Of a DNA stretch of 33,597 bases, positions 1-33,597 are shown one piece after another. Numbering within the stretch: position 1 is the first letter of the stretch; every line of letters begins with the position of its first letter. The position numbers and the translations under genes are program-made. The DNA is from Candidatus Berkelbacteria bacterium RIFOXYA2_FULL_43_10. GTDB taxonomy: Bacteria; Patescibacteriota; UBA1384; XYA2-FULL-43-10. The notes beneath the pieces were generated by a model. It was not told where the DNA came from. It saw only the letters and a list, made by a program, of their open reading frames with translations, and searched no databases. The DNA lies in assembly GCA_001776195.1 (NCBI GenBank), contig MEZY01000002.1, positions 1 through 33,597 on the forward strand, read 5' to 3'.

Positions 1-543
1 ATTATCACGCTTGGTAATTTTTGAAATATGGCGATTGATGTTTGAATATTCCGCGACAAAATATGCGATAAAGCTGCCAACCTTGTTCTCTTTTGCTGCG
101 ATATCGACCAACTCACCCACCTCTTTTTTGCTCACCCACAAACTTTTTTGAATTTGGACAAACCCAATTCTTTTTATTGTTCTCCTGAATCGATTCCTGT
201 TTCTTTTCATAATTTCCGGGATATCAAACGACACCAAGTGATATTTACTGTCTTCATTAATATTGGACGAAATCTTGTCCACCATTTTGATCTTAGCTTT
301 ATTTGTCAATGCTACCGAGTCCTCGACAACATCCAAATATCCGCGACGTTTTAGTTGATAAAGAGATTTGGATAATTTATTTACATTAACATTGGATGTC
401 TGCATTTCATCGCGGACAAGATCAGTTAAGTTGCTTTGAACTATTTTATTTGCGGCATTGGCAGTAATATCTAAAAGAATATTCAACAGAGATTCAACTC
501 CGTATAGAATAAACTCCTGAGATTTTTTTGGATTGACAACCAT
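1..543 (-). CDS. PaaX-like transcriptional regulator with Cas2-like C-terminal domain (partial)
   Basis: The reading frame opens with ATG at 543 and stays open for 181 codons to the window edge, so the C-terminus is missing. Residues 1 to about 85 are helical and look like a winged-helix DNA-binding region (KLSKSLYQLKRRGYL, followed by a segment like a wing). From about residue 100 the sequence has the PaaX/Cas2-like ferredoxin-fold pattern: VSFDIPE, then an arginine-rich helix (RNRNRFRRTIKRIGF), then QKSLWVSKKEV and FIAYFVAEY. Proteins of this type in small bacterial genomes are often annotated as PaaX-family repressors or as Cas2; no cas genes or CRISPR array lie nearby, so a regulator is the better reading. 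A perfect palindrome 49 bp upstream of the start would suit autoregulation. Fold and class are recognised from motifs; target and effector are unknown. Confidence 0.78.
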   Translation of the reverse strand, partial: MVVNPKKSQEFILYGVESLLNILLDITANAANKIVQSNLTDLVRDEMQTSNVNVNKLSKSLYQLKRRGYLDVVEDSVALTNKAKIKMVDKISSNINEDSKYHLVSFDIPEIMKRNRNRFRRTIKRIGFVQIQKSLWVSKKEVGELVDIAAKENKVGSFIAYFVAEYSNINRHISKITKRDN

Positions 544-591
544 GTCTAGAAAAAGAATTACATTAAAATATATTAAATACAAAGATCGATG

Positions 592-629
592 TTCGCCAGA
601 TATTGAACGATCGTTCAATATCTGGCGAA
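592..629. promoter_or_regulatory. Perfect 38-bp palindrome, candidate operator
   Basis: Two 19-bp arms meet with no spacer and match perfectly: TTCGCCAGATATTGAACGA at 592-610 and its exact reverse complement at 611-629. It lies 49-86 bp upstream of the ATG of the PaaX-like gene, where a dimeric regulator would bind. There is no loop and no T-tract on either side, which argues against an intrinsic terminator. The operator role is inferred. Confidence 0.6.
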
Positions 630-695
630 TAGAAACGTTGAAACAAAGATTACGACTTCATATTTTGGCTTATAACATCTTGTCACTTTAGTATG

Positions 696-1529
696 TCACG
701 ACTTCAGTCTATCAATTAATATCATAATTGCGAATTTGGGGAGGGCGAGTTGGCGGGAGATGCGTTTTGGGTGCTGAATAAGTCGGAAAAGCCATTCGAA
801 ACCTATCATTCTAATCCATTTCGGAGCACGAGTTTGTGCGCCGGAGATGAAATCGAAAGTTCCACCGAGACCGACTCCAACCTTGGCACCAGTTTTGTGC
901 AAATTTCTAGCCAGCCATTTTTCCTGCGCCGGAGCTCCGAAACCGACAAAAACAATATCGGCTCCACTTTTTTGTATCGCTTCAATAATTGCTTGCTCAT
1001 CGGATTTCTCCGGAGTAGCAGAGATAGTTCCTGCGATTTTCAAATCATATATTTTTGTTTGCAGCTCTAGCGAAACTTTTTCTACTCCGCTTGGATCAAG
1101 TCCGAATTTATTGCCCAAAAGGAATATACTTTTTTTCTCCCTGGCGGCAATTTTGCACATCTCCCAGATAAAATCTGATCCGGAAATTCTAGCCGGGATC
1201 ACTTTTTTGCTTAAAAGCGGTGTCAGAGGATAGAGCAATAATAGAATCAACCATTGGATCGAAACAAATATTTCTCGGATATATTTGATCTTCGGTTTCC
1301 AAAGCGTGGTAAGCCATAAACCCCAGATAAGACCGTATGCATCGGCAAAATTAAGATCGTATTTGGAATTGAGCACAGTTTTAAATTCAGAATCTGTTTG
1401 ACATTTTACAACAAATTCGCTGTTTACAGTAGCGATAAGATGAGATTTCTCACCAATAATATAGGCACGGAATGTGTTTTTCGCTTCACTTAAACTCAAC
1501 GGATCAATTTTGATATCAAGAACCTTCAT
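696..1529 (-). CDS. WecG/TagA/CpsF family glycosyltransferase (GT26)
   Basis: A 277-aa GT26 enzyme; the family transfers a sugar such as N-acetylmannosaminuronic acid or N-acetylmannosamine to an undecaprenyl-linked acceptor on the cytoplasmic face of the membrane, in teichoic acid, enterobacterial antigen or capsule synthesis. Family signatures are clear: ADAYGLIWG near residue 65, then VFVGFGAPAQEKWLARN, VGVGLGGTFDFISG and the C-terminal APKWIRMIGFEWLFRLIQHP. A hydrophobic stretch (SIQWLILLLLYPLTPLL) probably helps peripheral membrane binding. The ATG at 1529 is chosen over the upstream TTG at 1577 because the family begins at MKVLDIKIDPLS. It is the last gene of the glycosyltransferase group on this strand. 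The exact sugar cannot be told from sequence. Confidence 0.9.
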   Translation of the reverse strand: MKVLDIKIDPLSLSEAKNTFRAYIIGEKSHLIATVNSEFVVKCQTDSEFKTVLNSKYDLNFADAYGLIWGLWLTTLWKPKIKYIREIFVSIQWLILLLLYPLTPLLSKKVIPARISGSDFIWEMCKIAAREKKSIFLLGNKFGLDPSGVEKVSLELQTKIYDLKIAGTISATPEKSDEQAIIEAIQKSGADIVFVGFGAPAQEKWLARNLHKTGAKVGVGLGGTFDFISGAQTRAPKWIRMIGFEWLFRLIQHPKRISRQLALPKFAIMILIDRLKS

Positions 1530-1605
1530 AACTACACTGATTTTACACACTGATGAAACACTAATAAATAGATGCAACTACCAATGTACGTAATTTATTA
1601 TAAGC

Positions 1606-1672
1606 TGTCATTGCGAGGTACTCCGAAGCAATCTAGATTGCCGCGCTACGTTTCACTCCGCTCGCAATGACA
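1606..1672. repeat. Short dispersed palindromic repeat
   Basis: TGTCATTGCGAG at 1606-1617 is matched by its perfect complement CTCGCAATGACA at 1661-1672; the 67-bp unit holds an inner palindrome AATCTAGATT. This TCATTGCGAG-type hairpin resembles repeats scattered between genes in many bacterial genomes. It sits between the GT26 start and the stop of the preceding GT4 gene. It has no coding potential; a transcript hairpin role is possible. Confidence 0.75.
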
Positions 1673-1685
1673 ATCGCGCAACCGA

Positions 1686-2819
1686 TCAGGAATGATTAGT
1701 TGCAAAAGAATCATTAACAATCTTTTTAAATTCCGTAATAAAACGATCTTTTGAAAATAATTCAGCGCGGGACCTGCATACTTCGGGTTTAAATTTATCG
1801 ATTTCTGATTCGAATTGATTTACGGCATTATTTAAGGATTCGGGTGTATCATCATAAAAAAACATTCCGGTAACTCCATCAACCACCGTTTCCGTCACGC
1901 CGCCCTTCCCGTAGGCGATCACTGGCCGGCCGCAAGCCATTGCCTCTACGGGCGTTAACCCAAAGTCCTCTTCTCCCGGAAAAATCAGAGCTTTGCAATT
2001 TTGGAGAAGTTGAATTTTCTCGTTCTCGTTCCTGAATCCGAGAAACTCAATATTGGCTTTCGACATTGATTTAAGTTTATTAATCTCACTCCCCTCCCCG
2101 ACTATCTTCAATTTCTTGCCGGATTGATTGAATGCTTCAACAGCAAGATCAATCTTCTTATAGGGAGAGAGACGAGAGATTATCAAATAGTAGTCAAGCG
2201 TTGGCTCTGCTGCAATATCGAGATTCTCCATATCGGTCGGTGGATATATCACCGAAGAGTTCGTACGGTAGTATTTTTTGATTCTTTTAGCAACTGTTTT
2301 CGATATCGCGATCCATTTGTCAGTTCTTTCAGATATATTGTAATCCCAAACTCGGGTACGACTAAATAAGTTTCTGATATATATTCCGAATAGACCAAAA
2401 CCGATTTTGTTTTCTTCTAAATATTCGTTATACCAATCCCAAACATATCGCATCGGAGAATAGCAGTAGCAGATCTGCTTTGCTGTAGGTTTAGTAATAG
2501 CGCCGTGAGAAAAGGAATTGGAAGAAGTTATTACGATGTCATACTTTGTAAGATTGAATGATTCAATCGCGGATGGGAATTTCGAGAGCAAGAGTTTGGA
2601 TCGCTTGCGAATGAAGCCGGAGTATTTTTGCAGGCATGAAGGGATGATGTTATATTCTTTTTTATCAAATACACCACGGGTTCCAGACTCATCGTACAAT
2701 ATCGTATATATCGGAGCGTCCGGATACATTTCATGCAAGACCTCTAAAACCTTCTCGGCACCACCGAGCTTTATTAAAAAATCGTGTACGATTGCAATTT
2801 TTGGTTTTGACTTATTCAT
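1686..2819 (-). CDS. Glycosyltransferase family 4
   Basis: A 377-aa GT4 (GT-B fold) retaining glycosyltransferase, probably adding a hexose to a lipid-linked surface polysaccharide from a nucleotide sugar. The N-terminal acceptor domain begins KIAIVHDFLIKLGGAEKV, with the glycine loop typical of the family. The donor domain shows LIISRLSPYKKIDLAVEAF, KIVGEGSE, then the E-x7-E catalytic signature in FPGEEDFGLTPVEAMACGRP and the phosphate-binding KGGVTETVVDG. The ATG at 2819 is preferred: it gives the family N-terminus and overlaps the end of the upstream glycosyltransferase gene by 8 nt, suggesting translational coupling. A longer in-frame form to 2888 would run deep into that gene. Mannosyltransferase-like members look similar, but the substrate is not assigned. 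Confidence 0.88.
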   Translation of the reverse strand: MNKSKPKIAIVHDFLIKLGGAEKVLEVLHEMYPDAPIYTILYDESGTRGVFDKKEYNIIPSCLQKYSGFIRKRSKLLLSKFPSAIESFNLTKYDIVITSSNSFSHGAITKPTAKQICYCYSPMRYVWDWYNEYLEENKIGFGLFGIYIRNLFSRTRVWDYNISERTDKWIAISKTVAKRIKKYYRTNSSVIYPPTDMENLDIAAEPTLDYYLIISRLSPYKKIDLAVEAFNQSGKKLKIVGEGSEINKLKSMSKANIEFLGFRNENEKIQLLQNCKALIFPGEEDFGLTPVEAMACGRPVIAYGKGGVTETVVDGVTGMFFYDDTPESLNNAVNQFESEIDKFKPEVCRSRAELFSKDRFITEFKKIVNDSFATNHS

Positions 2820-3918
2820 TTTCTTTCGAGACGGAATTAAAGAATTCAATAAACTCTTCCGCACATTTCTCCCAGGAAAATTTATCAATCTGTGTTTTGC
2901 TCTTTTTTATCAAATCTCCGCGCAAGGAGCTATGGGAAAGAAGTTTGTTTATTGCTTCGGCAATATCCTCTGGTTTCCTGGGATCAAAATAAATAGCGGC
3001 GACTCCTGCTACTTCGGGTAGCGATGAGGTTTTTGAGCAAGCGACAGCAGTTCCGCAAGAAAAAGATTCAAGTATCGGGATCCCAAAACCCTCGTAGAGA
3101 GTTGGGTAAACAAAAAGATCGGCACCAGCGTAAAGATGAGGCATTTTAGAATCTTCGAGGAATCCAGCGATAATGACATTATCACGAGTTTTGGGATCCA
3201 ACTTATTGATCAATTTATCAATTTCTTCATATCCGACACCGGGTTTCCCGACTAGGATCAGTTTCTGAGAAATATTATACTTGCTCACAAGGATTTCGTA
3301 TGCTTTTATCAAGTTGAATATATTTTTCCTCGTTTCAAGACGGCCAACATTTAGAATATACCTTCCGATATCGCCCAAAGGATTTACAATATTTTCCGGT
3401 CGTCTGTAAAGTTTCTCGTCGTAAGATTGATAAATAATTTTGCAGGGTGAATCAATTGTATAAAACTTACAAAAATCTTTTTTAGTATTTGCGCTTAAAA
3501 ATACTATGCCGGATGCTCTTTCTGCCGTTTTGAAAGTAGAGTTGAGCATTAACCTCTCATGGCTCGTATATGCTTTCGGGAAATATTTTGAGGCCAAGTC
3601 GTGTATAACGATAATTGATTTGTAGTTGCCCCTTGCTGGAAGCATATAACTCGGCTCCAGATAAATATCCGGTTTGACTTTCCCCAGAGCCCTGGGGAGA
3701 GCGATTCGATGCCAAAAATATTTTGATTTAATCTCACAAAAAGTAATATTGTCGTTTTCAATATCAACAACCGGTTTTCCGGGAAGAATTATCGTATATC
3801 GATTACTCTTATCGAATTTGGACAAGGAGATTACGAGATTAACTGTAAAATTTTCAACTCCAGTACGTTGTTTTTTTGTAAGAGCAGTTCCATTAATTGC
3901 TATATGTAGGGACATCAT
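2812..3918 (-). CDS. Glycosyltransferase family 4
   Basis: A second GT4 glycosyltransferase, 368 aa, cytoplasmic or peripheral to the membrane. Recognisable blocks are the N-terminal LHIAINGTALTKKQRTGVENF, RYILNVGRLETRKNI at the start of the donor-binding domain, LILVGKPG, VIIAGFLEDSKMPHLYAGA, and the E-x7-E motif in PTLYEGFGIPILESFSCG followed by SSLPEVAG. This is the layout of the WbpZ/mannosyltransferase-like GT4 branch. Two adjacent ATG codons (3918 and 3915) could both start it; a GGAAA just upstream is a weak ribosome site. It is the first gene of the three-gene glycosyltransferase cluster and overlaps the next by 8 nt, so the two are probably one transcript. Confidence 0.9.
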   Translation of the reverse strand: MMSLHIAINGTALTKKQRTGVENFTVNLVISLSKFDKSNRYTIILPGKPVVDIENDNITFCEIKSKYFWHRIALPRALGKVKPDIYLEPSYMLPARGNYKSIIVIHDLASKYFPKAYTSHERLMLNSTFKTAERASGIVFLSANTKKDFCKFYTIDSPCKIIYQSYDEKLYRRPENIVNPLGDIGRYILNVGRLETRKNIFNLIKAYEILVSKYNISQKLILVGKPGVGYEEIDKLINKLDPKTRDNVIIAGFLEDSKMPHLYAGADLFVYPTLYEGFGIPILESFSCGTAVACSKTSSLPEVAGVAAIYFDPRKPEDIAEAINKLLSHSSLRGDLIKKSKTQIDKFSWEKCAEEFIEFFNSVSKENE

Positions 3919-3959
3919 TTTTCCATTGAGGTTAACTTATACTCGAATAATGAATCATA

Positions 3960-4075
3960 ACCACCACGGAACTGTGCCACAGAATATCACGGAACAATAC
4001 AAGCAAGGATGACTAATCGAACTAATGGCCAATAACTAATTTCCGTGTGATTCTGTGGTGTCTTTCTGTGGTGGT
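3960..4075. repeat. Imperfect long inverted repeat (35-nt arms)
   Basis: The left arm at 3960-3994 (begins ACCACCACGGAACTG) and right arm at 4041-4075 (ends CTTTCTGTGGTGGT) pair at 27 of 35 positions across a 46-nt centre. It fills most of the space between mreB and the first GT4 gene. It could fold as a transcript hairpin after mreB or be a small non-autonomous element; no open reading frame of note is present. Confidence 0.6.
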
Positions 4076-4094
4076 AATAATACAAAATTTCAGT

Positions 4095-5102
4095 TTATGA
4101 TTTTGCCCAAAGGACAGATTGCTTAAAAGCTTGCAAGTGATCTAGGGCTATTCCACAACCCTTGGCGGTACAAAGCTGGGGTTCTTCTGCGACTTCGCAG
4201 GGAACGCCGGTTATTTTGGTGAATAAAACATCGAGGTTTCTAAGCATTGCTCCCCCACCGGTCAATATTATTCCTTTATCCATAACGTCGGAAGCTAACT
4301 CCGGAGGAGTATTCTGAAGCACCTCCTTAACGGCATTGATAATCTCAAGCATCGGAGACTTAATCCCCTTTACCACATCGTCAGATGAAACAATCAGGCT
4401 TTCGGGAAGCCCGGAGACCGCATTTGAGCCGGATATTTCCATTCTCATCTCTTTCTTGAGCGGTATTGCCGATCCGATCTTGATTTTGATATCCTCTGCT
4501 GTTTGTTCGCCAATAATTAAGCTGTGTTTTTTTCGGATGAAGCTGGAAATCGCTTGGTCTATTTTCATTCCACCGACTCTGACGGATGATGAAGAGACAA
4601 TGTCGCCAAGAGATAGAACTGCTACTTCCGAAGTGCCACCACCGATATCGATAATCATATGTCCGGATGGCGTGGCGATGGGAATACCTGCGCCAAGTGC
4701 GGCCGCAATCGGCTCTTTAATAATGTAGGCCTGCTTGGCGCCGGCGCCAATTGTGGCATCGATAACAGCGCGCTTTTCGGTTGAAGTTACTCCGGCCGGT
4801 ACGGTAATCATTACTTCAGGACGAAAAAATCTGATTCGGCCCATGACTCGGTCAATAAATATCTTTATCATTGACTTGGTTATTCTAAAATTGGCGATGA
4901 CACCATCTTGCAGAGGGTGGGCGGCGACGATGCTTTCCGGAGTTCGGCCGAGCATTTCCTTGGCCTCGTTGCCAATTGCCATTATTTTAGAATCGGAGGC
5001 TTGAAGGGCGACAACATTGGGTTCGTTAATAACAATCCCCTTCTTGGGGATGTAAACAATAACATTTGTTGTTCCGAGATCTATAGCAATTTTCTTTGAC
5101 AT
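4095..5102 (-). CDS. mreB: Rod shape-determining protein MreB
   Basis: A 335-aa bacterial actin homologue that polymerises under the inner membrane and guides lateral cell-wall synthesis. The ATPase core is complete: phosphate-1 loop IAIDLGTTNVIVY at residues 5-17, phosphate-2 IDIGGGTSEVAVLSLG, connect/adenosine region GIILTGGGAMLRNLD, and the MreB-typical GRTPESIVAAHPLQDGVIA. Length equals the family norm. No mreC or mreD is visible beside it, and murA lies upstream on the same strand, so shape and precursor supply are linked by position. Separation from murA by a repeat element makes co-transcription uncertain. Start ATG at 5102 gives the standard N-terminus. No strong ribosome site is seen. 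Confidence 0.97.
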   Translation of the reverse strand: MSKKIAIDLGTTNVIVYIPKKGIVINEPNVVALQASDSKIMAIGNEAKEMLGRTPESIVAAHPLQDGVIANFRITKSMIKIFIDRVMGRIRFFRPEVMITVPAGVTSTEKRAVIDATIGAGAKQAYIIKEPIAAALGAGIPIATPSGHMIIDIGGGTSEVAVLSLGDIVSSSSVRVGGMKIDQAISSFIRKKHSLIIGEQTAEDIKIKIGSAIPLKKEMRMEISGSNAVSGLPESLIVSSDDVVKGIKSPMLEIINAVKEVLQNTPPELASDVMDKGIILTGGGAMLRNLDVLFTKITGVPCEVAEEPQLCTAKGCGIALDHLQAFKQSVLWAKS

Positions 5103-5156
5103 ATCAAATATTTGTGGACATCAGTGTGGGGTATTAGTGTTAGAATATCAAATTAA

Positions 5157-5350
5157 CGCGTGTTGTGTAATTAATTGGTGATTTCGGGAGTTGTCATCTC
5201 GACATCGTGTGTAGTTCCACGACGAGAGATATACAAATTATTGTAATTACTTATGTATTAAATGGTAGATTTCTCGCCTCCCGCTTAGCGGGATGGATCG
5301 AAATGACAATTTCATTCTATTCCTGCTTGGGAATAATTACACATCACGAG
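5157..5350. mobile_element. MITE-like repeat, copy 1
   Basis: A non-coding element of about 194 bp filling the mreB-murA gap. Its ends are imperfect inverted repeats: CGTGTTGTGTAATTAATT at the left against GAATAATTACACATCACG at the right (15 of 18 pair). Inside, GTCATCTCGAC pairs with the later TCGAAATGAC. A second copy with the same order of blocks is at 27737-27942. No transposase is encoded, as expected for a miniature inverted-repeat element moved in trans. Confidence 0.7.
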
Positions 5351-5355
5351 TAAGA

Positions 5356-6606
5356 TCAATCAATTTCCTCAATATTTGCACCGAGTTTCTGAAGTTTGCC
5401 CGCCATATCTTCATAGCCGCGCTTGATAAGTTCGGCTCCATTTATAGTTGTAGTTCCATTGGCAATAAGGCCAGCCATAACCAAAGCCGCCCCGCCACGA
5501 ATATCAAGCGCATCTATCTCGGTTCCCTGAAGCGTTACCGGACCGTGCACGTAAACAATATGGGGACTTTCAACTGAAATATCGGCACCCATTTTTTTGA
5601 TTTCTTCAATGTAGCCGAATCTGCTTTCAAAAATTGTCTCAAATATTCGTGTGGATCCGGTTGTTGTGGCGGAGAATACTGCATACTGAGATTGAAGGTC
5701 GGTAGGGAAGCCCGGATAAGTACGGGTATCAATATCAACAGATTTGAGACCCGAGTGCTTCTTTGTTGATAATGAATTGGCAGATACTGAAATATCAGCT
5801 CCACTGTTTTTAATACGGTTTAATACGTGTTTTAAATGCTCAGGATTGATATTGGTAACTTCTATCTCGGAATTTGTGGCCAAAGCTGCCAGAATGTAGG
5901 TGCCGGCTTCAATCCTATCGGGAATTATCCTGTGCTCGGTGCCATGAAGTTTCTCTACACCTTCGATCTCGATCTTGTGCCCGAAATAAGTCTTTATCTT
6001 TGCTCCCATATTGTTCAAGAAATCGATTAGATTTTCAATCTCCGGCTCGCATGCACCGGCATAGATCGTGGTAGTGCCGGGAGAGAGGACAGAGGCCATA
6101 ATCGCATTTTCCGTAGCGGTTACGCTTAATTCATTCAGAGTGATATCTCCGGAAACCGGTTTGCCCTTAAGGGTGTAAGAGTCGCCTCCTTCAACTAATT
6201 TAATTCCAAATTGAGAAAATAAATGTAGATGAGTGTCGATAGGTCTTGCCCCTATGAGACAGCCACCTGGTTGCGCAAATTCAACTTGATGAAATCTTGA
6301 GAGCATCGGCCCCGCTAAAACTATAGAGCCGCGAAGCTGCTTAACCAGGTCATGGTCGAGCTTGGTTGTATTTATTGAGGAAGGATCGATGACGACAGTA
6401 TTGCCATCAACATTGATTTTCGCACCAGCTTGTTCGATAATTTCTTCAAGTTTAATAATATCCAAAATTCTTGGCACATCATGAATTGTTGAGGGAGAGT
6501 CGGCCATTATAGAGGCGGCAATAATTTTAAGAGCGGCGTTCTTTGCGCCTGAGATTTTAACACTGCCGTGTAGATGTTCGCCGCCGATTATTTTGTATAC
6601 CGACAT
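5356..6606 (-). CDS. murA: UDP-N-acetylglucosamine 1-carboxyvinyltransferase MurA
   Basis: A 416-aa EPSP-synthase-family enzyme that transfers enolpyruvate from PEP to UDP-GlcNAc, the first committed step of peptidoglycan synthesis, in the cytoplasm. The substrate lysine and asparagine are in KISGAKNAAL (K22, N23). The mobile loop carries the catalytic cysteine in QPGGCLIGARPIDTHL (C116), so the fosfomycin-sensitive Cys form is predicted. The C-terminal DALDIRGGAALVMAGLIA and RGYEDMAGKLQKLGANI are also family hallmarks. A good ribosome site GGAGG (6615-6619) lies 8 nt before ATG 6606. It is divergent from the PEGA-type gene across a 141-bp promoter region. Confidence 0.98.
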   Translation of the reverse strand: MSVYKIIGGEHLHGSVKISGAKNAALKIIAASIMADSPSTIHDVPRILDIIKLEEIIEQAGAKINVDGNTVVIDPSSINTTKLDHDLVKQLRGSIVLAGPMLSRFHQVEFAQPGGCLIGARPIDTHLHLFSQFGIKLVEGGDSYTLKGKPVSGDITLNELSVTATENAIMASVLSPGTTTIYAGACEPEIENLIDFLNNMGAKIKTYFGHKIEIEGVEKLHGTEHRIIPDRIEAGTYILAALATNSEIEVTNINPEHLKHVLNRIKNSGADISVSANSLSTKKHSGLKSVDIDTRTYPGFPTDLQSQYAVFSATTTGSTRIFETIFESRFGYIEEIKKMGADISVESPHIVYVHGPVTLQGTEIDALDIRGGAALVMAGLIANGTTTINGAELIKRGYEDMAGKLQKLGANIEEID

Positions 6607-6709
6607 AAAAGAAGCCTCCGACTGAAGTGAAATGTATAATATTATCAGATGAATATTGAGTATCTACTACCTAATATCCTACTCCAGATCGGCTCATTTT
6701 TCAATAGCA

Positions 6710-6738
6710 TTTACAGATCAAACCTAAATTGATAAGAT
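6710..6738 (+). promoter_or_regulatory. Predicted sigma-70-type promoter, near-leaderless
   Basis: TTTACA (6710-6715), a 17-bp spacer and TAAGAT (6733-6738) precede the ATG at 6748 by only 9 nt. Transcription would start at or next to the start codon, and no Shine-Dalgarno sequence is visible, so a leaderless mRNA is likely. Confidence 0.5.
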
Positions 6739-6747
6739 TGTCGTTGT

Positions 6748-7476
6748 ATGGAAAGAGCCTACACGCGAACTTATCGATTTAAAAAAATTATCTTGGCGCA
6801 AAGCCTGGCTTTTTTGATAGTAGTTTTGGCTGCCGGATCACTAATATTTTACGCACAGGGTTACTCGATTAATTTCAAGAATTTCAAAATAATTAAAAAT
6901 GGATTGATGGTATTAAATTGTATTGACAAGCCTGACAAAATTGAAGTTTCCGGCAAAGAGATAGAGGCAAAGTCGACTATAGTTAAGACTTTGCAGAGAG
7001 GCGAATATTATATTGTGGCATCGAAAAAAGGATGCGAAAACTGGGAGCGCAATGCCAAAATCGAACCGGAGATATTGTCAGAATTCAGTGAAATAGTTTT
7101 TTTTGTAAGTAAAGCCCAGATCTCTTCGATGACCCAAGATGAGATTAACTGGATGAATTCAACTCCCGACAGCACCTTGGCCGAAAGCCCGAAAGGCAAG
7201 CTTTCGTCGAACGGATACGAGATCTGGTTGAATGAGCGGTTGGTGACAAGATTCTCATCAAAAATTACTCAGGTAAAGTGGTATTCCAACGAGAAATATA
7301 TCACTTATTTAAGCGATAAAGAAATTAGAATTATAGATAGAGATGGTTTGAACGACACATTGCTTGTTACGCTTGACGAGGCAGTAAATGTAAAATATTT
7401 ATTTAGATACCAAGGAAAGGTGATTTATTTTCGAGACAATGATAAGTACTACAAGGCAAAAGTCCGATGTGATTGA
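6748..7476 (+). CDS. Membrane-anchored PEGA-like domain protein
   Basis: A 242-aa protein with a short basic cytoplasmic tail (RTYRFKK), one transmembrane helix at about residues 15-35 (LAQSLAFLIVVLAAGSLIFYA) and an extracytoplasmic remainder. Right after the helix is the AQGYSINFKNFKI segment often seen ahead of PEGA-like beta domains in CPR membrane proteins. Residues 50-95 resemble a PEGA-like domain (KIEVSGKEIEAKS, then TLQRGEYYIVASKKGCENWE). The C-terminal part (VKWYSNEKYITYLSDKEIRII) has short WD/TolB-like beta strands. Function is unknown; PEGA proteins are generally surface or cell-wall associated. It converges on the sortase gene with a 9-nt gap, so a surface role for both is plausible but not shown. 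Confidence 0.7.
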   Translation: MERAYTRTYRFKKIILAQSLAFLIVVLAAGSLIFYAQGYSINFKNFKIIKNGLMVLNCIDKPDKIEVSGKEIEAKSTIVKTLQRGEYYIVASKKGCENWERNAKIEPEILSEFSEIVFFVSKAQISSMTQDEINWMNSTPDSTLAESPKGKLSSNGYEIWLNERLVTRFSSKITQVKWYSNEKYITYLSDKEIRIIDRDGLNDTLLVTLDEAVNVKYLFRYQGKVIYFRDNDKYYKAKVRCD

Positions 7477-7485
7477 CTCTTGGTG

Positions 7486-8241
7486 CTAACGAATATCGGG
7501 GAGAGTGTTTGGAGCAGATTCAGCATCTTGATTCGAATTTGATTTTGGATTTGGATAGATTTGATCGGCGACATCTATCATCCTATATAGGCTGGTCCCA
7601 ACCGGCCAGCAAGTCATAATTGTGAGAGTGGAGTCACTGCCCTGCTTGAGCACGGAAAGATTATCTGGCTTAACTGTATTTTTGCTCTTAATTTTGTAAA
7701 TATAAGTTACGTTCGCGTACCTGATGTATGTTTGATCGCCAATTACAAGCTCCGACATAAGGGCGAAGATAGATTTGTAGTTTCCTTTTGCCCAAAGATA
7801 GTCGGAGCTGTGACCGGTGATAAAGACATTACCGACTTCCCCTGGCAGGGCGGTGCCGGCAAGGTGAATTGTTCCTTTTTCTAATCCAACCGATACTTTG
7901 TCCGGTATGTTCGGGACATTCCAAGAGATAGGAGCGGTAACATTGATTTTGGGGATAAATATTGTATTTTCTTCGAGCTTGGGGATGGATCCTGTGAGGA
8001 CGGGGTCATCGCCGAAGTTTGATATTGTTGGCAGATCGGAGGTTTCAGAGGAGTTGTCTTGATTGCGAAAAGAATAGCCGATCTTTTGTGATATCGAAGA
8101 GAAGTTCGCAACGGTGAATATGATAACGAGCGAAGCGATAAAGATGACAGAATAAATCGCCCAAAGAGGAAAACGCACTCCCCTCTTTTTGCTAGCGAAT
8201 AAATACTCTAGATCAGTTTCGGTTAGAATTTTATGTTTCAT
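7486..8241 (-). CDS. Sortase family cysteine transpeptidase
   Basis: A 251-aa membrane-anchored sortase, which cleaves a C-terminal sorting signal and joins the protein to a cell-surface nucleophile. A TM helix spans about residues 25-46 (FPLWAIYSVIFIASLVII), then a low-complexity linker and the beta-barrel from about 93 (IFIPKINVTAPISW). The catalytic triad is visible: H144 in FITGHSS, C211 in LTIMTCWPVG and R220 in LYRMIDV. ALPGEVGNVF before the histidine is also typical. The ATG at 8241 is preferred over GTG 8259, which falls inside a hairpin. No LPXTG-like substrate is encoded in the window; the C-terminal 25 residues are disordered and polar. Confidence 0.9.
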   Translation of the reverse strand: MKHKILTETDLEYLFASKKRGVRFPLWAIYSVIFIASLVIIFTVANFSSISQKIGYSFRNQDNSSETSDLPTISNFGDDPVLTGSIPKLEENTIFIPKINVTAPISWNVPNIPDKVSVGLEKGTIHLAGTALPGEVGNVFITGHSSDYLWAKGNYKSIFALMSELVIGDQTYIRYANVTYIYKIKSKNTVKPDNLSVLKQGSDSTLTIMTCWPVGTSLYRMIDVADQIYPNPKSNSNQDAESAPNTLPDIR

Positions 8242-8252
8242 CTCTGACCTGT

Positions 8253-8273
8253 CCGCCACCTACGAGGTGGCGG
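8253..8273. repeat. Perfect 9-bp hairpin upstream of the sortase
   Basis: CCGCCACCT (8253-8261), a 3-nt loop and AGGTGGCGG (8265-8273) form a perfect hairpin 12 nt before the sortase ATG. On the mRNA it would fold just upstream of the likely ribosome site AGGTCAGAG, so it could limit translation, or it may be a dispersed short palindrome. Confidence 0.5.
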
Positions 8274-8298
8274 TTGAAGGTTAATCATAAAAATATAT

Positions 8299-8454
8299 TT
8301 ATCTCTTTCGTTTCAAAAAATCATCTTTATAAACAGGCCAAGTATCGCCGATGGTGTCAACTAAGTCGAGCAAGAAGATTCCAGGATTACACCAATTAGC
8401 CACATCAACTGTCCCCTCACCATATTTTTCGCTTCTCACTTTTACAATCGTCAT
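8299..8454 (-). CDS. Small protein, 51 aa, unknown function
   Basis: An ATG at 8454 opens a 51-codon frame ending in TAA at 8299-8301. It has one of the stronger ribosome sites in the window, GGGGAGGGAAG directly before the ATG, which is the main reason to call it. The product starts MTIVKVRSEKYGEGTVDVAN and has WCNPGIFLLDLVDTIGDTWPVY in the middle, ending in a basic KRKR. There is no transmembrane segment, HTH or metal motif. It lies 84 nt after the restriction endonuclease gene and before the sortase on the same strand, so it may travel with the restriction-modification genes. I do not recognise its family. A chance ORF with a good SD is the alternative. Confidence 0.55.
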   Translation of the reverse strand: MTIVKVRSEKYGEGTVDVANWCNPGIFLLDLVDTIGDTWPVYKDDFLKRKR

Positions 8455-8538
8455 CTTCCCTCCCCAAGTATTAATTTGAAAATTTCAATCAACTCCAAAA
8501 AATTCTGTTTTTTTAAATTATTTGTAAATAGTCTGAGA

Positions 8539-9348
8539 TCAATGTTGAATTTTCTTAACAGTTTTGCGAATAATTTCTAATACTTTATCCATTGTATTTT
8601 CTTCACCGCTTAGATGATCCCATAACTCCGATCCAATTAAGATCTCGTTCATGTCAAAAAACTTCTTAAATTCTATGAGATAATTAAAGAATCTTTCTTT
8701 ATTATATTTAGTAGGGCTATCTGATGTGGGATCAAATGGAAACCCGATCATAAATTTAATCTCTTTTTTTCGGTGGAGTAGCATTAGGGCTGCTTTGCCA
8801 TAAAGTATCTTTTGTTTTTCACCCCTACCTTCTCCGGAGTTTGGTCTTACTGATTTTAGCTCGATTGCGTCAATTTCATATTTTGATTCGAGATAGTTAT
8901 CCACAGTGAAAGCTAAAGAATCGATTTCCTTATTGTTAGCTATGCAACTTAATAATGCGTTATTTTCTCTCTTCAAATCTGGCGAAACATTTCCTGACTT
9001 TAGATCTCTAATAATTTGTTCAATCCTGGCTGCTTGGGTTTGTCCCACTTTCAAAACGAAATGCCCAGTAAAACTTCTCTTGTATCCCCCAGATAGAATA
9101 TGTGCAAAGTTTTCAAATCCCGAACCCAAGGAAGTATTCAGCCCATGTAGCCAACTCGCCAACGCTACAAGTTGCGGAATTCCCAATTTTAATGGTTTCA
9201 ATCTATCTTTAAAACAACTTAAAAACTCAGTGTGAAACGGCGCATTTCTTATCATGGTTGTTTCGTCAGGAAATGATTCTGGGCGGCTGGCAATGATCTT
9301 CTTCGCCTCTTCCTCTATCCGAATGATTTTGTCTTGATCGAGACTCAT
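8539..9348 (-). CDS. Type II restriction endonuclease, TdeIII/MjaII-like
   Basis: A 269-aa protein following the methyltransferase by 3 nt, the usual arrangement of a type II R-M pair. It resembles TdeIII/MjaII-type endonucleases: an N-terminal helical part with RNAPFHTEFLSCFKDRL, the central SLGSGFENFAHILS, and a PD-(D/E)XK-type core in YEIDAIELKSVRPNSGEG, where D150 or D160 with E163 and K165 are the likely metal-binding and catalytic residues. TdeIII and MjaII are described as cutting GGNCC; whether this enzyme does is inference. Length fits the family and the frame is intact. It would act on unmodified foreign DNA in the cytoplasm. Confidence 0.8.
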   Translation of the reverse strand: MSLDQDKIIRIEEEAKKIIASRPESFPDETTMIRNAPFHTEFLSCFKDRLKPLKLGIPQLVALASWLHGLNTSLGSGFENFAHILSGGYKRSFTGHFVLKVGQTQAARIEQIIRDLKSGNVSPDLKRENNALLSCIANNKEIDSLAFTVDNYLESKYEIDAIELKSVRPNSGEGRGEKQKILYGKAALMLLHRKKEIKFMIGFPFDPTSDSPTKYNKERFFNYLIEFKKFFDMNEILIGSELWDHLSGEENTMDKVLEIIRKTVKKIQH

Positions 9349-9351
9349 TGT

Positions 9352-10935
9352 TTAACCTATATTTTTAATATGAAATATAATTTCCGAATAGGGTGACTTG
9401 TCCCTCTCTGTCCTATTTAAAACCGGTCTCTTGAATTGATTGATGATTTTCATTCCTGACCGTCTGGCAATTTCCGGGTACATGTTGTATTTGTCATTAG
9501 CCACCAAAAAAACATCATAATCACTTGATAAATACTTGCGACAATTATTCAATACATCGGATATGCCCTCGATATACGAATTTCTTGCTTCTGTGCCCTT
9601 GCCTTTGAATAAAGGGCCAATTTCCAATTGGTCTTGTCTTTTAAAGCCGAATAGGTCGTAAGCGTAAGCGTGTTGCTCGTGATAATCAATTTGTCCGACA
9701 TAGGGAGGCGAGCTGAATATGCCTTTAATTTTTTGCTTTTTGAACAGTTGATAAAGTTTTTTATTTCTTCTTGATATTTCTTCCGCTATATCTACAGTTC
9801 TTGAGTCAGATGGAATTATCGCACAATGTGAATTTTTCTTTAACTCATCATACGTCTTTATTCTATCCAATGTGTCGTCGGCATATCTGTTAAACCATGA
9901 CTTAATTGAAAAAATCGGTTTGCATATTTTTTTATGTTTCCAGCAATAATATGTGGTTGTTTGCGGTTCCTTGAGTGTGGCCAGATCAGAGTGAGTCGTG
10001 GCCCTACATGATCTAATTGTCCTGCTTAGTATTACAGCAAGTATTTTTTTTGTCTTAATGTTATTAATTTTTTTTATTTGATTAAATACAAAACCGATTT
10101 CATTCTTAACATTTTTAATGTACCACTTGTTTAAAAATCCATCAGACGATTGAGTATTCAATTCAATTTCGTATTTTTTCGCTAGATCGAGGTATCTCTT
10201 CAACAATTCTTTTTCTTTTTCAGCAGAATAATTTTTCTCATTAATTTCCTTGGTGGCAAATTTATATTTATATTCTGGACTTGGAAAATTATCATTATTG
10301 AATATCGTTAACTCACGAAGTAGAGTATTTTCAAACGGCATAATGTTTTTATCAGTTTCATAATTGTTAATAAGCAATTTCATCTTATTAATTTGACGCT
10401 CAACGTCATTAAAATCATAGTCTAAGAGTTTTGTTTCTGCGATCATACAGTTGAATCGAGACACATCTACCCCCACGGAATGGATACCTAATTCATTGGA
10501 TTGTACCAGTGTTGTCCCGGAACCCATAAATGGATCCAGTAAGATATCGCCTTGTTTAAAGTATATATTTTTCTTAAATTTATCGACGTGACCATCAAGA
10601 AAATATTCTACCAACTGAGGAATGAACTTACCCTTGTAGGGATGAAGACGATGCACATGTTTTGTGGTCTCATATTCTTTAAACTGTTCAAAGGACAGCG
10701 CCCAGTTCAAGTCATGACCGAGTTTATCTTTCCAATATTTTTCTCGTGAACGCACATTAGTGCTGTTGTAGTAATCCATTAAGTCTATTTTGACAACTTG
10801 TGTACTGCCATTATTCCCAAATTTTCTAACTCGTCCATATTGTACAAGATAAGAAATATTTGAGGGTGTAACATTTCGGCTAAAAAATGTTCTTACAAAA
10901 TCGCATGCTTGATTAATTGATAGTAGATCTTCCAT
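9352..10935 (-). CDS. Site-specific DNA methyltransferase of a type II R-M system
   Basis: A 527-aa S-adenosylmethionine-dependent DNA methyltransferase. Residues 1-60 form an HTH/excisionase-like domain (SINQACDFVRTFF, then NISYLVQYGRVRKFG). HRLHPYKGKF (residues 95-104) is the block that often precedes motif I in beta-class enzymes; motif I is DPFMGSGTTLVQSNELG (134-150) and the catalytic motif IV is SSPPY (408-412). SPPY usually marks N4-cytosine methylation, though N6-adenine cannot be excluded. The long region between motifs I and IV probably contains the target-recognition part. Expression before the endonuclease would protect host DNA. The ATG at 10935 is preceded by an extended -10 only 6 nt away. 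Confidence 0.9.
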   Translation of the reverse strand: MEDLLSINQACDFVRTFFSRNVTPSNISYLVQYGRVRKFGNNGSTQVVKIDLMDYYNSTNVRSREKYWKDKLGHDLNWALSFEQFKEYETTKHVHRLHPYKGKFIPQLVEYFLDGHVDKFKKNIYFKQGDILLDPFMGSGTTLVQSNELGIHSVGVDVSRFNCMIAETKLLDYDFNDVERQINKMKLLINNYETDKNIMPFENTLLRELTIFNNDNFPSPEYKYKFATKEINEKNYSAEKEKELLKRYLDLAKKYEIELNTQSSDGFLNKWYIKNVKNEIGFVFNQIKKINNIKTKKILAVILSRTIRSCRATTHSDLATLKEPQTTTYYCWKHKKICKPIFSIKSWFNRYADDTLDRIKTYDELKKNSHCAIIPSDSRTVDIAEEISRRNKKLYQLFKKQKIKGIFSSPPYVGQIDYHEQHAYAYDLFGFKRQDQLEIGPLFKGKGTEARNSYIEGISDVLNNCRKYLSSDYDVFLVANDKYNMYPEIARRSGMKIINQFKRPVLNRTERDKSPYSEIIFHIKNIG

Positions 10936-10941
10936 ATAAAC

Positions 10942-10950
10942 ATTTTACCA
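10942..10950 (-). promoter_or_regulatory. Extended -10 element of the R-M operon
   Basis: On the minus strand TGGTAAAAT (TGn plus the hexamer TAAAAT) ends 6 nt before the methyltransferase ATG. This predicts transcription starting at the start codon, i.e. a leaderless message; no Shine-Dalgarno is present. No convincing -35 is seen, as is common with extended -10 promoters. Confidence 0.45.
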
Positions 10951-11049
10951 TAAATGAACTTTTACGGTTTTATCTGTTGTGGATAAGTTCGGTATTTGTT
11001 CGTCTATTAAATTTGATAAAAGTTAAACAACGCTACCATTATAAGACTT

Positions 11050-11088
11050 TGCCCGCCGCAAAAGCTTGAGCTTCAGTGATTGCGGGCA
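11050..11088. other. Hairpin between the R-M operon and tRNA-Leu
   Basis: TGCCCGC (11050-11056) pairs with GCGGGCA (11082-11088); the loop contains a second small palindrome, AAGCTTGAGCTT. It lies just past the 3' end of tRNA-Leu and could end that transcript, though no T-run follows. Immediately next to it, 11090-11103 repeats 14 nt of the tRNA. Confidence 0.45.
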
Positions 11089-11111
11089 GGAGTCGTGCGC
11101 GTCCCGCAGTT

Positions 11112-11198
11112 TGGTGCCGGCGGTCGGAATCGAACCGACATGATATTGCTATCACACGAGTTTGAGTCGTGCGCGTCTACCTGTTCCGCCACGCCGGC
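11112..11198 (-). tRNA. tRNA-Leu, anticodon CAA
   Basis: An 87-nt type II tRNA with encoded CCA. Acceptor stem GCCGGCG pairs perfectly with CGCCGGC; the discriminator is A, the leucine identity base. The D-arm is GCGGAACAGGTAGACGC, the anticodon stem CACGA/TCGTG holds loop CTCAAAC with anticodon CAA (decodes TTG), the long variable arm is TGATA-GCAA-TATCA, and the T-arm is GTCGGTTCGATTCCGAC. All features are canonical, so it should be functional. Confidence 0.97.
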
Positions 11199-11316
11199 AC
11201 AAAGTTAGTTAAAAGTGAAAAGCGTAAAGTTTAAAAGTAATCAATTGCACATGTATAAATTATCACATATGAGATAGATATTCAATTTTAATCAACTCAA
11301 ACATCACCAAATAATA

Positions 11317-11346
11317 TTGCAATATTTGCCTTTAATAAAGTATACT
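11317..11346 (+). promoter_or_regulatory. Predicted promoter of the gpmI-ackA operon
   Basis: TTGCAA (11317-11322), an 18-bp spacer and TATACT (11341-11346) would start transcription near 11353, leaving a short leader that contains the AGGAGG ribosome site at 11359-11364, 4 nt before the TTG start codon. Confidence 0.5.
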
Positions 11347-11368
11347 TAGAATAGTAAAAGGAGGTGGG

Positions 11369-12964
11369 TTGGACTCGTATTTTTCAAGTCAAAAAAATGC
11401 CACTTCGGATAATTTGATAAATTTGCCGCTTATTTTGTTGATTTTGGATGGATGGGGAATCGCTCCATCTTGGGGTGGAAATGCTATCACGCTCGCGAAA
11501 ACGCCAAACTTTGATAGGCTCTGGAGAAGTTGTCCTTCGTCGACGATTAGAGCTTCGGATGGAGCGGTGGGGTTGCCGGAAGATGCGCCGGGAAACTCCG
11601 AAGCCGGTCATCTGAATATCGGAGCAGGAAGAGTGGTACACCAAGATTTTCCGATGATAAATCGCGAGATTGAGAGCGGAAAATTTTATGAAAACTCGGC
11701 GATGAAACAGGTGCTTCTCCATGCGCAAAAAAATCAGAGCGCCGTAAACCTTGTTGGATTGTTGTCGAAAACCGGTACTCACAGCCACATCGATCATCTC
11801 TTTGCCTTACTTAACTATTTTAAAAAATCGAATTTCAACAATGTTTTTATTCATTTGTTTTCTGATGGTAGAGATTCCGATCCTATGAGTGGCATAGAGT
11901 ATATATCTGAAGTGGAAGAAGAGATTAAAAAAATTGGTGTAGGCAGGGTTGCTTCAGTAATGGGCAGATACTATGGTATGGATAGAGACAACCGTTGGGG
12001 CAGGACGGCAAGGGCGTATAATGCGATGATTTTGGGGGAAGCAGAGAAGTGCGAAAAAGCGATAGACGTATTCAGCCAATCTTATCGCAGGGGGATTACC
12101 GATGAGTTTATCGAACCAAGAGTTATTGTCGACAAGGAAAATCAGATCTCAACAATCAAAAACGACGACTCAATCATCTTTTTTAACTTTAGGGCCGATA
12201 GAATCAGGCAGTTAGTAAAAGCATTGGTCGGACAGAATATCAAAGGTTTCGAAGATAAAAAGAACTTATCTGATTTATTTGTTGCCACTTTTGCGACTTA
12301 CGAGGAGATGGGAAGCGAAAATATTGCACGAATTTTTGAACCGGATAAAGTTCGGTCTCCCCTCGCAAAAATTATATCTGAAAATAATTTGAGACAATAC
12401 CATATCGCTGAAACAGAAAAATATCCGCATGTGACATATTTTATAAACGGAGGGCGAACAAAGCCATTTCCCGGAGAAGATTGGGAGATGGTTCCATCGC
12501 CGAAAGTGAGGACTTACGATTTGTCCCCAAAGATGAGCGCAAAAGGAATCACCGATAGGTTGATATTAAAGATAAACAGAAGGTCATACCATGTCTATGT
12601 CGTTAATTTTGCTAACGCAGATATGGTTGGCCACACAGGAAATCTTGAGTCCGTGATTCAGGCGGTTTCCTTCGTCGACCTTTGTTTGGGGAGAATATGC
12701 GATGCGGTGATAAAGAACAGTGCTACTCTGATGATATGCGCTGATCATGGAAATGCCGAGCAGATGGTTAACCCGGCCACTTCCGATGCGGATACTGAGC
12801 ACACCACGAATCCAGTACCATTTATGATTATGAAAAATGCAGAGGAAAAGAAGCTTATTCTCAACCCAAGTGGAAAACTTGCCGATATCGCTCCGACGAT
12901 GCTGGGGCTTATAGGAGCGGAAAAGCCAATAGAAATGGATGGTGTATGTTTGATCAAAGAGTAG
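11369..12964 (+). CDS. gpmI: 2,3-bisphosphoglycerate-independent phosphoglycerate mutase
   Basis: A 531-aa cytosolic iPGM, converting 3-phosphoglycerate and 2-phosphoglycerate through a phosphoserine intermediate with two Mn2+ ions. All key blocks are intact: LDGWG (D27), the nucleophile in PGNSEAGH (S77), TGTHSHIDHL, SDGRDSDP, GRYYGMDRDNRW, FFNFRADRIRQL, DMVGHTGN, CADHGNAEQM and EHTTNPVPF. The start is TTG at 11369, supported by a strong AGGAGG and no nearby in-frame ATG; the N-terminus is about 20 residues longer than usual. It is the first gene of an operon with a degenerate paralogue, pduL and ackA, linking lower glycolysis with acetate-type ATP formation. Confidence 0.97.
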   Translation: MDSYFSSQKNATSDNLINLPLILLILDGWGIAPSWGGNAITLAKTPNFDRLWRSCPSSTIRASDGAVGLPEDAPGNSEAGHLNIGAGRVVHQDFPMINREIESGKFYENSAMKQVLLHAQKNQSAVNLVGLLSKTGTHSHIDHLFALLNYFKKSNFNNVFIHLFSDGRDSDPMSGIEYISEVEEEIKKIGVGRVASVMGRYYGMDRDNRWGRTARAYNAMILGEAEKCEKAIDVFSQSYRRGITDEFIEPRVIVDKENQISTIKNDDSIIFFNFRADRIRQLVKALVGQNIKGFEDKKNLSDLFVATFATYEEMGSENIARIFEPDKVRSPLAKIISENNLRQYHIAETEKYPHVTYFINGGRTKPFPGEDWEMVPSPKVRTYDLSPKMSAKGITDRLILKINRRSYHVYVVNFANADMVGHTGNLESVIQAVSFVDLCLGRICDAVIKNSATLMICADHGNAEQMVNPATSDADTEHTTNPVPFMIMKNAEEKKLILNPSGKLADIAPTMLGLIGAEKPIEMDGVCLIKE

Positions 12965-12967
12965 AAG

Positions 12968-14467
12968 ATGATTAAAAAATTATCATTGATCATATTAAAC
13001 GGTTGGGGGCTTTCTTCGAGCTGGGGAGGAAATGCAATAGCGGCGGCCAACCCGGGCAACTTTTTGAAGTTCTGGGGACAGGGCTTGTGCATGATAATTA
13101 AACCAGCTCAAAAAAAAGCTGGCTTGTATGCGGATGAAGACGGAATCACCCTGTCGGAAATATATGTGGGCAGGGAGGTAAAAAGGATAAAGGAAATTGT
13201 CGATGATGTTGTGGGCAGAAGAGAGCTTGGCGAATGTCTAGAGCTTAAAAAATCTATAGAAAATTGTAAGACAAATACTTCGTCGCTTAATCTTGTTACA
13301 ACCATTGCGGAAAACGATGAATATTCCGATCCGGACAACATAAAGATCCTACTCGAAATATTGAAAGTCGAGCGGATAAGAAATATCAACATCCATCTGA
13401 TTTTAGAGGGCGAGACAGGAGCGGTATCTAGGAAAGTGGAAACGCTTGCAAATAGTATAAACGATTTTGAGGAGGCGCAGATATCTTCGATTCAGGGGAA
13501 TCATTATTTGAGTGAGATCGGAAGTAAGAACTTTCAGAGATCGTACTCGTCCATAGTATTGGGAACCGGCGAGAAGGCGCTTGACGCGATATCAGTTCTT
13601 TCCAAAAACAAAAACTTGCCAAAACTTGATGATTTGGAGCCTCACATCATATGCAGCGGGAATCAGGCGATCGGAAAAATATTTGATTTCGATTCCGTTC
13701 TCTCTCTGGATTATAAAAGGAGTAACTTAAATAATTTTATTAGATACTTAAGCGCTTTCGAGGTCGGAAGCAAATCTTACAAACCGATGGGGATTAAAAT
13801 ATCAACTTTAACCGATTATTATTACGGTGCCGGCCCGAAAGATATTGGTATAATTATCGATAGAGATCAAATAAATAATAGCGTTTTATCATTAGCGGAA
13901 GATGCAGGGTTGAAGAACGTCGAGATTTTTGGAAGCAAAAATTCTTGGAAACATTATTACTTAAGTGGATTTAAGAAGAAAAATCAAAGTAGCGGGAGCT
14001 GTATCGTGGTGGCAAACGATGGATCTGAAAAAACATACGACGCAAAAAGGTGGTTGAATACATACCGTGATACAGTAGGCGATAATATCAATATAATAAC
14101 AAGCTATCTGTCGGCTAGCGACTTCTCGGCAAGGACAGGAAGCATCAAGGAGGATATTGAATCAATAAAAGTTGTCGATAAATTATTGGGAGAAATGGTT
14201 GAGATCAACTTTCAAAATAATTATCAGACAATAATTTTAGCTGATGAAAGCGGGTTAGAGAGCGCGGGCATTAATAGCAATCCTCTGCCTTTTATCTATC
14301 TAAAAGATAGTGAGAGTTTAAATAATGATGATTCATTAATCCAGCGAAAGATCACGATAGAGGGTCTCTTGAGAGCAAAAAGCTCGACATATGATATTGC
14401 GCCGACAATTTGCAAAATAATGGATATTACGAAGCCTGATGAGATGACCGGGGAGTCGTTAATTTAA
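12968..14467 (+). CDS. Degenerate iPGM paralogue (probable pseudoenzyme)
   Basis: A 499-aa protein colinear with the preceding iPGM but without its catalytic groups. Shared blocks are NGWGLSSSWGGNAI (versus DGWGIAPSWGGNAI) near the start, then SSLNLVTTIAEN, GEKALDAISVLS and DIAPTICKIMDITKPDEMTGESL at the end. The first metal aspartate is asparagine (N11); PGNSEAGH has become GITLSEIYVGRE; the SHIDH and SDGRDSDP blocks are lost; MDRDNRW is gone; DMVGHTGN is DFSARTGS; ADHGNAEQM is ADESGLESAG. The frame is intact over full length with normal codon use, so it seems to be kept under selection rather than decaying. It begins 3 nt after gpmI stops. A regulatory or structural partner of the active enzyme is plausible but unproven. 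Confidence 0.85.
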   Translation: MIKKLSLIILNGWGLSSSWGGNAIAAANPGNFLKFWGQGLCMIIKPAQKKAGLYADEDGITLSEIYVGREVKRIKEIVDDVVGRRELGECLELKKSIENCKTNTSSLNLVTTIAENDEYSDPDNIKILLEILKVERIRNINIHLILEGETGAVSRKVETLANSINDFEEAQISSIQGNHYLSEIGSKNFQRSYSSIVLGTGEKALDAISVLSKNKNLPKLDDLEPHIICSGNQAIGKIFDFDSVLSLDYKRSNLNNFIRYLSAFEVGSKSYKPMGIKISTLTDYYYGAGPKDIGIIIDRDQINNSVLSLAEDAGLKNVEIFGSKNSWKHYYLSGFKKKNQSSGSCIVVANDGSEKTYDAKRWLNTYRDTVGDNINIITSYLSASDFSARTGSIKEDIESIKVVDKLLGEMVEINFQNNYQTIILADESGLESAGINSNPLPFIYLKDSESLNNDDSLIQRKITIEGLLRAKSSTYDIAPTICKIMDITKPDEMTGESLI

Positions 14468-14482
14468 TAATGCGAGGATAAA

Positions 14483-15040
14483 ATGAAGACAACGGTGGAA
14501 ATTTCAGCTAGACACATCCATTTGACTCGGGAGGACTTTAAAACTCTTTTTGGGTGTGAGGAGCCGACGATCAGAAATAAATTGAGTTTGGATTATGAGT
14601 ATGCCGCAAACGAAACGGTAGAGGTGGTAGGTCCGGAGGGGAGATTGCTTGACGTTAGAGTTATCGGTCCGCTACGAGAGAAATCGCAGTTCGAATTAAG
14701 TATGAGTCACGCAAGGGTTTTGGGGATAGATCCGCCGATCAAAGTCTCCGGTGAAAGTGGCGGAGCAAAAATAAAAGTTGTAGGTCCTGTTGGTGAAATA
14801 TTGAAAAACATTGCAATTGTACCCAAGAGACATTGGCACGTATCAACAAATTTGGCTAAGAAGTTAAGGGTAAAAACTGGCCAAAATGTGGCGGTACAAA
14901 TTAAAAGCAAAAGATCAACAATATATTACGATATTGTTACAAGAGTCGATGATGATTTTGAAAACCATGTCCATCTGGATACGGATGAAGGAAATGCGGC
15001 TGGTATCGAAAAGAACACAAGCGCAGAGCTAATTATTTGA
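14483..15040 (+). CDS. pduL: PduL-type phosphate acyltransferase (phosphotransacetylase)
   Basis: A 185-aa PduL-family enzyme, exchanging CoA of an acyl-CoA for phosphate to give acyl-phosphate. It is unrelated to classical Pta and uses zinc-bound histidines. These are visible in SARHIHLT (H11, H13), KRHWHVS (H117, H119) and ENHVHLDTDEGNAAG (H162, H164); the two-barrel repeat is marked by VEVVGPEGRLLDVRVIGP and IKVVGPVGEI. No encapsulation peptide precedes the core and no microcompartment shell gene is present, so this is the housekeeping form making acetyl-phosphate. GAGG 5 nt before ATG 14483 is a good ribosome site. The downstream neighbour is acetate kinase, 8 nt away. Confidence 0.95.
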   Translation: MKTTVEISARHIHLTREDFKTLFGCEEPTIRNKLSLDYEYAANETVEVVGPEGRLLDVRVIGPLREKSQFELSMSHARVLGIDPPIKVSGESGGAKIKVVGPVGEILKNIAIVPKRHWHVSTNLAKKLRVKTGQNVAVQIKSKRSTIYYDIVTRVDDDFENHVHLDTDEGNAAGIEKNTSAELII

Positions 15041-15048
15041 AAGGTTCT

Positions 15049-16125
15049 ATGATATTGATATGGAACGCAGGTTCATCATCGTTAAAAGCCAAGCTCTACG
15101 ATGTGAAAGCAAAGAGGTTAGTTTTGATAAAATCTGCAAGTGTTGCAAGAATCGGTGAAAGCGAGACTAAAAACCACGCTAACGCATCTTTACAAATAAT
15201 TAACGAGGAAAAGCTCGAGGGATACGATATTAAAACTGTAGCATACCGTGTAGTACATTCCGGAGGCGAGCTTAAGGATGGAGCGGAAGCGAGCGATAAA
15301 ATCATCAAGCAGCTAAAAGTGGTTTCCTCCCTCGCCCCCCTACACAATCCGCCGGCGATCGAAAATATTGAAGTTTCTAAAAAGGTATTCTTAAAGCAGC
15401 GACATAAACTATTTTTCGATACATCTTTTTTCAAAGATTTACCAGCAGAAGCCATAACTTATCCCCTACCGCTAGAGATTGCAGATAGAGAGAAAATAAA
15501 GAAATTTGGGTTTCATGGGATATCCCACGCATATGCTTTGGAAGAATCGGGAGCTAAAAGTCGAGACCGGGTGATATCGATTCATTTGGGAGCCGGCTGC
15601 TCCGTATGTGCTATTGTCAACAAAAAGCCGCTAGATACTTCTATGGGATTAACCCCTTCCGGCGGGTTGATTATGCAATCTAGAACTGGAGATATCGATC
15701 CGGGAATAGTTTTTTATCTGATACGAAAGTTGGGGGCGGAAAAAACGGAAAAAATAATCAATAATGAATCCGGTTTAGCCGGGCTCACCGGGACATCGGG
15801 GAATATGTACGATGTACTATATCTCGCCGGGCAAAAGATTGAAGATTCAAATTATTTGCCATCATTGAGTCTCAAGAAGGATGAGACGAGTACGGCCGAT
15901 GCATTATTGGCTTTGAAAATGTATACAAATTCGATTAAAAGATATATAGGCGGATATGCAACGTTAATGCAAGGAGTTGACATGGTAATTTTCACAGGAA
16001 AGATTGGGGCCGGTTCCAGCGTTATAAGAGATATGGTGATGGAAGGATTGGAATTTTTAAAAATCAAAAGGGTCGTAAAGGTTGAGCCGGATGAAGAGAA
16101 AGCGATAGCCAGATTCTTGATTTAA
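15049..16125 (+). CDS. ackA: Acetate kinase (acyl kinase), variant active site
   Basis: A 358-aa ASKHA-family kinase that would make ATP from acetyl-phosphate. Conserved blocks: NAGSSSLK (N6, S9, S11), RVVHSGG, LAPLHNPP, FDTSFFKDLP, FGFHGISH, DTSMGLTPSGG, SRTGDIDPG and IGGYATLMQGVD. It is shorter than the usual near-400 residues. Two positions differ from the textbook enzyme: HLGNGAS reads HLGAGCS (N to A at 182), and the C-terminal GGIGENS reads GKIGAGS (E to A at 321, the metal-associated glutamate). Such changes may be lineage-typical; activity is inferred from the pduL partner. ATG 15049 with AAAGG upstream is preferred to a TTG at 15037 overlapping the pduL stop. Confidence 0.9.
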   Translation: MILIWNAGSSSLKAKLYDVKAKRLVLIKSASVARIGESETKNHANASLQIINEEKLEGYDIKTVAYRVVHSGGELKDGAEASDKIIKQLKVVSSLAPLHNPPAIENIEVSKKVFLKQRHKLFFDTSFFKDLPAEAITYPLPLEIADREKIKKFGFHGISHAYALEESGAKSRDRVISIHLGAGCSVCAIVNKKPLDTSMGLTPSGGLIMQSRTGDIDPGIVFYLIRKLGAEKTEKIINNESGLAGLTGTSGNMYDVLYLAGQKIEDSNYLPSLSLKKDETSTADALLALKMYTNSIKRYIGGYATLMQGVDMVIFTGKIGAGSSVIRDMVMEGLEFLKIKRVVKVEPDEEKAIARFLI

Positions 16126-16189
16126 AATCAAAGTAGAATCTGGCTCTTTAACGAAAGTACGGGTATTACACACTCGGTAGCCGTCCCAA

Positions 16190-16263
16190 GGTAACGAAGC
16201 CCGGGTCGTTGAACCTTTGACATAGTAGGACATAACGGGCATCGTAACCGACAAACGGTTAAC
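16190..16263. repeat. Inverted repeat pair upstream of porA
   Basis: GGTAACGAAGCCCGG at 16190-16204 faces ATAACGGGCATCGTAACC at 16232-16249, which continues GACAAACGGTTAAC to 16263. The 14-nt cores pair with two mismatches around a loop of about 32 nt. The same motif pair recurs upstream of porB. It may be a terminator-like hairpin after ackA, a regulatory site, or a dispersed repeat. The rest of 16126-16337 holds no gene. Confidence 0.55.
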
Positions 16264-16323
16264 TATATCAATATCAATGTTAATCAGCGGATATGACCAG
16301 TGGTAGTGTTCTTCGTTATCATA

Positions 16324-16329
16324 TATAAT
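16324..16329 (+). promoter_or_regulatory. Consensus -10 box of porA
   Basis: TATAAT lies 8 nt before the porA ATG at 16338, with no recognisable -35 and no Shine-Dalgarno. This predicts transcription from about the start codon, a leaderless or near-leaderless message. Confidence 0.4.
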
Positions 16330-16337
16330 CATTAAGT

Positions 16338-17378
16338 ATGCAAAAAAATGTCCAAAAATTATACTCCGGAAACGAAGTGATCGTTTTGGCGGCCATAGAA
16401 GCCGGAGCCGAGGCTATGTTTGGGTATCCGATAACACCTTCCTCGGAGATTTTGCAGGGTTGGATAGAGTCCGCGAGCAGTAACAGAAATCTACAATTTT
16501 TACAAACTGAAGATGAAACATCTGCCGGTTTTGCGACCATAGGGTCAATACTGGGCGGGAAGAAAGCCTTTACGGCTACCGCCGGTCCGGGTCATGTGCT
16601 AATGCAAGACCCGCTTTCAATGGCGGAGAATTTGAGAATTCCTTTTGTCGCGATTGTTATGCAACGTGGGGGTCCGTCGACCGGTACCGTCAATTATTCA
16701 CAGCAAGAAGTAAATTTAGCCGCGTTCGGCGGCAACGGCGATGGACTTAGAGTCGTATACTCGGCTTCATCAATTGATGAATTATACTCATTGACAATTA
16801 AAACTTTTAATACAGCTTGGAGATACAAATTCCCATCAATTCTTCTTGGTGACGGATACTTAGCGAAAATGAAAACTAAATTTTCGCCGTCAAAATCCAT
16901 TCGTCCGATAAAATCAACTGAAATGCTTGAAGGAAAGAAAAACCCCACATATCTTCGTAACTGTTTTAGTTCGGAGGAGGAATTCGGAGCCGAGCTTGAT
17001 AAAAATATTGCTGATTGGAATCGCTTAAGATCACAAATCGCCGAATCGGAAGTTTACAAAATAAATGACGCATCTGAAATTATAATCGCCCACGGGCTGG
17101 TAGCACAAGCGTCGAAAGAAGCAGTTGAGATTATGCGAAATAATAGAAGAAAAATAGGATTGTTTAAGCCGATAACATTGAACCCGATTGATTCACGAAC
17201 TCTTAATAAAGTATCAAGCGGAAAGAAAAAGATTTACATTGTTGAGTCGTCGAGGAACCAGCTTTCACATATAATAAAATACGAACTTGATAAATTTTGT
17301 GGTGAAATCGTTGAGATATCAAAACCGGCACAAGGCTTCACGGCAAAAGAGATAGTAAACAAAATAGAGAAAGATTGA
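16338..17378 (+). CDS. porA: 2-oxoacid:ferredoxin oxidoreductase, alpha subunit
   Basis: A 346-aa alpha subunit of a thiamine-diphosphate 2-oxoacid:ferredoxin oxidoreductase, which oxidatively decarboxylates a 2-oxoacid to acyl-CoA and reduces ferredoxin. Pyrimidine-binding domain I shows GNEVIVLAAIEAGAEAMFGYPITPSSEI, then the cofactor glutamate in QTEDETSAGFATIGSILGG and TATAGPGHVLMQDPLSMAE. Domain II follows with EIIIAHGLVAQASKEAVEIM and IVESSRNQLSHIIKYEL. VMQRGGPSTGTVNYSQQEV is typical of the KorA/VorA branch. Beta and gamma-ferredoxin genes follow. The substrate (pyruvate, 2-oxoglutarate or branched chain) is not fixed by sequence; pduL-ackA nearby favours pyruvate or another energy-yielding 2-oxoacid. 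Confidence 0.93.
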   Translation: MQKNVQKLYSGNEVIVLAAIEAGAEAMFGYPITPSSEILQGWIESASSNRNLQFLQTEDETSAGFATIGSILGGKKAFTATAGPGHVLMQDPLSMAENLRIPFVAIVMQRGGPSTGTVNYSQQEVNLAAFGGNGDGLRVVYSASSIDELYSLTIKTFNTAWRYKFPSILLGDGYLAKMKTKFSPSKSIRPIKSTEMLEGKKNPTYLRNCFSSEEEFGAELDKNIADWNRLRSQIAESEVYKINDASEIIIAHGLVAQASKEAVEIMRNNRRKIGLFKPITLNPIDSRTLNKVSSGKKKIYIVESSRNQLSHIIKYELDKFCGEIVEISKPAQGFTAKEIVNKIEKD

Positions 17379-17416
17379 ACCCCACCGTCATATATGACAC
17401 AAGTCACAAGTCCAAC

Positions 17417-17613
17417 GGTTACGATGCCCGTTATTTCATAAATCATCAATAATCAATCATCAATAATCAGTTAAGCTACAATATTCAATATTCAAATGCC
17501 AATATATACAAATGATGTCTTATCTGGTTATTTGCAAATTGGTTATTAACTGGTGATTGTATCTTGGTTATTGAGTATTGATAACACGGGCTTCGTTACC
17601 GATAAACGATTAA
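17417..17613. repeat. Repeat cluster between porA and porB
   Basis: GGTTACGATGCCCGTTAT (17417-17434) is the exact reverse complement of 16232-16249. A related direct copy, ATAACACGGGCTTCGTTACC, starts at 17581 and continues GATAAACGATTAAC to 17613, just ahead of the porB start. Between them is an exact 14-bp tandem duplication (AATCATCAATAATC at 17441-17454 and 17455-17468) and AT-rich sequence. No gene is seen in 17379-17619. Confidence 0.6.
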
Positions 17614-17619
17614 CGAGAT

Positions 17620-18366
17620 ATGTTGCATATGATTGAGACAATGCCAAAATGTTGGAATCAGAAAACAAAACCGCACTTTTTCTGTCCTGGGTGTGGCCAT
17701 GCTATTATTCTCAAGCAATTGGGGTTTGTTATTGATGATTTGAAGTTGGAACAAGAGGTTAAATTCTTTATAGACATCGGATGTTCTCTTTTAGCATGGA
17801 ATTTCTATAATTTTGATACTGTCCAGACGCATCACGGGAGGACCACACCGACAGCTGTTGGATATAAAATGGCGAAACCAAAAAAAGTAGTAATTGGTTA
17901 CATGGGAGACGGCGGCGGATACGCCATAGGACTGCAATCTGTACTTCATGCTGCTTTCCGAAACGATCCGGTAACTATCATTTTGGTTAATAATGAAAAT
18001 TATGCCATGACCGGTGGTCAAATGGCACCGACGACGATGCCGAATGAAATTACGACCACAACTCCAACGGGGAAAGAAGTTAAATTCGGTCCTGGGATGC
18101 ATGGGCCGGAGCTAATCAGAAATATTGCATCCGACAAGGCCTACATCGCAAGAACATCAATGTCCGCACCGGAAGCGGTTAAAATAGCGATCAAGAAGGC
18201 AATTAAAACTCAAATTGAGAATAATGCATTTTCATTTTTAGAGATTTTATCGATCTGCCCCACAAACTGGAAAACTGACGCAGAAGGATCGTTTGAGAGA
18301 TTAAAGATGGCGGAGAGTTATTACCATATTGGCGAAATACCGCCACAGAAATCATCACAGAAATGA
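17620..18366 (+). CDS. porB: 2-oxoacid:ferredoxin oxidoreductase, beta subunit
   Basis: A 248-aa TPP-binding beta subunit, partner of the preceding alpha subunit. HFFCPGCGHAII near the N-terminus and FIDIGCSLLAWN carry cluster-type cysteines; the TPP/Mg2+ motif is GYMGDGGGYAIGLQS followed by ILVNNENYAMTGGQMAPTT. LSICPTNWKTDAEGSFERLK is the usual C-terminal block. Three in-frame ATGs compete (17620, 17629, 17641); family alignment would allow MPKCWNQKTKPHFF at 17641. No good ribosome site is seen for any. The last residues (PPQKSSQK) are encoded by DNA resembling the 3960-4075 repeat, so the tail may be repeat-derived. It is separated from porA by 241 bp, so it may have its own promoter. Confidence 0.93.
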   Translation: MLHMIETMPKCWNQKTKPHFFCPGCGHAIILKQLGFVIDDLKLEQEVKFFIDIGCSLLAWNFYNFDTVQTHHGRTTPTAVGYKMAKPKKVVIGYMGDGGGYAIGLQSVLHAAFRNDPVTIILVNNENYAMTGGQMAPTTMPNEITTTTPTGKEVKFGPGMHGPELIRNIASDKAYIARTSMSAPEAVKIAIKKAIKTQIENNAFSFLEILSICPTNWKTDAEGSFERLKMAESYYHIGEIPPQKSSQK

Positions 18367-18393
18367 TTTAGTAATGAAAATGGATATATAAAA

Positions 18394-19212
18394 ATGATAC
18401 ATGAAACTACAATAATATTATTTGCGGGTGAGGGCGGACAAGGCGTACAGACCATTGCGGAGGTCACAGCCGCGCTTGCGATAGGCAAAGGATATAACGC
18501 AACATATATCCCCTATTTTGGTGTAGAGCAACGAGGAGCATCCTCTATCGCTTATGTAATTATCTCCAAAGGGACTATTTATTATCCGAGATTTGACGAT
18601 GCCGACATAATCGTCGTAATGCGTGAAAGGGCGCTTAAGGACATCAAAAGATTTATTACCCCGAATACAGATGTAATTTTCGATAGCTCCACAATAGAGG
18701 CAAAAGATATCCACAAAATCGCGACCAAAACGATAGGATTCCCCGGGAGCAAATACGCGCTAACAAAATTCGGAGCAAAATCATACAACTTGCTGGTTCT
18801 GGGAGTGATAGGGAACTATTTGGGATTCGATAAAACTGAACTCTGGGAAAATGTTTTTGAAAAGCTCAAGAGTAAATTCAAAAGCAAAGAGATCGAAGAG
18901 AAAAACAAGCTGGCGCTGGAGTTTGGGGCGAAGATAGTACTTGAGAAGGGAGAATATTCAAAGGCTGAATTCAAAGCAGATCTTGGCGATAAGCTTTATA
19001 GAAACAAAGAAAGGGAAGGGATTATCAAACCAAGTTTATGCAAGGGTTGTCTAATATGCGTCGAAAAATGCCCGGTTGGAGCACTTTCGAAAGGAAGTGA
19101 GGTCGGATTTTTCGGGGCAAATATACCCGATCTTAATATAGAAAAATGCATCACTTGCGGAATATGCAAGCGCTTTTGTCCCGACGGAGCGGTAGCCGTT
19201 GAAAAGAGATAA
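18394..19212 (+). CDS. porG: 2-oxoacid:ferredoxin oxidoreductase, fused gamma and ferredoxin (delta) subunit
   Basis: A 272-aa fusion. Residues 1-180 are the gamma domain: LFAGEGGQGVQTIAEVTA (nucleotide/CoA loop), PYFGVEQRGASSIAYV and VVMRERALKDIKRF. A linker leads to a two-[4Fe-4S] ferredoxin domain with CKGCLICVEKCPVGAL (about 216-231) and CITCGICKRFCPDGA (about 252-266), complete C-x2-C-x2-C-x3-C sets. The clusters carry electrons from the TPP site to external ferredoxin. It follows porB by 27 nt, so the pair is co-transcribed. Its TAA abuts the stop of the convergent YdjM-like gene with no gap. Fusion of gamma and delta is common and not itself odd. Confidence 0.93.
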   Translation: MIHETTIILFAGEGGQGVQTIAEVTAALAIGKGYNATYIPYFGVEQRGASSIAYVIISKGTIYYPRFDDADIIVVMRERALKDIKRFITPNTDVIFDSSTIEAKDIHKIATKTIGFPGSKYALTKFGAKSYNLLVLGVIGNYLGFDKTELWENVFEKLKSKFKSKEIEEKNKLALEFGAKIVLEKGEYSKAEFKADLGDKLYRNKEREGIIKPSLCKGCLICVEKCPVGALSKGSEVGFFGANIPDLNIEKCITCGICKRFCPDGAVAVEKR

Positions 19213-19782
19213 CTACTTGAACAAGATTACTCTGATTTTTTGCCAATATAGAACTATTACTAATATCAATCCTACATTGACGGCGGGGTAGATTATTAAG
19301 TTCTCGAACCATTTACCGGTGACGATTCTTACGCTCTCAAAAGGTTTCGGCGGAATACCGATCATTTTTTTCATTGGAAAGAATAGCGGTATCCCCTCCT
19401 CTGTAAACATATCAGCGACAAGATGACTCCCATAAGAGACAAAAAACACTAAGAATAAAACATTGGCATCAATCAACCAATAATCAGGAAAAATTCTGGT
19501 TAAACCGAGAACGGCGAAGTTGAATAATGCCAAACCTAAAAGCGAGTGCGTGATATTTCTATGTTTAAAAAACGGATCAACTACTTTGCCTGCAGTTTTG
19601 CCAAAAGGCAACGATTCCCAAATCAGTGAAGCCGAGCGATCTATATCAGGGAGAAGCGAACCGAAGTATGATATCGCAAGGGATGCGAATAATGTAGACG
19701 GGGAGTAACTATTTTGCGCGTATGCTGCGCACGCAAGCGTTCCGGAAGCAATACCAAGAGTTCTATGGGTTTTTCCTGTCAT
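19213..19782 (-). CDS. YdjM-like membrane-bound metal-dependent hydrolase family protein
   Basis: A 189-aa integral membrane protein with about four hydrophobic segments. It has the histidine/aspartate pattern of the YdjM (LexA-regulated, membrane-bound predicted hydrolase) family: N-terminal MTGKTHRTLG, then SLLPDIDRSAS, KHRNITHSLLGLAL and SYGSHLVADMFTEEGIPLFFP. These His and Asp residues could bind a metal at the membrane. Enzymatic activity has not been settled for the family. ATG at 19782 overlaps the upstream gene's stop in an ATGA arrangement (19779-19782), so translation is probably coupled. It is the last gene of the group that begins with the ABC transporter. Confidence 0.82.
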   Translation of the reverse strand: MTGKTHRTLGIASGTLACAAYAQNSYSPSTLFASLAISYFGSLLPDIDRSASLIWESLPFGKTAGKVVDPFFKHRNITHSLLGLALFNFAVLGLTRIFPDYWLIDANVLFLVFFVSYGSHLVADMFTEEGIPLFFPMKKMIGIPPKPFESVRIVTGKWFENLIIYPAVNVGLILVIVLYWQKIRVILFK

Positions 19783-20390
19783 GATTTAATGAAAGTTTTT
19801 AGACTCATCTCAATCACCGACTTTGCTTTGTCGAAGTCAATATCGGTATCCTTGGGAGTGGATATCGAATATTGAATAAATATTTCATCGGAATATTCCA
19901 GATTGAGTATTTGATTCAAAGAGTTCGCGGATTCCTCGAAATAGCCGGTGGTCTCGTATGCGACTCCTTTGATATTTATCACATCTTTTAAGGTGCTATA
20001 GCCTTTGGGCTTTGATGCAATGATGCAATAGTTCGGCTTCGAGTCTGCACTTACGATTATTGATCCAGAGTCGTAAGTTATTTTTGCACACCCCGCTTTG
20101 TTGCTCTCGCTTTTAATTTCATTTCCCGCGGTATCGAAGTACGAAAGCGACGCGTTCGAAGGATATTTTATGGAATATTTGTAAGTAGAATTTTCGTATT
20201 TACTCCAGTTCGTGGAGTTTTCCAGACTGTCCGATGCAGCGGAAGTATCGCGCGTGCTGGCGCCATCGTTGAGTATGCCCTCGTTGCTTCCGGTAATAAG
20301 ATTTTGATAATACTGCGCACCGTAGTAAATACCCACTAAACAAACGATCCCGATCAAAGACCCGATTAAAAGCGAAATTGACTTAGGCAT
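19779..20390 (-). CDS. Single-pass membrane protein with extracytoplasmic domain, unknown function
   Basis: A 203-aa protein with a TM helix at about residues 5-25 (ISLLIGSLIGIVCLVGIYYG), a Ser/Thr/Asn-rich linker to about 65, then a folded domain starting WSKYENSTYKYSIKYPSNAS. That tyrosine-rich YKYSIKYP entry resembles PsbP-like or photosystem-reaction-like domains found in many surface proteins. Two cysteines (GCAKITY, NYCIIAS) could form a disulfide outside the cell. No enzyme motif is seen. It overlaps the GGDEF gene by 8 nt upstream and the YdjM-like gene by 4 nt downstream, so it is within an operon. Function unknown; possibly an envelope sensor or solute-binding protein. Confidence 0.65.
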   Translation of the reverse strand: MPKSISLLIGSLIGIVCLVGIYYGAQYYQNLITGSNEGILNDGASTRDTSAASDSLENSTNWSKYENSTYKYSIKYPSNASLSYFDTAGNEIKSESNKAGCAKITYDSGSIIVSADSKPNYCIIASKPKGYSTLKDVINIKGVAYETTGYFEESANSLNQILNLEYSDEIFIQYSISTPKDTDIDFDKAKSVIEMSLKTFIKS

Positions 20391-21183
20391 CTTGGCCCTC
20401 CTTCAGTTTCCTCTTCTCCTCATACATCTTGGCGTCAGCCTCGGATTTTAATAAGTTGAAATTAATAGCATGTTCTTTGTCCGCGACGGCAAAGCCTATG
20501 CTTACACTTACGTCTTGCTCATAAACTTGATCGCTAGCAGGAACGCGTGCGGTAAACGATGCTTCATGTAATCTTGCGACGATATCATCTTTTGCATCTT
20601 TCATGCCCGGTTGATCGCAAACGACAAATATGCCGAATTCGTCGCCTCTGGACATTCTCGCAACGAAACTATTCTCAAAGCTGGATGCCGCGCTTTTTAG
20701 TGCTTCAGCAACGCACGCTATTGCTTGGTCGCCGGCATCGTGTCCGCCGCCAAAGTGATCGTTAATAATCTTTAGATCATTGACATCAATGATGCCAAAT
20801 ATCACAATTTGATCATCTCTCATCCGAGAGAGCATAGCAATGTAGGAATCTTTTACATGCTCGTAATTTTGGAGTCCGGTAAGAGTATCATATTTGTTAA
20901 ATCTAGCTCGCTCCAATGCTTTAAGGGCGCGTTCAACAGTAATGCCTATAGCTCCGTTAAGTATTTGCACAAGCTTATCTCTATACAAATCATTAAAAAC
21001 TTCGTCTTTATGGTCCCTATCAATTCTTAGATTGCATTCTTGATGAGCAAGCTCAAATTCTCTCCAGTTAACGACACCATCACCAGATTCCAATCTTTCG
21101 TTGATGATGACTACTGGTTCGATATAATAAGATTCATCTATTTTCGTTTCAGATGCCTCAATTGGGGTTGGTATTTCATTCAT
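20383..21183 (-). CDS. GGDEF domain protein (putative diguanylate cyclase)
   Basis: A 266-aa soluble protein. Residues 1-95 are a helical N-terminal part without a known sensor motif; the GGDEF domain starts at about 97 with KYDTLTGLQNYEHV. The metal-binding aspartate is D133 in GIIDVNDLKIINDHFG, followed by GHDAGDQAI; the signature is MSRGDEFGIFV (RGDEF, residues 179-183), with VSIGFAV and EADAKMYEEKRK at the end. RGDEF instead of GGDEF occurs in some active cyclases, so c-di-GMP synthesis is possible but unproven. No RxxD inhibitory site is evident. It follows the ABC permease by 8 nt. No EAL, HD-GYP or PilZ protein is in the window. Confidence 0.88.
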   Translation of the reverse strand: MNEIPTPIEASETKIDESYYIEPVVIINERLESGDGVVNWREFELAHQECNLRIDRDHKDEVFNDLYRDKLVQILNGAIGITVERALKALERARFNKYDTLTGLQNYEHVKDSYIAMLSRMRDDQIVIFGIIDVNDLKIINDHFGGGHDAGDQAIACVAEALKSAASSFENSFVARMSRGDEFGIFVVCDQPGMKDAKDDIVARLHEASFTARVPASDQVYEQDVSVSIGFAVADKEHAINFNLLKSEADAKMYEEKRKLKEGQDA

Positions 21184-21191
21184 AATCTAAT

Positions 21192-22277
21192 TCACTCGTC
21201 GGAGAGGCGGAATTTGTATGACGAGATAATTAATGCTACTACTATCCATCCTACCACAATTAAGATATTTTGTGGATTGTCGAAAGGCGAAAGCGACTCT
21301 AGAGCCACTCCCCTTATCATACGAAGAAGCGGAGCAAGAGGTAAGTATTTTACAAACATATAGAGCCAGGACGGAAGAAGGTCTATCGGAAAAAATACCC
21401 CGGCCAAAAACATCATCGGAATCGTAATGGCTGTTGTCATCCCTTGGGCGGCATCCGTGCTTTTGGCAAAGCTCGCGATAGCGAAACCGATAAGTTGAAA
21501 GAGAACTGCTCCGATCATAGAAAGCAATACTAGTATCGGGATACTTCCGTTGATGTGCGCGTTGAAGAAGTATATTCCAATAGAGAGTATCAAGACGATT
21601 TGGATCACATTTACAATTAGTCTAGAGAGAACTTCTGCTGTTATGAACATCCAAGGCTTTAGCGGAGTGGTTGTAATTCTTTTTAGTATTTTATCTTCCC
21701 TGTACCTACTCATGCTTACCGATATTCCTATCACCGAAGAGTTCATAAGAGCTAGGCCCAGGATGCCGACAAGCACAAAGTCGAAATAGTTTAGCTCTTT
21801 ATCGCTGATTTTTTCTTGAACAACGGAAAATATCTGTTTGGTATTACTAATTTTATAATTTAGTGCGGTAGAGTACTGATCGAGAAAACCCACAATTACC
21901 GCGTTTGTTGTAGCGTTTCCGGGATCATATATAATTTTGAGTTCGGTGCTTGAATCTGCGAATTGTTGCCCGTATCCCTTTGGCACAACTATGCCGGCGG
22001 ATATTTTGCTGTTTTTAACTGCACTTTTAATATCATCTACGGATGAGTAGGTATCATTTATTTTGAAAAGGCCGGATTGATCCATCGTGGAGCGCAAGGA
22101 TTGCGATATTTCGTTGTTAGCATTGTCTAAATAGGCGACATTACCGGCAGATGAAGAGTTTCCGAAAAAGAAGCCGAAAATAAATGTAAACATCAAAGGA
22201 AACATCAATGCCCAAAAAAACGATTGGCGATTTCTGAAGATCATTTTGACATCTGCTATGAAAAGTTTTAGAAACAT
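21192..22277 (-). CDS. ABC-2 type transporter permease
   Basis: A 361-aa ABC-2 permease with one N-terminal TM helix (NRQSFFWALMFPLMFTFIFGFFFG), a large extracytoplasmic loop (about residues 45-150, with SAGIVVPKGYGQQFA) and five C-terminal TM helices, including ITIPMMFLAGVFFPIDLLPSWL, a family hallmark. It partners the upstream ATPase; exporters of this type move drugs, lipids, polysaccharide or peptides. ATG at 22277 is chosen because AAGGAG (22288-22293) lies 10 nt before it; a TTG at 22310 extends the frame without support. The next gene down is the GGDEF protein. Substrate unknown. Confidence 0.9.
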   Translation of the reverse strand: MFLKLFIADVKMIFRNRQSFFWALMFPLMFTFIFGFFFGNSSSAGNVAYLDNANNEISQSLRSTMDQSGLFKINDTYSSVDDIKSAVKNSKISAGIVVPKGYGQQFADSSTELKIIYDPGNATTNAVIVGFLDQYSTALNYKISNTKQIFSVVQEKISDKELNYFDFVLVGILGLALMNSSVIGISVSMSRYREDKILKRITTTPLKPWMFITAEVLSRLIVNVIQIVLILSIGIYFFNAHINGSIPILVLLSMIGAVLFQLIGFAIASFAKSTDAAQGMTTAITIPMMFLAGVFFPIDLLPSWLYMFVKYLPLAPLLRMIRGVALESLSPFDNPQNILIVVGWIVVALIISSYKFRLSDE

Positions 22278-22310
22278 AAGCCAAAAGCTCCTTAACAAAC
22301 TGATTGTCAA

Positions 22311-22440
22311 ATCCGAAGCACGAAATACGAAACAAATTCTAAATTATAAATCTTAATGTTATAAACTTTTGTTTAGAATTTATTATTTTGATCATTCGAT
22401 ATTGTTTCGACATTCGATATTTGGATTTCGAATTTATTTA
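22311..22440. repeat. AT-rich dispersed repeat between the ABC genes
   Basis: The stretch has many TCGAAAT/ATTTCG-like units. AATTCTAAA near 22335 faces TTTAGAATT near 22371, and AAATCC near 22310 faces GGATTT at 22423-22428, giving a loose large inverted repeat. The reverse complement of 22404-22435 matches 27 of 32 bases of an internal stretch of leuS (26758-26789). It separates the ATPase and permease genes by about 200 nt. Confidence 0.5.
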
Positions 22441-22473
22441 GGTCAATTAGGTTAATTAGTGTAATTAGAATAA

Positions 22474-23400
22474 TTAATTTTCATCCCCTATCGTCTTCCC
22501 TGTGAGCTCGATAAAGACATCTTCTAGCGTTGCCTTCCCTATCGTATAATAATTCGGCTTGATGCTTCTAACAAAGTCAACTGCTTCGTCGAGTTTGGAT
22601 TTATTCTTGATCTTCAGAATATATTGATTTTTCTTACCGATAACGTTTTCTACCATTCCGTATTTTGTAAGTTTTTTGATATTGCTTCCGTCGTGCTTGG
22701 AGGATACGAAGGATATTTTGAAGGGATACTCCGCCATCTCAATCAATTTGTTTGTTTCGTCAAGCGCCAGAATCTTCCCTTTGTCCATTATCCCGATTCT
22801 ATCGCAAAGAATCTCCGCTTCTTCCATGTAGTGAGTGGTAAGAATTATTGTTTTGCCTTTGAGTTTAATATTCTCGATTATTTTCCAGAGATTTCTCCTT
22901 GCAAGTGGATCAAGACCAGTTGTTGGCTCGTCAAGAAATACAATCTCGGGATCATTAACGAGGGCAGCGACGATAGAAAAACGTTGCCTCTGGCCACCAG
23001 AGAGTTTACCGACATATGATTTGGCCTTATCTTTAAGATCGACTAAACTTAAGAGTCGATATGGATCGATACACTTTGAGTAAAGAGAGCAAAAAAGCTC
23101 AATGATTTCTTTCAATGTAAGAAATTGGTAGTAGGCGGTAGATTGTAGCTGGACGCCTATTTTGGTTTTAACAAAATTCACATTGTGTTTAATATCTTTG
23201 CCGAGAATTTTAATATCACCAGATGTCGGTTTCCGCAGTCCCTCAATCATCTCAAGCGTAGTTGATTTTCCAGCACCGTTTTCACCAAGAAGACCGAATA
23301 TCTCACCGCTTTCGACATAAAAGGATATATCATCAACGGCCTTAAGCTTGCCGTAGGTTTTGGAGAGATTTTTGATTTCAATAACTTTTTTAACCACCAA
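22474..23400 (-). CDS. ABC transporter ATP-binding protein
   Basis: A 308-aa ATPase of the DrrA/CcmA-like class that drives the adjacent ABC-2 permease. Motifs are complete: Walker A GLLGENGAGKSTTLE, Q-loop VQLQSTAYY, signature KLSGGQRQRFS, Walker B PEIVFLDEPTTGLDPLARR and H-loop ILTTHYMEEAEIL. A C-terminal extension of about 90 residues (ending TIGKATLEDVFIELTGK) is typical of this class. The start is TTG at 23400 or GTG at 23397; neither has a clear ribosome site. It is the first gene of the minus-strand group that continues through permease, GGDEF and membrane proteins. Confidence 0.95.
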   Translation of the reverse strand: MVVKKVIEIKNLSKTYGKLKAVDDISFYVESGEIFGLLGENGAGKSTTLEMIEGLRKPTSGDIKILGKDIKHNVNFVKTKIGVQLQSTAYYQFLTLKEIIELFCSLYSKCIDPYRLLSLVDLKDKAKSYVGKLSGGQRQRFSIVAALVNDPEIVFLDEPTTGLDPLARRNLWKIIENIKLKGKTIILTTHYMEEAEILCDRIGIMDKGKILALDETNKLIEMAEYPFKISFVSSKHDGSNIKKLTKYGMVENVIGKKNQYILKIKNKSKLDEAVDFVRSIKPNYYTIGKATLEDVFIELTGKTIGDEN

Positions 23401-23441
23401 TATATTTAATCATCAAAGCAGAGAATTATCAAGGATAAAAC

Positions 23442-23469
23442 CAAAAGCGACCCGGATGAGTCGCTTTTG
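23442..23469 (-). terminator. Intrinsic terminator of the TM2 gene
   Basis: CAAAAGCGAC (23442-23451), an 8-nt loop and GTCGCTTTTG (23460-23469) form a perfect 10-bp stem ending in T-rich sequence on the minus strand, beginning 11 nt beyond the TM2 gene stop. Its A/T flanks make it workable on either strand. Confidence 0.75.
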
Positions 23470-23479
23470 ATGAAATGTT

Positions 23480-23758
23480 TTAATCTACCCATTCAACGTT
23501 AGGAAATTGATGCTTGGTCGCTATAAGAATAAAGTCTATGAGCCACCAAATTCCCATTCCGCCCCAAGTGATAAGTTTCAAAATCCCTAAGCCGATTTGC
23601 CCCATCATAAACCTGTCTACTCCCAACGACCCAAAGAAGAACGACAGTACCAAGGTTAGCATCCAGTTAAGCTTCCTTGTGCCTCCGCTAGCCGTTGCCG
23701 CAGGTGCCGGAGCAGCTTCGTGCGCAGCCGTTGCCGCAGGTGTTGTTTCTTCTGCCAT
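23480..23758 (-). CDS. TM2 domain membrane protein
   Basis: A 92-aa protein. Residues 1-27 are an Ala/Pro/Glu-rich, probably disordered cytoplasmic tail (AATAAHEAAPAPAAT). Two TM helices follow with the TM2 signature: NWMLTLVLSFFFGSLGVDRFMMG, then GILKLITWGGMGIWWLIDFILIA. The D-R-F motif between helices is the family hallmark. Function of bacterial TM2 proteins is not well defined. ATG 23758 follows GGGAGG by 4 nt, a strong site; the frame could begin one codon earlier with TTG. Single gene with its own terminator. The tRNA-Ala gene lies upstream on the same strand. Confidence 0.9.
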   Translation of the reverse strand: MAEETTPAATAAHEAAPAPAATASGGTRKLNWMLTLVLSFFFGSLGVDRFMMGQIGLGILKLITWGGMGIWWLIDFILIATKHQFPNVEWVD

Positions 23759-23838
23759 CAAACCTCCCTATTTATTATTTAACAAATATATTATATCAAA
23801 AATTAGCAATTTGTATAAATCTGGCGCAACGCTAAGTG

Positions 23839-23914
23839 TGGTGGACCCGACAAGGATTGAACTTGCGACCTCCTCGATGCCATCGAGGCGCTCTACCAAC
23901 TAAGCTACGGGCCC
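23839..23914 (-). tRNA. tRNA-Ala, anticodon GGC
   Basis: A 76-nt tRNA with encoded CCA. Acceptor GGGCCCG pairs with CGGGTCC and includes the G3:U70 wobble, the alanine identity element. The D-arm is GCTTAGTTGGTAGAGC, anticodon stem CCTCG/CGAGG encloses ATGGCAT (anticodon GGC), and the T-arm is GCAAGTTCAATCCTTGT. The discriminator is A. Structure is canonical. Confidence 0.97.
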
Positions 23915-23976
23915 ATATATTAAGGATAGAGAATTTTAGTATAAGAATCAATAATAATCAATTATACTGATTTTCA

Positions 23977-24018
23977 TACTATTCGCATACAGTACGTACG
24001 TACTATAAACGAATAGTA
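23977..24018. repeat. Nested dyad symmetry element
   Basis: TACTATTCG (23977-23985) and CGAATAGTA (24010-24018) flank a perfect 14-bp palindrome AGTACGTACGTACT (23991-24004), each separated by 5 bp, so the 42 bp are symmetric in layout. It lies in the 246-bp AT-rich space between the GC-rich gene and tRNA-Ala, where no gene is seen. Operator or cruciform are possibilities; no function can be assigned. Confidence 0.55.
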
Positions 24019-24145
24019 AAGGTATTTAATAATAGACATATAATATTGGCTTTCTTAGTTTTTGCCATTCAGTCCGATTAAGCTTTGGATATTACATTAA
24101 CAATGATTGTGTCAGTAATATATTCATCGTTTGAAAAACGACGAA

Positions 24146-24171
24146 CCGACCCGTAAGCGTCTACGGGTCGG
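24146..24171 (-). terminator. Hairpin at the end of the GC-rich gene
   Basis: CCGACCCGTA (24146-24155) and TACGGGTCGG (24162-24171) make a perfect 10-bp stem with a 6-nt loop. The gene's TAG stop is within it (24161-24163). On the minus strand TTTTT follows 7 nt after the stem, so it is a plausible but imperfect intrinsic terminator. Confidence 0.6.
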
Positions 24172-24631
24172 CCGGCTCGGCATCATTCTCGGGATGCGCA
24201 TCGATCACTGTATAGGGGTTGTCGTGGCAGACCGGGCACTCTCCATCCTCTTCGACGGTGGATTCGCACTCCGGACACACGCGCATCGCCGGGCGGGATG
24301 TGGGAATGATGTCATCTAGAACTTCCTCGGCAACATCGAGGTCGCCTTCATCCACGTACTCACACCAAGTCACGCTGTATGAGTCCGAGTTTGCCTCGAT
24401 GACGTCTTTGCGGATGAGCGTTCTTCCGTCGTGTCGTAAGATGCCGTTGAATGCTCTCACCGCTAAACCGAGAGCATTCGACATATCACCCACTTTAGCG
24501 TAAACGGAGATCACGCCACCCCAATGATGCGGACAGGACACCTCGGCACGCCGACGTTTCGCGCCGTGGCTTGTGTGTGATCGACCGCGCGTTCTGCCTA
24601 CGTTTGTCGTTGCGCTCTGTGACACGGTCAT
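24161..24631 (-). CDS. GC-rich gene for a zinc-ribbon protein of unknown function
   Basis: A 156-aa protein not matching any family I know. The N-terminus is basic and low-complexity (GRTRGRSHTSHGAKRRR), the middle (VYAKVGDMSNALGLAVRAF) looks folded, then an acidic part (EYVDEGDLDVAEEVLDD) and a C-terminal zinc-ribbon-like CPEC-x9-CPVCH, ending in an acidic tail. Base composition is strikingly different: 24241-24300 is 67 percent GC, while 24001-24060 is 22 percent. It has its own promoter and hairpin, so it is a self-contained unit, probably acquired by transfer. ATG 24631 follows GAGGTGG, better than the upstream start at 24655. It is divergent from leuS. The coding call rests on length, ribosome site, promoter and paired cysteines. 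Confidence 0.7.
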   Translation of the reverse strand: MTVSQSATTNVGRTRGRSHTSHGAKRRRAEVSCPHHWGGVISVYAKVGDMSNALGLAVRAFNGILRHDGRTLIRKDVIEANSDSYSVTWCEYVDEGDLDVAEEVLDDIIPTSRPAMRVCPECESTVEEDGECPVCHDNPYTVIDAHPENDAEPADP

Positions 24632-24644
24632 CACCTCCACCTCT

Positions 24645-24674
24645 ATTATTATCACAATGAGTGGTGTCTGTCAA
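24645..24674 (-). promoter_or_regulatory. Predicted promoter of the GC-rich gene
   Basis: On the minus strand a perfect TTGACA (24669-24674), an 18-bp spacer and AATAAT (24645-24650) precede the ribosome site GAGGTGG and ATG 24631. It is the best -35 box seen in the window and suggests constitutive expression. Confidence 0.65.
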
Positions 24675-24720
24675 TATTTGATACGGATAGATAAAAATGG
24701 TAATCTATAACTATATAATT

Positions 24721-27660
24721 ATGGAAAAATACAATTTCAAAAAGCTAGAAGACAAATGGCAAAAGAAGTGGGAACGATCAAGCTACGGGAAAGCCGTTGA
24801 TTTTGACAATAAGCCAAAACACTACAATTTAGTAGAATTTCCATACCCTTCCGGTGCCGGGCTCCATGTCGGCCACTGTATGGGCTATGGGGCCTCCGAC
24901 GCTTTCTCACGGATGAAGCGGATGCAGGGGTTTAATGTTATGTATCCGATGGGATGGGACGCTTTTGGGTTGCCAACCGAGAATTATGCCATAAAAACAG
25001 GCCGCAAGCCGAAAGATGTGACGGCGGAAAACATCAAAGTGTTCAAAAAGCAGATGAAGCGCCTCGCCTACTCCTTCGACTGGGATAGGGAAATTGACAC
25101 CACAGATCCAGAATACTATAAATGGACGCAGTGGATATTTTTGCAATTTTACAAGCACGCCGTTGTTGAAGGTAAGCTGATCGAGGTTGAAGATGATGAT
25201 CAAATAACCCCGCGACTCGCCTATCAAGCGGAGATGCCGATAAACTGGTGCCCATCATGCAAAATTGGCCTCGCAAATGAAGAGGTTATTGCAGGGAAAT
25301 GCGAACGATGCGGTGCAGGAACAGAACGGAAGATGCAGAAACAGTGGATGCTTAGGATCACCGAATATGCAGATAGATTGATAGACGATCTTAAAACGGT
25401 CGATTACCTTCCCCAGATAGCCACGCAACAGATAAACTGGATCGGGCGCTCGGAAGGAGCTGAAATAGATTTCAGAATACAGAATACAGAATACAGTTTA
25501 AAAGTTTTCACAACGAGGGCGGATACGCTTTATGGCGCAACATTTATGGTAGTAGCACCGGAACATATCATTATTCCGAATCTTGAATCACGAATTAGGA
25601 ATTATGAAGAGGTAAAAGAATATATTAATAACGCGAAAAAGAAGTCTGATCTGGAGAGAACGGATCTTGCAAAGGAGAAGACGGGCGTTGAAATTAAAGG
25701 CGTTAAGGCGATAAATCCCATTAATGGCGCTGAAATACCGATATTTATCGCTGACTATATCCTTGCATCATATGGCACCGGAGCGATAATGGCAGTACCC
25801 GCCCACGACGAACGAGATTACGAATTCGCAAAGAAATACGATATTCCGATCATGGAAGTGATAATCCCAACCGTCACAGATAAGCACGATCCGCCGAAAG
25901 AAGGTGTTGAGACAATATTCAGGAATGCAATTCAAGCGATTGTGATCAACCGAAAAAGCAATAAAGTCCTTATGCTTAAGTGGAAAAAGTTCCCATGGAC
26001 TACATTCGTTACTGGAGGAATTGATGGGAAAGAGGATAAAATTACAGCAGCAAAAAGAGAAGTTCTCGAGGAGACAGGCTATAAAGGCATAAATTTTATC
26101 AAATACTTGGGTGGACCCGTTGAATCTAATTTTTACGCGAATCATAAAGGAGTGAATAGAAAAGCTCATTTCTGGGGGATGGTATTCGAAATTGAAAACA
26201 ATGATAAAGATGAAATTTCTGATGAAGAGAAAGAGATACATGACGTAGAGTGGATGACTTGGGAAGAAATTGAAAAAGATAAGAATATTAAATGCGCGGA
26301 ATACGAAATATGGCTGGAGAGGCTTAAGAATGATAATCAATTATTTACGGATTGCGGTGTTCTTATTAATTCAGGTGAATTCGATGGAATGAGTTCAAAA
26401 GAGGCCGAAAATGCAATTATCAAAAAGTTGGAGAAGGACAATGCTGGCAAATCGACAGTAAATTACAAACTTCGGGATTGGATATTTTCACGTCAGCACT
26501 ATTGGGGTGAACCGATACCGATAATTCATTGTGAAAAATGTGGGACGTTGCCTATTGATGAGAAAGAATTGCCCGTGATACTGCCTGATGTTGAAGATTA
26601 TCAACCGACCAATACGGGTGAATCGCCACTATCCAATATCGATAGCTGGGTAAATATAAAGTGCCCTAAATGTGGCGAGGACGCCAAACGAGAGACCGAC
26701 ACTATGCCGAACTGGGCGGGATCGAGCTGGTACTATGCCGCGTATATCACACGCGGAAATTCGAAATCCGAATATCGAAATCCGAAAGAAGATGAAAATT
26801 TATTCAGTAAATATAAAAAAGAACTTAAGTATTGGCTTCCGGTTGATTTGTACAACGGCGGGATGGAGCATACTACCCTACACCTTCTTTATTCTCGGTT
26901 CTGGCATAAATTCTTATACGATCTCGGTTGTTTTACGACGCCAGAGCCATATAAAAAACGAATTGCGCACGGGATTATTTTGGGCGCGGACAATAGAAAA
27001 ATGAGCAAATCTTTCGGCAATGTAATTAATCCCGACGAGATTATTGATAAATACGGCGCGGACACTCTGCGAGCCTACATAATGTTTATCGGCCCATACG
27101 ACCAAGAGTCGGCTTGGAATATGAATGGGGTTTCGGGGGTATATCGTTTTATCGCAAAAGTATGGGCGAATATCGGCAAAGCAAAAGAAAATGTTGATGA
27201 CGAGCTGGGACGAGCTCTGCATAAGACCATTAAGGGGGTAAGTGATGACATCGAATGCTATTCGATGAATACTTACATCGCGAAACTAATGGAGTTTAAT
27301 AATTTAATGACTCAAAAGGATGCAATAAATTATGAAACACTCAAGATTTATGCAAAACTTTTGTCACCCGCCATACCACATCTTTCAGAAGAATTATGGG
27401 AAATTGTCGGAGAGAAAGGATCAATTTTTGAATCAAACTGGCCGGATTTCGATCAGAAATTGATAGAAGAGGAAGATCTTGTGATAGTAATTCAAATAAA
27501 CGGTAAAGTACGGGATAGATTAACGGTTAAAAGTGATATTTCAAACGCAGAACTTAAGACACTCGCGTTAAACTCCGATACCATACAACACTGGCTTTGT
27601 GGCTCTAAACCAAAAAAGATTATCGTAGTTCCCAAAAAGCTTGTGAGTATCGTAATTTGA
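24721..27660 (+). CDS. leuS: Leucyl-tRNA synthetase with an inserted Nudix hydrolase domain
   Basis: A 979-aa class I synthetase charging tRNA-Leu. HVGH (49-52) and KMSKS (760-764) are intact; a zinc ribbon is at NWCPSCKIGLANEEV...CERCG. The CP1 editing domain has TTRADTLYGATF and the aspartate block AVPAHDERDYEFAKKY, then, instead of a short linker, about 155 residues (roughly 384-540) that form a Nudix domain with a perfect Gx5Ex7REUxEExGU box (residues 432-454, REVLEETGY), before LFTDCGVLINSGEFDGMSS resumes. Two other stretches (residues near 251-259 and 680-690) are encoded by repeat-like DNA. ATG 24721 fits the family N-terminus; ATG 24697 would add eight residues and has a weak GGATAG. 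It is divergent from the GC-rich gene. Confidence 0.97.
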   Translation: MEKYNFKKLEDKWQKKWERSSYGKAVDFDNKPKHYNLVEFPYPSGAGLHVGHCMGYGASDAFSRMKRMQGFNVMYPMGWDAFGLPTENYAIKTGRKPKDVTAENIKVFKKQMKRLAYSFDWDREIDTTDPEYYKWTQWIFLQFYKHAVVEGKLIEVEDDDQITPRLAYQAEMPINWCPSCKIGLANEEVIAGKCERCGAGTERKMQKQWMLRITEYADRLIDDLKTVDYLPQIATQQINWIGRSEGAEIDFRIQNTEYSLKVFTTRADTLYGATFMVVAPEHIIIPNLESRIRNYEEVKEYINNAKKKSDLERTDLAKEKTGVEIKGVKAINPINGAEIPIFIADYILASYGTGAIMAVPAHDERDYEFAKKYDIPIMEVIIPTVTDKHDPPKEGVETIFRNAIQAIVINRKSNKVLMLKWKKFPWTTFVTGGIDGKEDKITAAKREVLEETGYKGINFIKYLGGPVESNFYANHKGVNRKAHFWGMVFEIENNDKDEISDEEKEIHDVEWMTWEEIEKDKNIKCAEYEIWLERLKNDNQLFTDCGVLINSGEFDGMSSKEAENAIIKKLEKDNAGKSTVNYKLRDWIFSRQHYWGEPIPIIHCEKCGTLPIDEKELPVILPDVEDYQPTNTGESPLSNIDSWVNIKCPKCGEDAKRETDTMPNWAGSSWYYAAYITRGNSKSEYRNPKEDENLFSKYKKELKYWLPVDLYNGGMEHTTLHLLYSRFWHKFLYDLGCFTTPEPYKKRIAHGIILGADNRKMSKSFGNVINPDEIIDKYGADTLRAYIMFIGPYDQESAWNMNGVSGVYRFIAKVWANIGKAKENVDDELGRALHKTIKGVSDDIECYSMNTYIAKLMEFNNLMTQKDAINYETLKIYAKLLSPAIPHLSEELWEIVGEKGSIFESNWPDFDQKLIEEEDLVIVIQINGKVRDRLTVKSDISNAELKTLALNSDTIQHWLCGSKPKKIIVVPKKLVSIVI
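25473..25496 (+). repeat. 7-bp tandem repeat inside leuS
   Basis: CAGAATA occurs three times in a row followed by CAG. Three 7-bp units equal seven codons, so the frame is preserved; it encodes RIQNTEYS between DF and LKVFTTRADTL in the editing domain, where other LeuRS have a variable loop. Confidence 0.8.
26758..26789 (+). repeat. Dispersed repeat inside leuS
   Basis: Two 14-bp units (TCGAAATCCGAATA and TCGAAATCCGAAAG) encode SKSEYRNPK between YITRGN and the KYWLPVDLYNGG block. The stretch matches 27 of 32 bases with the reverse complement of the intergenic repeat at 22404-22435. Confidence 0.7.
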
Positions 27661-27736
27661 CGAAAGTAAGGATAACGTTCCGATGCATTGGGTCGGAATC
27701 ACGACTGAAACGTCGGTAAATCAAACTAATGACCGC

Positions 27737-27942
27737 GCGTGATGTGTAATTAATCAGTAACTTCTATAGTGGTCATCTCGACATCGTGTCTGGTTCCACG
27801 ACTTAAGATATACAAATTATTGTAATTCATCATATGCTAAATGGTAGATTTCTCGCCTCCCACTTCGGCTAATCGCTTCGCGGGATGGCTCGAAATGACA
27901 ATTTTATTCTATTTTTACTCGAGAATAATTGCGGATCACGCG
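27737..27942. mobile_element. MITE-like repeat, copy 2
   Basis: About 206 bp with the same block order as 5157-5350: CGTGATGTGTAATTAAT, GTCATCTCGACATCGTGT, ATACAAATTATTGTAATT, AATGGTAGATTTCTCGCCTC, GCGGGATGG, TCGAAATGACAAT, GAATAATT and GGATCACGCG. It has a small extra hairpin segment (CACTTCGGCTAATCGCTTCG) relative to copy 1. The start of this gap (27661-27736) has only a short TTCCGA/TCGGAA hairpin after leuS. Confidence 0.72.
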
Positions 27943-28016
27943 TTAAGAATCGATAAAGAATGTTAAGCGATCAAAAACCGGTTGATGAATGAGCTCAAAT
28001 GTGTTAAGATAATTAA

Positions 28017-28178
28017 GAGCCTGTCTAACAACTACATCTGATAGTCATAAACGGCATATTTCGGCTGCAAAACACGAACTGCTCGTCAAGGTAGCTTTAG
28101 CTATCTTTCCTCACACTTCGCGCTTTTCGCTCGAAATCTACTCGTTTCTTTCTTCTGGAGCAGTTATTAGACAGGCCC
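28017..28178. mobile_element. MITE-like element with GCCTGTCTAA ends
   Basis: GAGCCTGTCTAACAACTAC at 28017-28035 pairs with GCAGTTATTAGACAGGCCC at the right end; the outer 10 bp GCCTGTCTAA (28019-28028) and TTAGACAGGC (28167-28176) are perfect. An inner hairpin AAGGTAGC-TTTA-GCTATCTT lies near the middle. No transposase is encoded. It ends about 27 bp before rpmF, so it may supply or disturb that promoter. Confidence 0.65.
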
Positions 28179-28204
28179 CAAGAGATTAAATAGTCAAGGA
28201 ATAT

Positions 28205-28438
28205 ATGGCAGAACCAAAAAAACGGAATAACAAATCTCGGAGGGGCACAAGAAGAAGAAACATCAAAGAAGTACTACCGAAGGTAATCTATTGTTCAAAT
28301 TGTCACGAGGCAACCCTTCCGCATAAAGTCTGTAAGAATTGCGGTTATTACGGTGGAAAACTTATAATCGAGAAGCCCGAGAAAGTATCCGAGGATTTAG
28401 AAGGGGGAAAAGAAGACGTAAAAATTAAGAAGAAGTAA
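28205..28438 (+). CDS. rpmF: Ribosomal protein bL32
   Basis: A 77-aa large-subunit ribosomal protein. The basic N-terminus AEPKKRNNKSRRGTRRR is the bL32 hallmark, and a zinc-binding set C30-x2-C33, C43-x2-C46 (YCSNCHEA, CKNCGYYGG) is complete, so this is the zinc-containing form. It is about 20 residues longer than usual because of an acidic/basic tail (EDLEGGKEDVKIKKK). AAGGA 5 nt before ATG is a good ribosome site. It starts a group with nusB (1-nt gap) and rnc, coupling ribosome protein supply with rRNA transcription and processing. Confidence 0.96.
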   Translation: MAEPKKRNNKSRRGTRRRNIKEVLPKVIYCSNCHEATLPHKVCKNCGYYGGKLIIEKPEKVSEDLEGGKEDVKIKKK

Positions 28439-28439
28439 T

Positions 28440-28862
28440 ATGAACAGGCATTTATCAAGAATTGTTGCAATGCAGACCCTTTACGAATACGATTTCAGGG
28501 CCAATTCAGATCTTTCTGAAATACTTTGCAGAAATATCTCGGAGTACGAGAACAAAGTTGATGAAGAGTACGTGAGATCATTGGTTAACGGGACACTCAA
28601 AGATATAGATAGGTTCGATAAATTAATCGGAAAATCTGCTCCTGAGTGGCCAATAGATCAGATATCGGTGATAGACAAAAATATACTACGATTGGCGGCA
28701 TACGAACTTACAACCACAAATGATATCCCGGCAAAGGTGGTAATAAATGAGGCGATAGAGCTTGGCAAGCAGTTTGGTGGCGACAACTCATCGAAATTTA
28801 TAAACGGCGTATTGGGAACAATAATGGACGGCTTAGACGAGGCGAAGGAAGATGATAAGTGA
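28440..28862 (+). CDS. nusB: Transcription antitermination factor NusB
   Basis: A 140-aa all-helical protein that binds boxA RNA with NusE (S10) to allow full-length rRNA transcription. Typical blocks: SRIVAMQTLYEYDF at the N-terminus, YVRSLVNGTLKDIDRFDKLI in the middle, and SVIDKNILRLAAYELTTTNDIPAKVVINEAIELGKQFGGDNSSKFINGVLG, which is highly diagnostic at the C-terminal half. Length is normal. It begins 1 nt after the rpmF stop and its end overlaps rnc by 11 nt, so all three are translated from one message. Confidence 0.97.
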   Translation: MNRHLSRIVAMQTLYEYDFRANSDLSEILCRNISEYENKVDEEYVRSLVNGTLKDIDRFDKLIGKSAPEWPIDQISVIDKNILRLAAYELTTTNDIPAKVVINEAIELGKQFGGDNSSKFINGVLGTIMDGLDEAKEDDK

Positions 28863-29562
28863 AGACTATAAGAAATTCGAGAGCTCCCTTGGCGTAGAGT
28901 TCAATGATAAATCACTCTTGCAGATTGTATTTACTCACAGATCTTATCTCAATGAGCATAGAGGGTCAAAGCTTACTCACAATGAAAGGCTGGAATTTTT
29001 AGGTGATGCCGTGTTAGAACTTTGTACTACGGAATATTTGTATAAGAAGCTTGCAAGACCCGAAGGCGAGATGACGAATTTAAGAAGTGCAATGGTAAAG
29101 GGCGAATCGCTCTCAGAGGAAGCAAAGAGATTGGGGATGAACGATCTTATTAAAACCTCACGCGGTGAGTCAAAAAATACCGGAAAAGCTCGCGACCTAA
29201 TTTTAGCTAACGCTTTTGAGGCGCTAATTGGAGCGATATATATTGATAAAGGTTATAAGGAAGTATACAAATTTATCGAAATTAACATCGTATATAAACT
29301 TGATGATATTGTTAAGGAAGGACTCTGGTACGATCCAAAAAGTAGATTTCAAGAAATGGCCCAGGAGAGCATAGGTATTACGCCATCATACGACACATTG
29401 TCAGATACAGGTCCGGATCACAACAAAATTTTTGAAATGGGTGCCTATATTGAGCGTGATTTGGTTGGAAAGGGAAGCGGACAGTCAAAACAAAAAGCTC
29501 AATCGGAGGCCGCAAAAGATGCCTTGAGCCGTTGGGAAGAGATTTTAAAGAAATACAGTTAG
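28852..29562 (+). CDS. rnc: Ribonuclease III
   Basis: A 236-aa double-stranded-RNA endonuclease for rRNA precursor and mRNA processing. The catalytic signature HNERLEFLGDAVLEL (residues 43-57) and the second acidic site DLILANAFEALIGAIYIDKGY are intact. A C-terminal dsRNA-binding domain starts near 160 (DPKSRFQEMAQESIGITPSYD) and ends GKGSGQSKQKAQSEAAKDAL. It is complete and of standard length. Start ATG 28852 lies inside the end of nusB. Converges on dacA with a 50-nt gap that has only a weak TTAAG/CTTAA hairpin. Confidence 0.98.
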   Translation: MISEDYKKFESSLGVEFNDKSLLQIVFTHRSYLNEHRGSKLTHNERLEFLGDAVLELCTTEYLYKKLARPEGEMTNLRSAMVKGESLSEEAKRLGMNDLIKTSRGESKNTGKARDLILANAFEALIGAIYIDKGYKEVYKFIEINIVYKLDDIVKEGLWYDPKSRFQEMAQESIGITPSYDTLSDTGPDHNKIFEMGAYIERDLVGKGSGQSKQKAQSEAAKDALSRWEEILKKYS

Positions 29563-29612
29563 ATCTTTCTTCGCACTATTTTAAGTGTCTTAAGATAGAG
29601 GAAGCCGTTCTC

Positions 29613-30569
29613 TCATCTCCAGATTGTATTCGCCCAACCCCAATCTAGGAGTTTTCTTGCTTCGTCGGCCGAAGCTGGGGCAGTATCGGCGTATGTCTTT
29701 AAAATTATCGCGATTAATGTATGACCATCTCTTTCGGCAGCGCCGACAAGACAATGTCCAGATTCTGGCATATAGCCTGTTTTGACACCCAGGGCACCCA
29801 TATAATTGTACTCCCCCACCAATCTGTTTGAATTATCGAGTGGATGCGAAATCGTGCCTTCGGTGTTCGTCACGATGTATTTCGGCGTAGAAACAATATC
29901 TTTAAATAGCTTAAAATTAAGTGCGTATTTTGTAATTGTAAAGAGATCTTGAGCTGAAGAATAGCCGGATGTATCAAGCCCAGCAGGATCTTTGTATTGG
30001 GTGTCATTCATCTTAAGACGGATTGCAGTTGTATTCATAATCTCAACGAATCTGTCTACGGAGTCGGGGGAGTCAGGATCCAATTGCTCCGCCAAGGCGA
30101 GGGCGGCGTCGTTGCCGGATTTTATTAACATGCAATAAAGAAGATTTTTCACATCAATTTCTTCGCCTACGCGCAAAAATGCATCTGCGCCCGGTTGATA
30201 AGCGGCTCTCTCGCTAATTTCTGCGATATCATCTAAATTGTAATTTTCAAGAACTACTACAGCCGTCATTATCTTGGTAGTTGAGGCGATAGGCACTCTT
30301 AAATTTGAATTGTGTTTTAGAAGAACTTCTCCGCTTTCAAGATCGGCTAGCATGTATCTGTCCGCATAAATATTTGGTATTTTTGCAGAGCGCGACACAG
30401 AAGGAGTATCGACAAGCTCCGGCAAATAATAACTTGGGCTAATTGCTTGGGCCGCTAAGCTATCGCCAAATTCCTGTTTTCGTAAAGCATTATCAAATTT
30501 ATTCGATGCGGAACTAACGCCAAAAGCATTTAGTACTATTGAGAAAAAGATTATCGATTTAATTATCAT
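29613..30569 (-). CDS. dacA: D-alanyl-D-alanine carboxypeptidase (PBP5/6-like, peptidase S11)
   Basis: A 318-aa secreted serine peptidase that trims the terminal D-Ala of peptidoglycan stem peptides. A signal peptide is at residues 1-22 (IIKSIIFFSIVLNAFGVSSA). The three penicillin-binding motifs are present: S96-T-T-K99 in VPIASTTKIMTA, SGN at 151-153 in KSGNDAALALAE and KTG at 263-265 in LGVKTGYMPESGHCL. It lacks the C-terminal beta domain and amphipathic anchor of E. coli PBP5, so it ends soon after the catalytic domain. Its start overlaps the end of the pseudouridine synthase gene by 11 nt. It acts in the envelope, fitting murA and mreB elsewhere in the window. Confidence 0.95.
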   Translation of the reverse strand: MIIKSIIFFSIVLNAFGVSSASNKFDNALRKQEFGDSLAAQAISPSYYLPELVDTPSVSRSAKIPNIYADRYMLADLESGEVLLKHNSNLRVPIASTTKIMTAVVVLENYNLDDIAEISERAAYQPGADAFLRVGEEIDVKNLLYCMLIKSGNDAALALAEQLDPDSPDSVDRFVEIMNTTAIRLKMNDTQYKDPAGLDTSGYSSAQDLFTITKYALNFKLFKDIVSTPKYIVTNTEGTISHPLDNSNRLVGEYNYMGALGVKTGYMPESGHCLVGAAERDGHTLIAIILKTYADTAPASADEARKLLDWGWANTIWR

Positions 30570-31266
30570 ACTGAATTTCCCCGATACTTATCTTTTTGTA
30601 TTCTCCAGGTTTTATTTTGAGATCATTGATCTTAAGATTGGAAATCCTAATTCTTTCAAGTTTCGCGATCACAAGACCGATTTTATCACACATCTTTCTA
30701 ATTTGTCGATTGTGGCCAGTGGTAAGCACTAAGTTAACTATATGCCTGTTGCCGTCAGATTTGAGTATTTCAACATTTTTTGCTTTCATAATCACTCCGT
30801 CGATCAGCATCCCCTTAATCAACTTTGAGACGATTAGATCCTTGGATATGTCCCTTTTGGCGTAGAAGGTGACTTGATACTCTTTTTCACTTCCATGTTT
30901 AGGATGAGACAGCTTATGGGCAAAATCACCATCGTTTGTAAGTAGCATCAATCCCTCGGATTCTTTGTCAAGTCGTCCAACAGGATAAACTCTTGGCGAT
31001 TTGGGGACTAGGTCCAAGACATTTTTCCTCCCCCGCTCATCACTTGCCGTGGATATAATTCCTCTAGGTTTGTAGAGAGCGTAGATAATTTTATTCTCGG
31101 AAAGATTAACAGGACGCTCTTTAAATGTTACTTTATCGCTTTCTTCCGCAGTATCTCCAAGAACCGCAACCCGGCCATTGATTTTAATTTTCCCGTTCAA
31201 AATATGCTCATCAGCCTTTCGCCTAGAGCATACCCCTGCATCACTTAAATATTTATTAATCCTCAT
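30559..31266 (-). CDS. 16S/23S rRNA pseudouridine synthase (RsuA/RluB family)
   Basis: A 235-aa enzyme that isomerises a specific uridine in rRNA. An N-terminal S4 RNA-binding domain (MRINKYLSDAGVCSRRKADEHI...KINGRVAVLG, residues 1-45) is followed by the catalytic domain with YALYKPRGII, the catalytic aspartate in YPVGRLDKESEGLMLLTNDG and the C-terminal VNLVLTTGHNRQIRKMCDKIG. The family splits into RluB, RluE, RluF and RsuA types with different target sites; this resembles RluB most in length, but the target is not certain. ATG at 31266. It is coupled with dacA on the same strand. Confidence 0.94.
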   Translation of the reverse strand: MRINKYLSDAGVCSRRKADEHILNGKIKINGRVAVLGDTAEESDKVTFKERPVNLSENKIIYALYKPRGIISTASDERGRKNVLDLVPKSPRVYPVGRLDKESEGLMLLTNDGDFAHKLSHPKHGSEKEYQVTFYAKRDISKDLIVSKLIKGMLIDGVIMKAKNVEILKSDGNRHIVNLVLTTGHNRQIRKMCDKIGLVIAKLERIRISNLKINDLKIKPGEYKKISIGEIQYDN

Positions 31267-31336
31267 GTAACAACGCTGACTTAACTACACTGAACCATCA
31301 CTGACAAATGAATCTATTTTTTGTAACTGCGTGCGC

Positions 31337-31497
31337 CTAGAAGCTATCTCATAAATAAGTCGAGTTACATTAGATTATCGTTTCCAGGACATAACAATCA
31401 TTGATCTGTCATGCTGAATTTATTTCAGCATCTCAATGGGATTCTGAAACAAGTTCAGAATGACACGGCTTATGATGATTTATGAGATAGCTTCTAG
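31337..31497. mobile_element. MITE-like composite repeat next to aspS
   Basis: CTAGAAGCTATCTCATAAAT (31337-31356) and its exact reverse complement (31478-31497) bound a 161-bp element. Inside is a second palindromic unit, 31407-31464, starting TGTCATGCTGAA and ending TTCAGAATGACA, with a TTCAGCATCTCAATGGGATTCTGAA centre. The right end includes the aspS stop codon (31494-31496). There is no transposase. Confidence 0.72.
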
Positions 31498-32927
31498 TCG
31501 TTTGTTTCCGTGTCGGTTCTCTCTATTGCTTTATTCTTCGCCTCGCTTTTAAGGGAAATGTGGACATCATCAAGCTGTTTTTTGGACACTGGCGAAGGTG
31601 CTCCCATAAGAGGATCTTTGGCGTCTCCCGTCTTCGGGAAAGCCATTGCTTCCCTTATCACATCTTCATCGGCAAGTATTGAAGCCACTCTATCTAAGCC
31701 AGAAGCAATTCCACCGTGAGGTGGTGCACCGAATTCGAATGCTTCGAGCATATGACCGAATCGCCTATTCTTTTCCTCATGATCCACGCCCAGAAGATCG
31801 AAAATTTTATCCTGTATCTCTCTCTTGTGTATTCTAATTGATCCACCGGCAATCTCGAAACCATTTAATACTAGATCATACGAGTATGCGCGCACCTTTT
31901 CAGGTTCTGTATCAAGTTTGTCGATGTCTTCTGTGTTAGGCATAGTAAAAGGATGATGATCTGAAACTAGCTTGCCGTCAGATTTAGATCTAACAAACAC
32001 CGGCTTGTCGATAACCCAACAGAAAGCTAACTCATCGCGTTTGCTCTTGTCAGCTCTCAGATCTGGCTTGTCGCTTTTATATTTCGCGAGCGAATCATTG
32101 TATTTAACGCGTTCAAAAGGAGTCGTTTTGATCTTTTTATGAGGTAGAAGTTTTGAAATCATTTCAATCATCATATCCTCTATCAAATCCATGATATCTT
32201 CTTGATCCACAAAACTCATTTCAATATCGAGCTGTGTAAATTCCGGTTGCCTATCTCCTCGCTGATCCTCATCGCGAAAACAGCGCGCAATCTGAAAGTA
32301 TTTTTCGATGCCGCCCACCATAAGAAGTTGCTTAAATTGCTGAGGACTTTGCGGAAGAACATAAAATTCTCCCGGGTACAATCTGGATGGGACCACAAAT
32401 TCCCTGGCTCCCTCCGGGGTGGATTTTGTTAAGTATGGAGTCTCAATCTCTCTAAAATTCTTATCCCAAAGAAATTCTCTCACAAATCTAATTATTTCAT
32501 GTCTCAATGTAATGTTTCTATTCATGCGAGTAGATCGTAAATCGAGATATCGATATTTAAGTCTTAGCTCCTCATCAACTCCTTTGGTATCCTTATCTAT
32601 TTCGAATGGAGGGGTTTTTGCTTCATTGAGGATTTCGATCTCTTTAGCTTCCATTTCTACCGTACCGGTTAAAAGTTCAGTATTGACCATTTTCTCCGGT
32701 CGCCTATTTATCTTCCCCGTAATCGACACAACCCATTCCGGACGCAAACTTTCAACTTCTTTGTGAGCGCAAGATCCCGGTACAACTACAACTTGGAGGA
32801 GACCCGACATATCTCTGATATCCAAAAATACGATCTTTCCATGATCTCGTCTCTTTGAGATCCAACCCGAAATTTTGACTTCATGTCCTATGGACTTTAA
32901 CGTTTCCGATATTAATATTCGTTTCAT
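31494..32927 (-). CDS. aspS: Aspartyl-tRNA synthetase lacking the GAD domain
   Basis: A 477-aa class IIb synthetase charging tRNA-Asp. The N-terminal OB-fold is complete (GHEVKISGWISKRRDHGKIVFLDIRD). Class II motif 2 is CFRDEDQRGDRQPEFTQLDIEMSF (216-239) and motif 3 GIASGLDRVASILA; the C-terminal GAPSPVSKKQLDDVHI is bacterial-type. Bacterial AspRS normally has a GAD domain of about 120 residues between KSDKPDLR and FLWVTDFP; here KSDKPDLR (284-291) runs almost directly into FCWVIDKP (302-309), so the domain is absent. AAAGGAG before ATG 32927 overlaps the pheT stop. The stop codon lies in a repeat end. pheT precedes it by 9 nt. Confidence 0.97.
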   Translation of the reverse strand: MKRILISETLKSIGHEVKISGWISKRRDHGKIVFLDIRDMSGLLQVVVVPGSCAHKEVESLRPEWVVSITGKINRRPEKMVNTELLTGTVEMEAKEIEILNEAKTPPFEIDKDTKGVDEELRLKYRYLDLRSTRMNRNITLRHEIIRFVREFLWDKNFREIETPYLTKSTPEGAREFVVPSRLYPGEFYVLPQSPQQFKQLLMVGGIEKYFQIARCFRDEDQRGDRQPEFTQLDIEMSFVDQEDIMDLIEDMMIEMISKLLPHKKIKTTPFERVKYNDSLAKYKSDKPDLRADKSKRDELAFCWVIDKPVFVRSKSDGKLVSDHHPFTMPNTEDIDKLDTEPEKVRAYSYDLVLNGFEIAGGSIRIHKREIQDKIFDLLGVDHEEKNRRFGHMLEAFEFGAPPHGGIASGLDRVASILADEDVIREAMAFPKTGDAKDPLMGAPSPVSKKQLDDVHISLKSEAKNKAIERTDTETND

Positions 32928-32936
32928 ACTACTCCT

Positions 32937-33597
32937 TTAAAAGTCTCGCGGTTTTGCTTTATATATTTTAGTAACTGTTTTTCTTATAGCAGTAATTATT
33001 TTATCAGATTCTTCAAATTTCATCGTCGATTTCAAATCTTGGAGATAAATATGAAATGCGATATTTTTGTTCCCTTTGCCGAATTTATCAGATGGAAATT
33101 CATCGAACAGCTCAACCATCTGAATATTTTGAGAGAGTGAATAAATTGTTTTTTCAACATCTCTGACTTTGATATTTTTGTTAACAATAAAAGCCATATC
33201 GCGGACCACAGAAGGGTATTTCGATACTGTCCTAAACTTTATATCGGGAAATTTGACTTTGTATTTTATCTCTGACTTAGCAAGTCTTGAATTAGAATTA
33301 AGATCGTCTACACATAGCTCAAAATAGAAGCACTTTCTTTTTCGAATTTTAAGCATATCCTTTGTTCTTTGATCAAGCTCGGTAATTTTAGTGAGAGTAC
33401 CAGAGCGTGTTTTTTTAAGTAGTGCCTGTAATGACTTATCTAAAATACGATCGGCGTCTTTTCCGCAACAGAGTGCAGCAAGATTAAACTTTTCTCTGTT
33501 TTTCAAGAACGCGCTACCAAGCTCAAAAACAGATATTCGATCGAAAGACTGATTCTTGGATATTGTTTTGAGCAGTAATGGTATTAAGCTCGGTCTC
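32937..33597 (-). CDS. pheT: Phenylalanyl-tRNA synthetase beta subunit, C-terminal part (partial)
   Basis: The frame runs to the window edge, so about 219 C-terminal residues are present. It begins RPSLIPLLLKTISKNQSFDRISVFELGSAF, the end of the beta-subunit catalytic-like core, and finishes with the tRNA anticodon-binding FDX-ACB domain (KYPSVVRDMAFIVNKNIKVRDVEKTI...VELFDEF...KNIAFHIYLQD...KFEESDKIITAIRKTV). This subunit with PheS charges tRNA-Phe and edits tyrosine; the B3/B4 editing region is outside the window. An internal TTG at 33506 could be mistaken for a start, but open frame and homology continue upstream. It is co-transcribed with aspS. Confidence 0.95.
   Translation of the reverse strand, partial: RPSLIPLLLKTISKNQSFDRISVFELGSAFLKNREKFNLAALCCGKDADRILDKSLQALLKKTRSGTLTKITELDQRTKDMLKIRKRKCFYFELCVDDLNSNSRLAKSEIKYKVKFPDIKFRTVSKYPSVVRDMAFIVNKNIKVRDVEKTIYSLSQNIQMVELFDEFPSDKFGKGNKNIAFHIYLQDLKSTMKFEESDKIITAIRKTVTKIYKAKPRDF

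Follow-up and report, generated by a model that had tools for sequence, protein, structure and literature searches.

A probable pseudoenzyme of the iPGM family encoded directly behind gpmI in a Berkelbacteria genome

Background

The closest described cases of dead metabolic-enzyme paralogues come from trypanosomatids, in which prozymes derived from AdoMet decarboxylase (PMC5201418) and deoxyhypusine synthase (PMC3663545) have been shown to activate their partners by heteromer formation. The iPGMs that have been studied are monomers (PMC5382265), and a survey of bacterial PGMs found that iPGM paralogs are rare and that PGM paralogs occur mainly in larger genomes (PMC2964296). A CPR-wide study of metabolism covers the distribution of phosphoglycerate mutase, and at least part of its text mentions no tandem or dead copy (PMC7304191). 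A search of the literature found no iPGM pseudoenzyme and no iPGM tandem from Patescibacteria.

Here, we consider a reduced genome that devotes 1.5 kb to a dead iPGM beside a live one, a gene that annotation alone would name a mutase or leave nameless. It lies in the first 33,597 nucleotides of contig MEZY01000002.1 of Candidatus Berkelbacteria bacterium RIFOXYA2_FULL_43_10 (the window). This genome (0.96 Mb in 58 contigs, 92.5% complete) carries three iPGM genes: a canonical gene of type A (gpmI), the dead gene of type C adjacent to it, and a canonical gene of type B on another contig.

The locus and its reading frame

The genes that concern us are as follows.

11369..12964, + strand: gpmI, A-type canonical iPGM of 531 aa, the presumed partner (TIGR01307, 607 bits; 15/15 catalytic residues)
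12965..12967, + strand: gap of 3 nt separating the gpmI stop (TAG) from the paralogue ATG (read from the sequence)
12968..14467, + strand: C-type iPGM paralogue, catalytically dead, 499 aa (ATG, open frame)
14483..15040, + strand: pduL-type phosphotransacylase, the next gene after the paralogue (PTAC, 2.4e-53)
15037..16125, + strand: ackA, acetate kinase (family matches and conserved order)
16338..19212, + strand: porA-porB-porG, 2-oxoacid:ferredoxin oxidoreductase subunits, the end of the conserved block (family matches and conserved order)

A preliminary description of this DNA had reported an intact frame of 499 aa that is colinear with iPGM over its full length, and profile and structure matches bear this out. 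TIGR01307 aligns over its positions 1-504 at 101 bits, which does not reach the equivalog cut-off of 331; Pfam finds iPGM_N (4.8e-11) and Metalloenzyme (2.4e-6); and iPGMs in the PDB match residues 3-499 (E 2.5e-19). The protein has the domain layout of the family, a phosphatase with an inserted transferase domain in about 500 aa. The start 3 nt past the gpmI stop at 12964 and the position ahead of pduL and then ackA were also described correctly, and porA-porB-porG come next. The gpmI gene itself starts with TTG, preceded by a ribosome-binding-like AGGAGG, and the 3-nt spacing behind it would be compatible with translational coupling. A read-through fusion of gpmI and the paralogue was considered and rejected, since the two share a frame in only some genomes, at about chance level. 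A scan for promoters and terminators round the conserved block gave counts at chance level.

The frame has the look of a coding sequence. Its coding score per codon is 0.146, compared with 0.156 for gpmI, over 499 open codons. When neutral drift was simulated from gpmI to the identity of the paralogue (about 25%), about 25 stops accumulated, and none of 200 runs stayed open. Furthermore, an AlphaFold2 model built with 28 sequences has the two-domain iPGM fold (pLDDT 83.1, pTM 0.82), with low-confidence loops at 49-56, where the nucleophile has been lost, and at 332-342, round the K336 region. A Foldseek search with this model returned iPGMs as the top matches over the full length (E 3e-33, TM up to 0.75). 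A second dead copy, from genome G005, was modelled as well (pLDDT 80.6, pTM 0.79). We consider it likely that the window paralogue is translated and folded. Used as a query against the genome contigs, the dead protein detected no relatives; gpmI as a query turned up named relatives, which supplied outgroups and a name for the clade.

The order mreB, EPSP-synthase-like gene, ORF, sortase, A, C, pduL, ackA, porA, porB, porG recurs in G001, G003, G004, G006, and G008, the adjacency of the paralogue to pduL included; consequently, the window gene is the positional orthologue of near-intact C genes. The relative G004 is 'Candidatus Berkelbacteria bacterium' JAPLVG010000023 (identical DNA) and belongs to the same taxonomic order as the window genome, which places the window in that part of the Patescibacteria. 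Between the sortase and gpmI, the window holds a TdeIII-type restriction endonuclease beside an N6/N4 DNA methylase (8539-10935, - strand). Since the sortase-gpmI gap in G001 is only about 250 bp, this pair seems to have been inserted into the block. Further along, a leucyl-tRNA synthetase of 987 aa (24697-27660, + strand) carries, behind the match to the editing domain, a NUDIX insert (aa 411-528). The same insert is found in another member of the class (L085 1834-4692) and is missing from G040 (L082) and G036 (L079); the synthetase of G048 (L216 1533-4466) has an alpha/beta-hydrolase-like insert instead, at aa 243-340 in the editing-domain region.

Catalytic residues

Fifteen catalytic sites, in B. 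stearothermophilus numbering, were taken from the 1ejj alignment. One of them, R153, is taken to be among the arginines that contact the substrate, as in the 1ejj structure. The parts of the paralogue discussed below are located as follows.

12998..13000, + strand: codon of N11, at the site of metal ligand D12 (alignments)
13001..13075, + strand: retained non-catalytic N-terminal motif GWGLSSSWGGNAI..NP.NF..FW, residues 12-36 (conserved-column count)
13412..13417, + strand: E149-T150, replacing the substrate-binding pair R153-D154 (alignments)
14120..14134, + strand: D385 (metal ligand D403 kept) to R389 (metal ligand H407 lost) (alignments)
14243..14248, + strand: D426 (metal ligand D444 kept) and E427 (metal ligand H445 lost) (alignments)
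14279..14464, + strand: C-terminal segment, part of the phosphatase domain, with 10/13 conserved columns kept (conserved-column count)

Twelve to thirteen of the 15 residues have been lost. D12 has become N11, the S62 block is deleted, and H123, R153, D154, and R185 are replaced by Y119, E149, T150, and N178, respectively. R191 is lost, R261 is replaced by K and R264 by N, H407 and H445 have become R389 and E427, and H462 is deleted. The set that defines catalysis (Ser62, the metal ligands, and the substrate Arg, His, and Asp residues) is thus represented by two or three of 15: D403 (as D385), D444 (as D426), and, in some alignments only, K336. All of the motif losses that had been listed beforehand are real, except that the loss of ADHGNAEQ is partial, as the metal Asp is kept (ADESGLES). 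The paralogue is almost certainly not a mutase.

The losses are not spread evenly. The N-terminal segment of the window copy keeps 13/17 conserved columns, compared with 31/96 elsewhere (Fisher p 0.0009), and in the other dead copies described below, the same segment is retained with p 0.0001. Across the five dead copies together, 7/61 catalytic columns are kept versus 204/439 other equally conserved columns (p 3.5e-8); for the window copy alone, this preferential catalytic loss is not significant (p 0.19).

A third iPGM subfamily

For trees, iPGM ORFs were gathered from about 60 genomes, with nine iPGMs from outside Patescibacteria for rooting. The sequences fall into groups A, B, and C, of which C is a third subfamily of 18 rows with a clade support of 100 in quick trees and 97/93 in the careful tree. 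In the rooted tree, C is sister to A (support 91). The window paralogue lies inside the C clade and carries C-type signature letters (e.g., S16, N28, P29, and S323), on a very long branch of 4-6 changes per column versus about 0.5 for gpmI. With a contig-end fragment in G010 added to those in the tree, C genes are present in 19 genomes, and many other members of the class lack the gene altogether.

The preliminary description had asked whether the order of gpmI and paralogue is conserved, and it is: in 19/19 genomes, C directly follows an intact iPGM gene of the same strand. The preceding gene is A in 16 of these and B in three f9-family genomes, where A was not found; in G012, G018, G019, G031, and G044, three iPGM genes stand in tandem as B-A-C. 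The best explanation is that C goes back to an ancestral member of this patescibacterial class, in which canonical gpmI (A) was duplicated in tandem.

Graded loss and constraint

The C copies form a graded series. All 15 catalytic residues are present in G003 and G033, and the sole change in G001 is R191K. R153 is the only loss in G004 (L), G006 (M), G018 (T), G019 (Q), G029 (E), G031 (T), and the G010 fragment (I), and it is accompanied by further losses in G037, G044, G015, and G011. Five copies are dead or nearly dead, namely those of the window genome, G002, G005, G012, and G008, the last with 371 aa. No genome carries both a dead copy and a live C. Outside C, Arg153 is near-invariant: the only losses are those of the G071/G090 pair and of a dead copy from G157.

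These cases also lie outside the class. The G157 gene (L209 2679-4181, - strand) encodes a dead iPGM of 501 aa with 2/15 residues, directly downstream of an intact iPGM, and represents a separate duplication in another patescibacterial family (phylum level); G245 belongs to that family too and has an intact second iPGM copy. In G071 and G090 (L089 4473-6260 and L208 4414-6099), the upstream iPGM of a tandem is without H123, R153, D154, and R185 and keeps the metal site and Ser62. G002, which is of the same taxonomic order as the window genome, has a further iPGM gene (L037 4227-5927) that retains the catalytic residues but is divided by one stop into pieces of 243 and 323 aa. This gene seems to be a real pseudogene, whereas the C copy of the same genome is dead with an open frame.

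A dN/dS analysis had been recommended for the paralogue. In the dead copies, the window gene included, synonymous sites are saturated, and the analysis was run on same-genus or close pairs without R153, where it revealed strong constraint. For G071/G090, omega is 0.17 for the paralogue and 0.13 for the enzyme, with identities of 83.5% and 82.4%. Between G004 and G006, identity is 77.3% for C, 75.0% for A, and 77.8% for B; between G018 and G031, it is 58.1% for C and 62.7% for A. Thus, copies without R153 are constrained like enzymes. The dead copies of G002 and G005 are only 25% identical, compared with 55% for A. A same-genus counterpart of the dead G005 copy was sought in G007, where only A and B genes were found.

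Proposed role and alternatives

Taken together, these results lead to a model in which the window gene is probably a genuine pseudoenzyme. It would represent the last stage reached by a tandem paralogue already impaired as a mutase, and it would act non-catalytically beside gpmI. The sequences show two steps. In the first, the C copies of most lineages lost Arg153 and retained the metal site and nucleophile. Since such copies are constrained as an active enzyme would be, C appears to have a role that is useful without normal mutase chemistry. In the second, the window lineage and four further genomes of the sample lost the whole catalytic apparatus and kept the frame (shortened in one genome), the slot behind an active iPGM, and, in the two copies modelled, the predicted fold. 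The suggestion of a retained non-catalytic paralogue is upheld by the open frame, the coding-like codons, the predicted fold, the preferential catalytic loss, and the tandem subfamily of 19 genomes.

How such a protein acts can be proposed with less assurance. It would be co-translated with gpmI, and its most likely role would be to stabilise or tune the active mutase as a prozyme-like partner subunit. The steady slot behind an active iPGM is so far the one observation that suggests this, and the monomeric state of known iPGMs (PMC5382265) counts against it; a partnership of the window paralogue with the adjacent iPGM is accordingly put forward as a possibility, somewhat short of an even one. 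A class-wide version is more tentative and rather doubtful: C may be a prozyme-like mutase subunit of ultra-small bacteria that lost first substrate binding and then, possibly repeatedly, all catalysis, and that serves to regulate or stabilise the active iPGM whose translation immediately precedes its own. The preliminary description had also raised a metabolite sensor that couples glycolysis with acetate formation. This receives no specific support, because C also occurs where no adjacent pduL-ackA was found (e.g., in G018, G019, G031, and G015) and because the dead pocket lacks most phosphoglycerate ligands.

It may instead be argued that the gene is decaying toward deletion, the C role having been lost in the window lineage and selection relaxed; the open frame would then be a remnant or be kept only for translational coupling between pduL and gpmI. 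The very long branch contrasts with the near-intact gene (R191K only) that G001, of the same family, has in the equivalent position; it fits such decay and means that constraint on the window sequence is weak. The shortened G008 copy (371 aa), the absence of C from some class members, and the low identity of the dead G002 and G005 copies (25% vs 55% for A) point the same way. However, decay does not readily account for the lack of stops at an identity where neutral drift predicts about 25, nor for the full length (487-510 aa) of the G157 copy and of all the dead C copies except that of G008. Catalytic residues have been lost preferentially and structural segments retained, and the window and G005 copies are predicted to fold well, which the coupling variant does not require. 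Decay is the main rival reading, though a rather unlikely one.

Another proposal concerns history only. The dead copies might descend from one ancient, separate paralogue that stands in for C, rather than from repeated deaths of C. The five dead rows do cluster (73/87, unstarred), and a tree that places G008 beside G004/G006 is weakly rejected (p-AU 0.037). On the other hand, the tree program flagged long-branch attraction, no genome has both kinds of gene, slot and block are identical, and a clade of the window copy with G001 is not rejected (p-AU 0.13). A separate paralogue seems quite unlikely; it would shift the timing of catalytic loss, not the identity of the protein, and so can coexist with the pseudoenzyme model. 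Finally, it is improbable that copies without R153 act on another phosphate ester, as phosphatases or transferases, and that the window copy has acquired a different active site: the former do keep, under purifying selection, the metal ligands, Ser62, and most of the remaining pocket, but R153 has been replaced variously (L, M, T, Q, E, I, V), which argues for loss rather than a switch in specificity, and the window copy has neither the nucleophile segment nor most metal ligands, with its pocket loops modelled at low confidence.

The relatives preserve the stages of catalytic death at one locus, from intact through loss of R153 and loss of several residues to loss of all, and these graded orthologues make the transition from enzyme to non-enzyme directly testable. 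C may also point to a place where glycolysis is controlled in Patescibacteria, a group known metabolically for the most part through annotation.

Comparison with known systems

The window paralogue resembles canonical iPGM (GpmI; TIGR01307; PDB 1ejj, 1o98, 4my4) in its two-domain fold and full-length colinearity, and it is encoded beside a canonical copy. It differs in having no nucleophile, few of the metal ligands, and few of the phosphoglycerate ligands, and it scores far below the equivalog cut-off. With the trypanosomatid prozymes, it shares the retention of a dead metabolic-enzyme paralogue together with the active one and, on a sequence basis, is a dead paralogue of a co-encoded active enzyme. 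However, the enzymes are different, iPGM is known as a monomer, and the case here is one of adjacency and retention, compared with heteromer activation in the prozymes. Like bacteria with multiple iPGMs (PMC2964296), the window genome has more than one; in contrast to them, it is a genome of 0.96 Mb with three, one of which is dead and stands in tandem.

Follow-up and report, generated by a model that had tools for sequence, protein, structure and literature searches.

A Nudix domain nested in the editing domain of leucyl-tRNA synthetase of Patescibacteria, a putative hydrolase passenger

The leucyl-tRNA synthetase (LeuRS) of Candidatus Berkelbacteria bacterium RIFOXYA2_FULL_43_10 contains about 155 extra residues within its CP1 editing domain that read as a Nudix hydrolase, which raises the question of whether an essential synthetase hosts here a second complete enzyme, how such a domain reached this position and what it may act upon. 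The window analysed, that is, the whole stretch of 33,597 nucleotides of contig MEZY01000002.1, belongs to a genome of 0.96 Mb that is 92.5% complete. The leuS gene occupies in it one unbroken open reading frame of 987 codons, from ATG to stop, whose features are collected in Table 1. Residues are numbered from this first ATG unless the Met9 start is stated; judging from the alignment, Met9 (position 24721; MEKYN...), which pairs with residue 1 of T. thermophilus LeuRS, is the likelier start.

Table 1. Position of leuS and of the features of its product in the window (residues counted from the first ATG).
Feature	Residues	Coordinates	Strand	Basis
leuS, LeuRS with insertion, 987 aa		24697..27660	+	single ORF; TIGR00396; full-length AF2 and Foldseek
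CP1 editing domain, first part	247-396	25435..25884	+	Pfam PF13603, profile positions 2-147 of 185
Thr-rich editing-site motif TTRADTLYG, intact	272-280	25510..25536	+	sequence
AVPAHDERD with the conserved editing aspartate, intact	366-374	25792..25818	+	sequence; HDxRD column conserved in LeuRS alignment
Inserted segment, Nudix cassette and linkers	~393-550	~25873..26346	+	absent in insert-free LeuRS; same point in related LeuRS; AF2
Nudix domain core	411-528	25927..26280	+	Pfam PF00293, E=2.9e-16; Foldseek 2azw
Nudix box GGIDGKEDKITAAKREVLEETGY	440-462	26014..26082	+	exact GX5EX7REUXEEXGU
X-loop and subfamily signature PVESNFYANHKGVNR	474-488	26116..26160	+	FY-A-x-HK-x-x-NR conserved
CGVLINSGEFDG, editing domain resumes after the insert	553-564	26353..26388	+	alignment to T. 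thermophilus PGIMVNSGPFDG
KMSKS catalytic motif, intact	768-772	26998..27012	+	sequence

The host protein is readily recognized by the bacterial leuS profile TIGR00396 (950 bits against a cut-off of 548) and has both LeuRS catalytic motifs, KMSKS and HVGH. It has in common with the bacterial enzymes (TIGR00396; T. thermophilus 1h3n/2bte, E. coli 4aq7/5omw) these motifs, the split Rossmann fold, a CP1 domain with the Thr-rich motif and HDxRD, the anticodon-binding domain and the overall fold. The aspartate of the AVPAHDERD stretch is the equivalent of E. coli D345. The AF2 model of the full-length protein (pLDDT 87.6, pTM 0.77) matches the E. coli LeuRS-tRNA structure 5omw in Foldseek with a TMt of 0.83. 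Apart from the extra Nudix residues, a difference is found at the KMSKS side, where T. thermophilus LeuRS carries a larger LeuRS-specific insertion and the window LeuRS only a short stretch.

The limits of the insert can be placed from both sides, since T. thermophilus LeuRS is alignable before and after it, with ~14 residues standing in its place, and the spacing from GTGAxMAVP to NSGxFxG amounts to ~205 residues versus ~50-70 in insert-free LeuRS. The Pfam editing-domain profile PF13603 is split by the NUDIX match (60 bits against a cut-off of 21), so that its match extends only over the first part of the domain listed in Table 1. The last U of the Nudix box is occupied by a tyrosine. The insert modeled alone (residues 385-556, with 13 related sequences) adopts a Nudix fold with a pLDDT of 89.5 and a pTM of 0.84, and its best Foldseek match is 2azw (E=6.6e-10, TMt 0.81), with RppH, ADP-ribose and Ap4A hydrolases coming next. 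In view of the two AF2 models and their structural matches, both the Nudix insert and the LeuRS around it are predicted to fold, which supports a complete Nudix fold nested within the editing domain of a LeuRS that is otherwise normal. The sequence-only reading, which had proposed a complete Nudix domain with a perfect box in the LeuRS editing domain at 25870-26340, thus agrees with the profile, modeling and fold searches in identity as well as in extent, and the residue numbers that it gave for the box (432-454) are correct from the Met9 start.

Compared with the nearest solved Nudix hydrolases (the E. faecalis MutT/nudix protein 2azw, the Ap4A hydrolases 3i7u and 4mpo, and RppH), the insert shares the fold, with a TMt of 0.78 to chain C of 3i7u, and the exact catalytic box; unlike them, it is embedded in a synthetase and shows its own signature, FYAxHKxxNR, with a sequence only ~15-25% alike. 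No intein or homing-endonuclease domain was found in the insert, in which Pfam detects NUDIX only; together with the Nudix fold of the model this speaks against an intein.

The distribution of the domain was followed with a search profile for this Nudix subfamily built from 16 inserts. Of 50 genomes from the class to which the window belongs, 13 have the domain in their LeuRS, and in this class the scores are sharply split between embedded domains (at least 169 bits) and other Nudix proteins (below 58 bits). Across the phylum, 50 of 381 genomes gave a strong match, the hosts of which, verified by BLAST and Pfam, were 48 LeuRS, one ValRS (L108) and one separate gene (L098, genome G300), with embedded domains scoring down to 74 bits; a second free-standing gene of the subfamily is present in genome G402 (L188). 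The insertion recurs in dozens of genomes, and the named relatives that carry it are Patescibacteria, Staskawiczbacteria and Taylorbacteria among them. The same profile, which readily finds Patescibacteria members, gave no match in 485 genomes (250, 200 and 35) of the phyla around a Clostridia, an Alphaproteobacteria and an Omnitrophota genome, a negative that calls for some caution. The insert is thus a member of a Nudix subfamily of Patescibacteria/CPR that resides mostly inside LeuRS.

As to the few members with other surroundings, the ValRS (L108:1771-4419, genome G195) bears its Nudix domain near the zinc module. The free gene of G300 lies within L098:4580-9968, where its neighbours are metG, tatD, an HD-domain gene and a further Nudix gene, the latter ending 4 bases before the start of leuS, and that of G402 (L188:4857-5363) is likewise near an HD-domain gene.

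Most Nudix inserts are placed at the point used in the window (site C). Others occur before the editing domain (site A; L037, L039, L042 and L183, in tandem copies in L039 and L042) or at its entrance (site B; L047 and L096), and L096 and L037 carry Nudix domains at two sites. On the tree of the LeuRS core, with the insert removed, presence at site C takes 24 changes, at least 20 of them forced by well supported branches, and members of one genus can differ, as in L070 (with) and L169 (without) or L014 (with) and L173 (without). In the Nudix tree, the inserts of sites A, B and C, the ValRS insert and the L098 gene come together, apart from the other Nudix proteins of the same genomes, the site-C insert of L113 being the exception that falls outside this group.

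The domain and its host also disagree in their degree of relatedness. The window and L034 are 64% identical in the Nudix domain and 47% in the LeuRS core, when the mean pairwise identities are 32% and 49%, respectively, and core and Nudix identities correlate weakly (rho 0.17). In AU tests on groups picked after the trees were seen, the Nudix-defined group was rejected on the LeuRS data (p=1.2e-32) and the LeuRS-defined group on the Nudix data (p=3.4e-7), part of the differences between the trees possibly stemming from the fast evolution of a short domain. This mismatch in identity and the AU rejections indicate that the Nudix domain has its own history, as a portable cassette, and its exchange between leuS genes is the direct reading of the conflicting sequence histories; the passenger appears to be acquired, dropped and traded among lineages as one piece. 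This independence of the domain from its host, like the other hydrolases in LeuRS described below, had escaped the sequence-only reading. The route may be recombination through the conserved flanks; identity along the core revealed no transferred flank much larger than the insert.

Taken together, these data are probably best accounted for by a catalytically equipped Nudix domain that travels as a portable cassette, nested in the CP1 domain of a working LeuRS and serving as a separate pyrophosphohydrolase. In this scenario lineages would acquire, lose and trade the cassette at one favoured loop, with occasional use of two further loops or of ValRS, recombination between leuS genes via their well conserved flanks being the simplest route. 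The host would keep charging and proofreading tRNA, and the passenger would act on its own as a metal-dependent pyrophosphohydrolase, by which ApnA made by the synthetase might be cleared at its source.

Domain insertion in synthetases is already known; what is new here is that hydrolases are nested in an essential one across a lineage and in exchangeable form. An IleRS with an N-acetyltransferase domain (NCBIfam NF040702, by name) represents another class I synthetase to which an enzyme domain has been added; both synthetase and domain differ from those described here. A survey of domain insertion in synthetases (PMC13114784, 2026) treats the LeuRS editing domain as an inserted module, with zero instances of it as a host; the Nudix domain described here, inserted within that module, makes a nested insertion and contradicts this. 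A full-text search of open-licence PMC papers returned no published description of Nudix in LeuRS, an absence that is weak evidence. That an essential, highly conserved translation enzyme hosts a second enzyme which is exchanged separately challenges the view of synthetases evolving as units, suggests a connection from synthetases to nucleotide clean-up (Ap4A turnover) that can be put to the test, and points to a possible way for bacteria with small genomes to keep metabolic enzymes inside genes too essential to lose.

A closer look at the X-loop following the Nudix box, which places the substrate-specific residue (PMC6856373, PMC5389931), narrows the candidate substrates. ADP-ribose pyrophosphatases have a proline 16 residues after the box (PMC6856373), NADH diphosphatases the stretch SQPWPFPxS (PMC6856373, PMC5389931) and ApnA hydrolases a conserved tyrosine (PMC5389931, PMC6856373). 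In the window the +16 position is Asn478, followed by Phe479 and Tyr480 at +17 and +18, with a proline, Pro474, at +12, and neither the window nor alignments A1 and A3 contain SQPWPFPxS. These residues exclude the ADP-ribose and NADH signatures and lean towards ApnA, to which the match is not strict: most relatives keep the aromatic pair, with mostly Phe or Tyr at +17 and no invariant Tyr, and it is the Asn and Arg of the subfamily signature FY-A-x-HK-x-x-NR that are nearly invariant. The structural neighbours of the insert include Ap4A hydrolases and RppH, with ADP-ribose, MutT and RppH types at similar scores. Ap4A is made by synthetases and degraded by Nudix enzymes (PMC10148737). A dinucleoside polyphosphate (ApnA, e.g. 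Ap4A), as a known by-product of synthetases that would be cleared where it arises, is accordingly put forward as a tentative guess, and the removal of Ap4A suggested by the sequence-only reading may be taken as a reasonable lead. A match to the HIT family was found in all 50 genomes, with and without the insert alike and with no clear pattern, which argues against a simple replacement. LeuRS is not, to our knowledge, a major producer of Ap4A.

The choice of this substrate is further affected by the other domains that LeuRS contains. At sites B-E it hosts serine hydrolase, HAD, Ham1-like and nucleotidyltransferase domains as well as domains without an assigned family, the serine hydrolase (PF06821) being found at two sites and, in a scan of 239 genomes, in the LeuRS of 13 further genomes and in one ValRS, which combines it with HAD and histidine phosphatase domains. 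None of the co-hosted serine hydrolases, HAD domains and histidine phosphatases has a link to ApnA. LeuRS is in this respect a general host, which weakens the claim of a LeuRS by-product as the Nudix substrate and makes a general carrier the strongest rival explanation: LeuRS would simply be permissive, small enzymes with unrelated metabolites as substrates being parked in surface loops of an essential, always expressed protein, and the Nudix substrate would be unrelated to aminoacylation. The two free-standing subfamily members away from leuS frames and the tolerated loss of Nudix within a genus fit this explanation. It is harder to reconcile with the recurrence of one Nudix subfamily, and not of random Nudix domains, at three LeuRS sites and in ValRS, and with LeuRS being the only large-frame host among the matches listed for the class despite the many free Nudix genes of each genome; we regard it as a real possibility, short of the probable one. 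What we do favour, by a modest degree, is a modular carrier in the sense that several surface loops of Patescibacteria LeuRS, and less often of ValRS, may take interchangeable small hydrolases (Nudix, serine hydrolase, HAD, Ham1-like, histidine phosphatase, nucleotidyltransferase) that spread from lineage to lineage as domain cassettes by recombination in an essential gene with no endonuclease of their own.

Several of these proteins are composite. The ValRS of G255 (L201:127-3957) has 1277 residues with the HAD, serine hydrolase and histidine phosphatase domains, and the 1795-residue LeuRS of G056 (L114:2177-7561) has five inserted domains: HAD and Ham1-like at the entrance of the editing domain, Nudix (box REIEEKTG) at site C, a second Ham1-like domain at site D (recognized by eye, with no Pfam match) and a nucleotidyltransferase at site E. 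Many Patescibacteria have the PF06821 domain (RBBP9/YdeN type) in their LeuRS, either at the entrance of the editing domain or behind the zinc module (L036, L042, L107, L113, L146, L148, L181, L182, L196-L200, L202-L207, L209, L210). Two kinds of inserts of ~110-130 residues with no Pfam match were seen in L149 and L150 (site C) and in L151 and L104; one such kind, with 'SNGREHIRVTL', shares site C with Nudix. A further ~167 extra residues with no Pfam match are found at site E, near residue 543, in L147 (G031).

Turning to the catalytic residues, the three glutamates and the glycine of REUxEExG are kept in 63 of the 66 embedded or subfamily domains, a count corrected by hand because the automatic pattern misplaced six domains with an intact box and missed the intact RELREEAG of L113. 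For L101/L102, the closest pair, dN/dS amounts to 0.01 in the Nudix domain as compared with 0.03 in the core, which points to selection on the Nudix domain as a protein, most likely as an enzyme. Conservation of the glutamates and strong purifying selection in this pair together suggest a maintained and probably active hydrolase, in line with the earlier remark that all metal-binding glutamates seem kept and that the domain looks active. An insert devoid of catalysis, which would only bind or stabilise, could be invoked for the three domains that have truly lost a catalytic glutamate (L085, the site-B domain of L096, and L114); against the other 63 and the dN/dS value it is an unlikely explanation for the family.

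The position of the domain inside the editing domain would also be consistent with added quality control, the Nudix domain removing misactivated aminoacyl-adenylates or helping to edit mischarged tRNA. Nudix enzymes, however, cleave diphosphate linkages, of which an aminoacyl-adenylate has none, and nearly all Nudix-bearing LeuRS retain the Thr-rich motif and the HDxRD aspartate. Editing-motif status and Nudix status are unlinked (Fisher p=0.81, with a strict pattern that undercounts by scoring TTRIDT variants as absent). The true losses of the Thr-rich motif (e.g. YNSVPQTYCAETF), upon which editing is probably defective, occur both with Nudix, at site A (L037, L039, L183), and without it (L098, L167, L172). 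Since two subfamily members are moreover separate genes, the added editing role suggested by the sequence-only reading is not supported and is unlikely, and quality control as a whole is very improbable. Equally improbable is self-protection, by which the domain would destroy nucleotide-like LeuRS inhibitors (e.g. agrocin-84-type adenylate mimics) from neighbours or hosts: among host-associated or epibiotic bacteria the domain is patchily distributed and exchangeable, much as resistance genes are, and TM84 is a known LeuRS-bound inhibitor whose structure, 3zgz, is among the Foldseek matches, but no inhibitor or producer was seen and members of this subfamily are also found in ValRS and as separate genes.

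Finally, although the genomes are metagenome-assembled, the fusion of a separate Nudix gene to leuS by assembly or binning, the frameshift or join that would have undone the original claim, is refuted by the continuous frame and by the recurrence of this junction in dozens of genomes that were assembled independently, some of them, like G024, as a single contig, and its probability is negligible. A separate irregularity was noted in L037 (4001-4988), where the tblastn match of a Taylorbacteria LeuRS begins ~1 kb before the open frame, so that a frameshift or a further insert is possible in that part of the gene. In the window, the region 3' of leuS (28205-33506) contains rpmF, nusB and rnc and, on the opposite strand, a D-Ala-D-Ala carboxypeptidase-like gene, a pseudouridine synthase gene, aspS and a partial pheT, all named from reading their translations.
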